64,000 bases of DNA from Natrinema amylolyticum (GTDB lineage Archaea; Halobacteriota; Halobacteria; Halobacteriales; Natrialbaceae). The translations under genes and the position numbers were made by a program. Under the pieces are notes generated by a model. The model was not told the origin of the DNA, did not search any database, and saw only the letters and a list, made by a program, of their open reading frames with translations. Location of the stretch: assembly GCF_020515625.1 (NCBI RefSeq), contig NZ_JAIWPJ010000001.1:434001-498000 (forward strand), written 5' to 3'. Positions 1-64,000 of this stretch are shown one piece after another; the first letter of the stretch is position 1; each line of letters opens with the position of its first letter.

Positions 1-35
1 TCCACCAGTGCATCGACGGCATCGGCTTCAGACAT
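1..35 (-). CDS. N-terminal end of an unidentified protein (partial)
   Basis: An ATG on the minus strand at 35-33 opens a reading frame coding MSEADAVDALV that runs off the left edge. Only eleven codons are visible, so no family can be named. The start is chosen because it is the only ATG near the edge and the codons have the haloarchaeal GC-rich, acidic character. No clear TATA box is visible upstream. Confidence 0.45.
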   Translation of the reverse strand, partial: MSEADAVDALV

Positions 36-339
36 GATCGCTTCGACCCTTCGTTGCGGGAGCCATCGTGTGCGAGGAATGGTCACGAAATGTGGAAAAG
101 CTGTCCCACTTCTTCACTCCGTAGGAACGAATCAGTAAGGACTGCATACTCGAGTCACGGGGCGGTTCACGTGAGTGCAACTACCATCGTGACGGGGCCG
201 GTACGTCGATCGAACTCTCCTATTCAAGGCAAAGCTTCGTAGTGGATGCTCGGGAACCACTGGTAATGGTCGGATCACTGATCGACTGGGACGAGGAAAT
301 CGACGATCGACGATCGAGACGCAGGAGGGCGAGCGACTG
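36..339. other. Divergent intergenic region with a possible 24-codon leader ORF
   Basis: This stretch separates the left-edge minus-strand gene from the HalOD1 gene. No RNA gene or repeat is seen. An ATG at 266 opens a 24-codon frame rich in Asp and Arg whose TGA (338-340) overlaps the ATG of the HalOD1 gene (TGATG). This could be a translated leader peptide coupled to the next gene, or chance. A TATTCAA string at about 221-227 is a weak promoter candidate. Confidence 0.3.
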
Positions 340-654
340 ATGCCCGGCTCCGATCGCGATCCCCCAGACGAACGACCCCTCCTCGCCGAACGGACGTACG
401 ACGAGACGACGCCGGCCAGTATCGCCGTCGTCTACGCGATTTCGGCCGCGCTCGAGACCGATCCGATCGACTGTTCGACCGAACACGGATTCACGCTGTA
501 CGACCACCTCGACCCGGAAGCCCTCGACGCGCTCGTGACCGACGATCGACGGGACGGAACGGTCACTGTCGAACTCTCGGTAAACGATCATCTGCTCCGA
601 ATTACGGACGGCGGTCGCGTCCGCGTGCTCGGCCCGTCCGAACCCGACTCGTAA
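340..654 (+). CDS. HalOD1 output-domain protein
   Basis: A 104-residue soluble acidic protein. The central part (about residues 24-97, starting at PASIAVVYAISAALETD and including LYDHLDPEALDALV and a strand pair near VTVELSVNDHLLRITDGG) matches the pattern of the haloarchaeal HalOD1 output domain. That domain is found alone or fused to response regulators and is thought to act as a signalling output module. No sensor, receiver or DNA-binding domain is attached here. The ATG overlaps the stop of a possible short leader frame. Its partner is unknown; the domain assignment is from pattern recognition. Confidence 0.75.
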   Translation: MPGSDRDPPDERPLLAERTYDETTPASIAVVYAISAALETDPIDCSTEHGFTLYDHLDPEALDALVTDDRRDGTVTVELSVNDHLLRITDGGRVRVLGPSEPDS

Positions 655-701
655 GCGGACCCGGGCGAGTGAAACCCGCGTATCGATGGAACCCACCTGC
701 G

Positions 702-1175
702 TCAGTGTGTAACGTCTGCCGGCTCGAGATCGGCGAGCACCTCGTCGGCGTGGCCGTCCGGCGAGACGCCCTCGTAGACCGCCTCGATCCGGCCGTCCGG
801 GCCGACGACGTAGGTGTTCCGGAAGACGCCGTCGAAAGTATTTCCGAACATGTGCTTCTCACCGTAGGAGTCGTACAGTGTCGCGACCTCGCCGAACTCG
901 TCCGACAGGAGGTCGAACTCAAGGTCGTAGTCCGCCGCGAAGTCGGCGATATCGTCGACGGGGTCGTCGCTAATGCCGACGACCGCAGCGTCGCGGTCCG
1001 CGAGTTGCGAGAGTGCGTCGTTGAACCCGCAGGCTTCGGTCGTACAGCCCTCCGTGTTCGCGCGCGGATAGAAGTAGACGACGAGCCGCTGCCCCTCGAA
1101 GTCGGACCGCTTGACAGTCTCGCCGTATTGGTTTTGCAGTTCGAACTCTGGTGCCTCGTCGCCGACATCGAGCAT
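702..1175 (-). CDS. bcp: Peroxiredoxin, Bcp/PrxQ type
   Basis: A 157-residue thiol peroxidase predicted to reduce hydrogen peroxide and organic hydroperoxides in the cytoplasm using thioredoxin-like donors. The fold signature is clear: GDEAPEFELQNQYGETV at the N-terminus, the YFYPRANTEGCTTEACGF active site with the peroxidatic Cys (GCTTEAC; the second Cys five residues on is the resolving Cys of the Bcp subfamily), and the C-terminal NTYVVGPDGRI strand. Length is typical. The gene is convergent with the HalOD1 gene and monocistronic; a second ATG lies four bases upstream in another frame. Confidence 0.95.
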   Translation of the reverse strand: MLDVGDEAPEFELQNQYGETVKRSDFEGQRLVVYFYPRANTEGCTTEACGFNDALSQLADRDAAVVGISDDPVDDIADFAADYDLEFDLLSDEFGEVATLYDSYGEKHMFGNTFDGVFRNTYVVGPDGRIEAVYEGVSPDGHADEVLADLEPADVTH

Positions 1176-1307
1176 GCATGCGAGTTAGCGACCGGTGGTG
1201 TATACGTTACGGTTTCTCACGGCATCGGATCGGCGGTGAGAACGAGGCGAACCGATAGGAAAACGAGAGACCGGCGGGCGAGAACGCAGTGGACCACCGA
1301 GGCCGAC

Positions 1308-2336
1308 TCACTCGAGCCGCTCAGCGGCCTCTCGCTCGACGAGCGGGGCGGCGTTTTGTTCCGGCAGCGTGACGACGTCGTCGCTCGTCAGGGTGTACTC
1401 CCGATCGTCGACGCCGAGAATGGAGCCGATGTCGCTGGTGATCCGAACGGTCGTGCGGTCGACGTCGGCGGCCGCGTCCCGAGCCTCGCCGGTCGCCGGG
1501 GCGGCGTCGCCGTCCGCGGCCGGTGAGTCGACGGCGCGGTCGGTACCGGAGTCGGACTCCGACGAAGTCGCGTTCCCGTCGCGAGCACCGGGGCTTTCGT
1601 TCGGCGGTTGGTCCGACGGCCCGTCCGATCGGCCGCTCGACGGTCCGCTGTCATCGGTTCGTTCGGCCGTATCCCCGCCGTCGGTCGCTCCGACCGACGG
1701 CTCGTCCCCGCCCATGACGTCCGCGGGGGAGACGCCGCTCGAGTCGTCCGTTCCCGCGGCCGCGTCGGCTGCAGGGTCGACGTTCGACGACGGTGCGTCG
1801 GGCGGTGCCGGCGGTACGTCGTCCGCGGCCGCGTCGCCGGACGGCGGATTCTCGGCTCGCGGCTCGATCTCACCGGGCTCACCGTTCGATGGGGAATCGG
1901 ACGCAGCCGTCGAGCCAGCGCCCGCGCCCGAACCGGAGACCGGGTCCTCGACGCCCTCGAGGACGTCGAGGACGCGGGACTTGTTCGAGCCGATCCGCTC
2001 GATGAGATCGTCGAACAGGTCGGCTTCCTCGGCGGTCAGTCCCTCGTCGTCGGCCGGCATCCCGGCCGCGGCGAGGCTGGCCTGTTTGACGAGTTTGCCC
2101 ATCCGGCGCTCGTAGATCGCTTCGACGACGTCCTTGGCGGTCTCGATCTCGTCAGTCAGGCGACCGACTTCGGGCGCGGAAAAGGGATCGTCCGCCTGAT
2201 CGGCGACCCGGTCGCGTTCGTCCTCGAGATCGGCGATGTACTCGCCGACCTCCTGGTAGAACGAGGGGCGCAGGTTCTGGAGACTGTCCTTCTGGCGCTC
2301 CTTGCTCTGGACCGAACGCAACTCGTCTAGATTCAT
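1308..2336 (-). CDS. DNA replication complex GINS subunit (Gins51/Gins15 type)
   Basis: A 342-residue archaeal GINS protein that would form the tetramer linking the MCM helicase with the Cdc45/GAN protein and primase at replication forks. The helical A domain occupies about residues 1-115 (MNLDELRSVQSKERQKDSL, then a long amphipathic helical region), followed by a low-complexity linker of about 150 residues rich in Asp, Ser, Gly, Pro and Ala. A small C-terminal B domain follows (about 290-342, VRITSDIGSILGVDDREYTL). The A-then-B order is that of Gins51. The linker is unusually long. In archaea this gene normally sits next to priS; here a four-gene operon separates them. Confidence 0.85.
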   Translation of the reverse strand: MNLDELRSVQSKERQKDSLQNLRPSFYQEVGEYIADLEDERDRVADQADDPFSAPEVGRLTDEIETAKDVVEAIYERRMGKLVKQASLAAAGMPADDEGLTAEEADLFDDLIERIGSNKSRVLDVLEGVEDPVSGSGAGAGSTAASDSPSNGEPGEIEPRAENPPSGDAAADDVPPAPPDAPSSNVDPAADAAAGTDDSSGVSPADVMGGDEPSVGATDGGDTAERTDDSGPSSGRSDGPSDQPPNESPGARDGNATSSESDSGTDRAVDSPAADGDAAPATGEARDAAADVDRTTVRITSDIGSILGVDDREYTLTSDDVVTLPEQNAAPLVEREAAERLE

Positions 2337-2407
2337 TGATCACTCACACTACCCACCCCGGCGGGACGGTCGTAGTGAACTCCTGACCCGAGTGAACAGT
2401 CTCAGGG

Positions 2408-2418
2408 GTTGTAAACAT
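2408..2418 (-). promoter_or_regulatory. Probable TATA region for gins
   Basis: On the minus strand the string ATGTTTACAACC lies about 75-80 bases before the gins ATG. It is the only AT-rich TATA-like element between the halocyanin stop and gins, and would give a leader of about 50 bases. It suggests that gins has kept its own promoter despite the inserted upstream operon. Confidence 0.35.
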
Positions 2419-2490
2419 ATCGTCGTGGACGCGACGGCGGGGCGCAATCGGCGACCGACGGCACAGGTCCAGAGATCACCGAGAGGACCG

Positions 2491-3120
2491 CTATCGGACG
2501 GTAAACGTGCCCTCGAGTCCGAGCGTCTGGTGGGGGGCACAGAAGTACTGGTACTCGCCGGGCTCGTCGAACGTGTGGCCGTGTTCGTACCCCTCGTCGT
2601 AGGTGTCCGATGCGGTCCCCGGCGTTCCCTCCCAATCCGATCCGGCGGGTTTCGATCGGACGCGGAGATTGTGTCCCGAATCCATCCAGATCCAGTGAAC
2701 GGTGTCGCCCGCTTCGATTTCGAATGACTCAGGATCGAACTGGAACCCGTCCGGTGCGACCTCGACGATCTGTGACGGTTCCCGCTCGAGCGGCAGAGTC
2801 TCCGTTTCCTCGGTCTCCTCCGGATCCGTCGTCTCTTCGTCGTCGGTCGCGTTCTCGGACGAGTTGGACGGTGGATCCGTTTCGTCAGTGTCGCCGCCCG
2901 ACGTTGTCTCGTCACCGTCGCTCGGTTCCGGTCCCCAGGGGTTAGTCAAACAGCCGGACGCACCAATCGCGAGTGCCATCGCCGTCGTCGATAGCAGTGA
3001 TCGTCTGGTTCGGCCCGAATCGGTCGATCGGGTACGGTCCGGGAGGGGGTCACCGTCACTGTTCGATTCGGCGCTCGAGCGTCCGCCGTTGCCGCTGCTG
3101 TGTTTCGTGCGTTCGGTCAT
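2491..3120 (-). CDS. Halocyanin-like blue copper lipoprotein with Leu at the axial position
   Basis: A 209-residue secreted cupredoxin. Residues 37-57 form a twin-arginine lipoprotein signal (RTRRSLL, then lipobox ending at Cys57), followed by an acidic, Thr/Glu-rich spacer (58-115) and one plastocyanin domain (about 118-209). Copper ligands visible are His150 (SGHNLRV), Cys194 and His197 (FCAPHQ). The usual axial Met after the CxxH loop is Leu202 (LGLEG), which is expected to raise the redox potential. The start is set at the ATG overlapping the stop of the upstream membrane protein (ATGA). It is the last gene of a four-gene operon and presumably an electron carrier outside the membrane. Confidence 0.9.
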   Translation of the reverse strand: MTERTKHSSGNGGRSSAESNSDGDPLPDRTRSTDSGRTRRSLLSTTAMALAIGASGCLTNPWGPEPSDGDETTSGGDTDETDPPSNSSENATDDEETTDPEETEETETLPLEREPSQIVEVAPDGFQFDPESFEIEAGDTVHWIWMDSGHNLRVRSKPAGSDWEGTPGTASDTYDEGYEHGHTFDEPGEYQYFCAPHQTLGLEGTFTVR

Positions 3121-3740
3121 GGGTTCCTCGCTGGTTCGGCGGGTTGGTCGGGCGGTGACGGGTCGGCGGACGTGAGAGCAACGTCGGCGAGTACCGGCCC
3201 TGCGTGGACGACTCCGGTAAGCGCGAACATCCAAGTACGACTCTCGAGCGGAAACGCCGCCCACGATACGAAGGCGATCACCGCCAGCAGGCACCCGACG
3301 AAATACGCCAGTCGGGTGCGGTCGACGGCGACGATTCCCATCACCAGATAGCCCGCCGCGTATACCCCGATCCAGGGATGCCAGAGCCCGTATCTGACTA
3401 CCGATTCCGGAACCAGCCCGGTGACGACGGCGGCGTTGCTCGTCATCGCGACGGCGACGAGAATCCCCCACAGCCAGAACGGCGGGCCGTACTTGACCGC
3501 CCGAGAACCGGCCCCGAGAATTACGGCTGCAGTCGCCATCGTCGCCAGCAGCCAGAATAGGAGCACGAGTACCGTTCCCTCCACGCCGACTGTCCCGAGT
3601 GTACTGCCGGGATTCCAGGCGACGTACTGGGTCAGGCCCCAGCCGAACAGGCCGACGATCGCGACGAGAGCGAGCACCTGATCGACGTTCAGTCCGTCGT
3701 GGAGCGTCGAATCGACCGTTCCCGGTTCGGCGTTCGTCAT
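3117..3740 (-). CDS. Polytopic membrane protein of the halocyanin/ferredoxin operon
   Basis: A 207-residue membrane protein with about six hydrophobic segments (for example DQVLALVAIVGLFGWGL, a segment near VLVLLFWLLATMATAAVI, FWLWGILVAVAMTSNAAVV and LAYFVGCLLAVIAF) and a short Pro-rich cytoplasmic tail. I do not recognise the family. No heme-binding His pair or Fe-S motif is obvious, though His residues occur near GLWHPW and GVVHAGP. Four-base overlaps with both neighbours show tight translational coupling to a ferredoxin-fusion protein and a halocyanin, so it could anchor or pass electrons between them. That role is inferred from context. Confidence 0.8.
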   Translation of the reverse strand: MTNAEPGTVDSTLHDGLNVDQVLALVAIVGLFGWGLTQYVAWNPGSTLGTVGVEGTVLVLLFWLLATMATAAVILGAGSRAVKYGPPFWLWGILVAVAMTSNAAVVTGLVPESVVRYGLWHPWIGVYAAGYLVMGIVAVDRTRLAYFVGCLLAVIAFVSWAAFPLESRTWMFALTGVVHAGPVLADVALTSADPSPPDQPAEPARNP

Positions 3741-4690
3741 CGTTCCCCCGCGGTCGAGGCGCTCTTCGAGGTGCCGCCAGTTTCACTGCTGGTCCCGGGC
3801 TCGAGTTCGTATTCGAAGGTCCCGTCGTACTCCGCCTCCGTCACGGTAATCGGTTCCGGCGGTTCCTCGTCGACGTCGGTTCGGTCTTCGACGTGTTGGC
3901 CCCAGAGGCCGCCGTGTTTGGTCACCTCGAGGTCGCCGCGAACGCACGTTTGACAGGAGAGTCGAAGCCCGTCCGATTCCTCGTGCGGTGGCAGGCTGAG
4001 TCGCCGCTGCTCCCTCGAGCCCAGTTGGTCGGTCTCACCGTCGACCTCGACCGCACAGGTCCCACAGAGACCGTTCCCGCCGCAGTTCGCGACCTGGGTC
4101 ATCTCGTTGTGCGGCGAGTACCCGTCGGCTCGCAGGAGGGCGTCTCGCAACGTCGCCCCCTCGTCGCACTTGAGTTCCCGATCGCCGACGGTGACCGTCG
4201 GCATGCGGCGAAACGAGGGGCTCACGCCGTTGTAGATCAGATCGATCGAGTCGGTCATCCAGCACTCCGCGTACTTCCCTGCGGATTGTTCGGTGAGAAC
4301 GAACTCGTACGTTCGATCCCCCGCCGGATGGCGCGCGAGCACCGTCAGTGTAACGCGGCCATCCTCGTACTCGAGGGGGCCACGTTCGATCGACTCGGCG
4401 GCGAGCAAGCGGTCGTGCATCGGTCCCGAGAGCGTCGCTGCGAACGTCTCGAGCGAGCCGTGACGGGTTCGAAACTCGGGGCTCGCGAAATCGAACAGTG
4501 TTCGCAACGCCGGCGAAACCGATTCGTTCGAGCCACCACCAGCGTCCGTCTCGCTGGCTCCGAGGATCGACTCGACCTGTGCACGGACGACCTGCTCCGG
4601 CGTCAGAGACGGAGCCGGACCGGGACTGGTGACCGGCCAGTCCCCGTCTGTCGCGGACGCGGTGTCTGTAGCCTGATCGTCGGCCGTCAT
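3737..4690 (-). CDS. DUF4864-like domain fused to a [2Fe-2S] ferredoxin
   Basis: A 317-residue soluble protein. Residues about 28-150 resemble DUF4864 (an NTF2/SnoaL-like small fold): PEQVVRAQVESILG, FASPEFRTRHGSLETF and GRVTLTVLARH. Residues about 165-262 are an adrenodoxin-type ferredoxin with Cys203-x5-Cys209-x2-Cys212 (CGGNGLCGTC) and Cys246 (LSCQTC), enough for one [2Fe-2S] cluster. Cys249 is additional. A Glu/Thr-rich tail follows. No signal peptide is seen, so the protein should be cytoplasmic, opposite the halocyanin. It overlaps the MCP-like gene and the membrane-protein gene by four bases each. The fusion is unusual and its substrate is unknown. Confidence 0.8.
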   Translation of the reverse strand: MTADDQATDTASATDGDWPVTSPGPAPSLTPEQVVRAQVESILGASETDAGGGSNESVSPALRTLFDFASPEFRTRHGSLETFAATLSGPMHDRLLAAESIERGPLEYEDGRVTLTVLARHPAGDRTYEFVLTEQSAGKYAECWMTDSIDLIYNGVSPSFRRMPTVTVGDRELKCDEGATLRDALLRADGYSPHNEMTQVANCGGNGLCGTCAVEVDGETDQLGSREQRRLSLPPHEESDGLRLSCQTCVRGDLEVTKHGGLWGQHVEDRTDVDEEPPEPITVTEAEYDGTFEYELEPGTSSETGGTSKSASTAGER

Positions 4691-6258
4691 TGCGTCGCAC
4701 CTCGGGGCGAGTCCCGCGAAACCGATGATTCACGGACCGTGAACCGCTCGAGACGGCTCTCGAGGTCAGTCGCGGTCGACGAGAGCCAGTCGAGTCTATC
4801 CTGAATCTCGTCGACCGTCGTCTGTTGTTCCGCAGCCGCTCTCGCGGCCGTCGATGCTTCGGTCGCGGTCTCCGCGCTGATCTCCCGAACCGCTTCGACC
4901 GACTCGAGGGCGTCAGCCGTTCGGGCCGCCTGCGTGTCGGTGGCCTCGTCGATCGCGTCGATCTCGTTCGACGTCGCCGTGACGACCGATTCGACGTCCT
5001 CGAGCGCGCCGAGCGCTCCCTCGATCGTTTCCGCACTGCGTTCGATCGCTGCCTCTGTCTCCGTGATCTCGGAGACCGCGGCGGCAGTCTGGGACTCGAT
5101 TCCGTCCACGATGCGTTCGATATCCGTCGCTGCGCCGTCGGTGTCGGCTGCGAGTTTCTTGATCTGTCGAGTCAATCGCTTCGAGATCTCGCCGTCGCCG
5201 TCCCGCGAGGCTTCGATCTGCGTGTTATTCGCCAAGTGGTTCGTTCGCTTCGTCATCTCGGAGATGAGATCGGTAATCTCGCCGATCTCGCCGACGAGTT
5301 CTGCGAGCGTCCGTATCTCCTCGACCGATCGGTTCGTCTGGGCACGGATCTCCGCGAGCTGCTCGAGTGCATCTTCCGCCGCGGCCGCCCCTTCTCGAGT
5401 CGTGGTAGCGGCGCGCTCGGAGCGTCTCGCGACGGAAACCGTTTCGGCAGCGATCGAATCGACGCTGTCGGCGAGCGTCTCCATCGCCCCTGCCGTTTGC
5501 TCGAGGCGGGCGTACTGCTGGTCGACGCCGTCACTGATCGACGCCGTCGAGTCGGTCACTGCCATCGCGGACTGGTTGACGCGGCCGGCGTGGTCGGTCG
5601 TTTCGGCGGCGGCCGCCGTGACCCGCTGACTGTAGGTCCTGATCTCGGCGACCATCGTCTCCGTCTCGTCCATCATCGCGTTGAAATTCGTCGCGAGGGC
5701 CTCGAACTGCGGAATGTCGGTCTCCGTCTCCATTCGCCGAGTGAGGTCGCCGCGGCGACAGGCGGCGAGCGTCTGGGAGTGGCTCGTCGCAACCGTCGCG
5801 AGTTCCCTGTTCAGCGATTCGACGGTCTCGACCTGCGTCTCGAGTTCGTCTCGGAGCGCTGCGACCCGCCACGAGAGCTGTCCGATCTCGTCCTTCCGGG
5901 CGGTCGAAAATTCGGTTCCGTGGGTTCCCTTTTCGACGATGGCCCGCGTCCGCTCGTCGAGTTCTCGAAGACCGCCGACGAGCGATTGGCGGACGACTGC
6001 CAGTGCGACGAACTGCCCGGTAAGCAGGACCAGGAGTGTGAGAACGCCACCGCGGTAGACGACCTGCGCGCCCTCGAAAGTCGTGACGAACCGCGACGTT
6101 AGCTGCCAGACCGCGATGGCGACGGCGGCGGTAGTGAGAACGGCCATCGTGACTCCGATGGCTGCCAGCTTTCCGGTGATGCTTCGGCGCGGATCGAGTT
6201 GCCGGGCGAGCCTTCTCCCTCGCCGTTCGACCCACGACCGAACGAGTGACGTATCCAT
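4687..6258 (-). CDS. Methyl-accepting-chemotaxis-like transducer with degenerate signalling tip
   Basis: A 523-residue transducer (540 if an upstream in-frame ATG at 6309 is used; 6258 fits a TATA box about 26 bases upstream). Two membrane helices (about 29-53 and 70-93) flank a loop of only about 15 residues, so there is no extracellular sensor domain. Two HAMP-like segments follow (one with KDEIGQLSWRVAALRDELE, one with GDLTRRMETETDIPQFEALA), then a long coiled-coil signalling domain. The hairpin tip keeps TNHLANN and QIEASR, but the conserved ARAGE-x-G-x-GFAVVADEV half is replaced by DGDGEISKRLTRQIKKLA. This may abolish ordinary CheW/CheA coupling. It is the first gene of the redox operon and may sense redox state. 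Confidence 0.85.
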   Translation of the reverse strand: MDTSLVRSWVERRGRRLARQLDPRRSITGKLAAIGVTMAVLTTAAVAIAVWQLTSRFVTTFEGAQVVYRGGVLTLLVLLTGQFVALAVVRQSLVGGLRELDERTRAIVEKGTHGTEFSTARKDEIGQLSWRVAALRDELETQVETVESLNRELATVATSHSQTLAACRRGDLTRRMETETDIPQFEALATNFNAMMDETETMVAEIRTYSQRVTAAAAETTDHAGRVNQSAMAVTDSTASISDGVDQQYARLEQTAGAMETLADSVDSIAAETVSVARRSERAATTTREGAAAAEDALEQLAEIRAQTNRSVEEIRTLAELVGEIGEITDLISEMTKRTNHLANNTQIEASRDGDGEISKRLTRQIKKLAADTDGAATDIERIVDGIESQTAAAVSEITETEAAIERSAETIEGALGALEDVESVVTATSNEIDAIDEATDTQAARTADALESVEAVREISAETATEASTAARAAAEQQTTVDEIQDRLDWLSSTATDLESRLERFTVRESSVSRDSPRGATQ

Positions 6259-6278
6259 ACGAACACTGGAGACATATC

Positions 6279-6285
6279 GGTAAAG
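6279..6285 (-). promoter_or_regulatory. TATA-like element of the transducer operon
   Basis: The minus-strand string CTTTACC lies about 25 bases before the ATG at 6258, the position expected for a leaderless haloarchaeal transcript. It supports the downstream start for the transducer and separate transcription of the four-gene operon from priS. Confidence 0.4.
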
Positions 6286-6366
6286 AGGGTTGTCCGGATT
6301 GTCACCCAAATTCGACGGAATTTCGCCACAGATGTGCGCCTCCGGGCCGCAGTCGACTGATTCGAA

Positions 6367-7542
6367 TTACTCCTTTTCCTTCTCGGCTCGGCCGCGTGCC
6401 ATCAGGAACACGGCGACGTACTCAGGGAGCGTTTGTACGCCCGCCGAAACCGAGTGTGTCTCACCGGCCAGTTCGACCTCGCCACCGTCGGTGACGTCGA
6501 CCGTGATCTCGTGGCCCTCGAACGTCTCCGGGACGGCGTCGACCAGCGGGTCGAAGTCCGCGATCTCGTCGCGCTCGAGTCGCACCGTTTTCAGCCCGCT
6601 CCCGCCGTGGAGACTGCCGGGGAGGCGGATGAGCCGGTTCGTGTCCGTCGTGACCGGTTCGTCGATGGGCGCGTTGTCCCGCTCGACGGCCGTGCTCGCG
6701 AACCGTTCGGCCAACTGCGCGACGGCGGTGTGGACGGTGACGTTGCCCGCCTCGAGCTGCTCGCGGTTGTTGCGGGCCGCGTTCAGCGTGGCCGTCGCCT
6801 TCCCCTCGCCGATGCCGTCGAAGGCCTGGAGCCGCTCGAGGGCGGCGTCTTCCTCGAGTTCGAGCAACTCGTCGACGAAGGCCATGAAGTGGTCGTGCGT
6901 CCGAGCGCCCCACCCGCCCTCGATCTGGAGCGTGCGCCGTTCAGTCGGGGTCTTCCGTCCCAGCCCGGCCACCGTCTCAGTCTCGATCAGGTCCTCGAAC
7001 TCGAGGCCGATGCCGCGGACGTAGTCGACGATCTCGCGGCGGTGCTCCCGCTCCAACTGCAGGACGTTCTCGTCGCGGACGTGGACGTGATACCCCCGGC
7101 CGCCCGAGAAGACGATCTCGAGGTCCTCGAAGGCGAAGTCCTCTTCGAGAAACTCGAGTAGTCGGAGCAGTGCGGCCTTACACTTCGCGAGCATCTCACC
7201 GTAGCTGTCCTCGCCCAGCGTGACGCTGGGCAGGTGGTCGGCGTCGAGATCGAAGACGAGATCCGCGGACTGCCACTCCTTTTCGGCCATCGAACTCGCG
7301 CCGGGGTCGCGAAACCGGCCGGCGGAGAAGTAGACGTGTCGCGGGCGCTTTCGGACGAGGAACTCCGAGAGGTTGCCCAACTCGAGCAGCGAACGGTGGC
7401 GGACCATCGTCGTGTCCGGGCCCTCCGTCCAGGGGATAAAGCCCCACTCGCGTTCGTTGGCCGCGGGCGGCGGCGTGATCTCTGTGCGTCGATAGTGATC
7501 GCGGAATCGCCCCCGCAGATAGGCCCTCGTTCGCTCCTCCAT
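6367..7542 (-). CDS. priS: DNA primase small (catalytic) subunit
   Basis: A 391-residue PriS, the catalytic subunit that makes primers with PriL. The start MEERTRAYLRGRFRDHY is typical for haloarchaeal PriS. The catalytic acidic pair is Asp98 and Asp100 (VFDLDADHLP), and the nucleotide-binding motif SGGRGYHVHV is intact, as are the C-terminal basic segments including RLIRLPGSLHGGSGLK. A longer frame exists upstream of the ATG, but it lacks family similarity and the chosen start matches the usual length. The gene is followed by the redox operon and only then by gins, breaking the normal priS-gins neighbourhood. Confidence 0.95.
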   Translation of the reverse strand: MEERTRAYLRGRFRDHYRRTEITPPPAANEREWGFIPWTEGPDTTMVRHRSLLELGNLSEFLVRKRPRHVYFSAGRFRDPGASSMAEKEWQSADLVFDLDADHLPSVTLGEDSYGEMLAKCKAALLRLLEFLEEDFAFEDLEIVFSGGRGYHVHVRDENVLQLEREHRREIVDYVRGIGLEFEDLIETETVAGLGRKTPTERRTLQIEGGWGARTHDHFMAFVDELLELEEDAALERLQAFDGIGEGKATATLNAARNNREQLEAGNVTVHTAVAQLAERFASTAVERDNAPIDEPVTTDTNRLIRLPGSLHGGSGLKTVRLERDEIADFDPLVDAVPETFEGHEITVDVTDGGEVELAGETHSVSAGVQTLPEYVAVFLMARGRAEKEKE

Positions 7543-7688
7543 ACGACTCGAGTGGTCGGGGGTGGGTCCGTATAATCCTGCCGAAAGTTCGACTCCGCGG
7601 GAGAGGGTCTCGAACTGTGGTGCGTGCGGTCGGTTCGAACCGGTACAGAAATGGGGATTCCGATCTCCGAAGAACACGTGTCGCGCCG

Positions 7689-8171
7689 TTACCGCCGAAT
7701 CAGGTCCGAAATCCGGTCGGCGATGCCGACGTCGGCACCGAGTTTCAGATAGTACGCGTCGCCGCCGTCCTCGTAGTAGTCGTCGATCCGGCGCTTGATC
7801 TCGAATCCGAGGTGTTCGTAGAACTGCAGGGCGTTCTCGTTGCTCGTGCGGGCGTGACACGTGATCGTGTCATGGTCGTCCGCCACGTGGGCGACGAGTC
7901 GTTTGCCGATTCCTTCGCCCCGAAATTCCGGACTCACTGCCAGAAAGAGAATATATCCGTCGCGTCGAACCGCGGCGAATCCGATGAGCTCGTCGTCTCG
8001 GACATAACAGTGGACTTTCGATCGTCGATACGCGTCAGTAAAGAAGTCGTACCGCTGCTTGAGCACATCCTCCTGACGATTGATCGTCTCCTTGAGCCGC
8101 CAGGCGTCGTCGACGAAATCGTCGCTCCCCGGCGCGACGACGCGGCTGTCGATGTTGACGCTCACTATCAC
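7689..8171 (-). CDS. GNAT-family N-acetyltransferase
   Basis: A 160-residue GNAT protein. The acetyl-CoA site is visible as FLAVSPEFRGEGIGKRLVAH (the V-x-x-x-x-R-G-x-G-I-G motif A), with the motif-B region NENALQFYEHLGFEIKRR. This is the RimI/PhnO-like layout and suggests acetylation of an amine, but the substrate cannot be read from sequence. Translation starts with GTG at 8171 (a second GTG six bases on is possible). It lies upstream of priS on the same strand with a gap of 146 bases. Confidence 0.85.
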   Translation of the reverse strand: MIVSVNIDSRVVAPGSDDFVDDAWRLKETINRQEDVLKQRYDFFTDAYRRSKVHCYVRDDELIGFAAVRRDGYILFLAVSPEFRGEGIGKRLVAHVADDHDTITCHARTSNENALQFYEHLGFEIKRRIDDYYEDGGDAYYLKLGADVGIADRISDLIRR

Positions 8172-8334
8172 AACGTACCAGCGTCGTCAATATAATTCCA
8201 CCGGCAGCCAATCCTCGGGAACGTCAGGTACGACCGACATGTCGGACTGATTCATGTTCTGGCCGACGGAACGCTGGATCGGACTCGCGCGAAACGACGG
8301 GCATAGGTCCCTAGCCGGTGAAGGGGGATCCAAG

Positions 8335-8799
8335 ATGAGGTTCGAACTGCGCGACCACACTGCCGACGTCGCAGTAGCGGCGACCGGTGACTCGCTCGAG
8401 ACGGTCTTTGCGGCGGTGGCCGACGGTCTCGCGGCCGCGTCGTGCGACGAGATCCCGGCCGACACCGGCGATCGCTTTCCGCTCTCCGTGACGGCCGAGA
8501 GCCGCGAGGCACTGCTGTTCGACTACCTCGACGAACTGATCTACCTGCGGGACGTTCGAGCGGAGTTGCCGGTCGATCATCGCGTCGAATCGATCGAGAC
8601 CCCCGCGGCGGACCGGAGACCGGACGCGACCGACGAATCGGACGAGTGGCACCTCGAGGCCAGCGCCCGCGGCGTCCCGCTTTCCGAGATCGACGCCCGC
8701 GAGGTGAAGGCGGTGACGTACTCGGAGATGCGCCTCGAGCGCGTCGACGGAAACGACGGCGACGAGGGCTGGGAAGCGTACGTCGTCTTCGACGTTTGA
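8335..8799 (+). CDS. Archease, activator of RtcB
   Basis: A 154-residue archease. This chaperone-like protein accelerates guanylylation and turnover of the RNA ligase RtcB during tRNA splicing. The start FELRDHTADVAVAATGDSLE carries the conserved Asp of the metal site (HTADV), and the protein ends in the family pattern REVKAVTYSEM followed by AYVVFDV. The ATG at 8335 follows a purine-rich GGGGGAT. It lies two genes before rtcB on the same strand, with a DoxX gene between, which supports the assignment. Confidence 0.93.
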   Translation: MRFELRDHTADVAVAATGDSLETVFAAVADGLAAASCDEIPADTGDRFPLSVTAESREALLFDYLDELIYLRDVRAELPVDHRVESIETPAADRRPDATDESDEWHLEASARGVPLSEIDAREVKAVTYSEMRLERVDGNDGDEGWEAYVVFDV

Positions 8800-8901
8800 G
8801 ATCGGATCGACCGCAGTCGCCCGGACGCGTGCGAGGATCGCTACGGGATAGTCGCCCGTCGGACGGGCGTATTTTCACTGCGCCGGTCGTACGTCGCAGT
8901 G

Positions 8902-10002
8902 ATGGGGGGTGAATTTCGGCGGATCCGAGACCGTCGACTCGTCGGCGCGGTCGTGCTCGGGCTCGCAGTCCTGCTCGGGACGGTCGGAACGGCCCGCGCA
9001 CACGAGGAGTACGTCGTCGACGAGGAGCGGGACGTCGCCGTCGGCGAGTTCCTCGCCGAGTCGCTGACCGATCCGCTCGTCGTTGGCCCGCTGCTAGCGG
9101 GTGGGATCGCCGTCGTCGCCGCGATCGCGATATATCTCGTCGTTCGTCCGCTGCAGCGGGACATCGCGTCGTTCCGGGCCGCCATGCGGGAGTACACCGA
9201 GTACGTTCCCTGGCTGCTCCGAATCTCCTTCGGCATCCCGCTGATCGGTGCCGGGTTCAGCGGCTACTTCATCAGCCCCGCCCTCCACGTCGAACTCCGG
9301 CTCCTGCAGGTCGCGCTCGGCTTCTTCCTCCTGTTCGGCCTGGCGACGCGCGTCGTCGCGTTGCTCACGCTCGCTGCCTACCTCGTCGGCCTTGCATTTC
9401 GGCCGGTTCTCGTGTTGCAACTCGAGTTCGTCGGCGGCATGCTCGCGCTCGCACTGATCGGCAGCGGGCGTCCGAGCGCTGACCACGTCCTCCAGCGCGT
9501 CGCCGGAGCGCCGGGGACGGTCTACGGCCGGTTCGATCCGGTGTACGACCGTTCCCAGGCGCTTCAGGCACGGATTCGACGGTACCGCTCGCTCATGCCG
9601 ACGATCGTTCGCATCGGTCTCGGCTGCACGTTCGTCTCCCTCGGCCTCGGTCAGAAGCTCCTGCGACCCGGCATCGCGCTCGCGGTCGTCGACCGGTACG
9701 ACCTGACGGCGGTCGTCCCCGCCAGCCCGGAGCTGTGGGCCCTCGGCGCGGGGCTGGCCGAGGTCGGTCTCGGTCTCGCGCTCGTCGTCGGGGTTTTCAC
9801 GCGGGCGAGCGCAGCGACGGCGATCGGCGTGTTCACGCTCACCCTCTTCGCCCTGCCCGACGACCCCGTCCTCGCCCACGTTGGCCTCTTCGGGCTTGCG
9901 TCGGTGCTGCTCATCACCGGGAGCGGCCCGTATGCACTCGATCGTCGGCTCGAGACCGTCGAGGCCGACGAGCGCGCCGACGCGGTACCGGGTCCCGCGT
10001 GA
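8902..10002 (+). CDS. DoxX-family membrane protein
   Basis: A 366-residue integral membrane protein beginning with a signal-like helix (LVGAVVLGLAVLLGTVGTARA). After it come an extracellular HEEYVVDEERD segment and two repeats of a DoxX-type four-helix bundle: about 90-200 with LLRISFGIPLIGAGFSGYFI, and about 230-350 with IVRIGLGCTFVSLGLGQKLL and ELWALGAGLAEVGLGLAL. DoxX proteins are linked to quinone or thiosulfate metabolism in some organisms; the role here is unknown. A GTG three bases upstream is an alternative start. It sits between archease and rtcB. Confidence 0.85.
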   Translation: MGGEFRRIRDRRLVGAVVLGLAVLLGTVGTARAHEEYVVDEERDVAVGEFLAESLTDPLVVGPLLAGGIAVVAAIAIYLVVRPLQRDIASFRAAMREYTEYVPWLLRISFGIPLIGAGFSGYFISPALHVELRLLQVALGFFLLFGLATRVVALLTLAAYLVGLAFRPVLVLQLEFVGGMLALALIGSGRPSADHVLQRVAGAPGTVYGRFDPVYDRSQALQARIRRYRSLMPTIVRIGLGCTFVSLGLGQKLLRPGIALAVVDRYDLTAVVPASPELWALGAGLAEVGLGLALVVGVFTRASAATAIGVFTLTLFALPDDPVLAHVGLFGLASVLLITGSGPYALDRRLETVEADERADAVPGPA

Positions 10003-10102
10003 GCGAGACGCGACCGCCGAAACCGCGATCCGACAGTGGTAGTGACTGTCGCAGACGCCGGAGAGACGAACACCTTTCATCGCTGCGGACCGATTTCCGA
10101 CT

Positions 10103-11569
10103 ATGACTACCTTCGACGCAAACGGCATCACGTTAGAGCGGGTGCGCGAGTACGTCTGGGAGATCCCACGCGAGGGCGACATGCGCGTCCCCGCGCGGGT
10201 ACTGGCGAGCGAAGCGCTGCTCGAGGAGATCACGGAAGACAAGACCATCGAGCAGATCAAGAACACCACCCATCTGCCCGGCATTACCAACCATGCGATC
10301 TGTATGCCCGACGGCCATCAGGGGTACGGGTTCCCGGTCGGCGGCGTCGGGGCACTCGACGCCGAAAACGGCTGTATTTCCCCGGGAGCGGTCGGTTATG
10401 ACATCAATTGCGGCGTTCGGATGATGCGGACGAACCTGACCTACGATGAGGTACAGGGCCACGAGGAGGAACTCGTCGACTCACTGTTCGCCAACGTTCC
10501 GTCGGGGCTCGGCGGCGGCGGCATCGTCGAGGCCGGCGTCGATACCATCGACGAAATCCTCGCCCGCGGCGTCGACTGGGCGCTCGAAAACGGCCACGCC
10601 GTCGAGGAGGACCTGCTGCACTGCGAGGACGAGGGGATGCGCGAGGGCGCGGACCCCGAGAAGGTGAGCCAGAAGGCCAAGGACCGCGGGAAGAACCAGA
10701 TCGGCTCGCTGGGGTCGGGGAATCACTTCCTCGAGGTCCAGCGCGTCACCGACGTCTTCGATTCGGGCGTGGGCGAGGCCTACGGGCTCTCCGAAGACCA
10801 GATCGTCGTCCTGATCCACTGCGGCTCCCGCGGACTGGGCCACCAGACGTGTAACGACTACCTGCGGAAGATCGAGCAACAACACAAGGGACTGCTGGAC
10901 CAACTGCCTGACAAGGAACTCGCGGCCGCGCCCGCGGGCTCACAGCTCGCCGAGGACTACTACGGCGCGATGAACGCGGCGATCAACTTCGCCTGGGTCA
11001 ACCGGCAGCTGATCATGCACCGCACGCGGCAGGTCTTCGAGCGCGTCTTCGATCGGTCGTGGGAGTCGATGGAGATGGAGTTACTCTACGACGTGGCCCA
11101 CAATATCGCGAAAAAGGAGACACACACGGTGAACGACGACGGCGACGAGCGCGAACTCTACGTCCACCGGAAGGGTGCGACGCGGGCGTTCCCCGCCGGC
11201 CACCCCGAGGTCCCGAAAGCCTACCGCGACGTCGGTCAGCCGGTGATCATCCCCGGCAGCATGGGCGCGGGCAGCTACGTCCTCCGGGGCGGCGAGAACT
11301 CGATGGACCTCACCTTCGGTTCGACCGCCCACGGCGCGGGCCGACTGATGAGCCGCACCCAGGCGAAGAACGAGTACTGGGGCGGGGACGTCCAGCAGGA
11401 CCTCGAGGATCAGCAGGCGATCTACGTCAAGGCCCAGTCCGGCGCCACGATCGCCGAAGAAGCGCCGGGCGTCTACAAGGACGTCGACGAGGTCGTCCGC
11501 GTCTCGGACGAACTCGGGATCGGCGACAAGGTGGCGCGGACGTTCCCCGTGTGTAATATCAAGGGGTAA
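10103..11569 (+). CDS. rtcB: tRNA-splicing ligase RtcB
   Basis: A 488-residue RNA-splicing ligase that joins 2',3'-cyclic phosphate and 5'-OH ends (tRNA exon ligation) using GTP and Mn2+. Family motifs are intact and in order: MPDGHQGYGFPVGGV, GYDINCGVRMMRT, SLGSGNHFLEVQ (metal ligands), LIHCGSRGLGHQ, IPGSMGAGSYVL, and STAHGAGRLMSR with the His that carries GMP. It ends in VARTFPVCNIKG, the normal C-terminus. No intein interrupts it. It is expressed from its own start 100 bases after the DoxX gene; archease lies two genes upstream. Confidence 0.97.
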   Translation: MTTFDANGITLERVREYVWEIPREGDMRVPARVLASEALLEEITEDKTIEQIKNTTHLPGITNHAICMPDGHQGYGFPVGGVGALDAENGCISPGAVGYDINCGVRMMRTNLTYDEVQGHEEELVDSLFANVPSGLGGGGIVEAGVDTIDEILARGVDWALENGHAVEEDLLHCEDEGMREGADPEKVSQKAKDRGKNQIGSLGSGNHFLEVQRVTDVFDSGVGEAYGLSEDQIVVLIHCGSRGLGHQTCNDYLRKIEQQHKGLLDQLPDKELAAAPAGSQLAEDYYGAMNAAINFAWVNRQLIMHRTRQVFERVFDRSWESMEMELLYDVAHNIAKKETHTVNDDGDERELYVHRKGATRAFPAGHPEVPKAYRDVGQPVIIPGSMGAGSYVLRGGENSMDLTFGSTAHGAGRLMSRTQAKNEYWGGDVQQDLEDQQAIYVKAQSGATIAEEAPGVYKDVDEVVRVSDELGIGDKVARTFPVCNIKG

Positions 11570-11650
11570 TCGGATCGCGTCGTCCGCCCACGGGAACCCG
11601 TCCGTTCCGGTATCCGATACCGCGGGAGGTCGACGGTGACCCGACCGGGA

Positions 11651-11899
11651 TCACGGTTCGACCGCCGGTCTGCTTCGAGATTGGACGGCGAGATACAGGA
11701 CGAGTATAATCGCTTGCACGACTAACACGAGTAGAATCTCGCCCATCGCGACGGCCGCAACGATGCCGAAAACGAACGTGGCAATCGCCAGAATCGACGG
11801 TGACCGACGGTCGTGGCGTTCGGCTTCTCGGTACACGTAGCCCGAGAGGACCGCCTGAATCCCGGCGTAAATCGGGGTACCGATTCCAATTGCAACCAT
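11651..11899 (-). CDS. Small two-to-three-helix membrane protein, unknown function
   Basis: An 82-residue hydrophobic protein (start MVAIGIGTPIYAGIQAVLSG, C-terminal helices SILAIATFVFGIVAAVAMG and ILLVLVVQAIILVLYLAVQ). I do not recognise the family. The start at 11899 is chosen over a longer open frame because hydrophobic coding sequence begins there and a TATATA string lies about 30 bases upstream on the minus strand. It is convergent with rtcB. Confidence 0.7.
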   Translation of the reverse strand: MVAIGIGTPIYAGIQAVLSGYVYREAERHDRRSPSILAIATFVFGIVAAVAMGEILLVLVVQAIILVLYLAVQSRSRPAVEP

Positions 11900-11931
11900 T
11901 TCGTTCCGATTACGACAGCAGGTATATAAGA

Positions 11932-11942
11932 TTTGTTTTATG
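11932..11942 (-). promoter_or_regulatory. TATA region of the small membrane protein
   Basis: The minus strand reads AATCTTATATACC about 30-38 bases before the ATG at 11899. The spacing suits a leaderless or very short-leader transcript. A second AT-rich string (ATCATATAAGG) lies about 40 bases further upstream. Confidence 0.4.
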
Positions 11943-12042
11943 AAAACTCCCCTATCATTCCCGGCTACCTTATATGATCGAATCGTCATCGCTTCGTGGG
12001 CCGAAAGCGAGGTGACCACGCTTCGCAGCACACCCTTCGTCG

Positions 12043-12255
12043 CTACTTCAGCCGATACGGGCTCTCGTCGTCGCCGTCTCCGTCGTCCTTGCTCTCGTAC
12101 GGTTTCCGCGCGGTGATCGTCACGGTCGCTTCGGGGTCGTCCTCGTCCGCCCACGGGCTGTCGTAGGCCGAGAGCTCGAGGTCGGTGACGTCCCAACCCT
12201 CGTCTTCGATGAGTTCCACGAGGCGACGCTGGTCCGCGAGCATGTCCTCGTCCAT
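12043..12255 (-). CDS. Small acidic hypothetical protein
   Basis: A 70-residue soluble acidic protein beginning MDEDMLADQRRLVELIEDEG and ending in an Asp-rich tail. The middle (WDVTDLELSAYDSPWADED, then ATVTITARKPYES) looks like a short alpha/beta fold. I recall similar short conserved haloarchaeal proteins but cannot name a function. It lies downstream of the HTH_10 regulator on the same strand, 65 bases away, and may be co-transcribed. Confidence 0.7.
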   Translation of the reverse strand: MDEDMLADQRRLVELIEDEGWDVTDLELSAYDSPWADEDDPEATVTITARKPYESKDDGDGDDESPYRLK

Positions 12256-12320
12256 AGTCCCTCGTTCGAGCGTCGCCGGGGTAGGTCTTCCGCCGGCCGG
12301 TGTGGCGGCCGCTCCGTCCG

Positions 12321-12989
12321 TCACCCGCCCTCGTCCGATTCGCCGACGTCGACGACTTCCTCGACGAGCGTTCGATGCGCGCGCCGGAGTCGCTCGGAGA
12401 GCGCCTGATGGGAGATACCGAGTTCGTCCGACAGATGATCCATGTCCATCTCGCGGGGAATCTCGTAATAGCCGCGCTCGAGGGCCGTAACCAGCGTCTC
12501 GTACTGGGCGTCGGTGAGGCCGAACCGCCCGTGACGGTTCTCCTCGAGTCGGTGGATCTTCTGAATCTCGATGGAGAGCCCCCGCTCGGTCGCGAAGTCG
12601 TAGGTCCGAGAGAGCGCCTCTCGTTCGGGGAAGAGCACACGAAACCGCCACGTTTCGTTCTCGACGTGTGCGTCGAGGACTGTCGCCTTCTCCTCGGTCA
12701 GCAGGTGGAGCATCATAGTGACGTCGTCCACCCAGTTCATCCGGTAGAGACGCTCGTCGTCCAGATCCGTCAGCGATTCGCACTCGTCGACGCTGGGATC
12801 GTCCGCCAGCGCGTCGTCGGCGGTCGCGAGCGTCGATTCGTCGCCGGCGAACCAGACGTACGGCATGACGTGATCCGGATCGTACGCGACGACGCGTTCG
12901 ATCTCCACGTCGAGGTCGTCCGTCGCCGCGAGTGTGTGTCGAAGCGCGAACTCCGTGGCGGGAACCGAGAGTTCCGCGATGGTACTCAT
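12321..12989 (-). CDS. HTH_10 (bacterio-opsin-activator type) transcriptional regulator
   Basis: A 222-residue regulator. Residues 1-150 form the N-terminal domain seen in bat-like haloarchaeal regulators (probable small-ligand or GAF-like fold), and residues about 160-212 are the HTH_10 DNA-binding domain ([20 protein letters not shown], then [20 protein letters not shown]). Such proteins regulate diverse metabolic genes. It is divergent from moaA with 154 bases between starts, so moaA is a possible target; that is inference. Translation starts at the ATG at 12989. Confidence 0.88.
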
Positions 12990-13143
12990 GGGGAGAGCCA
13001 CCACGCCGACGACCAAGATACCGCGCCCGGTCGGACGGCGGAGCGATCTCGATAGCGCGCTGACACCATTCGGAAACCGAAATCGGTTACGCGACGTCGA
13101 AATCCCCGGCGCGTTTAAGCGGATTCGACTGCAAACGAGTGGT

Positions 13144-14136
13144 ATGCTCACCGACGAATTCGGGCGGGAGGTAACTGGGGTTCGGGTCTCCCTCACCGAT
13201 CGGTGTAACTTCGACTGCGTCTACTGTCACAACGAGGGGCTCGGGGACACTCGGGGACCGATGGACCCGCAGGACGACGAGATGTCGACCGACGACGTCG
13301 TCCGGTTTCTCGAGGTCGCCGCCGAGTTCGACGTCGACGCGGTCAAGTTCACCGGTGGAGAACCGATGCTTCGACAGGATCTCGAGGAGATCATCGAGCG
13401 CACGCCGGAGCAGATGGAGGTCTCGCTGACGACCAACGGGACGTTCCTCCCCGGCCGCGCCGAGGACCTCGTCGACGCCGGCTTAGAGCGGGTCAACGTC
13501 TCTCAGGACGCGCTCGACCCGGAGGACTTCGCCGCCGTGACGAAGAGCGGGGCGTACGAGAAGGTGCTCGAGGGCGTCGAGGCCGCGCTGGACGCGGGGC
13601 TCGACCCGGTCAAACTCAACATGGTCGTCTTCGAACACACGGCGGGGTACGTGCCGGAGATGGTCGACCACGTCGCGGCAAACGACGGGCTCCAACTGCA
13701 GTTAATCGAGTACATGCCCGAACTGACGGGCAAGCCGGAGTGGAACATCGATATCCAGCGGGTTCACGACTGGTTGGCCGAGCAAGCCGACGAGGTCGAA
13801 CACCGGGAGATGCACGACCGGAAGCGCTACTGGATCGGTGGCGACGCGGCGAGCGAAGACAGCGGGATGGTCGAAATCGTCGACCCCGTAGAGAACCCTA
13901 CCTTCTGTGCGAACTGCCACCGCGTTCGAGTCACCCACGAGGGCTACCTCAAGGGCTGTCTCAACCGCAACGACGATCTCAAGTCGATGGGCGAGATGTC
14001 GAAAGCCGAGATCCGCAAGGCCTTCCGCGATACCGTCGCCGACCGAGTCCCTTACTACGGCGAGTACATGATTCAAAACGACGAGGGCCAGTGGGAGATC
14101 AACGAGAAGTACATCGAGGAGTACGCCGGCGCGTAG
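13144..14136 (+). CDS. moaA: GTP 3',8-cyclase MoaA (molybdenum cofactor biosynthesis)
   Basis: A 330-residue radical-SAM enzyme that converts GTP to 3',8-cyclo-7,8-dihydro-GTP, the first step of molybdopterin synthesis. The SAM cluster motif is CNFDCVYC (about residues 22-29). The TGGEPMLR motif follows, and the C-terminal cluster cysteines are [11 protein letters not shown] and GCLNRN. The C-terminus ends YAGA rather than the Gly-Gly typical of many MoaA proteins. The ATG at 13144 begins the conserved [20 protein letters not shown]. It is monocistronic, divergent from an HTH_10 regulator; a molybdopterin-domain protein is encoded at 61.8 kb. Confidence 0.95.
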
Positions 14137-14143
14137 CGCCACT

Positions 14144-14163
14144 ACCGACCGCACGTCGTCGGT
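14144..14163 (+). terminator. Possible stem-loop after moaA
   Basis: ACCGAC (14144-14149) can pair with GTCGGT (14158-14163) across an eight-base loop just after the moaA stop, followed by a T-containing stretch (TTTGTGCTTTGG). It may help end moaA transcription before the tRNA/ribosomal promoter. The stem is short. Confidence 0.25.
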
Positions 14164-14233
14164 CGTTTGTGCTTTGGCTCGAGCGGGAGTAACGTGGGAG
14201 TGAGAGTCATACGAGACGCTGCGCCCTTTCGTT

Positions 14234-14244
14234 GCCCTTAAGTA
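14234..14244 (+). promoter_or_regulatory. Promoter of tRNA-Ser and the rps13 operon
   Basis: The string GCCCTTAAGTAG matches a haloarchaeal TATA box with upstream BRE-like bases. Initiation would fall near 14265, giving a precursor that begins about 60 bases before tRNA-Ser and could continue into rps13. Confidence 0.5.
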
Positions 14245-14323
14245 GTAGACGGGGGTAAGTCCGGGTGCAATACGTGTAGGGGAGCGATCCCCGAGTCCGA
14301 GAGGGCGATGATAGACGAACGGT

Positions 14324-14406
14324 GTTGTGGTAGCCAAGCGGCCCAAGGCGCATGGTTGCTAACCATGTGGCGTCAAGCCTCCGGGGTTCGAATCCCCGCC
14401 ACAACG
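14324..14406 (+). tRNA. tRNA-Ser (GCU)
   Basis: An 83-base class II tRNA. The acceptor GTTGTGG (14324-14330) pairs with CCACAAC (14399-14405), with discriminator G at 14406. The anticodon arm CATGG-TTGCTAA-CCATG gives anticodon GCU (reads AGC/AGU Ser). A variable arm follows (TGGCGTCAAGCCT region) and the T-arm is CGGGGTTCGAATCCCCG. CCA is not encoded and no intron is seen. It precedes rps13 by 72 bases and probably shares its transcript. Confidence 0.95.
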
Positions 14407-14478
14407 TCGGACACTTCACTGGCGTTTTCCCGCCAGTCATTTGCAACGCGCGCAGACCAGACACAGATACACGACAAT

Positions 14479-15006
14479 ATGAGCGCCGAAGAACCTCAAG
14501 AACAAGAAGACGACGAAGATCTTCGATACTTCGTTCGCATCGGGCAAACCGACCTCGATGGGACGAAGTCCGTCGAGCGCTCGCTCTCGGAGATGAACGG
14601 GATCGGTCGCCGAACCGCCCGGCTCATCGCCGAGGAAGCGGGTGTCGACCGAACGGCGACGTTCGGCCGACTCGACGACGACGTCATCGATGGCGTCATC
14701 GAAGTCGTCGAGAACTACGCTGACGAAGTCCCGGACTGGCTCAACAACCGTCAGGACGACTTTTACAGCGGCGAAACGACGCACGAGATCGGCAACGATC
14801 TCCAGTTGACTCGACAACACGACATCAACCGGATGAAGATGATCGACTCCTACAAGGGCTCTCGCCACAAGCGAGGCCAGAAGGTTCGCGGTCAGCGAAC
14901 CAAGTCCACCGGTCGTACGGAGGGCACCATCGGAGTCAACGTCGAAGAGATCCGCGAAGAACAGGCCGAAGAGGCCGCCGCCGAAGAAGAGGACGAGGGT
15001 GAATAA
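14479..15006 (+). CDS. rps13: 30S ribosomal protein uS13
   Basis: A 175-residue uS13, located in the head of the small subunit, contacting tRNAs and uL5. The acidic N-terminal extension ([18 protein letters not shown]) precedes the conserved core [17 protein letters not shown] and [17 protein letters not shown]. The basic tail [19 protein letters not shown] is present, followed by a Glu-rich halophilic extension. It is the first gene of rps13-rps4-rps11-rpoD; its stop overlaps the ATG of rps4 (TAATG). Confidence 0.97.
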
Positions 15007-15527
15007 TGCCACTCGGCACTGACACCAAGCAATACGAGACGCCGAACCACCCCTACCAGGGTGAGCGCATTGCCTCCGAACACTCCCTCGTCGACCGCTA
15101 CGGGCTTTCCAACAAGGAAGAGCTCTGGCGCGCTCAGTCCGAGCTTCGCTCCTACCGGCGCGAGGCTCGAGAACTGCTCGGCCAGGCCCAGGACGACGAA
15201 ACCGTCATCCGCCGCTCCGACGAGTTCCTCGGTCGGCTCAAACGCGTCGGCATCCTCGACGAGACCGACGAGCTCGGCGACATCCTGTCGCTCGAGGTCG
15301 AAGACATCCTCGAGCGCCGACTCCAGACGGTCGTCTATCGCAGCGGGCTGGCGAACACGGCCCAGCAGGCCCGTCAGTTCATCACCCACGGCCACATCGT
15401 GGTCGACGGGCAGCGCCACCTCGTTCCCTCCTACGTCGTCGATATGGACGAAGAGGATCTGGTGGCCTTCGACGAGAACAGTCCGCTCGCGGACGAACTC
15501 CACCCCGAACGCGCGGAGGGTCAGTAA
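15006..15527 (+). CDS. rps4: 30S ribosomal protein uS4
   Basis: A 173-residue archaeal uS4, a primary 16S rRNA binder at the 5' domain. The N-terminus ([15 protein letters not shown]) and the S4 RNA-binding domain ([40 protein letters not shown]) are intact. It is translationally coupled to rps13 by a one-base overlap, and the next gene starts two bases after its stop. Confidence 0.97.
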
Positions 15528-15528
15528 C

Positions 15529-15918
15529 ATGAGTCAGGACGACGAAAAATGGGGCATTGCCCACGTACACGCATCGTTTAACAACACCGTCATGACCGTG
15601 ACCGACCTCACGGGCGCGGAGACGATCGCCAAGTCCTCCGGTGGGACGGCGGTCAAGCAGAACCGCGACGAGGCGTCGCCGTACGCGGCCATGCAGATGG
15701 CCGAGTCCGTCGCCGAAGAGGTCAAAGCGGCCGGCATCACGGGCCTGCACGTTCACGTGCGCGGCCCCGGCGGCAACCTCCAGAAGTCCCCCGGTCCGGG
15801 CGCACAGGCGACGATCCGTGCGCTCGCCCGCTCGGGTATCGAGATCGGGCGCATCGAGGACGTCACGCCGATCCCGCACGACGGATCGCGCGCTCCGAAA
15901 GGCAAGGGCGGCTACTAG
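15529..15918 (+). CDS. rps11: 30S ribosomal protein uS11
   Basis: A 129-residue uS11 of the platform region near the E-site mRNA. Conserved elements are [60 protein letters not shown] and the C-terminal [16 protein letters not shown]. The start ATG at 15529 lies just after the rps4 stop. Third gene of the operon. Confidence 0.97.
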
Positions 15919-15921
15919 ATC

Positions 15922-16671
15922 ATGACTGAGGAGTACGACGTCGAGTTCGTCGAACGCGAGGATCGCGAAGCGCGGTTCCTCGTTCGCGGCGTGACACCCG
16001 GATTCGCCAACGGCATCCGTCGAGCGATGGTCGCCGACGTGCCGACGATGGCGATCGACACCGTCCGGTTCGTCGAGAACTCGTCGGTCATGTTCGACGA
16101 GCAACTCGCCTTGCGGCTCGGGCTCGTCCCGCTGACGACGCCGCCGGTCGGCGAGTTCGGTGACGACGACACCGTCACGCTCTCGATCGACGTCGAAGGG
16201 CCGGACACCGCATACTCCGGCGATCTCGTCTCCAGCGATGATCTCGTTCAACCCGCCGAGGAGAACGTCCCGATCATCGATCTCAAGGACGGCCAGCGCC
16301 TCGAGGCCGAGGCTGACGCCGTCATCGACCGCGGGAAAGACCACGCCAAACATCAGGGCGGGGTCGCGGTGGGCTACCGGCATCTCCAGCGCGTGGAGGT
16401 CGACGGTGAGCTCCCCGAGTTCGAGGACGAGGAGAGTCGGATCATCCGCGGTGTCATCGAGGACGACGGTGAGCTCGTTTCGACGAGCGAATTCGACCAC
16501 GACCTCTCGAACCGCTATCCGGGCAAGGAGGTCCGGGTCGAGGACGTGCCGAACGCCTTCGTCTTCCACGTGGAGACCGACGGCTCGTTCCCAATCGAGG
16601 AACTCGTGACGCGGGCCGCAGATACGATCGCGGAACGCGCGACCGAACTCGAAGACGCAGTACAGCTGTAG
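15922..16671 (+). CDS. rpoD: DNA-directed RNA polymerase subunit Rpo3 (D)
   Basis: A 249-residue subunit D, the archaeal counterpart of the N-terminal alpha subunit/Rpb3, which nucleates polymerase assembly with subunits L, N and P. Recognisable segments are [40 protein letters not shown] and LVPLTTPP. No Cys residues are present, so the ferredoxin-like Fe-S insert found in some archaeal D subunits is not functional here. That absence is expected in haloarchaea. Fourth gene of the rps13 operon, followed by tRNA-Leu. Confidence 0.96.
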
Positions 16672-16800
16672 ACATGAACCGACGCCCCCAACCCACTCAG
16701 GACGCGCCGCTCGCCGCTGCCGTGAGCGACGAGACCGGCGATCGCGCGTTCGCTGGAATCGAAAGGGGTTTGAAGGGGCGACGGGTAGACGGAAGTGCGA

Positions 16801-16885
16801 GCAGGGATAGCCAAGTTAGGCCAACGGCGCAGCGTTCAGGGCGCTGTCTCGTAGGAGTCCGCAGGTTCAAATCCTGCTCCCTGCA
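16801..16885 (+). tRNA. tRNA-Leu (CAG)
   Basis: An 85-base class II tRNA. The acceptor GCAGGGA (16801-16807) pairs with TCCCTGC (16878-16884), with discriminator A at 16885. The anticodon arm CAGCG-TTCAGGG-CGCTG gives CAG (reads CUG Leu). The variable arm lies around TCTCGTAGGA and the T-arm is GCAGGTTCAAATCCTGC. No intron and no encoded CCA. A tRNA-Leu directly before rpl18e is a known haloarchaeal arrangement. A TATA-like GGTTTGAAG lies about 30 bases upstream. Confidence 0.95.
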
Positions 16886-17038
16886 TCACTTCTCTACGAC
16901 CGAACGAGAGTCGGAGAACGGTCGCGCAGTACACGATCGTTTCACGACACGGTCCGTTCGGCAGTACAACAATTTCGATTCCACAGTCGACGGTGCAATT
17001 CCTCGCGTCGTCGATCAGTTAGCAGTTGGAGGATACCA

Positions 17039-17392
17039 ATGAGTAGCAAGACTAATCCGAGGCTCAACGATCTTATCGCCGAGCTGAAGTCGACGTCCCG
17101 CGAAGCGGACGCCGACGTCTGGCGAGACGTTGCGGATCGACTCGAGAAGCCCCGGCGCACCCACGCTGAGGTGAACCTAGGCCGCATCGAGCGATACGCA
17201 CGCGAAGAAGAGACTGTCGTCGTTCCCGGCAAAGTGCTGGGATCCGGCGCACTACAGAAGAACGTCACCGTCGCCGCCGTCAACTTCTCTTCGTCCGCAG
17301 AGACGAAGATTGATCAGGTCGGTGAATCGGTATCGCTCGAGCAAGCGCTCGAGGACAACCCCGAAGGGGCTGACGTCCGGGTGATTCGATGA
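17039..17392 (+). CDS. rpl18e: 50S ribosomal protein eL18 (L18e)
   Basis: A 117-residue archaeal eL18. Conserved text includes [34 protein letters not shown] and [20 protein letters not shown]. It starts at the ATG at 17039 and overlaps rpl13 by four bases. First protein gene of the L18e-L13-S9-RpoN-RpoK-Eno-S2 series. Confidence 0.96.
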
Positions 17393-17838
17393 GTCTCGCA
17401 GAGTTCGACGCAGATCTCGTCGTCGATGCACAGGACTGTATTCTCGGTCGGGTCGCGAGCGAAGTCGCCCAGCGCGCGCTGGACGGCGACCGCGTCGCGA
17501 TCGTCAACGCCGAGGACGCGGTCATTACCGGCGACAAGGAAGACATCTTCGAGACGTACCGCACGCGGCTGGAACTCGGCTCGGACCGCGGGCCGTACTA
17601 TCCTAAACGACCGGACACGATCTTCAAGCGGTCCGTTCGCGGGATGCTGCCGTACAAGAAAACCCGTGGCCGCGAGGCACTCGACAGCGTCCGCGTCTAC
17701 GTCGGCAACCCCTACGAGAACGACGACGATCACGAAACGGAAGTGCTCGAGGGAACGTCACTGGATCGGCTGTCGAACATCCGCTTCGTCCACCTACACG
17801 AAGTGTCCGAACAGTTAGGTGCTAACGTCACATGGTAA
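17389..17838 (+). CDS. rpl13: 50S ribosomal protein uL13
   Basis: A 149-residue uL13. Conserved features are [40 protein letters not shown] and the [20 protein letters not shown] segment. It overlaps rpl18e by four bases and rps9 by seven bases, indicating translational coupling. Confidence 0.96.
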
Positions 17839-18230
17839 CCAACACGAGTGGCAAGAAAAAGACGGCCGTCGCTCGCGCCACGGTGCGCGAAGGCGAGGGT
17901 CGCGTTCGAATCAATTCCCAACCCGTCGAACTGGTCGAACCGGAGATGTCCCGGCTCAAGATGCTCGAGGCGTTCCGCATCGTGGGCGAGGACCTCCGCG
18001 ACGAGATGGATATCGACGTTCGCGTCGAGGGTGGCGGAATCAGTGGACAGGCCGACGCCGTCCGGACCGCCATCGCACGCGGGATCGTCCAGCACTCGAA
18101 CGACGCCGAACTCCGCGACGCGTTCATGGAGTTCGATCGGTCGCTGCTGGTCAACGACGTTCGCCAGTCCGAACCGAAGAAGTGGGGCGGCCCGGGCGCT
18201 CGGGCGCGCTACCAGAAGTCCTACCGCTAA
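17832..18230 (+). CDS. rps9: 30S ribosomal protein uS9
   Basis: A 132-residue uS9 whose C-terminal tail reaches the P-site tRNA. Conserved segments are [37 protein letters not shown] and the C-terminal [20 protein letters not shown] ending in the invariant Lys-Ser-Tyr-Arg. Its start lies inside the end of rpl13. Confidence 0.97.
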
Positions 18231-18242
18231 GGTGATTCAAGC

Positions 18243-18437
18243 ATGATGGTACCGGTCCGGTGTTTCACCTGTGGCAACGTCGTCGCCGAACACTGGGAGG
18301 AGTTCGACGAGCGAGCGAACGAGGGCGACGAGGACCCCGAGAAGGTCTTAGACGAGCTCGGCGTCGAGCGCTACTGCTGTCGGCGCATGCTCGTCAGTCA
18401 TAAAGACCTCGTCGACGTCGTCTCCCCGTACCAGTAA
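18243..18437 (+). CDS. rpoN: DNA-directed RNA polymerase subunit Rpo10 (N)
   Basis: A 64-residue zinc protein that helps assemble the D-L platform of archaeal RNA polymerase. The zinc site is [10 protein letters not shown] (CxxC) plus the adjacent pair YCCRRML. ATG-ATG at the start makes the first residue ambiguous by one codon. Twelve bases after rps9. Confidence 0.96.
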
Positions 18438-18439
18438 CA

Positions 18440-18625
18440 ATGCAACAACAACAGCACAACCGCTACGAGAAGGCACGCATCCTCGGCGCTCGAGCGCTGC
18501 AGGTCTCCTACGGCGCGCCGGTGTTGATCGAGACGGAGCAGACCCAACCGATCCTCATCGCCGCCGAGGAGTACGACGCCGGTGTGTTGCCCTTTACCGT
18601 CAAGCGGGGGTACGACCGGAAATGA
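18440..18625 (+). CDS. rpoK: DNA-directed RNA polymerase subunit Rpo6 (K)
   Basis: A 61-residue subunit K, equivalent to omega/Rpb6, which clamps the largest subunit. The core [20 protein letters not shown] and [20 protein letters not shown] is typical. The N-terminus is Gln-rich (MQQQQHNR). It starts two bases after rpoN and overlaps eno by four bases. Confidence 0.95.
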
Positions 18626-19827
18626 CGCTCATCACCGACATTCGGCTGCGCCGGATCCTCGACTCGCGAGGGAATCCGACGGTCGAGGCAGATGTCGTGA
18701 CCGAGAGCGGCGGCTTCGGCCGCGCCGCAGCACCGAGCGGTGCCAGTACCGGCGAGTACGAGGCCGTCGAGCGGCCGCCGAGCGAGGCGATCGCCGCGGC
18801 TCGGGAACGCGCCGTTCCCCGGCTCGTCGGCGAGGTCTACGCGGGTAATCAGCGCGACGTCGACGCCGCGCTCCACGCCGCCGACGGCACCGACGACTTC
18901 TCGGAACTCGGCGCTAACAGCGCGGTCGCGATCTCGATGGCCGCCGCGAAGGCCGGTGCCGACGTGCTCGGCGCGCCGCTGTTCCAGCACCTCGGCGGCA
19001 CATTCCGGGGCGACAACTTCCCGATTCCGCTCGGTAACGTCGTCGGTGGCGGCGAACACGCCGCCGACGCGACCGACATTCAGGAGTTCCTGGCCGCACC
19101 CGTCGGCGCACCCAGCGTCGCGGACGCCGTCTTCGCCAACGCGGCCGTCCACGCGGCCGTCGCCGATCTGCTCGAGGAACGCGACGTTCCCTGTGGCAAG
19201 GGCGACGAGGGCGCGTGGGCGCCGTCGATCGACGACAGCGAGGCCTTCGAAATCGTCGCTGAGGCGGTCTCGATGGTTCAGGACGAGGTCGGCTTTAACA
19301 TCGGCTTCGGACTGGACGTCGCCGGCGCTGAGCTGTACGATTCCGAGTCGGAAACGTACGAGTACAGCGATCGGAGCCGTGACACCGACGAACAGATCGC
19401 ATACATCGCGGACCTGGTCGAGGAGTACGACCTCGTCTACGTCGAGGATCCGCTCGACGAGGACGATTACGACGCCTTCGCCGACCTCACGGACGAAGTC
19501 GGCGATCAGACGCTGATCTGCGGTGACGACCTATTCGTCACCAACACCGACCGTCTCGTCGAGGGGATCGATCGCGGCGCGGCCAACAGCATCCTGATCA
19601 AGCCCAACCAGATCGGGACGCTGACGGACGCGTTCGACGCGATCGAGCTCGCGACGGGGAACGGCTACGACTCGGTCGTCTCTCACCGGTCGGGCGAGAC
19701 CGAAGACGCGACGATCGCACACCTCGCCGTCGCGACCGACGCGCCCTTCATCAAGACGGGTGCCGTCGGCGGCGAGCGAACCGCAAAGCTCAACGAGCTC
19801 ATTCGAATCGCAGACGACGCGACATGA
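18622..19827 (+). CDS. eno: Enolase
   Basis: A 401-residue phosphopyruvate hydratase interconverting 2-phosphoglycerate and phosphoenolpyruvate. Motifs are [23 protein letters not shown] (substrate loop), [16 protein letters not shown] and GDDLFVTN (Mg2+ ligands), the Lys of [20 protein letters not shown], and [20 protein letters not shown]. Length is normal for archaea. Its location between rpoK and rps2, with four-base overlaps on both sides, is the classic haloarchaeal and general archaeal order. Confidence 0.97.
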
Positions 19828-20636
19828 CAGAGAACGATGCAACCCAGGAAGGGCTCGACGCCGCCGAGGAGGCGATCGACGAGGAGCCAGCCGAAGGGGC
19901 TGGCCCCGCCGCCGACGCCGACGACGTCGAGCCAGTAGACGAACAGCCCGCCGACGCCGAGGGAGCGCCCGCGGCCGACGCCGAAGAAGCCGACGACGTC
20001 GACGAGGAAGCGGACGCCGGTCCGACCCTCGACGACGACGTCATGTCCGACGAGGAGGCGGACCTGCTGATCCCCGTCGAGGACTACCTCGGCGCTGGCG
20101 TCCACATCGGGACCCAGCAGAAGACCGAGGACATGGACCGGTTCATCCACCGCGTCCGAACCGACGGGCTCTACGTGCTCGACGTCTCGAAGACCGACGG
20201 CCGCATCCGTACGGCCGCGGACTTCCTCGCGAACTACAATCCCGAGCAGATTCTGGTCACGTCCTCGCGCCAGTACGGTCGGTTCCCGGCGGAGAAGTTC
20301 GCCGAAGCCGTGGGCGCTCGCGCCCGCACCGGCCGCTTCATCCCGGGCACCCTGACGAACCCGAAGTACGACGGCTACATCGAGCCGGACGTGCTCGTCG
20401 TCACCGACCCGATCGGCGACGCCCAGGCCGTCAAGGAGGCCATCACGGTCGGCATCCCGGTCATCGCGATGTGTGACTCGAACAACCAGGTCAGTAACGT
20501 CGACCTCGTCGTCCCGACGAACAACAAGGGTCGCAAGGCCCTCTCGGTCGTCTACTGGCTGCTGGCCAACGAGGTCCTCGATCGGCGCGGCGCGGAGCCG
20601 TCCTACTCGCTCGAGGACTTCGAGAGCGGCGTCTAA
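19824..20636 (+). CDS. rps2: 30S ribosomal protein uS2 with long acidic N-terminal extension
   Basis: A 270-residue uS2. Residues 1-75 are an acidic Asp/Glu/Ala-rich extension, and the core begins near [20 protein letters not shown]. Conserved segments follow: [60 protein letters not shown] and [20 protein letters not shown]. It is the last gene of this information cluster here; a T-rich stretch follows. Confidence 0.96.
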
Positions 20637-20650
20637 TTCGGTCGGTTTCG

Positions 20651-20672
20651 ACACTGTTCGTTTTCTCGTTGC
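20651..20672 (+). terminator. T-rich end of the eno-rps2 transcript
   Basis: Fifteen bases after the rps2 stop the plus strand reads ACTGTTCGTTTTCTCGTTG. Short oligo-T tracts are the usual haloarchaeal termination signal. No strong hairpin is needed or seen. Confidence 0.35.
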
Positions 20673-20870
20673 CCCGTCGCGAACAGCCGTTGCGCTCGAG
20701 TACCGGGCACGGCTATCGACCCGAGGGCTCGTCCCCGGATCGAATCGGTTCGGGCAGTAGGCGGTGAGTGACGGCTCGATCGAACGACCGGAATTACCAG
20801 TTTATCGAAAGGTATGTCAACTGGAAACAATGGGGAAGGTTTACTGTGTGACAGCCGTTCCCATAGTGGT

Positions 20871-21286
20871 ATGGATAGCGTCTCGTCACGGCGACCTGCC
20901 GACGTGATCGCTCGGTGGGATCGAGTGTTTACCGTCCTCTCGCCGAACCGCGACGACGGATCGTCGACGAGTTGATGGGCGTCTCCGCCGGTGAGTCCGT
21001 CCCGTTGCCGGAAGCGGCGGCGAATTCGAACGGGTCGACGGATCTCGACCGATTACGGCTCCGGTTGCGCCACCAGCATCTCCCGCTGCTGGAGGCGGCG
21101 GGATTCGTGGAGTGGGAAAGCGATCCGTTACGTGCGTATCGCGGTCGGGAGTTCGAAGCGGTGAGCGTCGTTCTCGAGAGCCTGTACGCGAACATCGACG
21201 CGATTCCAGACCGGCTGGTCAACGGCTATCAGACGCTCGAGCGAGAACGCGACCGCGACAGTTCGGAGTGCGGGCTCCGAGGCTGA
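20871..21286 (+). pseudogene. DUF7344-type winged-helix regulator with a 2-bp frameshift
   Basis: From the ATG at 20871 one frame reads MDSVSSRRPADVIARWDRVF-TVLS and then runs into a stop. The other frame picks up with AEPRRRIVDELMG and stays open to 21286. DUF7344 proteins read D-x-V-F-x-L-L/A-x-x-x-RRR, as in the intact gene at 42682, so the two pieces join exactly if the dinucleotide TC in GTCCTCTCGCC (about 20936-20941) is removed. The corrected protein would be about 137 residues. It may be a true frameshift, an assembly error, or a truncated gene starting at GTG 20915. A TATA-like TTTACT lies about 28 bases before the ATG at 20871. Confidence 0.65.
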
Positions 21287-21379
21287 GCGTCAGGAAAGCG
21301 GGTTCGACGACGAAACTCGAGCCGTCGGGTGTCGAGACCGGCCACGGGGAGACCGCAGAACGTCAACGAGACGGCGTCA

Positions 21380-22306
21380 TCACCGTGACGGTGTTTCCGC
21401 GAGCAGCGTTTCGATCCGTTCGGCGGCGTCGGCGGCCGTCGCACCGAAGACGTACGTCGCGGGTTCGATGCCGAACGCGCCGCGGTGGTAGGCGACGGCC
21501 GGAACCCGCCCCCGGTCCGCGAACCGGCTTCGGAGGTGCGCGCCGCGGTCCTCGTAGTCGGCGTCGAACTCGAGCGGATCGAGACCCATCCCCCGCGCGG
21601 CGTCGAGCAGATCGTCGTCGGTCGCGACGTTGATCGCGCCGCGGATTTCGGCGTCGACGCCGTTGGCGGCGAGGACCGCCGTCGCGACGTGTTTCGAGGC
21701 ACCGAACTCGGGATTGGCGGGGATCTCGATCCGGCCGTTCATCGCGTAGATCCGGCCCGGAACTGCGGCGACGTCTGTCTCGTCGCGGGGATCGGGCAGG
21801 CACATCCCGACGTTCGTTCCGACGTTCGGGATGTGGGCAGCCATGCCGGGAATCGAGGCGAGCGTCCGCGCGGCCGTTCGTACGTTCGCGAGGACGTCCC
21901 GTTCGGCGCGCACGTCGGGATCGAGACCGCGAACGCACAGATCACAGCCCAGCCCCTGCAGTTCGGGCATCTCCTCCTCGTGGAGTTCACAGATCGGACC
22001 GCGGTCCTCGAGGCTGCGGACGAGCGAGAGGAGTTCGGCGAGGGCGTCGTAGCCGTCCATCTTGCCGCTGGCGAGTCCGTCCGCGATGCGGTCGACGGTG
22101 GCGACGGTCTCGGGGTCGTCTCGAAAGCGATCGTCACCGCCGCTCTCACCGCCGACGTACTTGCTGACCGCGGCCTGGGTCACGCCGAGTTCGGCGGCGA
22201 TCTCCCGCTGGGTCAGCCCGCGATCGGCGAGGCGCGCGGCCAGCATCGCCCGGACCGTCGGCAGGAACCGATCGACGACGAGTTCGCTGGGCAAGACGAG
22301 CGACAT
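21380..22306 (-). CDS. ThiR-like regulator: HTH plus ThiN domain
   Basis: A 308-residue protein. Residues about 8-50 hold a helix-turn-helix (ADRGLTQREIAAELGVTQAA, then VSKYV). A region with CELHEEEMPELQGLGCDLCV follows, and about 125-300 form a ThiN (thiamine-phosphate synthase-like) domain with IPGMAAHIPNVGTNVGMCLP and RIYAMNGRIEIPANPEFGAS. HTH-ThiN fusions are known as archaeal thiamine-responsive repressors (ThiR), while free-standing or ThiD-fused ThiN is enzymatic. The ATG at 22306 (MSLVLPSELVVDRFLPTVRA) is preferred; 22333 is also possible. It lies 122 bases downstream of a PhnE-type permease on the same strand. Confidence 0.8.
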   Translation of the reverse strand: MSLVLPSELVVDRFLPTVRAMLAARLADRGLTQREIAAELGVTQAAVSKYVGGESGGDDRFRDDPETVATVDRIADGLASGKMDGYDALAELLSLVRSLEDRGPICELHEEEMPELQGLGCDLCVRGLDPDVRAERDVLANVRTAARTLASIPGMAAHIPNVGTNVGMCLPDPRDETDVAAVPGRIYAMNGRIEIPANPEFGASKHVATAVLAANGVDAEIRGAINVATDDDLLDAARGMGLDPLEFDADYEDRGAHLRSRFADRGRVPAVAYHRGAFGIEPATYVFGATAADAAERIETLLAETPSR

Positions 22307-22428
22307 ACGACCGACGTTCGGCTGGAGGGACATAAGTCCGCCTCTCACACGCCGCCGTAGCCGATCCACGTCCGTTTCGAGGACGACCATCTGTGCCGGT
22401 ACCCACTCACAGTCCCTCTATCGGCGTC

Positions 22429-23385
22429 TCACGCTCGAGCGGCCCGGCGGTCCGCGTCGAGGTAGCTCCGAAGTCCGTTGGCCGCTGTCTCTACGCCGAC
22501 GATGAGGACCAGGATGATGACGATGGCCGCCATCACCCGAGTGTAATTGCGGGCCCGGAACGCCATGATCAACGGATACCCGATTCCGCCCGCGCCGACG
22601 ATCCCGAGTACCGAACTCTTTCGCGCGTTGAGCTCGAGGTAGAACAGCGTCCAGGCCACGTACGCCGTCGTCACCTGGGGAAGGCGAGCGGCGGACGTCG
22701 TCGCGGGGATCCCCGCCCCGCTCGAGCTGACGGCGTCGACGGGGGCGCGGTCGATTTCCTCCATCTCGTCGGCGAAGAGTCGGCCGAGGTCACCGATCGT
22801 TCCCATCGCGATCGCGAGCGCTCCGGCGACGGGCCCGAGTCCTGCGAGGATCACGAACAGCAGTGCGTATACCATGCTCGGAACCGCGCGGATGCCGCCG
22901 AGAAGGAGCCGCATCGGACCGTAGACGGCCCGCGGCGTGACGTTGCTTGCCGCGAGGACACCGAAACACAGCGCCAATGGCAGGCCGATCGTGGTCCCGA
23001 CGGCGGCGATGGCGAGCGTCTCGAGCGCTGCTGGCAGCAACGTCGGTGCGTCACCGTGTAACTGCTCCCAGAGCTGTGATGGGGCGAGCATCTCCTCGAG
23101 CAGGACCGACGCGAAGTTCCCTCGATGGGCGTAGAGATAGGCGAGATCGAACCCGAGCCACCGCGCGGTCGCGACGACGCTTAGTACGAGCCCGACGAAC
23201 ACGGCGGTCCGAACGACCGTGCGACGACGCCACTGCCGCTGGAGACGGTCGAACTCGGCGTCGATTTCGTTCGTATCCGGGGTGTCGGTCGCTCGTTCGT
23301 CGTTCTGGTCTGCAGTCGCCGTCTCAGCACCTGCCGGCGTCCCGTCTACCGGATCCACGTGATCGTCGGCACCCGCGTCAGTCAT
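22429..23385 (-). CDS. phnE: PhnE-type ABC transporter permease
   Basis: A 318-residue permease with an acidic cytoplasmic N-terminus (1-60) and about six membrane helices. The binding-protein-dependent transport domain shows LPAALETLAIAAVGTTIGLP, FGVLAASNVTPR, GIRAVPSMVYALLFVILAGL and the coupling-loop text AARLPQVTTAYVAWTLFYLE with LGIVGAGGIGYPL. These fit the phosphonate/phosphite transporter family. It overlaps phnC by eight bases. The natural ligand cannot be told from sequence; no C-P lyase genes are nearby. Confidence 0.88.
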   Translation of the reverse strand: MTDAGADDHVDPVDGTPAGAETATADQNDERATDTPDTNEIDAEFDRLQRQWRRRTVVRTAVFVGLVLSVVATARWLGFDLAYLYAHRGNFASVLLEEMLAPSQLWEQLHGDAPTLLPAALETLAIAAVGTTIGLPLALCFGVLAASNVTPRAVYGPMRLLLGGIRAVPSMVYALLFVILAGLGPVAGALAIAMGTIGDLGRLFADEMEEIDRAPVDAVSSSGAGIPATTSAARLPQVTTAYVAWTLFYLELNARKSSVLGIVGAGGIGYPLIMAFRARNYTRVMAAIVIILVLIVGVETAANGLRSYLDADRRAARA

Positions 23386-24079
23386 CGTACACCGCTGCGA
23401 TGGCCGCTTCGTCGGTAACGCTGGCTGGAGCGTCGAGCGCCACGCGGTCGTCGGACAGACCGAGGTACCGGTCGGCGAGGTCGCGAGCGAGCCGGGGTTG
23501 ATGGAGACTGACTAGTCCGACGAGCCGTCGCTCGTGAACGACGGCGGCGAGCAGTTCGAGCACCGAGCGAGCCGTCGCGGGATCGAGGGAGGCGACCGGC
23601 TCGTCCGCGAGCAACACGCGGGGTTCCTGCTGGAGCGCGCGAGCGATACCGACTCGCTGGCGTTCGCCGCCCGAGAGGTCGCCGACGCGCCGATCCGCGT
23701 CGCCGGCCAGTCCGACGGCGTGCAACCGCTCGATCGCTGCGCGCTTTTCGTCGGTTCCGTGCCAGCCGAGCAGTTCCCGCCAGGCCGGTTCGTGGCCGAG
23801 CGCGCCGTCGAGGACGTTCTCGAGTGCGGACTTGCAGTCGATCAGTGCACCCGCCTGAAACACGAGCGCGACGTCCGTCGGCTCGGCCCGTCTCCCGTCG
23901 AGTCGGATCGTCCCCGAATCGGGGCGTTCGAGTCCGTTCACACAGCGCAGCAGCGTCGTTTTACCGGCACCCGATCGGCCGATCAGAACGGTCAGTTCGC
24001 CGGGTTCGAGCTCGAAATCGATGTCGCTCACCGCGATCTCGTCCCCGTATCGCTTTTCGACGGCGGTAGCGCTGAGCAT
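23378..24079 (-). CDS. phnC: PhnC-type ABC transporter ATP-binding protein
   Basis: A 233-residue ATPase. Walker A is GRSGAGKTTLLR, the ABC signature is LSGGERQRVGIARAL, Walker B is VLLADEPVASLD, and the H-loop is SLHQPRLA. The family pattern (IDFELEPGELTVLIGRSGAG, RCVNGLERPDSG) is that of phosphonate importers. It overlaps phnE by eight bases and follows phnD by ten bases, so the order of transcription is phnD-phnC-phnE. Confidence 0.92.
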   Translation of the reverse strand: MLSATAVEKRYGDEIAVSDIDFELEPGELTVLIGRSGAGKTTLLRCVNGLERPDSGTIRLDGRRAEPTDVALVFQAGALIDCKSALENVLDGALGHEPAWRELLGWHGTDEKRAAIERLHAVGLAGDADRRVGDLSGGERQRVGIARALQQEPRVLLADEPVASLDPATARSVLELLAAVVHERRLVGLVSLHQPRLARDLADRYLGLSDDRVALDAPASVTDEAAIAAVYDD

Positions 24080-24089
24080 CGACGCGGGC

Positions 24090-25007
24090 TTAGTTGTCGT
24101 CCGTTTCCTCCTCGAGGTCCGCGACCTCGACGCCCATCTCCTCGGCGACGCTCCGAACCGGGTCGTACGTTCCGGGCTCGACGGGACCGTACCGGTCGAC
24201 TCGATGGTCCTCGAGCGCGTCGTCGGGCGCCTCGATCAGCCGCTCGCTCAGTCGTTCGCGGACGGACTCGGGCGTGTCCGGTTTGGCGACGACCGGATCG
24301 AACGGGATCGGATCGCTCTCGGCGAGCTTGACGATCGCGTCGTCGTCCGGATGCTGGAAGTCGCCATAGGCGGCCGCGTCGACGTGGCCGTTCTCGAGCG
24401 CCTGCAATGCGGCGTCGTGGCCGAACGACCACTCGATGTCGAAATCGGCCGGTTCGGTATCGATATCTCCCGCGTCGAGGCCGGCCTCGGCGAGCATGTA
24501 CCGCGGGAACATCCCCCCGCTCGTACTCAACGGATCGACCATCGCGACCGTCGTCCCGTCGAGGTCGCCGAGTGTCTCGATATCCGTTTCGTCCCGGGTG
24601 GCGATGTAGGTGTGATACGCGTCGCTCCCGTGAGACCAGTTGATCGCCAGCGGATGGATGCCGTCCTCTCGTGCGAGAACGTAGATGATCGGCGAGAGAT
24701 TCGCCAGTTCCGTGTGGCCCTGGACGACGCTCTCGACGACTGCGCTGTAGCTGGTCGTCGGCGTTCCCTCGACCGAGTCGACTTCCTCGAACCCGTTTGC
24801 GAGCCACTCGAAGGTCCCCGCGTACTGCTGCTCGAGTTCCTCCGCATCCTGAAACGGCGGAAGAGCGAACTCGATTGTCCCGTCCGCCCAGGCACCAACC
24901 GGGTGTTCGTCGCTGTCAATATCCGTTCCGTCGAGGTCGGCGAGACAACCCGCAGCGCCGACGGTAGCACTGCTCGCGAGGAGTCCGAGATACGTTCGTC
25001 GATTCAC
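24090..25007 (-). CDS. phnD: PhnD-type substrate-binding lipoprotein
   Basis: A 305-residue periplasmic-type binding protein. A twin-arginine lipoprotein signal is visible at the very start (NRRTYLGLLASSATVGAAGC, lipobox Cys about 21). The mature domain has EFALPPFQDAEELEQQYAGT, LANLSPIIYVLAREDG and MVDPLSTSGGMFPRYML, the layout of PhnD/SsuA/transferrin-like binders of phosphonate, phosphite or similar oxyanions. GTG at 25007 is chosen because the signal follows at once; GTG at 25025 is an alternative. First gene of the transporter operon. Confidence 0.85.
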   Translation of the reverse strand: MNRRTYLGLLASSATVGAAGCLADLDGTDIDSDEHPVGAWADGTIEFALPPFQDAEELEQQYAGTFEWLANGFEEVDSVEGTPTTSYSAVVESVVQGHTELANLSPIIYVLAREDGIHPLAINWSHGSDAYHTYIATRDETDIETLGDLDGTTVAMVDPLSTSGGMFPRYMLAEAGLDAGDIDTEPADFDIEWSFGHDAALQALENGHVDAAAYGDFQHPDDDAIVKLAESDPIPFDPVVAKPDTPESVRERLSERLIEAPDDALEDHRVDRYGPVEPGTYDPVRSVAEEMGVEVADLEEETDDN

Positions 25008-25137
25008 AGCCGCAATCAGTACCACCCAGGTATAACACCAACGAATACGTCGCGTACTGCCCGAGTTGCGGCGACCGGGTGCACTCTCGCTCGAGCACAA
25101 AGATAGCTATTAACCGTCGTCGGACGAACGGCCGGGC

Positions 25138-26124
25138 ATGACACGCTCGAGCGCTCCCGGGAAGGTGTACCTGTTCGGGGAGCACGCGGTGGTTTACGGC
25201 GAACCCGCCGTTCCATGTGCGATCGAACGGCGGGCGCGAGTGGCGGTGCACAGACGCGACGACGGACGGCTGCGGGTCAACGCCGAGGACCTCAGCCTGA
25301 ACGGGTTCACGGTCGAGTACGGAGCCACGGCGGACGGCCGACCCGATGTCGACGTGCCGGAATCCCTGGTGACGGCGGCGACGCAGTACGTCGACGGCGC
25401 GATCGAACAGGTCCGGGACGTCACCGGGAAGGACGACGCCGGCTTCGACGTCACGATCGAGAGCGACATTCCGCTGGGTGCCGGCCTCGGTTCCTCGGCG
25501 GCGGTCGTCGTCGCAGCCATCGACGCGGCGACCCGCGAACTCGGCGTCACCCTCGAGCCCGAGGAACTCGCCGAGCGGGCCTATCAGACGGAGTCTAAGG
25601 TCCAGGACGGGCAGGCCTCGCGGGCCGACACGTTCTGTTCGGCGACCGGCGGCGCGGTCCGCGTCGAGGGCGACGACTGTCGCTCGCTCGAGGCACCGGA
25701 TCTGCCGATCGTGATCGGGTTCGACGGCGGCGCGGGCGACACCGGCCAACTGGTCGCGGGCGTCCGCGACCTGCGCGAGGAGTACGACTTCGCGGCCCAC
25801 ACGGTCGAAGCCATCGGCGACGTGGTTCGGAACGGCGAGGACGCGCTCGCCGACGGCGACGTCGATGAGATCGGGCGGCTGATGGACTTCAATCACGGGC
25901 TCCTCGCCGCGCTGGGGGTCTCCTCGCGCTCGCTCGACACGATGGTCTGGGCGGCCCGCGACGCGGGTGCCCGCGGCGCGAAGCTCACCGGTGCCGGCGG
26001 GGGCGGCTGTATCGTCGCGCTGGACCCCACCGAGGAGACGGAGACGGCCCTCTCCTTTACCCCGGGCTGTGAGGACGCCTTCCGCGCGGAACTCGCCGAA
26101 ACGGGGGTGGAGCGACTCGAATGA
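25138..26124 (+). CDS. mvk: Mevalonate kinase
   Basis: A 328-residue GHMP kinase phosphorylating mevalonate on the archaeal route to isoprenoid lipids. Motifs are SSAPGKVYLFGEHAVVYGEP, the ATP-binding PLGAGLGSSAAVVVAAIDAA, and KLTGAGGGGCIVAL near the C-terminus. It overlaps ipk by four bases. A near-universal archaeal gene order places mvk soon after rps2; here the ThiR/Phn genes intervene. Confidence 0.96.
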   Translation: MTRSSAPGKVYLFGEHAVVYGEPAVPCAIERRARVAVHRRDDGRLRVNAEDLSLNGFTVEYGATADGRPDVDVPESLVTAATQYVDGAIEQVRDVTGKDDAGFDVTIESDIPLGAGLGSSAAVVVAAIDAATRELGVTLEPEELAERAYQTESKVQDGQASRADTFCSATGGAVRVEGDDCRSLEAPDLPIVIGFDGGAGDTGQLVAGVRDLREEYDFAAHTVEAIGDVVRNGEDALADGDVDEIGRLMDFNHGLLAALGVSSRSLDTMVWAARDAGARGAKLTGAGGGGCIVALDPTEETETALSFTPGCEDAFRAELAETGVERLE

Positions 26125-26861
26125 TCGTCCTGAAACTCGGCGGCAGCGTCATCACGGAGAAGGACCGACCGGAGACCCTCGACGGCGAGGCGCTCGAGCG
26201 GGCGGCGGACGCGATCGCGGCGGCGCGGGACGGCGGTCGCGAAGACCTCGTCGTCGTCCACGGCGGCGGGAGCTTCGGTCACCACAACGCGAGCGAACAC
26301 GGCGTCAGTACGACCGACGGAACGCGCGACGCGAGCGCGGCGCTCGCGATCCACGGCGCGATGAAGACCCTGAATCAGTTCGTCCTGAGACGGCTGCTCG
26401 AGCGCGACGTCCAAGCGGTGCCGGTACACCCCTTCTCGGCGGGCCACCGCGACGGCGAGGGGGAACTCGACCTGCCGACCGGACAGGTCGAAACGATGCT
26501 CGAGGAAGGGTTCGTCCCCGTCCTTCACGGCGACGTGATCGCCCACGCCGGCGCGGGTGCGACCGTCGTCAGCGGCGACGAACTCGTGGCGGCCCTCGCT
26601 CGGGCGCTCGAAGCGGACCGGGTCGGGCTCTGCTCGACGGTTCCCGGCGTGTTGGACGAGGCGGACGCCGTGATCGATCGAATCGACGACTTCGAGAGCG
26701 TCGCCGACGTGCTCGGGGCGAGCGAGGCGACCGACGTGACCGGCGGGATGGCCGGCAAAGTGCGGACGCTGCTCGCGCTCGAGGCCGAGGCGTCGATCTT
26801 CGGGCTCGAGTCGCTCGAGTCGTTCCTCGGCGGCGAGAATCCGGGAACGACGATCGATTGA
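26121..26861 (+). CDS. ipk: Isopentenyl phosphate kinase
   Basis: A 246-residue amino-acid-kinase-fold enzyme that phosphorylates isopentenyl phosphate to IPP, the last step of the modified archaeal mevalonate pathway. Motifs are MIVLKLGGSVITEKDRPETL, VVHGGGSFGHHNASEHGVST (with the His that distinguishes IPK), FVPVLHGDVIAHAGAGATVV and DVTGGMAGKVRTLL. It is translationally coupled to mvk and followed by an oligo-T terminator. Confidence 0.95.
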   Translation: MIVLKLGGSVITEKDRPETLDGEALERAADAIAAARDGGREDLVVVHGGGSFGHHNASEHGVSTTDGTRDASAALAIHGAMKTLNQFVLRRLLERDVQAVPVHPFSAGHRDGEGELDLPTGQVETMLEEGFVPVLHGDVIAHAGAGATVVSGDELVAALARALEADRVGLCSTVPGVLDEADAVIDRIDDFESVADVLGASEATDVTGGMAGKVRTLLALEAEASIFGLESLESFLGGENPGTTID

Positions 26862-26901
26862 ACGCGAGAGCGGAGGAGAGCGAGGGCCGAGGACGGACGG
26901 T

Positions 26902-26909
26902 CTTTTTTT
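26902..26909 (+). terminator. Oligo-T terminator of mvk-ipk
   Basis: CTTTTTTT at 26902-26909 lies 41 bases after the ipk stop. Oligo-T runs of this length act as archaeal terminators. The same bases end in the minus-strand TAA stop of trkH, so the terminator and stop codon overlap. Confidence 0.6.
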
Positions 26910-28446
26910 ATCGGGTCCAGAACCCGCCGGTGAACATGACGAGGACGGGGATGATCTCGAGGCGGCCGATCCACATGAGGAAGATCATCAGGAGTTTCGA
27001 ACTCACCGGGAAGTTCAGGTAGCTCCCGAAGGGGCCGAGAGAGCCGAAACCGGGGCCGATGTTCCCGATCGTCGCGAGGCTCGCGCTGAACGCCTCGAGC
27101 GGCGTCAGCGAGTAGCCGATACGGTTCGCGTCGAGTGCGATGAGAAATGCGGCGATACCGAAGATGAACAGGTAGAGAAAGGTGAAGCCGAGCACGCCGC
27201 GGATGGCGTCCTCGTCAACCACGTTGCCGCCGAGTCGAATCGGGCGGACGACTTCCGGATGGGAGGCCGTGAACAGCTCCCGACGCAGAACCTTGAACAC
27301 GATCAGCCACCGAACGACCTTGACGCCACCGCCGGTCGAACCGGCACAGCCGCCGATGAGCATCGCGAAGAGGAGCACGATTTTGCCCGTCGAGGACCAC
27401 TCGGCGAAGTCGCTGGTCGCGTAGCCGGTCGAATTCAACAGGGATCCGATCTGGAAGGCGCTCTGCCGCAGTGAGTTTTCGAACACGCCCTCCGTCACGC
27501 CGCCGAGACTCTGCAGTGCCGGGGCGGCGCCGGTATAGAGGACCCCTGCGAGCAAGATGGTTAGCCCGATGATCGCACCGATGTAGGTGCGAAACTCCGA
27601 GTTGCGAACGAAGCGGTGGCCCTCGCCGCTGAAGACGTGCCAGAACAGGGCGAAGTTCGTCCCGGCGATGATCATGAACGGGATGACGGTCCACTGCACG
27701 ATCGGGGAGAACGCCGCAATGCTGTCGGCCTCCGGCGAGAATCCGCCCGTCGGGAGCGTCGTGAACCCGTGGGCGATCGCGTTGTAGAGGTCCATATTGG
27801 GGGCCATCCCGGCGAGATGGAGTCCGTAGAGAATGCCGATGTAAACGACGGTGAACGCGAAGTAGACGAGCCAGAGGATGCGCGCCGTCTCGGCGATTCG
27901 CGGCGTGAGTTTCTGTAACTGCGGTCCCGGGGCTTCCGACTCGACGAGCTGTGCCCCGCTGACCGCCAATTCGGGGAGGATCGCGACCATCAACACGATG
28001 ATCCCCATCCCGCCCAGCCACTGGGTGAGCTGTCGCCACATCAGGAGGGCGTGCGAGTGGCGCTCGAACGAGATCTCACCGAGGACGGTCGCTCCGGTCG
28101 TCGTAAAGCCGGACATCGACTCGAACAGGGCGTTGACGGGATGAGCGAGCGTCGATTCGGTCCCCCAACCCGCGATCACGTACGGCACCGCGCCGATGAC
28201 CGCCACTGCCAGCCACGACATCGCCACGAAGAGCATCGCCTCGCGGATCTCCAGGTCCGGTTCGGGGCTCAGTCGCTCGAGGCCGTAGCCGACGGCGATC
28301 GTGAGCGCGATCGTCGCGACGAAGGGAAACACGGGGTCGCTGTAGATGAGCGCCACGACGATCGGGATCACTAGCGGGACGGAGAGGTACTTGAGAACGG
28401 TCCCGACGAGCGCGACGCTGGCGCGCCAGTCAGTACGGATCCGCAT
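26908..28446 (-). CDS. trkH: TrkH-family potassium uptake channel
   Basis: A 512-residue membrane channel with four TM-pore-TM repeats. The four selectivity-filter loops are visible: SGFTTTGATVLG, FTTLPTGGFSPE, GGCAGSTGGGVKVV and ATIGNIGPGFGSLG. Together with TrkA it would import K+, the major osmolyte of these salt-in cells. The start MRIRTDWRASVALVG at 28446 is preferred over an ATG four codons upstream. trkA lies upstream on the same strand, separated by a small plus-strand gene. Confidence 0.95.
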   Translation of the reverse strand: MRIRTDWRASVALVGTVLKYLSVPLVIPIVVALIYSDPVFPFVATIALTIAVGYGLERLSPEPDLEIREAMLFVAMSWLAVAVIGAVPYVIAGWGTESTLAHPVNALFESMSGFTTTGATVLGEISFERHSHALLMWRQLTQWLGGMGIIVLMVAILPELAVSGAQLVESEAPGPQLQKLTPRIAETARILWLVYFAFTVVYIGILYGLHLAGMAPNMDLYNAIAHGFTTLPTGGFSPEADSIAAFSPIVQWTVIPFMIIAGTNFALFWHVFSGEGHRFVRNSEFRTYIGAIIGLTILLAGVLYTGAAPALQSLGGVTEGVFENSLRQSAFQIGSLLNSTGYATSDFAEWSSTGKIVLLFAMLIGGCAGSTGGGVKVVRWLIVFKVLRRELFTASHPEVVRPIRLGGNVVDEDAIRGVLGFTFLYLFIFGIAAFLIALDANRIGYSLTPLEAFSASLATIGNIGPGFGSLGPFGSYLNFPVSSKLLMIFLMWIGRLEIIPVLVMFTGGFWTR

Positions 28447-28628
28447 AGAACACCCCACTCGGGCAGTGACGTCTGGACACGGTATGTAACGGCATTTTGG
28501 CTGGATCCTATTAATCCATCGTAACGTGACACTCCCTGAACGACCTCATTGTAGACCAGCAAAAACGGGCAGACCGGCGAAGAGCGGATTGGAGCAGGAG
28601 AACCCGTTCGGTCAGCTGTGCCGAGAGT

Positions 28629-28637
28629 CTATATATG
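28629..28637 (+). promoter_or_regulatory. TATA box of the small membrane protein at 28658
   Basis: CTATATATG ends about 20 bases before the ATG at 28658, with its centre near -25. This fits a leaderless haloarchaeal transcript. Confidence 0.5.
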
Positions 28638-28657
28638 AACCGTGCGTACTGTAAACT

Positions 28658-28909
28658 ATGAGCGTTCGAGTACCAAGCGTTCGCCACCCGCACTCGTTTT
28701 ACGACGTCTTCAGCGTCGTCGCTGCCGCGGTGGCGATCATGGCCCTCGTCCTCGCCGTCCGGTACGGGTCTGTCGTCCGGCTCGAGATGGCCGTCTTCAT
28801 GGCGATCGTCTTCCTGTGGGTCGGCTGGGCGATCGACGGGATCCTCGAGCGGTCCGAAGAGCGATCGGTCGGCGAACGGAGAGCGCTCCGGAACGGCAAA
28901 CGGAGATAG
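28658..28909 (+). CDS. Small two-helix membrane protein between trkH and trkA
   Basis: An 83-residue protein with two membrane helices (VFSVVAAAVAIMALVLAV and MAVFMAIVFLWVGWAIDGI) and a basic tail. I do not recognise a family. It is read against trkH and trkA from its own TATA box. Its place between two Trk genes makes a link to K+ transport possible but unproven. Confidence 0.65.
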   Translation: MSVRVPSVRHPHSFYDVFSVVAAAVAIMALVLAVRYGSVVRLEMAVFMAIVFLWVGWAIDGILERSEERSVGERRALRNGKRR

Positions 28910-29076
28910 CGCGAGTGCACTGTTCTGCGGCCACTGTTTCCGATCGCGGGCGGAGAGAGAACGAATCGCTGTCCGTTCGTTGAAGCGATCCAAGAGAGGG
29001 AAAGACCGCGAGCCGAATAGTCCGACGATCGAGGCGGCGGGTGCGAGGCCGACGACGGATATCGACCGGAGCGCCC

Positions 29077-30408
29077 TCAGAGCAGTTCGATGACCTCGTC
29101 GAGGGCGGCCGCGGCGACGAAGACGATCACGTGATCGCCGGGTTCGACGACCGTCGACCCGCGGGGCGTGATGTGCGTCCCGCTCCGGGAAATCGCTCCG
29201 ATCACGACCCCTTCGGGGAGGTCGTCCGTCGAATCGGCGATCTCTCGGCCGACGAGGACGCTGTCGGGGCCGACCTCGATCTCGATGACCTCGGCGAGGT
29301 CGTGCTCGAGCATCGCGACCTTCTCGGTGTTGTCCGCTCGGGTGAAGCGGACGATCTCTTCGGCGGTCTCCTCGCGGGGATTGATGGCGACGTCGACGCC
29401 GACGGTCTCGAAGAGGTCGGCGTACTCCGGGGTTTCGATGACGGCGACGGTGCGTTCGACGCCGAGGCGGTCGGCGAGCAGGGAGACGAGCAGGTTCTTC
29501 TCGTCGCTGTCGAGGGCGGCGATCACGACGTCGGCCTCGCCGACGTGCTCGCGGGCGAGGAACTCCTGATTGGTCGCGTCGCTCTCCATGACCATCGTGT
29601 TCGGGAGCGACTCGGCGACCTCGCGAGCGCGGTCGTGATCCTGTTCGATCAGCCGCGGACGAAAGCCGTGGTCCTCGAACTCGCGGGCCGTCTGGAACCC
29701 GATCTCGCTGGCGCCGACGATGACGACCTCTTCGGCCTCTTCGGGCGTCGTGGCCACCTCGTCGGCGAAGTCGTTGATCGAATCCGGGCTCCCGATGACG
29801 ACGATACGGTCGCCGCCCCGAATGACCGTATCACCGCGGGTGACGACCATCTCGTCGTCCCGAAAGATCGCGGCGAAGGTGAGCGAATCGTAGCAGTCGG
29901 CCTCGCTGACGGTCCGGTCCGCGATCGCGCTGTCCGCCGGAATGTCGAACTCGGCCATCCGGATGAGACCGCCGGCGAACGTATCGACGTCGTGGGCGCT
30001 CGGCAACCCGGAGATCCGGAAGATCGCCTGTGCGGTCAACAGGTCGGTACAGACCATGAAGTCGACGCCGAAGGCACCCTGGGAGCCCTGCCACGTCTCG
30101 AGCAGCGTCCGGCGTCGGACTCGTGCGATCGTGAACGCGTCCGAGGCGGCCTTTGCCGCACCGCAGACGACCGCGTTCGTCTCGTCGTTGTCCGTACAGG
30201 CGATGACCAGGCCCGCTTGCTCGAGCCCCGCCTCGCGCAGCGTCTCGAGGTCGGTGCCGTCGCCGCGGATCGTGAGCACGTCCAGCGAGTAGGTGAGTTC
30301 CTCGGCGACGTCGGCGTCGCGGTCGATCAGGGCCACGTCGTGGGTCTCTTCCAAGTTGGCGGCGATCGATCGACCCACCTCGCCGGCCCCGACGATGATC
30401 ACGTACAC
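29077..30408 (-). CDS. trkA: Trk potassium uptake regulator TrkA
   Basis: A 443-residue cytoplasmic regulator with two RCK (TrkA_N plus TrkA_C) units. The first Rossmann motif is MYVIIVGAGEVGRSIAANLE (about 1-20), the second VVIVGASEIGFQTAREFEDH (about 230-250), each followed by a C-terminal ligand domain. It is expected to gate TrkH in response to NAD(H)/ATP. The long open frame on the opposite strand is a codon-bias shadow. It is divergent from rnj. Confidence 0.94.
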   Translation of the reverse strand: MYVIIVGAGEVGRSIAANLEETHDVALIDRDADVAEELTYSLDVLTIRGDGTDLETLREAGLEQAGLVIACTDNDETNAVVCGAAKAASDAFTIARVRRRTLLETWQGSQGAFGVDFMVCTDLLTAQAIFRISGLPSAHDVDTFAGGLIRMAEFDIPADSAIADRTVSEADCYDSLTFAAIFRDDEMVVTRGDTVIRGGDRIVVIGSPDSINDFADEVATTPEEAEEVVIVGASEIGFQTAREFEDHGFRPRLIEQDHDRAREVAESLPNTMVMESDATNQEFLAREHVGEADVVIAALDSDEKNLLVSLLADRLGVERTVAVIETPEYADLFETVGVDVAINPREETAEEIVRFTRADNTEKVAMLEHDLAEVIEIEVGPDSVLVGREIADSTDDLPEGVVIGAISRSGTHITPRGSTVVEPGDHVIVFVAAAALDEVIELL

Positions 30409-30773
30409 GACGATCCCTCCGAAATCATAGTTACTGACACTCGTTTCGGAGCGACAGGCAAATGAATTGCGGTGTCAGAAGGGGTCCCCCTATCCACCGC
30501 CGAGAGATCCGAGACTACCGAGACGGCCGGTATCAGGGCTGACGATCCAACCCACTGCGTTTTTAACACCCGGGCGTGTACAGGGCACTAGCGAAACCCG
30601 CGGGCAAGTGCGTTCGGGGCTTGCGATGTCGCGAGCTATCGAAGACGGAACCGCCGTCGCACCGAGCGCATAGCGGGATGGCCGACGCGCTGCAAGACGC
30701 CGGGGCCGTACGACTAGGCGTCCGCGGACCGTTTCGATGAGAGTCCATTCAGCGGCTTTCAGTGCTACGAACC
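30409..30773 (+). promoter_or_regulatory. Divergent trkA/rnj region with a long rnj leader
   Basis: This 365-base region holds a TATA-like GTTTTTAACAC at about 30557-30567. Initiation near 30590 would give rnj an untranslated leader of about 185 bases, long for a haloarchaeon. Inside it GACGCC (30696-30701) can pair with GGCGTC (30717-30722), and a 14-codon frame (ATG 30626) is present. No RNA family is recognised. Confidence 0.35.
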
Positions 30774-32126
30774 ATGGAAATCGAAATCGCAACCATTGGC
30801 GGCTACGAAGAAGTCGGACGGCAGATGACTGCCGTTCGCGCCGGCGACGACGTCGTCATCTTCGACATGGGTCTGAACCTCTCGCAGGTCCTGATCCACG
30901 ACAACGTCGAAACCGAGCGGATGCACAGTCTCGACCTGATCGACATGGGCGCAATCCCGGACGATCGGGTCATGAGCGACCTCGAGGGCGACGTGAAGGC
31001 CATCGTGCCGACCCACGGCCACTTGGACCACATCGGTGCCATCTCGAAGTTGGCTCACCGGTACGACGCGCCGGTCGTCGCGACGCCGTTTACGATCGAA
31101 CTGGTCAAACAGCAGATCGAGGGCGAGCAGAAGTTCGGCGTCGAGAACGACCTGATCAAGATGGAGGCCGGCGAGACGATGTCGCTGGGCGACTCCGGCG
31201 AGGTCGACCTCGAGTTCGTCAACGTCACGCACTCGATCATCGACGCGATCAACCCCGTCCTCCACACGCCGGAGGGGGCGGTCGTCTACGGGCTGGACAA
31301 ACGGATGGACCACACGCCAGTCATTGGCGACCCAATCGACATGGAGCGGTTCCGTGAGATCGGCCGCGAAGGTGAGGGCGTCCTCTGTTACATCGAGGAC
31401 TGTACCAACGCGAACAAGAAGGGACGGACCCCCTCCGAGAACGTCGCCCGCGAACACCTCCGCGACGTCCTCTACAGCATGGAGGACTACGACGGCGGTA
31501 TCGTCGCCACCACGTTCTCGAGTCACATCGCCCGCGTGACGAGCCTCGTCGAGTTTGCCAAAGACATCGGCCGCCAGCCCGTGTTGCTGGGCCGCTCGAT
31601 GGAGAAGTACTCCGGGACGGCGGAACGACTCGACTTCGTCGACTTCCCCGACGATCTGGGGATGTTCGGCCACCGCAAGTCCGTCGATCGCACGTTCAAA
31701 CGGATCATGAACGAGGGCAAGGAGAACTACCTGCCGATCGTCACCGGCCACCAGGGCGAGCCCCGCGCAATGCTTACCCGAATGGCTCGCGGCGAGACTC
31801 CCTACGAGCTGGAAGACGGCGACAAGGTCGTCTTCTCCGCCCGCGTGATCCCGGAGCCGACCAACGAGGGGCAGCGCTACCAGGCGGAGAAACTGCTCGG
31901 CATGCAGGGCGCTCGAGTCTACGACGACATCCACGTCTCGGGTCACCTCAATCAGGAGGGCCACTACGAGATGCTCGATGCGCTCCAGCCCCAGAACATC
32001 ATCCCGGCTCACCAGGATATGAGCGGCTACTCGAGCTACGTCAATCTCTGTGAGAGTGAAGGGTACAAGATGGGCCGAGACCTCCACGTCACGCGCAACG
32101 GAAACCTCATCCAATTAGTCGACTGA
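30774..32126 (+). CDS. rnj: Archaeal ribonuclease J
   Basis: A 450-residue beta-CASP metallo-beta-lactamase nuclease with 5'-to-3' exonuclease activity in RNA turnover. Motifs are [20 protein letters not shown] (zinc site HxHxDH), [32 protein letters not shown], the beta-CASP core from [20 protein letters not shown], and [20 protein letters not shown] with the C-terminal [13 protein letters not shown]. The ATG at 30774 ([20 protein letters not shown]) is the family start; an upstream in-frame ATG at 30762 is less likely. Followed at one base by idsA. Confidence 0.95.
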
Positions 32127-32127
32127 T

Positions 32128-33180
32128 ATGACGAGTCCCGAGGCACGCGAAGAGGCGGTGCTCGAGGCGGTCCGGCAGCGCCGCGAGCGGGTCAACGACG
32201 CGATCCCAGAGGAGTTGCCGATCAAACGGCCTGAACGACTCTACGAGGCCTCCCGCTACCTGCTCGACGCGGGCGGGAAGCGGCTACGGCCGGCCGTTCT
32301 GCTGACGACCGCGGAGGCATTGGCCGACGTCGAACCGCTGTCGACGGAGTACCGCTCGTTCGACGCACTCGATGGGAGCGGGCCGGTGGACGTCATGGCC
32401 GCCGCCGTCAGTGTCGAGGTCATTCAGTCGTTCACATTGATCCACGACGATATCATGGACGACGACGATCTCCGCCGGGGGGTTCCCGCCGTCCACAAGG
32501 AGTACGATCTCGAGACGGCGATCCTGGCCGGCGATACGCTCTACTCGAAGGCGTTCGAGATCATGCTCGATACGGGGGCGGAGTCGGACCGCATCGTCGA
32601 GGCGCTCGACGTCCTCGCGACGACCTGTACGAAGATCTGCGAGGGTCAATCGCTGGACGTCACCTTCGAGGAACGAGCCGACGTCTCGCCCGACGAGTAC
32701 CTGGAGATGGTCGAACAGAAGACGGCCGTACTGTACGCCGCATCGGCGTGTCTCCCCGCAATTTTGCTGGGAGCCGACGACGAGACGATCGACGCACTCT
32801 ACGGCTACGGGCTCGACGTCGGTCGCGCGTTCCAGATCCAGGACGACGTCCTCGACCTGACGGTCCCCAGCGAGCAACTCGGCAAACAACGAGGGAGCGA
32901 CCTCGTCGAGAACAAACAGACGCTGATCACCGTCCACGCCCGCAACCAGGGCGTCGACGTCGACAATCTGGTCGACACCGACGACGTCGACGCGGTCACC
33001 GAGGCGGAGATCGACGACGCGGTCGCCGAACTCGAGGCGGCGGGCTCGATCTCCTACGCCAACGAGACGGCCCGCGATCTGGTCGAGCAGGGGAAGAATC
33101 GCCTCGAGGTCGTACCGGACAACGAGGCCCGCGAGTTGCTCTGTGAACTCGCGGATTACCTGATCCAGCGCGGGTACTGA
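32128..33180 (+). CDS. idsA: Geranylgeranyl/farnesyl diphosphate synthase
   Basis: A 350-residue trans-isoprenyl diphosphate synthase making C20 (and C15) chains for archaeal ether lipids. The first aspartate-rich motif is SFTLIHDDIMDDDDLRRGVP, the GGKRLRP element is GGKRLRPAVLLTTAEAL, and the second motif is FQIQDDVLDLTVPSEQLGKQ. It starts one base after the rnj stop; the rnj-idsA pairing is conserved in archaea. Confidence 0.95.
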   Translation: MTSPEAREEAVLEAVRQRRERVNDAIPEELPIKRPERLYEASRYLLDAGGKRLRPAVLLTTAEALADVEPLSTEYRSFDALDGSGPVDVMAAAVSVEVIQSFTLIHDDIMDDDDLRRGVPAVHKEYDLETAILAGDTLYSKAFEIMLDTGAESDRIVEALDVLATTCTKICEGQSLDVTFEERADVSPDEYLEMVEQKTAVLYAASACLPAILLGADDETIDALYGYGLDVGRAFQIQDDVLDLTVPSEQLGKQRGSDLVENKQTLITVHARNQGVDVDNLVDTDDVDAVTEAEIDDAVAELEAAGSISYANETARDLVEQGKNRLEVVPDNEARELLCELADYLIQRGY

Positions 33181-33264
33181 GAGGGACCGTCCCCATCGAG
33201 TCGGTCGCGGACCTCGGACCCGCGGTTTTTGGCCGTTCGTCGCACTCGAGCGACGCGTGTCGTC

Positions 33265-33390
33265 TCACGGCGCGAAACCGAGAGCGACGATCAGACACTG
33301 AGACGCTGCGATGGTCCCTACGAGCGCTATCTGCAATGCTCGAGCGAACGGATGATCGGATAATAGAGACGGGACGAGGGCAGATCGCGA
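33265..33390 (-). other. Start-less hydrophobic peptide frame between idsA and gltX
   Basis: The minus strand encodes, up to a TGA at 33267-33265, a stretch that looks like a real small membrane peptide (LLSDHPFARALQIALVGTIA, then ASQCLIVALGFAP). No ATG or GTG precedes it in frame within a sensible distance. It may be a remnant, a gene with a non-standard start, or a frameshifted gene. The rest of 33181-33460 shows no other feature. Confidence 0.25.
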
Positions 33391-33460
33391 CGGCGAACGT
33401 GGACCCGGCCGACACCCCGAATCGCGAGGGTTTTGGGCCGGGCGCGAATACCGGTCGATA

Positions 33461-35203
33461 ATGGAAGACGAGTTACGCGAGCGCGTCGAGCGCGAGGCCG
33501 AGAAGCACGCGCTGTTGAACGCCGTCAAACACGAGAGCGACGCCGCGGTCGGTGCCGTAATGGGGCCGCTGATGGGCGACAACCCGGACTTTCGAGAGCA
33601 CTCCGACGCCGTCCCCGGCGTCGTCGGCGGCGTCGTGAGTCGCGTCAACGACCTCGCGTACGAGGAGAAACGAGCCCGTCTCGAGGAACTCGCACCCGAG
33701 GAACTCGCCGAGATCGAGGCCGAGGAGGAGGAAGACAAACACGACCTCCCGGATCTCCCCAATGCGGACGACTACGACGAGATCCGGATGCGGTGTGCGC
33801 CGAACCCGAACGGGCCCTGGCACGTCGGCCACGCCCGGATGCCCGCCGTCATCGGCACCTATCGCGAGCGCTACGACGGCTGGTTCTGCGTGCGGTTCGA
33901 CGACACTGACCCCGAGACCAAGCGACCCGACCTCGAGGCCTACGACGCGATCCTCGAGGATCTCGACTATCTCGGCTTCGAGCCCGACGCGACCTACAAG
34001 GCGAGCGACCGCCTCGAGACCTACTACGACCACGCCCGCGAACTGATCGAGATGGGCGGGGCCTACACCTGCTCGTGTTCGGGCGAGGCGTTCTCGGAGC
34101 TGAAGAACTCGGGCGAGGCCTGTCCCCACCGCGAGAAGGACCAGGAGACCGTCCTCGAGGAGTTCGAGGCCATGATCGACGGCGAGTACAGCAGCGGCGA
34201 GCTGGTCCTGCGGGTCAAGACCGACATCGAACACAAGAACCCGGCGCTGCGCGACTGGGTGGCCTTCCGGATGATCGACACGCCACACCCGCGCGAGGAG
34301 GCCAGCGAGTACCGCTGTTGGCCCATGCTCGACTTCCAGTCGGGCGTCGACGATCACCTGCTCGAGATCACCCACATCATCCGCGGGATCGACTTACAGG
34401 ACTCCGCGAAGCGCCAGCAGTTCGTCTACGACTACTTCGGGTGGGAGTATCCGGAAGTCATCCACTGGGGGCACGTCCAGCTCGACGACTACGACGTCAA
34501 GATGAGCACGTCGACGATCGCCGAGCTGATCGAGGAAGGGAAACTCGACGGTTGGGACGACCCGCGAGCGCCGACGCTCAAGAGCCTGCGCCGGCGCGGC
34601 ATCCGCGGCGAGGCCATCGTCGAGGCGATGACCGGACTCGGCACCTCGACCACCGACGTCGACCTCGCGATGAGTTCGATCTACGCGAACAACCGCGACC
34701 TGATCGACGAGGAGACCGACCGCCGCTTTTTCGTCCGCGACGGAAACCAGATCCCGCTCGCCGGCGATCCGCCCGCCGAAGCGAACCCGCCGCTTCACCC
34801 CAATCACGAGGAGCGCGGTGTTCGCGAGATCCCCGTCGGTGACTCCGTCATGCTCGAGCTCGGGGACATTCCCGACGGAGACGAGAGCGAGGAGCAGCGC
34901 ATCTGGCTGAAGGGATTCGGCTGTTTCCGGTTCGACGACGGCGTCCTCCGATACACCGGCGACGATATCGACGTCGTCCGCGAGGGCGGTGTCGACGTCA
35001 TCCACTGGGTGCCCGCCGACGGGAGAGTCCCCGTCCGCATGCGAACGATGGACGGCGACGTGACGGGGCACGCGGAACCGGGCGTCGCCGACCTCGAGCC
35101 CGACGAGATGGTGCAGTTCGAGCGGGTCGGCTTCGCACGAATCGATCGCCACGACCGCGACGAGGACGACGAGGAGACGGTCGCGTACTACGCGCATCCC
35201 TGA
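33461..35203 (+). CDS. gltX: Glutamyl-tRNA synthetase (archaeal, GlxRS type)
   Basis: A 580-residue class I synthetase of the archaeal type that charges tRNA-Glu and, in these organisms, also tRNA-Gln for later amidation. A helical archaeal N-terminal domain (1-105) precedes the catalytic core with RMRCAPNPNGPWHVGHARMP (HIGH-like HVGH) and the KMSTSTI signature (VKMSTSTIAELIEEG). The C-terminal beta-barrel domains start near GVREIPVGDSVMLELGD. Length is normal. Confidence 0.96.
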   Translation: MEDELRERVEREAEKHALLNAVKHESDAAVGAVMGPLMGDNPDFREHSDAVPGVVGGVVSRVNDLAYEEKRARLEELAPEELAEIEAEEEEDKHDLPDLPNADDYDEIRMRCAPNPNGPWHVGHARMPAVIGTYRERYDGWFCVRFDDTDPETKRPDLEAYDAILEDLDYLGFEPDATYKASDRLETYYDHARELIEMGGAYTCSCSGEAFSELKNSGEACPHREKDQETVLEEFEAMIDGEYSSGELVLRVKTDIEHKNPALRDWVAFRMIDTPHPREEASEYRCWPMLDFQSGVDDHLLEITHIIRGIDLQDSAKRQQFVYDYFGWEYPEVIHWGHVQLDDYDVKMSTSTIAELIEEGKLDGWDDPRAPTLKSLRRRGIRGEAIVEAMTGLGTSTTDVDLAMSSIYANNRDLIDEETDRRFFVRDGNQIPLAGDPPAEANPPLHPNHEERGVREIPVGDSVMLELGDIPDGDESEEQRIWLKGFGCFRFDDGVLRYTGDDIDVVREGGVDVIHWVPADGRVPVRMRTMDGDVTGHAEPGVADLEPDEMVQFERVGFARIDRHDRDEDDEETVAYYAHP

Positions 35204-35254
35204 TTCGAGCGCTCGAAGCGCTATCGACCTCGAGTCGGGAGCAGTCCGCGGGCG

Positions 35255-36142
35255 TTACTGTGAGTCGCGCGACCGGAGCGTGACGGTCAGTCCCGTCGTC
35301 CGGCCGAACTTGACCTGAACGTCGCCCGCGACCCGCTCGTATCCCGCCGCGGTCGTCACGATGCGGTGTCGACCGTGCTCGAGCTCGAGTTCGAACTCGC
35401 CGTCGTCATCGACCGCCGTTCGCGCGCCGTCCGTCCAAACGGTCGCGCCGTCGACGGGGGTTCCGGTCTCGTCGACGACGGTGCCGTCGATCCGTCCCGT
35501 CTCCGCGATCTCGTCGTCGCCCTCGGCGAGCTGGACCCAGCCGAAGGCCGTCTCGCCGTCTTCGACCAGTACCTCCTGATAGCCGTCGCTGTATCCCTCG
35601 GCGTTCGTGACCAGGATCTCCCACCAGCCCTCGCTCACCTGAAATCCCTTCTCCCAGTTTTCACCGTCGGGAGCCGATCCGAGCGGTGCGGTAACGCCGT
35701 ATCGCTCGTCACCGAAGACCGTGATCTCACACGGGATCGTCCGACCGCCGCCGACGGGCGTCGCGGAGACCTCCAGATCACCGCTGCCGGGACCCCACTC
35801 GCGCTCGAGGCCGACGTCCATCGAGACCGTCTCGCCGTCCGCGACGTTGACCGCGATCGATCGAGACGCGTAGCCCGGCGCAGTCACCGAGAGTGTATAC
35901 TCGCCGCGATCGATCTCGAGGGAGTACGACCCCGACTCGTCCGTTCTGGTACTGTTCTCGTCAGCCGTCACCGTCGCGTCTGCGACCGGGCGTCCGAAGT
36001 GCGTTACCGTGCCCTCGATGCGAGCGCTGCCGGTCGCGCCGGTCGAATCGGTGTCGGCCGCGCCGACTCCGGTCGCGGCTCCGATCAGTCCGGACCCGAC
36101 GAGGGCCGTCCGCTGAAGAAACGTTCGGCGATAGTTCGACAT
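35255..36142 (-). CDS. Secreted carboxypeptidase-regulatory-like domain protein
   Basis: A 295-residue exported protein. A twin-arginine signal is visible (NYRRTFLQRTALVGSGLIGA, then TGVGAA). Two CarboxypepD_reg-like beta-sandwiches follow: about 40-110 with RIEGTVTHFGRPVADATVTA, and about 215-293 with RIDGTVVDETGTPVDGATVW. A middle region contains GFQVSEGWWEILVTNAEGYS. It probably sits on the cell surface; no enzymatic motif is seen. Monocistronic. Confidence 0.8.
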   Translation of the reverse strand: MSNYRRTFLQRTALVGSGLIGAATGVGAADTDSTGATGSARIEGTVTHFGRPVADATVTADENSTRTDESGSYSLEIDRGEYTLSVTAPGYASRSIAVNVADGETVSMDVGLEREWGPGSGDLEVSATPVGGGRTIPCEITVFGDERYGVTAPLGSAPDGENWEKGFQVSEGWWEILVTNAEGYSDGYQEVLVEDGETAFGWVQLAEGDDEIAETGRIDGTVVDETGTPVDGATVWTDGARTAVDDDGEFELELEHGRHRIVTTAAGYERVAGDVQVKFGRTTGLTVTLRSRDSQ

Positions 36143-36337
36143 CTGGTATCGACTGGACGAGAGGGCGATCGGTTCATAACCCTTCGGTCCGAGAAAACGG
36201 CCATTGAGGCTGAGAAACCCGAAATATTGTATTATAGCCTCAATCGAATATCCCTGAAACCGGCCCGGTTTGCCGTCGAGGACTGTGGGAGTAGTCGGGC
36301 GATGAACGACTCGAGCGGCGGTCGCTATCGATCCCGA

Positions 36338-36502
36338 CTACTCGAGCAAGTCCTCGCTCCGGTCGGGGAGCGGGTCAGCGACGACACCGTCCCGTCGACC
36401 CAGTACGCGGGCGTGGGCGGCACAGACGAGGCGGTTCTCGTCCCAGGGAATGTGTAGCTCGACCGCGGCGGGGCGCTCGCAGTCGGACTCGGAACACTCC
36501 AT
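36338..36502 (-). CDS. 54-residue zinc-finger-like protein
   Basis: A short frame from the ATG at 36502 to a TAG at 36338 encodes a 54-residue protein starting MECSESDCERPAAVELHIPW. Cys3 and Cys8 together with Cys27 and His30 (LVCAAHARV) form a C-x4-C-x18-C-x2-H pattern that could bind zinc. Its codon composition matches its neighbours. It lies 44 bases upstream of the DUF456 stop, but reads on the same strand after the DUF456 gene (gap from 36546 to 36502), so the two may be co-transcribed. Function is unknown. Confidence 0.7.
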   Translation of the reverse strand: MECSESDCERPAAVELHIPWDENRLVCAAHARVLGRRDGVVADPLPDRSEDLLE

Positions 36503-36545
36503 TCGTTCGTGTGAACGACACCCACGGCTTCAGTCTTTCCCGCGA

Positions 36546-37031
36546 TCAGAGCACGAAGACGGCCACGACGAACCCGAGCAGGACCGACGCCGTCAGCAGG
36601 ACCTGCACCGCCGTCGACGCGAGGGTCCCGACGGTCGTGTAGACCGCCGAGCGCGCGCTCCCCTCGAGTTCTCCGTTCCGAACGAACTCGAGGACGAAGA
36701 CGGTGCCGAAGAGGCCGGCGAGCAGCCCCAGCGGACCGGTGACGAGCATGAGGACGATCCCGACGACGGCAGCCGCCGCCGTCGTCACCCACGATGCGCC
36801 GCCGGCGCGTGCGGCGATCGAGCCGCCGAAGAACTCGACGAGTGCGGTGACGACGGCGATAAAGACGAGGACGGCGAAGGTGAGGGCGCTCAGTTCGGCG
36901 AGTCCGGAGCCCCACCAGTAGACGGCGAGACCGGCCAGCGAGAGGAGGCCGCTCGGTACCATCGGGACGGCCGCGCCGACGATTGCACCGACGAGCAACG
37001 CGATAGCGACGACGAGAGCGACATCGACCAT
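36546..37031 (-). CDS. DUF456 membrane protein
   Basis: A 161-residue protein with about four to five hydrophobic helices and the Gly/Ala-rich DUF456 pattern (AIALLVGAIVGAAVPMVPSG, LAGLFGTVFVLEFVRNG). The family has no firm function. The ATG at 37031 is the natural start. The zinc-finger-like gene follows on the same strand. Confidence 0.82.
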   Translation of the reverse strand: MVDVALVVAIALLVGAIVGAAVPMVPSGLLSLAGLAVYWWGSGLAELSALTFAVLVFIAVVTALVEFFGGSIAARAGGASWVTTAAAAVVGIVLMLVTGPLGLLAGLFGTVFVLEFVRNGELEGSARSAVYTTVGTLASTAVQVLLTASVLLGFVVAVFVL

Positions 37032-37196
37032 ACCGGGGCGACGACGGACCGCGGCAAAGGCGTACCGCCTTCAGGAGCATCTACGGAGGCCACTGACCGT
37101 CACTGTATCCTGATCGCGCGGTAGCCGTATAGCTGTCCGATCAGTACGATACTCGTTTCAGTGGCTACTATAGGCGGACGGCTCCGAACCGGAGAT

Positions 37197-37937
37197 ATGA
37201 CGCACTCTCGCGGGGCGATCATCGTCGGCGCGTCGTCGGGCATCGGAGAAGCGCTGGCCCGGCGACTCGCAGCGGACGGCTACGAGATCGGCCTGACGGC
37301 GCGGCGGACGGAACGACTGCGGGCGATCGGCGCGGAACTGCCGACCAAATCGTACGTCGCGACGATGGACGTCACGGAGCTCGAGAACGCTCGAGACGGC
37401 TTTTTCGAACTGGCAGAGGCGATGCCATCGGTCGACCTCGTCGTCATCAGCGCCGGGGTCGCGACCGTCAACCGGGACCTCGAGTGGGAGCCCGAGCGGC
37501 AGACGGTCGACGTCAACGTGGGCGGCTTCACCGCCGTCGCGACGGCGGCGATGGAATACTTCGAGCGCGATTCGAATACCGCGAGCGAGACCGATGGGCA
37601 TCTCGTGGGCATCTCTTCGGTCGCGGCTCACATCGGCAACGGTGACGCACCGGCGTACAACGCCTCCAAGGCCTACGTCTCGACGTATCTCGAGGGGCTT
37701 CGCTATCGACAGAGCGACCGGGACGCCGACGTGACGATCACGACCATCGAGCCGGGGTTCGTCGACACCAAGCTCTCGCTGGGCGGGTTCTGGGAGTGTT
37801 CGCCCGAGACAGCGGCCGAGCAGATCGCTCGAGCGATCCGTAAAGAGCGGAGCCACGCCTACGTGACGCGGCGGTGGCGGGCCGTCGCGTGGGTGCTGGA
37901 TCTCGCTCCGGAACGGCTGCTCCGGCGGCTCTTCTGA
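37197..37937 (+). CDS. Short-chain dehydrogenase/reductase
   Basis: A 246-residue SDR. The cofactor motif is IIVGASSGIGEALARRLAAD, with TARRTERL (Arg after the second strand suggests NADP(H)). The catalytic elements are the Ser of GISSVAAHIGNGDAPAYNAS and the YNASK tetrad residues. The C-terminal extension is rich in Arg. The ATG at 37197 is chosen because the Rossmann motif follows after seven residues. Substrate unknown. Confidence 0.9.
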   Translation: MTHSRGAIIVGASSGIGEALARRLAADGYEIGLTARRTERLRAIGAELPTKSYVATMDVTELENARDGFFELAEAMPSVDLVVISAGVATVNRDLEWEPERQTVDVNVGGFTAVATAAMEYFERDSNTASETDGHLVGISSVAAHIGNGDAPAYNASKAYVSTYLEGLRYRQSDRDADVTITTIEPGFVDTKLSLGGFWECSPETAAEQIARAIRKERSHAYVTRRWRAVAWVLDLAPERLLRRLF

Positions 37938-38029
37938 GGCGTTTCCGGAAGCATCCGTCTCGGAGGAGAACTATCAGGGCCGCCCGTTACGGATGCGATT
38001 CGCCTCGCGGAGCCCGATCGGAGATCGAC

Positions 38030-40336
38030 CTATTCGTCATTAAACCGCTCCCGAACCTCGAGCGCCGCGTCCGATCCGTAGCGGTCGACCAGCGGGCGAA
38101 ACGCGTCGCCGAGCGCTCGCATGCACTGGCCCGACGAGTGGTACTTGAGGTGGTTCGCGACCGTCTCCCAGTCGTGACCCTGGAGGGTGCGCAAGACGAG
38201 CAACCGTTCCTCGCGGTCCGTCAGGGCGACGGTCTCGGGGTCGTCGACGAGATAGCGGACGACGAGGGCCCTGAACGGTCCGGGATCGACGTCGAACAGC
38301 CCCGGCCCGTAGGCGGCACCGGCGACGACCCGCCACTCGTGGTCCGTTATCGAGAGCGGGGGTCCGGCGTCGGCGTCGACGCTTCGGAGGAGCGCTCGAG
38401 CGACGTCGGGCGCGAGATCGTCGAGCGCGTCCGAACTGAGCGCGGCGAACCGGCGGGCGAACCAGTCGGCGTGGCGGTCGTGGAGCGCCCGGCCGTCGTC
38501 GCTGGTCGGCGCGAGCATGAGCGCAGAGTACTCGCCGCTGGCGTCGTTGCGGGTCGTCGAGACGTGGACCGTCCGATAGCCGTTCTCGCGCCAGAACTCG
38601 AGGAGGCCGGGTGTCGCGCCGAAGCCGGTGCCGAGCCAGTCGACTCGCTCGCGGGACCGACGGTCCCGTTCGTCGTCCGAGACGCGGGGCGTCTCGCTGT
38701 CGGCGAACTCCTCGCGGATGCGCTCGAGCAGGCGCGAGCCGAGTCCCCGGGAGCGGGCCGCGTGGTGGGTCGCGATCCGGACGACGCGGCGGCCGACGGG
38801 TTTGCTCGCCGCCTCGTCGCGCAACTGGCTCGTCAGCACGTCCGGGAGCATGTTGCCGCGAACGCGGCCGCCCTCGTACATCATCGCGCGAGTGTCGGCG
38901 GGTAACTCCCCCTCGCGAGCGAGCAGGGCGACGCTGACGACGTGGCCGTCGTGGAGTAACGCGCGCGCCGCGAGATTGGGCGCGTCGAGCAAGCGCGCGA
39001 GGTCGTTGGGTTCGGTCCGGTAATGGGCGAGGACGAGCAGCCCGAAGGCCTCCCGGAGCAGTCGGTCGTCCTCGAGCAGGTCGTCGGGCTCGAGCCGTCG
39101 ATACGTGACCGTCTCGGGCGTCGCGTCGGCCACGAGCGGCTCGACCGGCGGGCGAGCGTCGAGCAGCAGTGCCCGGAAGGCCCACACCTCGACGGGGTCG
39201 CCCGCCGCGTAGCGGATCGGCTCGACGAGCGTGCGGTCGGTCACCGCGTGATCGCTCTCAGCGAGTCGGTCCCGGAAGCGGACCGAGAAGCCCCGCCCCG
39301 CACCTTCGTAGCCGTGGATCGTCGTCGCGAAGGCGACCCGATCCGCCGCGAGCAGCGACTCGAGCGTCGCGACGGGCAGCGCCGCGGCCTCGTCGACGAT
39401 GACGACGTCCGCCGATTCGAGCCCCTCGACGGCCGCGGTCGGCTCGAGGAATTCGATCGAGCCGCCGGCAGGCGTCTCGATCCGACGGGAGTCGACGATA
39501 GCGGCGTCACCCTCGAGTGCCTCACAGAGTTCTCCCGCTCGGTCGAACAGTTCCGCCGCGTTCCGCGCGGCGGGAGCGGTTACCAGGACGCGCTCGCCCT
39601 CGAGGGCGAACGCTCCCGCGGCCAGCCCGGCGGCGCTCGACTTGCCGCGGCCGCGATCGGCCTCGAGCACGACGGCCCGTTCGGGCTCGCGAAGCGACTC
39701 GAAGGCGGCGACCGCGTCGACCTGATCGGCCGTGAGACAGGCCTCGTAGGCGGCGGCCGGAAATCGGTGGTCCGGCGGCGGAGTCGGGGTCTCCGTCGCC
39801 AGCCGCGGGGCCGGGTCAATCAGGCCGTCGGCCTCGAGCCGATCGGTCTCGAGGTCGACGATCGCGATGCCGCGGTGGGTCCGCAGCGTCTCGACGAGGC
39901 GGCGTTTGAACCGGCCGGTGACGTCGGCCAGTTCGAACGGCGGGACGGCGAGCGATTCGTCGAACGCGCCGCGGCGGTCCGGCCACGCCTCGAGCGGCGG
40001 CGTCAGCAGGACGAAGAGTCCGCCGCCGTCGACCGCGCCGGTGACTTTGCCGAGCGCGTTCGGCTGGAGTTCCCCGTGGGCGTCGACGGCGATTACGTCC
40101 CGCGTGGTCCCGAGGAGGTCGCTCGCGTTGACCTGCGGGAGTTGTTCGCAGCGGAGTCGGTCGTCGGGACCGACAAGCGTCGTCCCGGTGATCGGAACTG
40201 AGAGTGCGTCGAGGATCGACTCGAGGGCCTCGTATCCGCGTTCGCGATCGCCGGCGAGAACGAGCAGTCGGCGCTCGTCCGCGCGCTCGGCTTCCTCGCG
40301 GAGCGACTCGGCGAGGCCGACGATATCGACGTCCAT
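38030..40336 (-). CDS. tmcA: tRNA(Met) cytidine acetyltransferase TmcA
   Basis: A 768-residue RNA acetyltransferase that makes N4-acetylcytidine (in archaea both tRNA and rRNA targets are known). An N-terminal domain (1-200) is followed by a helicase-like ATPase (about 205-400) with Walker A VLEADRGRGKSSAAGLAAGA and Walker B ADVVIVDEAAALPVATLESL. A GNAT domain (about 430-600) carries RVVRIATHHAARSRGLGSRL, and a tRNA-binding C-terminal domain completes it. All expected domains are present. Long opposite-strand frames are shadows. Confidence 0.95.
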   Translation of the reverse strand: MDVDIVGLAESLREEAERADERRLLVLAGDRERGYEALESILDALSVPITGTTLVGPDDRLRCEQLPQVNASDLLGTTRDVIAVDAHGELQPNALGKVTGAVDGGGLFVLLTPPLEAWPDRRGAFDESLAVPPFELADVTGRFKRRLVETLRTHRGIAIVDLETDRLEADGLIDPAPRLATETPTPPPDHRFPAAAYEACLTADQVDAVAAFESLREPERAVVLEADRGRGKSSAAGLAAGAFALEGERVLVTAPAARNAAELFDRAGELCEALEGDAAIVDSRRIETPAGGSIEFLEPTAAVEGLESADVVIVDEAAALPVATLESLLAADRVAFATTIHGYEGAGRGFSVRFRDRLAESDHAVTDRTLVEPIRYAAGDPVEVWAFRALLLDARPPVEPLVADATPETVTYRRLEPDDLLEDDRLLREAFGLLVLAHYRTEPNDLARLLDAPNLAARALLHDGHVVSVALLAREGELPADTRAMMYEGGRVRGNMLPDVLTSQLRDEAASKPVGRRVVRIATHHAARSRGLGSRLLERIREEFADSETPRVSDDERDRRSRERVDWLGTGFGATPGLLEFWRENGYRTVHVSTTRNDASGEYSALMLAPTSDDGRALHDRHADWFARRFAALSSDALDDLAPDVARALLRSVDADAGPPLSITDHEWRVVAGAAYGPGLFDVDPGPFRALVVRYLVDDPETVALTDREERLLVLRTLQGHDWETVANHLKYHSSGQCMRALGDAFRPLVDRYGSDAALEVRERFNDE

Positions 40337-40593
40337 GTGTTCGGCTTCGGGTCTCGAGAGTAATAGGCAACGGAACGCCGACGCCCGGATCGAAAGTCAG
40401 GACCGACCGTCGGCGAAACCGGTCACGGCCGTCGCGAGGAGGGCATGACGGAGGCGTCGGGGCATACGCCCACCATGTGTCGGAACTGAAACATATCTAT
40501 GGATACCTCGTCACGGCCGTCCTCGAAACCGAGTTCAGTCCAACCGATCCGTCTATGCGGATGGATCGCACGGCTTCGTGCGTTTGAACACGC

Positions 40594-40599
40594 TTTTAA
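40594..40599 (+). promoter_or_regulatory. TATA box of the rpl7ae operon
   Basis: CGCTTTTAAGG lies about 155 bases before the rpl7ae ATG. Initiation near 40622 would give a leader of about 128 bases, unusually long for a haloarchaeal gene and enough to hold the kink-turn fold described next. Confidence 0.5.
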
Positions 40600-40635
40600 G
40601 GGGGGCAACGCTATTCGAGTGTACACCCTACGCGG

Positions 40636-40748
40636 GGTTGATGATGCTCCTAGCTTCACAGGACTTCCGCCGGGATCGGCCCGGCACGGGTACCCAGTGC
40701 CCGGACGGCAGGGGAGCGCGAGCCCACGTGTAGGAGAGGTGAACAACC
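40636..40748 (+). promoter_or_regulatory. Predicted kink-turn / SD-sequestering leader of rpl7ae
   Basis: In the leader, GGTTG (40636-40640) pairs with CAACC (40744-40748), directly before the ATG, and CTCCT (40647-40651) pairs with AGGAG (40732-40736). The bases between the two stems are ATGATG on the 5' side and AGGTGAA on the 3' side. They give a UGAUGA box-C-like strand facing a GUGA box-D-like strand, the sheared G-A geometry of a kink-turn. The 3' side (AGGAGAGGTGA) is also the Shine-Dalgarno sequence. L7Ae is a kink-turn binder, so autogenous repression is the natural inference. Confidence 0.5.
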
Positions 40749-40749
40749 A

Positions 40750-41112
40750 ATGTCAGTCTACGTCAATACCGACATCCCAGCCGACCTCGCCGACGACGCT
40801 CTCGAGGCGCTCGAGGTCGCACGAGACACAGGACGAGTAAAGAAAGGAACGAACGAAACCACGAAGGCGATCGAGCGCGGCAACGCCGAGCTCGTTTACG
40901 TCGCCGAGGACGTCTCTCCCGAAGAGATCGTCATGCACCTTCCCGAACTCGCTGAGGAGAAGGGCATTCCCGTCGTCTTCATCGAGACCCAGGACGACGT
41001 CGGCCACGCCGCCGGCCTCGAGGTCGGCTCGGCCGCCGCGGCGATCGTCGACGCCGGTGAGGCAGCAGACGACGTCGAGGACATCGCCGACAAGGTCGAG
41101 GACCTCGACTGA
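40750..41112 (+). CDS. rpl7ae: 50S ribosomal protein L7Ae
   Basis: A 120-residue archaeal L7Ae, a ribosomal protein that also binds kink-turns in box C/D and H/ACA guide RNPs and RNase P. The core motifs are [20 protein letters not shown] (RNA-contact GTNETTK), [18 protein letters not shown] and [20 protein letters not shown]. It heads the classic order rpl7ae-rps28e-rpl24e-ndk. A structured leader with an apparent kink-turn precedes it. Confidence 0.97.
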
Positions 41113-41123
41113 GGTGATCAGAG

Positions 41124-41348
41124 ATGAGTGCTGAAGAGGAAGAAAGCGGCTCTACGCCCGCCGAGGTCATCGAGGTCGTCGGCAAGACCGGCATGCACGG
41201 CGAAGCCATGCAGGTCAAATGCCGAATCAAGGAGGGCGAGAACCAGGGACGTATCATCACCCGTAACTGTCTCGGGCCGGTCCGCGAAGGGGACGTACTC
41301 CAGCTTCGCGAGACCGCCCGCGAGGCCGACTCCATCGGAGGACAATAA
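41124..41348 (+). CDS. rps28e: 30S ribosomal protein eS28
   Basis: A 74-residue eS28. The core [40 protein letters not shown] and the conserved C-terminal [10 protein letters not shown] are present, preceded by a short acidic extension. It starts eleven bases after rpl7ae and its stop overlaps the ATG of rpl24e. Confidence 0.96.
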
Positions 41349-41707
41349 TGGTCGAGAAACGAACCTGCGACTACACGGGCGAAGAGATCGAACCCGGCAC
41401 GGGCATCATGTACGTCCAGACGGACGGCACCGTGCTCCACTTCGTCGACTCCAAGGCGGAGAAAAACTTCAAGCTCGGGCGCGAACCGCGCGATCTCGAG
41501 TGGACCGAAGAAGGTCGTCGCGGCAAGGGTCCATCGCAGGCCGACACGCCTGCTGACGAGGAAGCCGACCAGACCGAGCAGGTCGAGACCGGCGAAGACG
41601 AGGACCTCGAGACGGAATCCGAAGCCGTCGACGAAGATGAGGAAGACGTGCCCGCCGGGGACGAAACCGTCGACGAGACCGAGGAGACCGAGGCCGAGGA
41701 AGCATGA
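41348..41707 (+). CDS. rpl24e: 50S ribosomal protein eL24 with acidic tail
   Basis: A 119-residue eL24. The normal domain (1-58) reads KRTCDYTGEEIEPGTGIMYV and HFVDSKAEKNFKLGREPRDL. Only one Cys remains of the zinc-ribbon CxxC pair found in most archaeal eL24, so zinc binding is unlikely. Residues about 60-119 are an extra Glu/Asp/Thr tail almost as long as the domain. It overlaps rps28e by one base and ndk by four bases. Confidence 0.93.
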   Translation: MVEKRTCDYTGEEIEPGTGIMYVQTDGTVLHFVDSKAEKNFKLGREPRDLEWTEEGRRGKGPSQADTPADEEADQTEQVETGEDEDLETESEAVDEDEEDVPAGDETVDETEETEAEEA

Positions 41708-42168
41708 GCGATCACGAGCGAACCTTCGTGATGGTCAAGCCCGACGCCTTCGCACGCGGACTGGTAGGCGAAGTCGTCTCTCGACTCGAGGACCGCGGGC
41801 TCAAGCTCGTCGGGATCAAGGTCGAGAACATGCCCCGTGCACGGGCGGAAGAACACTACAGCGAACACGAGGACAAGCCGTTCTACGACGACCTCGTGGA
41901 CTTCATCACCTCGGGACCGGTCGTCCCGATGGTCTGGGAGGGCCAGGACGCGACGCGGCAGGTCCGCCAGATGATCGGCGAGACCGACCCGCTCGAGGCC
42001 GACCCCGGAACGATCCGAGGCGACTACGCGCTCGATCTCGGTCGGAACGTCGTTCACGCCGCCGACCACGAGGACGAGGGCGCGAACGAACGCGAAATCG
42101 GCATCCACTTCGACGACGACGAGCTGATCGACTACGATCAGCACGACGGCGAGTGGCTCTACGAATAA
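41704..42168 (+). CDS. ndk: Nucleoside diphosphate kinase
   Basis: A 154-residue NDK that balances NTP pools by ping-pong phosphotransfer. Motifs are ERTFVMVKPDAFARGLVGEV, a conserved substrate region VPMVWEGQDATRQVRQMIGE, and the active-site His in GRNVVHAADHEDEGANEREI. It overlaps rpl24e by four bases. In other archaea infB often follows; here the operon ends. Confidence 0.96.
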   Translation: MSDHERTFVMVKPDAFARGLVGEVVSRLEDRGLKLVGIKVENMPRARAEEHYSEHEDKPFYDDLVDFITSGPVVPMVWEGQDATRQVRQMIGETDPLEADPGTIRGDYALDLGRNVVHAADHEDEGANEREIGIHFDDDELIDYDQHDGEWLYE

Positions 42169-42681
42169 CTCCCTCGACGTACCCTCGGTTCTGACGGATC
42201 GGACGTCGACCGGGCTGCGTTGCGACGAGGATGATTCGCTCCATCGATTCTTCTCGACGGACTCGCTTCGGGAGTGGGAACGCTGCGACCGGGCGCTCTC
42301 AGCCGATTGTCCGTCCTTCTCTCGGACTCTGGCCTATATTCGACGCGAGGAGGAACCCGGTTTCTTCATTCGAAACATACGCTGCGTGGAACGCGGAATG
42401 AAACGGATCATTTAGACAGATAACGAACCGATCGGATTGGGAACCGGTTCAAATGGAGAGTCATGGATATCGTTCTCCCGTCATCTGCTTTGCTAAAATT
42501 CATCAATACATCGTTTTACGGCTTCAACAGTCGCATCTGTGATGCCCAACCGTTAGGATCTCGAACATTATATACAGATTTAACACAGGTATTTTTCTAG
42601 GGAGACGTAAGGTCTAATGTGGCGGCTGTCGAATAGTAGCTTGGTGGTTTCGAATGGTAACACACGGTAGGTGGTTCGTGG
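42169..42681. other. AT-rich intergenic region before the DUF7344 gene
   Basis: This 513-base stretch has no convincing gene. From about 42360 it is much more AT-rich than the rest of the window, containing TTATATACAGATTTAACAC (about 42569-42587) and runs such as GGTATTTTTCTAG. A 45-codon plus-strand frame (ATG 42463) and a short minus-strand frame reading GITDATVEAVKRCIDEF exist, but neither has family support. The composition suggests decayed foreign DNA or a regulatory region. A promoter for the DUF7344 gene probably lies near 42575-42585. Confidence 0.35.
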
Positions 42682-43089
42682 ATGCGTGAAACGGAGGGAA
42701 CAGCCGCGTTGACGGCGGGCGTGATGCCGTCGCTCGACCTCGTTTTCGATCTGCTTTCGAACAGTCGACGGCGATACGTCCTCTACTACCTCAACGACCA
42801 GCCGGACGGCGTCGCCACGATCGAAAACCTCGCCGAGAACGTCATCAACCTCGAGGAGGCGACGACGCGTAGCGATGCGGACGAAGAGTCGACTGCAGGT
42901 CTGGCAGCCGGTCGCGACTCACCGGACCGGCGAGCCGAGATCCAGATGGAACTCCAACACGTCCACCTGCCGAAACTGGAGGACGCGGGGGTTCTCGAAC
43001 ACGATCGGCGCAGCGAGACGGTTCGCTATTGGAGCCAACCGTCGCTCGAGGAGTGGCTCGAGCACGCACACCACAAGGAATTCGAGTGA
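42682..43089 (+). CDS. DUF7344 winged-helix protein
   Basis: A 135-residue probable transcription regulator. The family signature is SLDLVFDLLSNSRRRYVLYY (the D-x-V-F...RRR helix) followed by a wing region with MELQHVHLPKLEDAGVLEHD and RYWSQPSLEEWLEHA. Such proteins are abundant in haloarchaea with mostly unknown targets. This intact copy helps show that the related gene at 20871 is frameshifted. It is preceded by an AT-rich intergenic region. Confidence 0.85.
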   Translation: MRETEGTAALTAGVMPSLDLVFDLLSNSRRRYVLYYLNDQPDGVATIENLAENVINLEEATTRSDADEESTAGLAAGRDSPDRRAEIQMELQHVHLPKLEDAGVLEHDRRSETVRYWSQPSLEEWLEHAHHKEFE

Positions 43090-43257
43090 TTCGGGGAGAG
43101 CGGTGCCGTCGCTAGCGGTCGCACGACGGTGGGAGACGCCGTAGGGGGGGATCGCTGAAAGGTTTAAGATTCAGCCCGTGGTTGGTCCACTGGAGCGTCG
43201 GTAAATCGCAAGACGGGACGGTCGTGACTTTATGAGGTGTGATATCGTCTCACTCCT

Positions 43258-43268
43258 CAAAACTTAAC
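43258..43268 (+). promoter_or_regulatory. TATA region of sod
   Basis: CAAAACTTAACAAG lies about 40 bases before the sod ATG, suggesting a leader of about 10-15 bases. A second TATA-like GGTTTAAGATTC occurs near 43160. Confidence 0.4.
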
Positions 43269-43304
43269 AAGCGAGATACCGATGCAGAACGTGAGGTGCA
43301 TACT

Positions 43305-43907
43305 ATGGCTGATCACGAACTTCCACCATTACCGTACGATTACGACGCGCTCGAACCGGCTCTGTCCGAACAGGTGCTGACCTGGCATCACGATACGCAC
43401 CACCAGGGCTACGTCAACGGCCTGAACTCCGCCGAGGAGACCCTCGCGGAGAACCGCGAGGAGGGCGACTTCGGCTCGACCCCCGGAGCCCTCAAAAACG
43501 TCACCCACAACGGCTGTGGCCACTATCTCCACACGCTGTTCTGGGAGAACATGTCCCCCGACGGCGGCGGCGAGCCGGAAGGCGACCTCGCCGACCGTAT
43601 CGAGGAGGACTTCGGCTCTTACGAGGGCTGGAAGGGCGAGTTCGAGGCCGCTGCCGGTGCCGCCGGTGGCTGGGCGCTGCTGGTATACGATCCGGTTGCG
43701 AAGCAGCTTCGCAACATCGCGGTCGACAAGCACGACCAAGGCGCGCTCTGGGGCGCGCATCCCGTGCTCGCGCTGGACGTCTGGGAACACTCCTACTACT
43801 ACGACTACGGTCCGGACCGCGGCGACTTCATCGACGCCTTCTTCGACGTCGTCAACTGGGAGAAGGCCGAAGAGGAGTACCAGACCTGCCTCGGCCACTT
43901 CGAGTAA
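43305..43907 (+). CDS. sod: Superoxide dismutase (Mn/Fe family)
   Basis: A 200-residue SOD. It begins HELPPLPYDYDALEPALSEQ. Metal ligands are the His of LTWHHDTHHQGYVNGLN, the His of GCGHYLHTLFWENM, and Asp and His of ALDVWEHSYYYDYG. Haloarchaeal members of this family normally use manganese. The gene protects against superoxide in the cytoplasm. Monocistronic. Confidence 0.96.
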   Translation: MADHELPPLPYDYDALEPALSEQVLTWHHDTHHQGYVNGLNSAEETLAENREEGDFGSTPGALKNVTHNGCGHYLHTLFWENMSPDGGGEPEGDLADRIEEDFGSYEGWKGEFEAAAGAAGGWALLVYDPVAKQLRNIAVDKHDQGALWGAHPVLALDVWEHSYYYDYGPDRGDFIDAFFDVVNWEKAEEEYQTCLGHFE

Positions 43908-44151
43908 GTCGGCAGTCGAAGCGACGAGCCAGTCAATCCTGACTTTTATCGCCGACCGCGACACGGAGAGCGCTGCCACTAGAGGGGTCACTGAACGCCG
44001 ATCCGCACCCGATCGCACGACGACCGTGCGAGCGGCGCGGAAATCGGTCAGGTGGGACGATAGCCGTCATCCTTGCTCGAGAACCGGGCGTTCGCGAGTA
44101 CTCGGTCGACGGACCGCCGTACGCGACATGTCCGCCGAGTGACTATCATGG

Positions 44152-44158
44152 TTTAACT
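44152..44158 (+). promoter_or_regulatory. TATA box of the FAD/Fe-S oxidoreductase
   Basis: GTTTAAC sits about 27-33 bases before the ATG at 44185, matching a leaderless haloarchaeal promoter and supporting this start. Confidence 0.5.
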
Positions 44159-44184
44159 TCGCGTGGATAGATCACACATGCCAT

Positions 44185-47100
44185 ATGGCCGCCGAGGACA
44201 GCAGCGTCGACGCGACGGTCGAGAATCGGGACCAACAGCGACAGCGATCGCCGCTCGAGACGAGCGCAGGGAACGCCGGCGAGGCACTCGCGGCGGATCT
44301 CCGGGCCGCCTGCAGCGGAGACGTGCGATTCGACGAGTACACGCGTGTCCTCTACGCGACCGACGGCAGTATCTACGGCGCACAGCCCGCCGGCGTCGTC
44401 TTTCCCAGAGACACCGATGACGTCCGCGCGGCGATGCGCGTCGCGGCCGACCACGGCGTGCCGGTCTTGCCCCGCGGCGCGGGGTCGTCGCTCGCCGGGC
44501 AGACGGTCGGTCCCGGCTGCGTCGTCCTTGACCTGTCGCGACACATGGACGATATCCTCGAGATCGATCCGGACGAGCGAACCGCCGTCGTCCAGCCGGG
44601 CGTAGTCCAGGACGATCTCGACGCCGCACTCGAGCCCGATGGTCTCCGGTTCGCGCCCGATCCGGCCTCCTCGAATCGAGCGACGATCGGCGGCGGGATC
44701 GGGAACAACTCGACGGGCGCACACTCGGTTCGGTACGGGATCACGGACGCCTACGTCGACGAGTGCGAGGTCGTCCTCGCGGACGGCTCGTTGATCCGGA
44801 CGCGAGACGTCGTCCTCGATAGCCCGGAGTGGGATCGGATCGTCGCCAAGGACGACCGTGAGGCCGAACTCTACCGGACGGTACGCGCACTCGTCGAGGA
44901 CAACGCAGCGGAGATCGAGGAGCGGTATCCGAATCTCAAGCGGAGCGTCAGCGGCTACAACCTACAGAAAGTGATTCGGGAGGACCCCGAAGGGAACCGG
45001 GTACTCAACCTCTCGAAACTGCTCGTCGGCGCGGAGGGAACTCTGGGAGTCGTCGTCGAAGCGACGCTCTCGCTCGTGACCCGGCCCGAGGAGACCGCGC
45101 TGGCCGTCTACTGTTACGACGACCTGCTCGAGGCGCTCGCGGCCGTTCCCGAGGCGCTCGAACTCGAGGCCAGCGCGGTCGAGCTCATGGACCGGGAGGT
45201 GTTCCGGCTGGCCGCGGAGTCGGCCGAGTACGCCGAATACGCGGAGCCGATTCCGGACGGAACTGAGGCGGCGCTGATGCTCGAGTTCGACTCCGAAGTC
45301 GTCGACAATCTGCCCGACGCGATCGCCGGTGCGACGACCGGGCTCGTCGACGAGGGTTCGGCGTTCGGTTCGATCGAGGCGTTCTCGCCGACGAAACAGG
45401 ATCGGCTCTGGAAGCTCCGGAAGGCCGCAATCCCGCTGTTGATGAGCATGGAGGGGGATCCGAAGCCGTACCCGTTCGTCGAGGACGCCTCCGTTCCGCC
45501 CGAAGAACTCGCGGAATACGTCGCCGGGTTTCAGGAGGTCCTCGAGAAACACGACACGACGGCGGCCTACTTCGCCCACGCCGGCGTCGGCACGCTCCAC
45601 ATCCGGCCGGTTCTGAACCTCAAGGAGGGCGACGATGTCGAGAAGATGCGCGCTATCGCCGACGACGTCACCGACCTCGTCCGCGAGCACAACGGGTCGT
45701 TCTCGGGCGAGCACGGCGACGGCCTCGCCCGGACGGAGTTCAATCCCAAGCTGTACGGGCCGGATCTCTGGGCCGCCTTTCAGGACCTCAAGTCGGCGTT
45801 CGATCCGGACTGGCGGCTGAACCCCGGCAAAGTAGTCTATCGCGAGGAGGATCCGACCGACATCCGCGAACACCTCCGCTACGGGCCGGACTACGCCTCG
45901 CTCGAGCCGCGGACGACGCTGGACTTCGACGACGAGGGTGGGTTCTCGCACCTCGTGGAACTCTGTAACGGCTGTGGCACCTGTCGGCAGACCGACGGCG
46001 ACGTGATGTGTCCCACGTACCGGGCGACCGAGGAGGAGATCGCGACCACCCGCGGGCGAGCGAACCTGCTCCGGGCGGCGATCAGCGGCGAAATCGACCC
46101 CGAGGAACTCTACGGCGAACGGTTTCAGGACGAGGTGCTCGACCTCTGTATCGGCTGCAAGGGCTGTCAGAGCGACTGTCCCACCGGAGTCGATCTCGCG
46201 AAGCTCAAGGCCGAAGTCAAACACCAGTACCACGACCGCGAGGGGACGAGCCTGCGCGAACGGCTCTTCGCGAACGTCGACCGGCTCGCGGCGCTCGGGA
46301 GCGCGTTCGCGCCGATAGCCAACCGCGCGACGGCGCTCCCGGGCGCGCGGACGGCCCTCGAGAAGACCGTCGGGATCGCGGCCGATCGGACGCTACCGAC
46401 GTTCCGGCGGGAGTCGCTCGTGGACTGGTTCGCGGAGCGAGACGCCGACGGCGTCTCGGAAACGCGAGCGGTATCACTGCGAGCGCGGGGCGGATCGACG
46501 GTCGACGCCGAAACCGCGACGGCTGGCGTCGTCCTCTATCCCGACACGGACACGAACTACTCGAATCCCGAGATCGGGAAAGCCGCCGTCGAGGTCCTCG
46601 AGGCCGCGGGGATCCGCGTCGCGATCCCCGATCTCGGTCCGACCGGACGAGCGGCGTATTCGACCGGGATGCTCGACGTCGCCGCCGAGCAGGGCCGGGC
46701 GCTGCTCGACGACCTCGAGCCGTTCCTCGAGCGCGGCTGGTCGGTCCTGTTCGTCGAGCCCTCCGACGCGGCGATGGTCGTCGACGAGTACCGATCGCTG
46801 CTCGAGGACGATCGGGCCGACGCGCTCGCGGCGAACGCGTTCGGCGTCTGCGAGTACCTCGACGCGAACCGGCTGGACGAGGAGTTGTCGTTCGACCAGT
46901 CGGCGACCGCGGACACGCACCTGACGTTTCACGGTCACTGTCACCAGACGGCCCGCGGCGCGGACCACCACGCGGTCGGCGTGCTCCGCCGGGCGGGCTA
47001 CGCCGTCGATCCGGTCGACTCGGGCTGCTGTGGCATGGCCGGTAGCTTCGGCTACGAGGCTGAACACTACGAGCTCTCGACGGCCATCGGCTCCTTGCTG

Positions 47101-47262
47101 CGCGAAAAACTCGAGGCCAGTGCGGCCGATGAGGAAGGCGGGGACGGCGAGCCGACCGTCGTCGCACCCGGCACCTCCTGTCGGACGCAGGTGGGCGACT
47201 TCGAGGGCTACGACCGGCCCGCCCACCCCGTCGAACTGCTCGCGCGGGGACTCGAGGAGTAG
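44185..47262 (+). CDS. FAD-linked oxidase fused to Fe-S and CCG domains (D-lactate/glycolate dehydrogenase type)
   Basis: A 1025-residue oxidoreductase. The PCMH FAD domain (about 50-230) has PRGAGSSLAGQTVGPGCVVL and ATIGGGIGNNSTGAHSVRYG. The FAD-oxidase C-terminal domain follows (about 280-545, with HAGVGTLHIRPVLNLKEGDD). Two Fe-S clusters are indicated by ELCNGCGTCRQTDGDVMCPT and DLCIGCKGCQSDCPTGVDLA, and the last part carries CCG-type cysteines (FHGHCHQTARGADHH, VDSGCCGMAGSFGYE). This is the architecture of membrane-associated D-2-hydroxyacid dehydrogenases delivering electrons to quinone; D-lactate is the likeliest substrate, not proven. Confidence 0.9.
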   Translation: MAAEDSSVDATVENRDQQRQRSPLETSAGNAGEALAADLRAACSGDVRFDEYTRVLYATDGSIYGAQPAGVVFPRDTDDVRAAMRVAADHGVPVLPRGAGSSLAGQTVGPGCVVLDLSRHMDDILEIDPDERTAVVQPGVVQDDLDAALEPDGLRFAPDPASSNRATIGGGIGNNSTGAHSVRYGITDAYVDECEVVLADGSLIRTRDVVLDSPEWDRIVAKDDREAELYRTVRALVEDNAAEIEERYPNLKRSVSGYNLQKVIREDPEGNRVLNLSKLLVGAEGTLGVVVEATLSLVTRPEETALAVYCYDDLLEALAAVPEALELEASAVELMDREVFRLAAESAEYAEYAEPIPDGTEAALMLEFDSEVVDNLPDAIAGATTGLVDEGSAFGSIEAFSPTKQDRLWKLRKAAIPLLMSMEGDPKPYPFVEDASVPPEELAEYVAGFQEVLEKHDTTAAYFAHAGVGTLHIRPVLNLKEGDDVEKMRAIADDVTDLVREHNGSFSGEHGDGLARTEFNPKLYGPDLWAAFQDLKSAFDPDWRLNPGKVVYREEDPTDIREHLRYGPDYASLEPRTTLDFDDEGGFSHLVELCNGCGTCRQTDGDVMCPTYRATEEEIATTRGRANLLRAAISGEIDPEELYGERFQDEVLDLCIGCKGCQSDCPTGVDLAKLKAEVKHQYHDREGTSLRERLFANVDRLAALGSAFAPIANRATALPGARTALEKTVGIAADRTLPTFRRESLVDWFAERDADGVSETRAVSLRARGGSTVDAETATAGVVLYPDTDTNYSNPEIGKAAVEVLEAAGIRVAIPDLGPTGRAAYSTGMLDVAAEQGRALLDDLEPFLERGWSVLFVEPSDAAMVVDEYRSLLEDDRADALAANAFGVCEYLDANRLDEELSFDQSATADTHLTFHGHCHQTARGADHHAVGVLRRAGYAVDPVDSGCCGMAGSFGYEAEHYELSTAIGSLLREKLEASAADEEGGDGEPTVVAPGTSCRTQVGDFEGYDRPAHPVELLARGLEE

Positions 47263-47389
47263 CCGGGGGACGCGTTCGCCGGTTCGAGAGTGGACGCAAC
47301 GTGAGTGTCCTGCTCATCGTGGCAACACGGAGTAGCCACGCCCTCCCCAACCGACTCACTCGGTCGCGTTGCTCCCTCGCTCGTCCAAC

Positions 47390-47410
47390 GGAAGGCGCAA
47401 AGCGCCTTCC
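47390..47410. repeat. Perfect inverted repeat, 9-bp stem
   Basis: GGAAGGCGC (47390-47398) and GCGCCTTCC (47402-47410) form a perfect stem around AAA. It lies between convergent genes, so it could act as a bidirectional transcription end or RNA processing signal. Confidence 0.6.
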
Positions 47411-47456
47411 GAGCCTTTGCTCACCCCGTTCGCAAAGACCTCGCGCAGAGTCGCGC

Positions 47457-47483
47457 CGCGGTTCGCCGTCGCGGCGAACCGCG
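47457..47483. repeat. Perfect inverted repeat, 11-bp stem
   Basis: CGCGGTTCGCC (47457-47467) and GGCGAACCGCG (47473-47483) form an 11-bp stem with a five-base loop, 47 bases after the preceding inverted repeat and just beyond the stop of the PIN-protein gene. A smaller ACCGA/TCGGT stem lies at 47350-47364. The three together fill the intergenic space of the convergent pair. Confidence 0.6.
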
Positions 47484-47513
47484 TCTCAGCGCGCGCCACC
47501 GCACCGTGGGGGA

Positions 47514-48200
47514 TCAGCTCTCGTCGTCGACGCCGGCCGCCCGCAGGTACTCCTCGAGCAGCGTCGGGAACTGCCCGCCGCGGACGTAGCGCAGCCCGAA
47601 CTCGTCGGCCCAGGAGATGATGCCCCGGTCCTCGGTGACGACGCCGGCGTCGAGTTCGCGAGCGAGGATCAGCAGGTCGAAGTCCTCACGGGAGTCGAGG
47701 ACGCCCTGTCGGAGCGCCCGGCGATACTTGTCGCGCATGTCCGAGAGGATCCGGTCGGCGTCGGTCATGTACTCCTCTTTCCCGTCGTCGTTCGAACCGC
47801 TGGCGAGCGCCTCGGGATCGAGCTGTTCGACCTCGCGGATCGCCTTTTCGGAGACGCGGAGCCCGCGGTCGACCCGGTCGCTCATCTCGTCGATGAAATT
47901 GTAGACGATGTTCGCCGGAATCGTGACGCCGTACCGGTCCGGGCTCTTGCGGACGACCCACGTATCGAGCCGCGAGAACACTGCCTCGTCGACGTCACGC
48001 TCGCGCAGCATCGTCGCGAGTTCGTCGTGGATCGACGGCGGCACGTAACAGGAGATGTTGAGTTCGAGCCGAGCGGTCGCGACGAGGTCGAGCAACCGGA
48101 CGACGGCGTCCTCGAGCGATTCGTCGTCCTGACGGATCTCCTCGGTGATGAACAGCGACGTGTCGAGGACGAACTGTTGGCGCGGCAGTTCCCCGGGCAT
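47514..48200 (-). CDS. RNA ligase partner protein, PIN-like domain
   Basis: A 228-residue PIN-fold protein of the archaeal 'RNA ligase partner' family. The N-terminal acidic strand is [18 protein letters not shown] (Asp of the PIN active site), and the C-terminal acidic cluster is [20 protein letters not shown] with [17 protein letters not shown] domains are Mg2+-dependent ribonucleases. The gene is divergent from an Rnl3-type RNA ligase, its usual partner, with 128 bases between starts. Its exact role is unknown; cleavage of ligase substrates is an inference. Confidence 0.88.
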
Positions 48201-48328
48201 AGTCGTCAGTTGGGCGGGAATCCACATAGGCCTCATCCCGCCGGGGGTCCGCACAGGGAGATGACCGACCCGACCGCTGATCGATGGCCGGCCCGGTGTT
48301 TTTCACCGGGAACGTGGTCGGACGAGGC

Positions 48329-49468
48329 ATGGACCGCAAGGACTACCTCGAGCGGCTCGAGGCCACCACCGACGAGCCCGACGATTTCTTCGAGCACGTC
48401 GAGCAGCGGTCGGCGGCGGGCCGGACACACTACGTTCTCACCGCCGCTCGCCACGGCGTCGAGCGCGGGACGGTCATCGTCGAGGAGAGCGAGAGCGTCG
48501 TCCGCGGCTATCCGAGCGTTCCGCGGATCCTCGTGCTGGACCCGGGTATTCCCTCGTTCTTCGAAGCGGGCGACACCGTCGCGATCGAGGAGAAACTGGA
48601 CGGGTTCAACGTCCGGGTCGCGGTCCCCGGAGACGAGGAGAGCGACCCCCTCGCGTTCACCAGAAGCGGCTACGTCTGTCCGTACACGACGGATCGGGCG
48701 CGCGACCTGCTTCCGCTCGAGGACTTCTTCGCGGACCACCCGACGAAGACCCTCTGTACCGAACTGATCGGGCCGGAGACGCCATACACGACCCACGACT
48801 ACGAGGGAGTCGACTCCCACGAGTTCCGCGTGTTCGACGTCCGAGACCGCGAGTCCGGCGACCCGCTGTCCGTGGCCGATCGACGATCCCTCTGTGCGGA
48901 GTACGGGTTCGCCCAGCCCCGGTTTTTCGGGCGCTCGGAGCCGTCCGCGGCCGTCGAGACGGTTCGAGACGCGATCGACGACCTCGATGCGGCGGGCCGG
49001 GAGGGCGTCGTCCTGAAGTCGGCGGACGGCGAGTCGATGGTCAAGTATACCACGGAGTCCCAGCATCACGACGAACTCGCCTACGCGTTCTCGCTGCCGT
49101 TCGAGCACGGCCGCGACTTCGTCTTCTCCCGGATCGTTCGCGACGCGTTTCAGGCCGCCGAGTCGGACGAAACCGACGACCGGCTCCGAGAGCGGGCTCG
49201 AGCCCTCGGCGAGTCGATTCTCCGGCCGATGGTCTCGACCATCGAGGACGTCCGAGACGGCGAACCCGTCGGCGAACGCCACACCGTCAGGGGCGATCCC
49301 GACGCGATCGACGCGCTGTTCGAGCACTTCGACGAGCAGTCGCTGACGATCGACCGCCGGTCCGACCGCCGCGAGGACGGCGAGCGGGTCGTCGAGTTCG
49401 TGAAGGTAGCCGAATCGAGCCGGGACCGGATCCGGTACTATCTCGACGGGGGGACGCGAGACGAGTGA
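48329..49468 (+). CDS. ATP-dependent RNA ligase, archaeal Rnl3 (Pab1020) family
   Basis: A 379-residue RNA ligase. The nucleotidyl-Lys motif I is EEKLDGFNVRVAV (K of KLDGFN), motif III lies near THDYEGVDSHEFRVFDVRD, motif IV is GREGVVLKSADG and motif V is SMVKYTTES. A C-terminal helical dimerisation region follows. Enzymes of this family join or circularise RNA with ATP. The ATG at 48329 is preferred over 48284 because GTTTTTCAC, a TATA-like string, then sits about 30 bases upstream. Pairs with the divergent PIN partner. Confidence 0.9.
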   Translation: MDRKDYLERLEATTDEPDDFFEHVEQRSAAGRTHYVLTAARHGVERGTVIVEESESVVRGYPSVPRILVLDPGIPSFFEAGDTVAIEEKLDGFNVRVAVPGDEESDPLAFTRSGYVCPYTTDRARDLLPLEDFFADHPTKTLCTELIGPETPYTTHDYEGVDSHEFRVFDVRDRESGDPLSVADRRSLCAEYGFAQPRFFGRSEPSAAVETVRDAIDDLDAAGREGVVLKSADGESMVKYTTESQHHDELAYAFSLPFEHGRDFVFSRIVRDAFQAAESDETDDRLRERARALGESILRPMVSTIEDVRDGEPVGERHTVRGDPDAIDALFEHFDEQSLTIDRRSDRREDGERVVEFVKVAESSRDRIRYYLDGGTRDE

Positions 49469-49513
49469 CGGGCAGCGCTCGCACACGCGATCGACCGCGA
49501 GTTACCGAACGGA

Positions 49514-51262
49514 TCAGGGCTGCGACGATTCGGTCACGCCGGCCGACGCGTCCGATTCGGAGTCGGCGTCCGAGGAGATCGCGCCGGCGGCCGGTTCGAC
49601 GCCGCGGAACTCGAATCTGGCACCGCCGGTGTCGCTCTCCGTGACGGTGCCGGTCCAGTCGTGGGCCGTCGCGATCTCGGCGACGATCGCGAGTCCGAAC
49701 CCTGTCCCGTCCTCGTCGGTCGTGTAACCCCCCTCGAAGACCCGATCGCGCCGGGACGACGGAATTCCGCTGCCATCGTCCGCGACGTAAAACCCCGCGA
49801 CGGATCCGTCGCGGGCGTCGCCGAGCGTTCCCACCGTGATCTCGAGGCCGGCGCCGTCCGCACGCTGAGCCCCGTGCTCGAGCGAATTGCGGAACAGGTT
49901 CTCGAGCAGTCGCGTGGTTCGCTCCGGATCGGCGAGGATCGTGACGTCGGCGTCGATAGCGATCGATGCCGCCCCGGTCTCGACACCGTTCCACGCCCGT
50001 TCGGCGATATCTGCGAGCGCGACCGGCTCCGGCTCGGTCACGTCCGCCCCCTCGCGAGCGAGCGCGAGGACGTCCTCGATGATCGTCTCCATTCGCTCGT
50101 GGGATCGCTCGATCTCGTCGAGATACGCCGCGTTATCGTCGGCTTCCCGAGCGAGGTCGAGGTAGCCGTCCGCGACGTTCAACGGATTACGCAGATCGTG
50201 AGAGACGAGGTCGGCGAACCGCTCGAGACGGTCGTTCTGGCGCTGTAACTCGGCTTCCCGGCGCTTTCGCTCGGTGATGTCGCGGACGACGAACAGCCAG
50301 CCGACGTGGCGATCGCGGCCGTCCTCGATCGGGGTCGTCTTCACGAGGTAGTGCTCGCCGTCGACCTCGAGTTCCCGTTCGGCCGGTTCGCCGGCCGCGG
50401 TCAGCGTTCGGAACTCCTCGCACAGCGCGGGCCAGTCGGCCAACAGCGAGTCGACGGTGGCACCGATCGGCGAGCCGTCGACGTCCGCGAGCAGGCTCCG
50501 GGCGACGGGATTGGCGTCGATCAGTCGATTGTCGTCGTCGACGACGAAGACGCCGTCGGTGACGCTATCGAGGACTCGATCCCGGGCGATCGGGACCACG
50601 TCGGTCAGCCGGTAGCGGACGATCGCGATCGCATACAGCGCGCCGGTCGCGATGAAGCCGATCGGCGTCGTGTCGACCTCGATCGGTCCGAGGGTGTAGA
50701 CGCCGTTCGCGACCCAGGCCGCGACCGTGCCCGCGAGCAACGCGGCGCTCTGGCCGCGGTACAGCGACCGCGATCGGTACAGGAACTCGCCGATCAGGCC
50801 CGTCGCGACGGCGAGGACGGTATAGGAGTACGCCGTATGTATCCAGAACGCGGGACCCCACTCGACGACCCCTTCGTGCAGGGTATAAAAGAGGGCGTCC
50901 GGGTTCACGACTACGAAGAGGGCTGCCAGGAGCGGTTCGATCGAGAGCGCAGCCAGGATCGTCGGCCGGGTAAAGCGCTCTCGCCCGGTGTACTCGAGCG
51001 TGAACACGAGCAGCGTCATCGTCGCGAATCCGATGCCGAGAAACATGAGCGCGAACAGCGCGCGGGCGAGCGGCCCCGACTCGAGCCGCATCAGTGCGAG
51101 CCCGGTTCCGGTCCACACCGCCGCTGCGAGTACGTTCGCGAGCAGCGGCGCTGCACCGGGGCGATCGCGATGTCGCCACAGCACGCCGGCGAGGACGACG
51201 CTGTTGAGGACTGCAATCACGTAGACCGCCTGTATCGCGTCGCCTCCCGTACCCAGTGCCAT
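49514..51262 (-). CDS. 7TM-PAS sensor histidine kinase, orphan
   Basis: A 582-residue membrane kinase. About seven N-terminal helices (1-225; 7TM histidine-kinase input) are followed by a PAS domain (about 230-340, LDSVTDGVFVVDDDNRLIDA). The HisKA H-box is LERFADLVSHDLRNPLNVAD, and the HATPase domain has the N-box LLENLFRNSLEHGAQRADGA, G1 VADDGSGIPSSRRDRVFEGG and G2 GTGFGLAIVAEIA. The stimulus is unknown, and no receiver protein is encoded next to it. A TATA-like CTTTATG lies about 30 bases before the start. Confidence 0.92.
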   Translation of the reverse strand: MALGTGGDAIQAVYVIAVLNSVVLAGVLWRHRDRPGAAPLLANVLAAAVWTGTGLALMRLESGPLARALFALMFLGIGFATMTLLVFTLEYTGRERFTRPTILAALSIEPLLAALFVVVNPDALFYTLHEGVVEWGPAFWIHTAYSYTVLAVATGLIGEFLYRSRSLYRGQSAALLAGTVAAWVANGVYTLGPIEVDTTPIGFIATGALYAIAIVRYRLTDVVPIARDRVLDSVTDGVFVVDDDNRLIDANPVARSLLADVDGSPIGATVDSLLADWPALCEEFRTLTAAGEPAERELEVDGEHYLVKTTPIEDGRDRHVGWLFVVRDITERKRREAELQRQNDRLERFADLVSHDLRNPLNVADGYLDLAREADDNAAYLDEIERSHERMETIIEDVLALAREGADVTEPEPVALADIAERAWNGVETGAASIAIDADVTILADPERTTRLLENLFRNSLEHGAQRADGAGLEITVGTLGDARDGSVAGFYVADDGSGIPSSRRDRVFEGGYTTDEDGTGFGLAIVAEIATAHDWTGTVTESDTGGARFEFRGVEPAAGAISSDADSESDASAGVTESSQP

Positions 51263-51578
51263 CGCTCTCAGTCGAACGGCGACTACATAAAGTGCAACGG
51301 CCGTCCCGGCGGCAGTCGCGGCTCGCTCTGGACGGCGATCGTTCGACGCGACCCCCCGTCAGACCCCCGGTACAGGGCCGTAGCGAAGGATACTGCCGGT
51401 AGGGTCTCACGAGCGGTCGCAGCCGATTGCTATCGACACCGCTCCCGCGGAACGGTACGACGTGCTGTGGCCACCGGCGTGAACCCAGGCTCGAGCGTGG
51501 TCGAGCTCCGGAAGTCGGGCGCCACGCGGCCGCACGCGAACGAATCATTTAGGCGTCGCCCCCCAGTACGGACGACAC
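51263..51578. other. Divergent intergenic region, promoters only
   Basis: This 316-base region separates the histidine kinase and the DUF5827 gene. It holds CTTTATGTAG on the minus strand for the kinase and CATTTAGG (about 51546-51553) on the plus strand for the DUF5827 gene, about 30 bases from its ATG. No RNA gene or repeat is seen. Confidence 0.45.
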
Positions 51579-51845
51579 ATGCCCGTACCCAAATCCGAAT
51601 TCGACGAACTTCCGCCGTGTGACTTCTACACGCCGGCGGAGCTCCTTGAGGACGATCAGATGTACACCGTCTACGAGATCGCTCGTATGCTACAGGGCGT
51701 CGAACCCGACGCCGAACTCGAGCCCGAGACTGAGGACATCCTGCTCGACTGGGCGATTCCGTGGGTCATGACCAACGCCGACGATCTCGTGGTCGCCGAA
51801 CCCCGCGACGAGGACGAGCCCGGCTACTACGGCCTGAGAGAATGA
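51579..51845 (+). CDS. DUF5827 family protein
   Basis: An 88-residue acidic protein (VPKSEFDELPPCDFYTPAEL, YTVYEIARMLQGVEPD, AIPWVMTNADDLVVAEP) that matches my recollection of the haloarchaeal DUF5827 family. No function is known. Its stop overlaps the ATG of the next gene (ATGA), so both are translated from one message. Confidence 0.8.
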   Translation: MPVPKSEFDELPPCDFYTPAELLEDDQMYTVYEIARMLQGVEPDAELEPETEDILLDWAIPWVMTNADDLVVAEPRDEDEPGYYGLRE

Positions 51846-52672
51846 TCCTCCTCGTGGTCGGTGCCGATCGCGTCGACGCCGGCAAGACCACGTTCTCGGC
51901 CGGCCTGCTCGAGCGAACCGGCGCGGTCGGCTACAAACCCCGCGCCGGCAACGACTTCTGGTTCGATCACGACGACTGCCGGCGAGCGCTGGCCGACGGC
52001 CGACTCTACGGCAAGGACGCCGCGCGCCTCTCGACGGCGGACGGCCGCGGTCGGTCACCGGAGCGATTGAATCCCGTTCATCGACTGTGGCGACCCGCCC
52101 CCGACGGTGGCACCGGACTGCTCGGTCGAGCGGACAGGGAATTTCTCGTCGACCGAGTCGGGCGCGACGGCGACGACCCGCTGTTCGTCCGCAACGCGAC
52201 CGCCGAAGTGCCGGCACGGGTCGCCGAGGCGCTCCCGCTCGAGGACGCCGTCCACGTCGAGAGCGTCGGCGAGTTCAACGACCTCGCCGAGGAGCGGTAC
52301 CTCCCCGCGTTCGAGCGACTGGCCGCCGAGATCGAAGCGGCCGACGTCGCTGTCGTCGAATCCTACAGCGACATCGCGCGGCCGCTCGAGGCGCTTTCAC
52401 CCTCCTCGATCGCCGCCGTGGCGGCCGTCGAACCCGGTCGCGCGCGGATCTATCCCGGCGATCGCTACTGTCGGGCCTGCGAGATCGCCAGCTCGAGTCC
52501 CAGAGACGGGGCCATCGAAAAACGCGTTCCGGACGTCCTCGACTATCTCGACCCCATCGACCGCGTATCACTCCCGGCGCTCGGGAGCGACCGACAGAAC
52601 GATCCCGCGCAGGTCGCACGCGCGTACGACGACGCCTACGAGGCGTTGCTCGAGGTCGCCGGACGAGTCTGA
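51842..52672 (+). CDS. P-loop NTPase of unknown function
   Basis: A 276-residue soluble protein. It opens with ILLVVGADRVDAGKTTFSAG, a Walker A-like loop (DAGKTT) resembling those of dethiobiotin-synthetase-like and Clp1-like P-loop proteins. Other segments are VGYKPRAGNDFWFDHDDCRR, an acidic strand ADVAVVESYSDIARPLE as a possible Walker B, and YPGDRYCRACEIA with two close cysteines. I recall it only as a conserved haloarchaeal ATPase. It is translationally coupled to DUF5827. Confidence 0.7.
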   Translation: MILLVVGADRVDAGKTTFSAGLLERTGAVGYKPRAGNDFWFDHDDCRRALADGRLYGKDAARLSTADGRGRSPERLNPVHRLWRPAPDGGTGLLGRADREFLVDRVGRDGDDPLFVRNATAEVPARVAEALPLEDAVHVESVGEFNDLAEERYLPAFERLAAEIEAADVAVVESYSDIARPLEALSPSSIAAVAAVEPGRARIYPGDRYCRACEIASSSPRDGAIEKRVPDVLDYLDPIDRVSLPALGSDRQNDPAQVARAYDDAYEALLEVAGRV

Positions 52673-52735
52673 GTAGCCGCCGTGTTGTCGGAAGCGACGA
52701 ATAGGACTGTGAATCGAGGGGCGTGCTGCCCGAAC

Positions 52736-53314
52736 TCAGGCCTGCCGCGCCATCTGGGCCGACAGTTCGACGTGATCGTAGGGATCGGTCGTCACGCTCG
52801 GCCCGTGGCCGGTGTGCATTTCCGCGAGACCGGGATCGATCCGCTCGAGCACCCGATCGATACTTTGTATCAGAGTCTCGCGATCGCCCTCCTCGAGATC
52901 GGTGCGGCCGAAGCTCCCGTTCTGGAAGACGAGATCGCCCGCGAACAGTACGCTCGCCGTCTCCGAGTGAAAACAGAGGTGGTCGTTCTTGTGGCCGGGC
53001 GTGTGGAGCGCGACGTACTCGTCGTCGCCCAGTCGAACCGTCTCCTCGTCCGCGATAGCGTGATCGACGCCCTCGATTGCGGTGTCGTACCCCCACGCGT
53101 CGACGTCGAACGCCTCTTTCACCGCGGCGAGGTTACCGACGTGATCGCGGTGCGTGTGAGTGAGGATCACCGCCTCGAGGTCGTCGACTCGGGAGCGGAC
53201 GGCGTCGACGACGTCGAAGTTCGCGCCCGTATCGACGAGCACGGGTCGGTCCCCGGTCACCAGAAAGACGTTACTGGTAAACGCCTGCACGCCCTGCGCG
53301 AGATTAGCGATCAT
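52736..53314 (-). CDS. MBL-fold metallo-hydrolase
   Basis: A 192-residue metallo-beta-lactamase-fold hydrolase. Zinc ligands are visible in ILTHTHRDHVGNLAAVKEAF (HxHxDH), LHTPGHKNDHLCFH (His), LFAGDLVFQ (bridging Asp) and the C-terminal MHTGHGPSV (His). The compact size and order resemble glyoxalase II-like or GloB-type thioesterases, but the substrate is not determined. Convergent with the P-loop gene. Confidence 0.9.
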   Translation of the reverse strand: MIANLAQGVQAFTSNVFLVTGDRPVLVDTGANFDVVDAVRSRVDDLEAVILTHTHRDHVGNLAAVKEAFDVDAWGYDTAIEGVDHAIADEETVRLGDDEYVALHTPGHKNDHLCFHSETASVLFAGDLVFQNGSFGRTDLEEGDRETLIQSIDRVLERIDPGLAEMHTGHGPSVTTDPYDHVELSAQMARQA

Positions 53315-53469
53315 GCGATCCGGTAGGCGGTCGTCGGGTTTGTGGGTATCGACACGGATCAGTGACCACCGGACGGCGAACTGCCCCCGTCGAAACGAAC
53401 TCCTGAGGGGCTAAGACGGCACATATCTGCCGATTTGGAAGTCAGATCGACTGATCCGTGTATTCACAA

Positions 53470-53480
53470 GGATTTTTAGC
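53470..53480 (+). promoter_or_regulatory. TATA region of the membrane winged-helix gene
   Basis: GGATTTTTAGC lies about 28-33 bases upstream of the ATG at 53503, the position expected for a leaderless gene. It decides the start in favour of 53503 over upstream in-frame codons. Confidence 0.45.
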
Positions 53481-53502
53481 TGCGGCACGTAGTGGTAGAC
53501 GA

Positions 53503-54729
53503 ATGAATCGGCCGGTCTCTGTCGGACTCGTCGTTCTCGTTATCCTCGCGTCCGTTGCCGGCGTCAGCGGGTCGGTCGCACTGACGACCGCCGGACTGGC
53601 CGCCCAGTCAGCCGCGGACCCCGCGACCGCGGATCCGAGCCCCTTCGTTTCACAGGAACGAGACTGGGACGACACGACCTTCGACATCACGGTGTACGAG
53701 AACGGGAGCGCGACGTGGACCTTCCGTCACGAGCGACTGTTCGCGAACGAGGAGAACGCGACCGAAGCCGAACGGAACTTCAGGGCGTTCGCCGAGGCGT
53801 TCGAGGCCAATGAAACCGGGCGGTACGAGGCGTTCATCAATCAATCGAATGAACTGGCGGCGGCCGGCTCACAGGAGACCGGCCGAGAGATGGACGCGAC
53901 GAACTTCAACCGGTCTATCCGTGTCGACGAAGGACGGATCAATCCGCGCGGTGTCGTCGAAATGTCGTTCACGTGGACGAACTTTGCCGCCGTCGAGGGC
54001 GAGACGATCGTCGTCGGCGACGTCTTTCGGGACCTCTATCTGGCACCCGACCAGTCGATCGAACTCGAGGCGGGTGGTGACCTCCAGTTCCGTTCCGTCG
54101 CCCCCGAACCCGACGGCCGGTACGATAGCACCTCGCTCGAGAACACGGGGTCAGTCGAGTGGAGCGGCGAACGGCAGTTCGCCGACGGCCGCCCGCGTGC
54201 GGAACTCACCAGCTCGACCGGTGGGGCCGTCGGGAACGACAATCAGGGGTTAGTCGGTGCGATGAGCGGTGACATCATCTGGTATCTCCTCGGTCTCCTC
54301 GTTACCGGAGCCGGGATCGCGGCCGTCGTCTGGTACCGCCGATACGGCCCCGGTGCCGGCGATACCGCCGTCGGCACTGCGACCGATCGCTCGGCCGAAT
54401 CGACGGCACCAGCAGCCGACGCGACCACCGACTCGAGCGCGGACGCAGGGGCGACGGCCGTGGACGACACCGGCGCCGGCGCTCCACTCTCCGACGAAGA
54501 CCTCATGACCGACGAAGACCGCGTCGTCACGCTCATCCGAGAGAACGGCGGCCGGATGAAACAGGTCAACATCGTCGAAGAGACCGGCTGGTCGAAGTCC
54601 AAGGTCAGCATGCTCCTCTCGGACATGGAAGACGAAGGAACCATCAGCAAACTCCGCGTCGGTCGCGAGAATATCATCAGTCTCGAGGGCTTCGAACCCG
54701 AAGCGACGAAATCGCCGTTCGAGGAATAA
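53503..54729 (+). CDS. Membrane-anchored winged-helix protein (DUF7345/DUF7343 type)
   Basis: A 408-residue protein with a Sec-type signal helix (SVGLVVLVILASVAGVSGSV) and an extracytoplasmic domain of about 200 residues beginning DDTTFDITVYENGSATWTFR. One transmembrane helix follows at about 263-283 (IIWYLLGLLVTGAGIAAVVW), then an Ala/Asp/Thr-rich linker and a C-terminal winged helix (about 340-400: EDRVVTLIRENGGRMKQVNI, TGWSKSKVSMLLSDMEDEGT). It looks like a one-component sensor-regulator that spans the membrane. Ligand and targets are unknown. Confidence 0.85.
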   Translation: MNRPVSVGLVVLVILASVAGVSGSVALTTAGLAAQSAADPATADPSPFVSQERDWDDTTFDITVYENGSATWTFRHERLFANEENATEAERNFRAFAEAFEANETGRYEAFINQSNELAAAGSQETGREMDATNFNRSIRVDEGRINPRGVVEMSFTWTNFAAVEGETIVVGDVFRDLYLAPDQSIELEAGGDLQFRSVAPEPDGRYDSTSLENTGSVEWSGERQFADGRPRAELTSSTGGAVGNDNQGLVGAMSGDIIWYLLGLLVTGAGIAAVVWYRRYGPGAGDTAVGTATDRSAESTAPAADATTDSSADAGATAVDDTGAGAPLSDEDLMTDEDRVVTLIRENGGRMKQVNIVEETGWSKSKVSMLLSDMEDEGTISKLRVGRENIISLEGFEPEATKSPFEE

Positions 54730-54904
54730 CGGCGACCGCTGTCAGCGGCGTGCTGATAGGTTCTCGCGTGGGACTGTTCGACACTCTCGGAACGAAACGG
54801 AATCCTTAAACATCGTACTGCGCTACGATTGAGTGAAGACGAAGCCCGCTCCGGTGTCCTGCGGGGCGACGTAATGCAGGGCGCGGAGAGAGGTGATGCG
54901 TCGA

Positions 54905-54979
54905 GCTCCGATGGTGTAGTCCGGCCAATCATATTGCCCTCTCACGGCAATGACCTGGGTTCGAATCCCAGTCGGAGCA
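54905..54979 (+). tRNA. tRNA-Glu (CUC)
   Basis: A 75-base class I tRNA. The acceptor GCTCCGA (54905-54911) pairs with TCGGAGC (54972-54978), with discriminator A at 54979. The anticodon arm TTGCC-CTCTCAC-GGCAA gives CUC (reads GAG Glu). The T-arm is CTGGGTTCGAATCCCAG. No intron and no encoded CCA. CCTTAAAC at about 54802-54809 is a plausible promoter. Confidence 0.95.
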
Positions 54980-55168
54980 TCTCACTTTTCCGCTTCGTCG
55001 ATTCTCGCCGAAACGGTATCTCCTATTTGAGTGCTAAAAAGCGACAATTCATTCCGGAACCGGCGTGCCGTTCGTCTCCGCTGGTAGCGCTTCGGAAACG
55101 TGAGGGACCGATATTGCGCCGCATTTATATGTGATATCTGAGTTGTCACGGACGGAGCACACTATCTA

Positions 55169-55402
55169 ATGGGAATTCTCGACTCGTTTGGCGGCCTCGT
55201 CGGCAGTATTATCGCGGCAATCGTCATGCTCGTCTTCGCGATCCTCAGCTTCTTCGTTACGGTGTTCATCGTGCAGATGGGTGCCGGATTGGCCAGTTAC
55301 TCGCCGAGCGGCGACTTCGTCGTCCTCGCCGCCGCGATCCTCGCGGCCAGCGCGATCATGGCAGGGTCGTCGCCGATGGCGAGCCTCGGCGAGACGCAGT
55401 AA
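55169..55402 (+). CDS. Small membrane protein, unknown function
   Basis: A 77-residue hydrophobic protein with two to three helices (GLVGSIIAAIVMLVFAILSF, VVLAAAILAASAIMAGSSP). I do not recognise a family. A TATA-like ATTTATATG lies about 40 bases upstream. It is convergent with the aspartoacylase remnant. Confidence 0.65.
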   Translation: MGILDSFGGLVGSIIAAIVMLVFAILSFFVTVFIVQMGAGLASYSPSGDFVVLAAAILAASAIMAGSSPMASLGETQ

Positions 55403-55571
55403 CACCGCGCGATCGGTCGACACGCTATCATTTTATTGGAGAAGCCGGGTCGACGCAGTCCCGACTCTCGCCGCGAGAACTGATCGATCGACTCCGTTGA
55501 GGAACTAGAACGCTCGAGCCGAGACCGGTATACCGGGAGGGTGAGCCGCTGCGGCCGAAATCGCGGGTCGG

Positions 55572-55688
55572 TCACTCCGCTTGCTCGCCGTCGCCCATCC
55601 ACCGCACCCCGAGCATCTGATAGCCGTCGAATTCGCCGCGATCGATCTCGGCGTCGATCTCCGCGTGAGTCTCCGAGTCGATGCGAGC
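55572..55688 (-). pseudogene. C-terminal remnant of an unidentified gene
   Basis: The minus strand, in a frame different from the aspartoacylase head, encodes a plausible protein end: ARIDSETHAEIDAEIDRGEF, then DGYQMLGVRWMGDGEQAE and a TGA at 55574-55572. Nothing upstream in this frame looks like protein, so only the last 38 codons survive. I do not recognise the family. It seems to be the 3' partner of a deletion that also removed the rest of the aspartoacylase. Confidence 0.5.
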
Positions 55689-55692
55689 GAGA

Positions 55693-55950
55693 GACGAGCG
55701 TACCGTGGAGGGCCGCCGGCTCGTATCGATCGGCGACTTCCTGAAGCACTTTCACGCCGTTCAGTTCGTCGCCGTGGAGCGCCGCTGTCAGGAACACCGT
55801 CGGACCCGCGTGCTCGCCGTTGATGATCGTCACCGGTATCTCGACGGGGTCGCCGAGATACGTCTCGCCGATTTCGTAGCGAACGTGACGCCGCTCGCCC
55901 GGCTCGACTTCCGCGTCGTATCGGAACGGTTCCGGCGAAGTATCAGCCAT
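55693..55950 (-). pseudogene. Truncated succinylglutamate desuccinylase/aspartoacylase family gene
   Basis: From the ATG at 55950 (or 55962) 86 codons match the start of an AstE/AspA-type zinc hydrolase, including VEIPVTIINGEHAGPTVFLT and the zinc motif ALHGDELNGVKVLQEVADRY, up to ALHGTLV. Full-length members have about 320 residues with further zinc and catalytic residues. After ALHGTLV the frame becomes Arg/Ser-rich nonsense and ends at 55297. CTTAAT about 30 bases upstream is a promoter relic. The catalytic part is missing, so no activity is expected. Confidence 0.75.
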
Positions 55951-56007
55951 ATACACCGTCATCCGCGCCGAAATCGATTAAGCCCGCCGGTCGGCAACGC
56001 GGCGGAT

Positions 56008-56613
56008 TTAATCGCCTTTGTATCGACTCGGCACGTACTCGTCGACCGGTTCGGGGACGGACCCGAACACGACCGGCGCGATGGTCGCGAGCCGCCGCCG
56101 AAGAAGGACGTACGCCGCGCCGACCAGCAACGCGGCACCAACGAGCCACCGGAAGGGACCCTCGAGAAGGAGCCAGAGCGGGACGCCGACGGTAATCGTG
56201 AGCAGGAGGTCCTCCGGTGCGCCGTCGTATCGAATCCAGCGCTTCGGCGCTCGCCAGCGGTTTCTGACGTGGTCGTAGACCGCCCGGTCGGAGGTGCCTT
56301 CCCACGGCCGGAGCTCGAGGCCGCCGCCGTATCGGTCCATTCGACAGTGGAGGGCGGCGCCGGCGAACAGGAAGGCGGCGGCGACGAGCCACGGCGTCAC
56401 GACGAACGCTGCCGTGATCGCGACCGAGACGGCAGCGACTACGTACAGCGTCGGATAGTGGAGCGTTCGCCGATGCCCCGCGTAGAGATCGAGATCCGGG
56501 AGGACGCCGCCGAGGAACCCTCCGACGAGCGCCGCCGGTGCGAGGTCCGGGGCGAAGACGACGAGCGGCGCTGCGATGGCCAGCCCCAGCAGCGCGTGTG
56601 TCGGGAGCATCAT
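56008..56613 (-). CDS. Membrane-bound metal-dependent hydrolase-like protein (YdjM/DUF457 type)
   Basis: A 201-residue membrane protein. It opens with MLPTHALLGLAIAAPLVVFA and has PDLDLYAGHRRTLHYPTLYV, the His/Asp motif of the YdjM-type family, with about five hydrophobic helices. These proteins are annotated as metal-dependent hydrolases, and some act in envelope or DNA-damage responses. Two ATGs at the start are adjacent. Divergent from the next membrane gene. Confidence 0.8.
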   Translation of the reverse strand: MMLPTHALLGLAIAAPLVVFAPDLAPAALVGGFLGGVLPDLDLYAGHRRTLHYPTLYVVAAVSVAITAAFVVTPWLVAAAFLFAGAALHCRMDRYGGGLELRPWEGTSDRAVYDHVRNRWRAPKRWIRYDGAPEDLLLTITVGVPLWLLLEGPFRWLVGAALLVGAAYVLLRRRLATIAPVVFGSVPEPVDEYVPSRYKGD

Positions 56614-56688
56614 CTATCACCTCGAAGGGGAGTCGACGAGATAAGCCCACCGGCGGATTTATGGATCGATGGTGTGTCGAACTCGAAA

Positions 56689-57330
56689 ATGCCGAGGAAC
56701 GACAGCGATGCACCGCCGGAACCCCGCGCGGACGCGGCAGCGGACGTGTTCGAACGACTGTTTCGGAGCGGTCGGACGAACGCCCTCCTCGCGTGGCTGG
56801 TGGTCGGCGTCCTCGCGACGGTGTTCGTCGAGAGCGCGCTCGATTTCGACCGCCAGTGGCTCGTCTTCGTCGCCGGCGTCGGCACGGTCGTCCTGATTCC
56901 GCCCGTCGCCTACGGCGAATGGCGCGTCATGTTGCCCTGGGAGTTGCTCGTCCTCGCGACGTTACCCATCCTCGTTCGGGGACTGTTCGGCGGCAGCGTC
57001 AGCACGTTCGCGGCCTATCTCGCGGTCGCCGGGCTGGCGCTGCTCATCACGGTCGAACTCCACATGTTCACGTCGCTGCAGGTGACCCACTGGTTCGCCA
57101 TCGCGTTCGTCGTGTTGACGACGCTGGCGTCGGTCGCAGCGTGGACCATGGTCCGATGGAACCTGGATCGGGCGTTCGGCACGTCGTATCTCTCGACGAA
57201 CGAGGTGTTAATGGCCGAGTGGCTCTCGGTGACCGTCGCCGGACTGGCCGCCGGCGTACTGTTCGACGCCTACTTCAGACGTCGGGATCGACAGCTCCGC
57301 CGCGCCCTCAGACGGGTGGTCCGTCGATGA
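56689..57330 (+). CDS. Polytopic membrane protein paired with DUF2238
   Basis: A 213-residue protein with about six helices (NALLAWLVVGVLATVFVESA, WLVFVAGVGTVVLIPPVAYG, LAVAGLALLITVELHMFTSL, THWFAIAFVVLTTLASVAAW). It overlaps the following DUF2238 gene by four bases and resembles it in general layout (TSLQVTHWFA). I cannot give a function. The start is the ATG at 56689, before the acidic N-terminus. Confidence 0.75.
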   Translation: MPRNDSDAPPEPRADAAADVFERLFRSGRTNALLAWLVVGVLATVFVESALDFDRQWLVFVAGVGTVVLIPPVAYGEWRVMLPWELLVLATLPILVRGLFGGSVSTFAAYLAVAGLALLITVELHMFTSLQVTHWFAIAFVVLTTLASVAAWTMVRWNLDRAFGTSYLSTNEVLMAEWLSVTVAGLAAGVLFDAYFRRRDRQLRRALRRVVRR

Positions 57331-57959
57331 GTCGCCTCCCGCGGCCCTCGCTGCGAACCCAGCGACGGCTCACGCGATCGATGCAACTCCTCCTCGTCGG
57401 ACTCGTCGCCTACGGCGTCCTCGCGGGCCAGCCGAAAGCGATCTTCAACGGCGGCGTCGGACTTCTGATCACGTTCCTGCCGGCGTTGCTGGAACGCAAC
57501 TACGACCTGCCGCTGGATCCGTGGCTCGCCCTCTGGATCACCGCCGCCGTGTTCCTCCACACGCTCGGATCGGCGGGCCTCTACGGCCGGATCGGCTGGT
57601 GGGATCACCTCACGCACGCGCTGTCGGCCTCCCTGATCGCCGGGATCGGCTATACGACCGCTCGAGCGATCGACCTGCACGCCGAGGACATCCACATTCC
57701 GAGCCGGATCGCGTTCATCTACATCTTCGTGGTCGTGATGGCCTTCGGCGTCATCTGGGAACTGTTCGAGTTCGCGCTCGATATCATCGCCGGCGAGACC
57801 GGGCTCACGATGCCGCTGGCCCAGCACGGCCTCGACGACACGGTCCGCGATCTCATGTTCAACACGCTCGGCGCACTCCTCGTGGCGGTGTTCGGACAGG
57901 TCCACCTGACCGGCGTCGCAGAGACGGTCCGAGAGCGGTTGCTCTCGACCGAACCCTGA
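57327..57959 (+). CDS. DUF2238-like membrane protein
   Basis: A 210-residue membrane protein. It has the DUF2238 layout: NGGVGLLITFLPALLERNYD, AVFLHTLGSAGLYGRIGWWD-HLTHALSAS, then FGVIWELFEFALDIIAGETG and TVRDLMFNTLGALLVAVFGQ. The conserved His and Glu residues (WWDHLTH, WELFEF) could bind metal. Function unknown. Second gene of a two-gene operon. Confidence 0.82.
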   Translation: MSRLPRPSLRTQRRLTRSMQLLLVGLVAYGVLAGQPKAIFNGGVGLLITFLPALLERNYDLPLDPWLALWITAAVFLHTLGSAGLYGRIGWWDHLTHALSASLIAGIGYTTARAIDLHAEDIHIPSRIAFIYIFVVVMAFGVIWELFEFALDIIAGETGLTMPLAQHGLDDTVRDLMFNTLGALLVAVFGQVHLTGVAETVRERLLSTEP

Positions 57960-58018
57960 CCGCGGGCCATCGCCGCCTCGAGAAGCCGACCACTCACCGA
58001 CCAGTTACTCGCTGCCTG

Positions 58019-58936
58019 CTATCCGACAGCCGAGAGCCCGAGGTGTCCCGTCGGAAACTGGCAGAGGCGCGGGGCGGGATCGGCGCGGGCGTGCGGATCG
58101 AACGCGGTATAGGCGAACGCCTGCCAGAGGACGCGTTCCGGATAGGGACGCCCCGACAGTTCGAGCTCCAGCGACTCCGCGAGCGCATCGTGGTCGAGTT
58201 CGCCGTTCGTCGTTGGAACGGGAAGGGGGTTCGGCACGGCCTCGAGGTCCAGTCCGAAGGACGGGAACAGTCGATAGTCGGCGCCGAGGGCCGGGTGGTG
58301 CAGTTCCCGCTGGCCGGGGAACCGAACGACGAGTTCGGGCGTCGCGGTCGTCGGTCCCTCGTCGCCGTCGCCATCGCCGGCGCCGTCGATCCGCTCGAGC
58401 GTTCGCTCGGCGAGCGAGATCCGGCGTCGCGTTCCCGCTCGAACGGCGTATTCGGTCCCCTCGGCCACCAGTCGAAGGCGTGACTCGGACAGGTCCCGGA
58501 CGCGAACGTCCGGGGCGGCGTACGACTCGAGGAGCGCGGTCGTCGACTCGCCGGCGACCGTCGCGTCGACGGTGACCGCCGTCGCGTCGTCCCGTCGGGA
58601 AACGAGGTCGAACGCGTTCGATCCGGTCGCCGTGATCGCCAACAGCGCTTGCGGCGTCGCACAGACCCCTTCCCAGGCCGCCGGCGGACCGGTTTCAGCG
58701 CCCGCTCCCCGCAGCGCCGGACGCCAGTAAAAGACCCGATGAGCGCCGTCACACGCGTACGGAACGGCGTCCGGGAAAAATGACTCGCCGTAGCCGGTCG
58801 GCTCGAGGTCGGGGTGCTCGAGCTTGAGTTCGGCGTAGGGGAGTCGAGCGACGATCGGCGCGGGAAATTCGTCGTGCGGCGACCGCTCCCACCGGACTGC
58901 CGTCGTTCGGTCCGCCGACGTCGGTGTCTCGCCCAT
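58019..58936 (-). CDS. Hypothetical soluble haloarchaeal protein
   Basis: A 305-residue soluble acidic protein with no signal or membrane segment. Recognisable stretches are VARLPYAELKLEHPDLEPTG, FFPDAVPYACDGAHRVFYWR and LRLCQFPTGH-like text at the C-terminus. I do not recognise the family, and no cofactor motif is clear. It is convergent with the DUF2238 gene and divergent from the CopD-like gene. Confidence 0.65.
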   Translation of the reverse strand: MGETPTSADRTTAVRWERSPHDEFPAPIVARLPYAELKLEHPDLEPTGYGESFFPDAVPYACDGAHRVFYWRPALRGAGAETGPPAAWEGVCATPQALLAITATGSNAFDLVSRRDDATAVTVDATVAGESTTALLESYAAPDVRVRDLSESRLRLVAEGTEYAVRAGTRRRISLAERTLERIDGAGDGDGDEGPTTATPELVVRFPGQRELHHPALGADYRLFPSFGLDLEAVPNPLPVPTTNGELDHDALAESLELELSGRPYPERVLWQAFAYTAFDPHARADPAPRLCQFPTGHLGLSAVG

Positions 58937-59107
58937 TTGGGGTCACGTCGACGATTGCGCGCACACGCTCCAAACGCTGTCTCCGGAGATGTTCGGGTGA
59001 CTTCGATCCGGCCGCCGCTCCGGCGGCCGCCGTGAACCGCCATGCGAATATGTCCGTGACCGAACTTAGCGTCGGTGAGCCACGAGTCACGGGTAGGTGA
59101 CTGCTCG

Positions 59108-60091
59108 ATGTCCGATCCACCGGCGGAGGTGCGGCCGACCGTCTCGACCGATCTCTTCGATAAGTACGTACTGCCGAAGATCGCGCTCGGCGTGATATTG
59201 GCGGGCTCGCTGGCCGGCACGTGGGTGAGCGGACGGCTCGGCGGTCAGTCGGCGGTCGTCACGCTCGCCAAGTGGTTCTACTTGGTCGCGCTGGGGGTGC
59301 TCACCGGCGGGCTCGTCTGGAAACACTGCTTCGTTCGGCCTCGAGACCTCGGGACGGGTGCCGGCGACTACTGTGTGGAGATGTACGCGCGCTTCGACGG
59401 GATCGCGACCGAGGCCGTCGCCGTCCTCGCGGTGACCGGACCGGTCGTCCTCGCGGCGTACGCTTCGAGACTCGCGGTCGGGCCGCTCGTCGTCGGCCTC
59501 GGCGTCCTTCTCACGACGTGGCTCGGAACGCTCGTCGCGACGATTCGAGGGTCGGAACCCGTCGACGCGCAGTTCCGGAGTCCGGTCGGCCTCCTCGGGC
59601 TGGCGCTGGCACTCGCCGTCGTCGCGGGAACGGGGATCGCGGAGGTGAGCCTCCGCGGATTCGAGCCGATCGCGGCGGCCGTCCGAACGGTCCACCTCCT
59701 CGCGTTCGTCGCGTGGATCGGCGGGGCCGTCTGGAACATCTTCGTCGCCGTCCCGACGGGCCAAGAGCGGCCGACGGCCGCCGTTGCCAGGGCCGCCGGC
59801 GAGCAACTCGAGCGGTTCCGCTGGGCGGTTCGGTTCATCATCCCGCTGCTGTTCCTGACGGGACTGTTCCAGGCCGTCACCGTCTTCGGCGTTCGGTTCG
59901 GGACCTACGTCGCCGCGCCGATCGGACTGGCCGTCCTCGCCAAGGTCGGCATCATCGGACTGCTCGCCGTCATCTTCAAACTCTGTCCGATGTGGCGCGC
60001 CTGCTCGCCGATCGACGGCGTCTGCGATCTCGAGGAGCTCGGAGCCGGTGAGCCGTCGGCCGGGCCGGTGGAGGGGAGCGACGATGACTGA
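59108..60091 (+). CDS. CopD-like membrane protein
   Basis: A 327-residue protein with about eight helices (LPKIALGVILAGSLAGTWVS, WFYLVALGVLTGGLVWKHCF, VRTVHLLAFVAWIGGAVWNI, RFIIPLLFLTGLFQAVTVFG). The His in TVHLLAFVAWIGGAVW is the pattern of CopD-type copper import proteins. A Cys-rich end (KLCPMWRACSPIDGVCDLEE) could bind metal. It overlaps the TusA-like gene by eight bases and precedes a cytochrome-d1-like gene, suggesting metal or heme-related maturation; that is inference. Confidence 0.75.
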   Translation: MSDPPAEVRPTVSTDLFDKYVLPKIALGVILAGSLAGTWVSGRLGGQSAVVTLAKWFYLVALGVLTGGLVWKHCFVRPRDLGTGAGDYCVEMYARFDGIATEAVAVLAVTGPVVLAAYASRLAVGPLVVGLGVLLTTWLGTLVATIRGSEPVDAQFRSPVGLLGLALALAVVAGTGIAEVSLRGFEPIAAAVRTVHLLAFVAWIGGAVWNIFVAVPTGQERPTAAVARAAGEQLERFRWAVRFIIPLLFLTGLFQAVTVFGVRFGTYVAAPIGLAVLAKVGIIGLLAVIFKLCPMWRACSPIDGVCDLEELGAGEPSAGPVEGSDDD

Positions 60092-60368
60092 GATCGAGAT
60101 TCCCGAGACGGCGCCCGACGTCGACCCCGATATGACGGTCGACAACCGGGGGAGGGGCTGTGCGAGCGGTATCGCTCGCGTCCAGCGCGCGCTCGAGGAC
60201 CTGGAACCGGGCGCGGTACTGCGCGTCCGGAGCACGGATCGGCGGGCGAAACGCGAGTACGCACAGTTGGCGGCACAGACCGATCACCACCTGCTCGCGA
60301 TCGAAACGAGTCGGAGCGGGCTGCTCCGGAAAGAGTACACGACGTACCTCGAGATCGGCGGGGCGTAG
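60084..60368 (+). CDS. TusA/SirA-like sulfurtransferase domain protein
   Basis: A 94-residue protein with the TusA fold pattern: DNRGRGCASGIARVQRALED at the place of the D-x-RG-x-x-C-P-x-P motif, then AVLRVRSTDRRAKREYAQLA. The catalytic Cys is present, but both prolines of CPxP are replaced (CASG). It is translationally coupled to the CopD-like gene. Sulfur or metal trafficking is possible. Confidence 0.75.
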   Translation: MTEIEIPETAPDVDPDMTVDNRGRGCASGIARVQRALEDLEPGAVLRVRSTDRRAKREYAQLAAQTDHHLLAIETSRSGLLRKEYTTYLEIGGA

Positions 60369-60476
60369 CGGACATCGGATCCGCCACCGGACGAATCCAC
60401 AGGACGGCGACGACCGTCCGAACGTGTTCGCGATCGCGTATTTTCGAGCAAGGTGAAAAGGGCGACGCAGAGACCG

Positions 60477-61736
60477 ATGAGCGATCAACTCGCCGCCAGC
60501 ACCGTCAGACCGCCGTCGTTTCGCGAGACGAACCTCGAGGAAATCGCCGACTCCCACGAGACGCGGTGGGGGGAGCGCGAACTGCCGGACGCGCCCAGAC
60601 ACGATGTCGCGGACCTGCGAGACCTCCTGCTCGTCGCGGAACGACGACCCGGGTCGATTTCGCTGGTCGACACGATCCATCACGAACGCGTCGGCCGCAT
60701 CGAGGGCGTGGGCCGAGCGCCCCACTCGATCGTGTTTCACCGCGAGCTCTCCGAAAACACTCGCGAGGGCGCCTACGCGTACGTCCAGTCGCGGCAGGGA
60801 TGGGTGAGCAAACTCGATCTCTTCGGCGGCGAACTGGTTGCACGGGTCCGCGCCGGCACCTCGGGGCGGGCGATCGCTATCTCGGCGGACTCAGCGTATC
60901 TCATCGCGGGCTATTACAACCCCAATCACGCCGTCGTCCTCGACGCGGACACGCTCGAGCCGTTACATCGGATTCCGGCCCACGCGGTCGATCCCGACGG
61001 GCAGTCGATCGCCTCGCGGATCTGTACCGTCCGGGACGTGCCGGAGGAACGCTGCTTCCTGGTCGTACTAAAGGACGCGGGGACGGTCTGGTTCGTCGAC
61101 TACGACGACCCCGCGTTTCCGATCGTCGCCGAGATCGACACCGGTCGGGTCCTCCACGACGGCGTATTCTCGCCGGACGGCCGCCATTTCTATCTCGCCT
61201 CGCAGGCCGAGGAGTGCCTCTACGTTCTCGACGTCCGAGAGCGGGCGGTCGTCGATCGGATTCCGACCGCCGGACCGCCCCATCCCAGCCCCGGCGCGAT
61301 CGACGAGCGACGCGGCCTCGGAATCACGGGAACGGTGATGACCGACGCCGTGACGGCGTGGGACCTCGAGACCCGGGAGCCGATCGCCGACGTTCGGATC
61401 CCGGGTCACGGCATGTTCTGTACGGCTCACCCCGACAGCGAGTACGTCTGGGGCGACGTCGTCTTCGACGATACCGACAGGGACAACGACGGCCTCGTCT
61501 ATCAGATCGATCTCGAGACCCTCGTCGTCTCGACGGTCATCGACACGAGCGAGTGGGCCGAGGGGCGGTCGCTCCATCCGGGATTCACGCGAGACGGCAA
61601 TCACGTCTACGTGAGCTGTTGGGACGCGGGGAAGCTACTCGTCTTCGATAGCGCGACGGGGGCGTTCACCGCCGAAATCGACGGCGTCGAAACGCCCACC
61701 GGGACTTTTCTCGGCGACCGGGCGACCGAGCCCTGA
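60477..61736 (+). CDS. Cytochrome d1-type beta-propeller protein (NirF-like)
   Basis: A 419-residue soluble beta-propeller. Repeats such as RPGSISLVDTIHHERVGRIE, GRAIAISADSAYLIAGYYNP, HDGVFSPDGRHFYLASQAEE and FTRDGNHVYVSCWDAGKLLV, together with the C-terminal GVETPTGTFLG, match the d1 domain of cytochrome cd1 and NirF. NirF-type proteins act in heme d1 synthesis. There is no c-heme domain and no signal peptide. GTG at 60453 is an alternative start. It follows CopD-like and TusA-like genes; no nirS or nirK gene lies in the window. Confidence 0.75.
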   Translation: MSDQLAASTVRPPSFRETNLEEIADSHETRWGERELPDAPRHDVADLRDLLLVAERRPGSISLVDTIHHERVGRIEGVGRAPHSIVFHRELSENTREGAYAYVQSRQGWVSKLDLFGGELVARVRAGTSGRAIAISADSAYLIAGYYNPNHAVVLDADTLEPLHRIPAHAVDPDGQSIASRICTVRDVPEERCFLVVLKDAGTVWFVDYDDPAFPIVAEIDTGRVLHDGVFSPDGRHFYLASQAEECLYVLDVRERAVVDRIPTAGPPHPSPGAIDERRGLGITGTVMTDAVTAWDLETREPIADVRIPGHGMFCTAHPDSEYVWGDVVFDDTDRDNDGLVYQIDLETLVVSTVIDTSEWAEGRSLHPGFTRDGNHVYVSCWDAGKLLVFDSATGAFTAEIDGVETPTGTFLGDRATEP

Positions 61737-61763
61737 TCGGCGCGGCGACACCTGCGGACCCCC

Positions 61764-62264
61764 TCACTCGAGGCGAGATAACGCCAGTTCCTTCGCGGTG
61801 TCCTCCTCGAGCGGGTCCGTCTCCCGGACGTCGATCCGGCTGACCCACTTGACGTGCTCCCAGCAGTCGCTGTCCGCGCCCGCGGGGACGAGCCGCGCCG
61901 GACCGCCGTGTTCGACCGGGAGCGCCTCGCCGTCGAGTTCCACCGCGAGGACGGCGTCCGCGAGCCGGGAAAGCGGGAACGAGCACGCGTAGTCGTCGTC
62001 CATCCCGGAAACGAGCGCGTACGCGCCCGCGTCGGTCGGCTCGGCCAGCGCCAACACGTCCGCGACGCGAACGCCCCGCCAGGTCAGGTCCTCGGCGACC
62101 CACCCCTCGGCGCACGCGAAGTCGGCAGTGTCCGTCTCGAGCGGGAGCGCGGCGAGGTCGTCGGCCGACAGGTGGACGGCCCGCTTGACCGCTCCCGCGA
62201 CGGTCAGCTCCCAGGCGTCCTCGTCGACCCCTGATCTGACGTCGAACTCTCTGAGACCGCTCAT
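61764..62264 (-). CDS. Molybdopterin-dependent oxidoreductase domain protein (SUOX fold)
   Basis: A 166-residue protein consisting only of the sulfite-oxidase-type molybdopterin domain. The likely Mo-ligand Cys is in DFACAEGWVAEDLTWRGV, and EHGGPARLVPAGADSDCWEH plus VKWVSRIDVRE are the usual C-terminal elements. No Tat signal is seen, so it should be cytoplasmic. MoaA at 13.1 kb would supply its cofactor pathway. Substrate unknown. Convergent with the d1-propeller gene. Confidence 0.87.
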   Translation of the reverse strand: MSGLREFDVRSGVDEDAWELTVAGAVKRAVHLSADDLAALPLETDTADFACAEGWVAEDLTWRGVRVADVLALAEPTDAGAYALVSGMDDDYACSFPLSRLADAVLAVELDGEALPVEHGGPARLVPAGADSDCWEHVKWVSRIDVRETDPLEEDTAKELALSRLE

Positions 62265-62335
62265 GCGAACGGAAACGGCCGCTCGAGGCATAAGTGACGG
62301 ACCGAATATCTCCGGGCGAGGTGCAGTGGACGCCG

Positions 62336-62866
62336 TTACTCTGACGGGGACCAGCCGACGAACTCCGTCTCGGTCGCGACGTCGAACGCGTCCAGCAGCC
62401 GGGCCGTGGCGACGTAGTGACCGGCGAGCATGGCGACGCCGACGACAGTTTCGACGTCGTAGTGCTCGCGGAGTCGGTCGTGGTCCCCATCCCGCGGGTC
62501 GCCGAGCGCGACGCCGCGGGCGTAGGCGACGAGGGCCGCGTCGCGGTCGCTGAGGACCTCGCAGTCGCCGTCGGTGATCGCGGTGATTTCCGCGTCGGTG
62601 ACGCCCGCCTCGCGGCCCAGTCGGACGTGCTGGTGCCACTCGTAGGCGTGCTCGAGTGCTCGGGCCGCCGCGAGGATGACGATCTCGCGTTCGCGCTCGG
62701 GGAGCACGTCCCAGAGCCGCGTCGAGTAGCGCATGTACCACTGCAGCAGTTCGGGGGCGTTGGCCATCGCCCGAAAGATGTGGGCGTCGCCCACGTCGTT
62801 GTCCGTGAACAGATAGCGGTACTCCTCGGGCAGGTCCTCGGCCTCGAGTAGCGGCACGCGTGCCAT
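62336..62866 (-). CDS. Carboxymuconolactone decarboxylase family protein
   Basis: A 176-residue CMD/AhpD-fold protein. The family helix is REIVILAAARALEHAYEWHQ followed by HVRLGREAGVTDAEITAITD. The CxxC of AhpD peroxidases is absent, placing it with the Cys-less CMD group. The start MARVPLLEAEDLPEEYRYLF is typical. It follows the MaoC gene by six bases and is probably co-transcribed with it. Confidence 0.85.
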   Translation of the reverse strand: MARVPLLEAEDLPEEYRYLFTDNDVGDAHIFRAMANAPELLQWYMRYSTRLWDVLPEREREIVILAAARALEHAYEWHQHVRLGREAGVTDAEITAITDGDCEVLSDRDAALVAYARGVALGDPRDGDHDRLREHYDVETVVGVAMLAGHYVATARLLDAFDVATETEFVGWSPSE

Positions 62867-62872
62867 GGCGGC

Positions 62873-63325
62873 TCAGTCCTCGCCCGGGTTCCGACGCGCG
62901 ATCATGCCCAGTCCGACCCAGGAGATGACGACGTCGCCGTCCTGATTGACTCCCTCGAGCAGGCTGTCGACGTAGCCGCGCTCGGGGTCGCTCTCGGAGA
63001 CGCGCTTGTCGAGCACTTCGCTGCGAATCGAGAGCGTATCGCCGGGTCTGACCGGCTCTTTCCACCGGAGTTCGTCGACGCCGCGGGCTCCCATGCTGGC
63101 CCGGTCCTGCAGCGGGCCGTCGGCGAGCATCCGCATGCACATCGCGGCGGTGTGCCAGCCCGACGCGACCAGTTCGCCGAACGCGGAGTCCTCGGCGGCC
63201 GCCTCGTCGGTGTGGAACGGCTGCGGATCGTACTGCTCCGCGAACTCGATGATTTCCTCCTTCGTGACGTGATACTCGCCGAACTCTCGGGTCTCCCCGA
63301 CGTCGATATCCTCGTAGTAGCGCAT
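62873..63325 (-). CDS. MaoC-like (R)-specific enoyl-CoA hydratase family protein
   Basis: A 150-residue hot-dog-fold protein. The hydratase motif is visible as EQYDPQPFHTDEAAAEDSAF (Asp and His of the catalytic pair) followed by ELVASGWHTAAMCMRML. Such proteins hydrate enoyl-CoA esters. It is the first gene of a pair with the CMD protein. Confidence 0.88.
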   Translation of the reverse strand: MRYYEDIDVGETREFGEYHVTKEEIIEFAEQYDPQPFHTDEAAAEDSAFGELVASGWHTAAMCMRMLADGPLQDRASMGARGVDELRWKEPVRPGDTLSIRSEVLDKRVSESDPERGYVDSLLEGVNQDGDVVISWVGLGMIARRNPGED

Positions 63326-63466
63326 GCCCGTGTGATGTGGTACGTACCGGCAAGAACCTGTGGGCCGAGGCAGCGTCGACTGCGAGAGCGGACCGCGGGC
63401 GGCGAGTTCGAGCGCGCCCTCGAGGGCGCGGATGATTCGCCAGCCGCTCGCGCGTCGCGTGACGGA

Positions 63467-64000
63467 TCACCCCGCCGTTCGTTCGACGTCGGCTCCGGAC
63501 TCGAGGCGCCGTTCGTTCCGCATCCGGACGTGGAGCAGGACGGCACAGGCCGCGGCGATCAGTCCGGACGCCGCCGCGATACCGAACGCGACCCGGTAGC
63601 CGAACTCCGTGTAGACGCGGGTCCCGTTGACGGTCTCGCCGGTCCAGTAGGCGTCGAGTGCGGCACCGAGGACGACCGGGAAGACCGCCGCACCGATCCA
63701 TCCCATGGTGTTGATGAGGCCGATCACGGTCCCGCTCGCGCCCTCGGGGTGGCGCTCCTTGATGACGGTAAAGGCGAGCGGAATCCCGCCGCGGAGAATT
63801 CGGGAGAGGAGGAAGATCGCACCGACGAGCAACAGCGGAACGACGCCGAAGACGGCAAAGACGCCCCAGGTCAGCCCGAAGACGACCGTCGAGAAGACGA
63901 TGAGCCCGGTTCGATTTCCCGACCGGTCCGAGAGCCAGCCGAACACCGTCGGGCCGATCATGCCGCCGACGTTACCGACGAGGAGGTAGACCGACGCCTC
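63467..64000 (-). CDS. MFS transporter, C-terminal part (runs off the right edge)
   Basis: The visible 177 codons encode the last five to six helices of a major-facilitator protein (VYLLVGNVGGMIGPTVFGWL, SDRSGNRTGLIVFSTVVFGL with the D-R-x-G-R/N-like loop, VIGLINTMGWIGAAVFPVVL). The frame stays open to the right edge, so an internal Met at 63961 is not the start. A charged C-terminal tail follows. Substrate unknown. Confidence 0.88.
   Translation of the reverse strand, partial: EASVYLLVGNVGGMIGPTVFGWLSDRSGNRTGLIVFSTVVFGLTWGVFAVFGVVPLLLVGAIFLLSRILRGGIPLAFTVIKERHPEGASGTVIGLINTMGWIGAAVFPVVLGAALDAYWTGETVNGTRVYTEFGYRVAFGIAAASGLIAAACAVLLHVRMRNERRLESGADVERTAG

Follow-up and report, generated by a model that had tools for sequence, protein, structure and literature searches.

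A four-gene haloarchaeal unit next to replication genes as a possible multi-part membrane redox sensor

The CetA/CetB receptor of Campylobacter provides the precedent for a two-part sensor built on a sensorless MCP (PMC3558505), with a membrane MCP and a separately encoded cytoplasmic PAS-domain protein proposed as the redox sensor. In haloarchaea, it is established that Htrs work with separate receptor proteins (PMC3579733). Htr-sensory rhodopsin pairs and opsin-related proteins (PMC4915679) combine a two-TM transducer, which has no external domain, with a co-encoded membrane partner.

A four-gene unit that partly resembles both arrangements was analyzed in a window of 64,000 nucleotides, positions 434001-498000 of contig C1 of the 4.7-Mb haloarchaeal genome G000. 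On the minus strand, the gene order is priS, transducer, ferredoxin fusion, 6-TM protein, blue-copper lipoprotein and gins (Table 1), and the three inner junctions are 4-base ATGA overlaps (4687-4690, 3737-3740 and 3117-3120). This confirms an earlier sequence-only reading, which had described four coupled genes with three such overlaps between gins and priS. CetA/CetB is the nearest working analogue: a [2Fe-2S] gene adjoins that of a sensorless MCP in all copies of the unit. However, the partner is a fusion of Fer2 and DUF4864 instead of a PAS-domain protein, the unit also encodes a 6-TM protein and a copper protein outside the cell, and the transducer tip is eroded. Regarding the Htr pairs, the transducer architecture and the co-encoded membrane partner are shared, but the 6-TM protein does not belong to the opsins. 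An opsin-type/MCP pair is encoded elsewhere in G000. The four genes are tentatively interpreted as one leaderless operon whose products would make up a multi-part membrane redox sensor of the bipartite-receptor type, with an output other than ordinary CheA control, an interpretation to which we give somewhat less than an even chance.

Table 1. Features of the four-gene unit and its flanks in the window.
Feature	Position	Strand	Context	Sequence evidence
priS	7542..6367	minus	left insertion flank	NF001639 PriS, 712 bits
promoter/operator GAATTTGGGTGACAATCCGGACAACCCTCTTTA	6281..6313	minus	22 nt ahead of transducer start codon	
MCP-like transducer	4687..6258	minus		PF00015 50.1 bits (cut-off 34.6); HAMP 20.3 bits (sub-threshold, cut-off 25)
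DUF4864–[2Fe-2S] ferredoxin fusion	3737..4690	minus		Fer2 and DUF4864 profile matches in family
6-TM protein	3117..3740	minus		six TM segments (read from sequence); no assigned family
blue-copper (halocyanin/plastocyanin-like) lipoprotein	2491..3120	minus		PF00127 57.7 bits
spacer with probable private gins promoter	2337..2490	minus		TTTACAA near 2409-2415
gins (Gins51-type)	1308..2336	minus	right insertion flank	PF22090 (Gins51_C) and PF05916 (Sld5) above cut-off

The unit was searched for with the 6-TM protein in 392 genomes of the order and with the ferredoxin fusion in 384. It was found complete in 10 of about 390 genomes, belonging to five genera and with identical gene order everywhere: G000 and G010 (one genus), G034 and G324 (genus g7), G036, G283, G286 and G364 (genus g9), and G093 and G071, from two other families. 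G038 holds only the transducer and the ferredoxin fusion. Halorubellus salinus, Haloarchaeobius iranensis, Haloarchaeobius sp. FL176 and Salinarchaeum laminariae are among the carriers. The 30 inner junctions of the ten copies comprise 29 overlaps of 4 bases and one of a single base (transducer/ferredoxin in G093). Since order and overlaps are kept in nine further genomes, the coupling of the genes exceeds chance. All ten four-gene loci have a 33-bp element upstream, with TATA-like CTTTA at its end and exactly 22 nt between it and the transducer ATG. The spacing is the same in both chromosomal settings described below (priS/gins and carB); this element is absent upstream of the G038 transducer. 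The 22-nt spacing fits a leaderless transcript. The upstream half-site varies, from the inverted repeat AAATTC-CGTC-GAATTT in G000 and G010 to TTTGG-type repeats in the carB-linked copies.

Between G000 and G010, the four module genes are under purifying selection (dN/dS 0.16-0.34, with 0.08 for the flanking priS and 0.38 for gins). The 6-TM gene of G036 (H. iranensis) shows a single-base frameshift in a G run (L052, 7312-7969), either a sequencing error or decay. Standalone homologues of the copper-protein gene were found in Haloarcula, Halomicrobium, Halosegnis and bacterial loci, where the other three genes are absent. The expectation that the four genes would co-occur elsewhere therefore held in nine further genomes, and since a few distant relatives have both the unit and its promoter, the module is real. 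Judging from these comparisons, the four genes are an inserted, coherent module, and no description of this gene set was found in the open-access literature searched; by that measure, the module is undescribed.

The chromosomal position of the unit differs among carriers. It separates priS from gins in G000 and G010, whereas in G093 and G071 these two genes are adjacent (with a 4-base overlap in G093) and the unit lies downstream of gins; in the remaining six copies, from two genera, it follows carB. That four unrelated genes were merely gathered at an insertion hot spot is hardly credible: the rarity of the full unit would suit such chance neighbours, but order, overlaps and promoter are constant in five genera at differing sites, and the conservation of gene order across families refutes this reading. 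From its placements, the unit is not unique to the priS/gins site; it moves and is lost, and it seems to be self-regulated.

Adjacency of PriS and Gins51 genes, sometimes overlapping, has been described (PMC2861644). In the genus of the window, gins starts inside the priS stop codon in 24 of 29 genomes, so the sequence-only reading was right for this genus that Gins51 normally adjoins priS. In congeners lacking the unit, both genes are joined, usually with a 4-base overlap. The exceptions are the carriers G000 and G010, G027 and G012 with gaps of 180-235 nt, and G016 with a contig break. In G010, the end of the copper-protein gene and the gins leader align to the gap of G027 (score 202, against at most 30 after shuffling), and the G012 gap contains a piece of ~75 nt matching the transducer gene (61 vs 33) plus the same gins leader. 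Both gaps are deletion scars, and the unit was therefore once present in these genomes and has been lost at least twice. The leader, TTTACAA with ~50 near-identical bases, is common only to G000, G010, G027 and G012, and the block is missing where gins overlaps priS. Hence, gins in the inserted setting probably gained its own promoter, which would explain why this essential pair of replication genes withstands being split.

At synonymous sites, G000 is nearer to the module-less G015 and G009 (about 0.3) than to G010 (about 0.5), so the history of the insertion allele is patchy. Either a single insertion was later lost or replaced by the other allele in some genomes, or lineages may have exchanged it. 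A recent transfer of the module between G000 and G010 is unsupported, because module dS (0.34-0.46) is only slightly under flanking dS (0.49-0.61). In a tree of the concatenated proteins, the three genera of one family cluster (93% support) and G093 and G071 fall outside, which agrees with an old, vertically inherited module that was lost many times.

Concerning the redox proteins, profile searches matched Fer2 in all 11 family members of the ferredoxin fusion and DUF4864 in 6 of them (best E 1.3e-5). The model of the N-terminal DUF4864 domain resembles NTF2-like folds (Foldseek best E 0.009). The four cysteines of the plant-type [2Fe-2S] motif, C203-x5-C209-x2-C212-x33-C246, are invariant in the 11 sequences, and likewise C143 and C175. 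Haloarchaeal short [2Fe-2S] ferredoxins, found in many genomes, are about 50-60% identical over the cluster domain, but they have neither the DUF4864 domain nor the operon. The copper lipoprotein shows an invariant twin-arginine signal/lipobox (RR...GCLxNPW) and invariant Cu ligands H150, C194 and H197. It thus shares PF00127, the H-C-H ligands and the RR signal with lipobox with the halocyanin/plastocyanin family, but it falls under the NCBIfam halocyanin cut-off (TIGR03102, 52.4 of 93.8 bits), and 8 of the 10 copies have Leu instead of the axial Met, including Leu202 in the window, with Met in the other 2. An axial Leu would be in keeping with a carrier of high potential.

The 6-TM protein had no Pfam, NCBIfam or PDB-sequence match. 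In an alignment of nine sequences, the motifs GV(V/L)HAxP-xL-xD and LWxPW are invariant; a single His is conserved throughout, and no cofactor site can be recognised. By profile, the protein matches (hhalign probability 99.6) a wider family of haloarchaeal 6-TM proteins, which is unnamed, has no Pfam entry and stands beside a UspA-like gene in several genomes (L061-L070). Weak Foldseek rhodopsin matches and the opsin-related proteins mentioned above (PMC4915679) prompted a comparison with nine haloarchaeal opsins, which gave an hhalign probability of 0.2; there was no PF01036 (Bac_rhodopsin) match, and the protein has six TM segments, not seven helices. The opsin-like assignment was rejected. 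A fold match to TMEM45A (VIA-align Z 12.2, rmsd 3.8, 175 aligned; model pLDDT 68, pTM 0.59) was also set aside because it is within the chance range for helical bundles.

These features bear on whether electrons pass between the cytoplasmic [2Fe-2S] and the external copper proteins via the 6-TM protein, with the MCP-like protein as a scaffold only. In favour of such a chain, the unit has redox proteins at either face of the membrane that are translated together with a membrane protein, the axial Leu of most copper-protein copies agrees with it, and the relatives of the operator (see below) adjoin other extracellular lipoproteins, a halocyanin at one locus. Nevertheless, electron transfer seems rather unlikely. 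With a single invariant His, the 6-TM protein has no heme-ligand pair, it shows no cofactor motif and no family match in the databases named above, and the invariant features of the transducer are left unexplained. The chain through the membrane suggested by the sequence-only reading is therefore unsupported. Of its two proposals, redox sensing stands as the best guess, while electron export is weak because no conduit is visible in the 6-TM protein.

The transducer consists of two TM helices with a ~17-residue loop, a HAMP-like linker, a coiled coil and an eroded hairpin tip. As read from the sequence, no external sensor domain is present, only the short inter-TM loop, in agreement with the earlier description of a transducer lacking an external sensor. 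The MCP signalling domain is detectable (PF00015 above cut-off), but the protein is not a standard transducer, since its kinase-coupling hairpin is eroded. Among five representatives, the HAMP/linker (residues 121-200) is best conserved, with mean identity of 0.68-0.73, and the tip is among the less conserved regions (0.33-0.49). Against a 41-position consensus built from 15 other MCPs of four module-carrying genomes, the CheA/CheW-binding tip retains 15-22 positions in the ten four-gene copies (22 in the window), compared with 31-41 in the ordinary MCPs of those four genomes. The G038 homologue keeps a near-canonical tip (29/41). PADLOC matches to a defence system arise only through the coiled coil, and that assignment was discarded.

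An ordinary energy or redox taxis receptor that signals to CheA, its tip having only diverged, would agree with the G038 homologue and with the presence of CheW/CheA in 11/11 genomes with transducer/ferredoxin genes; full che clusters were read in four carrier genomes. The che genes do not discriminate, however, since CheW occurs in 185 of 243 genomes of the order. By contrast, the tip is degenerate in every four-gene copy and differs between lineages, which is the opposite of a conserved kinase interface. Ordinary energy taxis via CheA is, from these comparisons, doubtful, and we regard it as distinctly unlikely. HemATs, a class with a reported role in aerotaxis, are relatives of a reported O2 transducer, and the HemAT-like globin MCPs of four module genomes also have degenerate tips (18-23/41; L212, L218, L219 and L220), so tip decay need not mean that tactic function was lost. 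The eroded tip thus argues against ordinary CheA control but leaves some room for it. CheA is about 1100-1350 aa in these genomes (L224 11001-15047; L225-L227), with a weaker CheW match, compared with roughly 700 aa in many other haloarchaea.

While the anatomy of the module is firm, the mechanism of the preferred redox sensor is a guess. We infer that the module products form one complex sensing redox state. One self-contained leaderless operon would hold the four genes together through chromosomal moves. The blue-copper lipoprotein would exchange electrons outside the cell and the [2Fe-2S]/DUF4864 protein would report on the cytoplasm, both being anchored to the two-helix transducer by the 6-TM protein. 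As two-part energy-taxis receptors do, the transducer would receive the signal at its HAMP/linker (residues 121-200). Given the decay of the CheA/CheW-binding tip, its output is unlikely to be ordinary control of chemotaxis; array parts may be sequestered, or a partner of its own may be addressed. If this is right, the chemoreceptor coil has been re-used in a membrane-spanning redox complex, apparently without the classical kinase interface.

A pattern search for the promoter element in eight genomes gave two sites besides those of the module. One, in G093, precedes a gene for a secreted DUF7282-repeat protein and the other, in G364, a gene for a Lipoprotein_15 protein; both are directly behind a gene pair encoding an ArsR-type winged HTH protein and a membrane protein of ~100 aa. 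This HTH-TM pair is present in 262 of 384 genomes. At the 30 loci examined (L239-L268), the gene behind it is usually Lipoprotein_15-like and once a halocyanin, and GAATTTTGGACGGAGTTCGGAAAACCCTCAT-like sites were found in 29 of the 30 spacers. An operator matrix built solely from 29 HTH-TM sites, with no module sites, ranked the module promoter first in 10/10 module loci with scores of 14.3-24.5, the background maximum being 6.0 in 359 kb on both strands. In the window, the module promoter scores 24.1 and the next site -1.6. The HTH-TM pair of G000 itself (C1:959903-960205), 0.5 Mb away, has two operator sites scoring 27.7 and 16.4. Of the congeners sampled, only G000, G010, G027 and G028 have a closely similar pair (E about 1e-16); the first three of them have the unit or once had it. 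The operator matches suggest that the module promoter is controlled by the ArsR-type HTH and small membrane protein pair. As in the module, the operator GAATTTTGGACNNAGTTCGGAAAAC of the HTH-TM-lipoprotein loci is upstream of an extracellular lipoprotein gene, but there a single adjacent surface protein is controlled, whereas the module has four genes and no regulator beside it.

The ArsR-type regulator of this operator family, as well as the patchy distribution and repeated loss of the unit, would also suit a stress, assembly or homeostasis module, for instance for envelope copper or Fe-S handling, instead of a sensor. Metal-transport P-type ATPase-, small metal chaperone- and FmdE-like genes, read from sequence, lie beyond priS in G010 (L051 10238-13098), the first two pointing the same way. 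They occur in G010 only, though, and no component of the module looks like a chaperone, a transporter or a maturation factor, so this role is improbable. With this second insertion, across priS from the unit, the priS locus may be a hot spot for insertions.

An extension of the sensor reading, to which we grant a minor chance, is a four-part receptor that would read electron pressure on both membrane faces, with a private non-CheA output, and would belong to a surface-redox regulon under the HTH-membrane pair. If right, it points to an undescribed haloarchaeal regulon governing extracellular redox proteins. Module and regulon are directly testable in the cultured unit carriers Halorubellus, Haloarchaeobius and Salinarchaeum. 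Apart from the module, the widespread haloarchaeal HTH-TM pair with its operator and its Lipoprotein_15, DUF7282-protein or halocyanin targets looks like an undescribed regulon.
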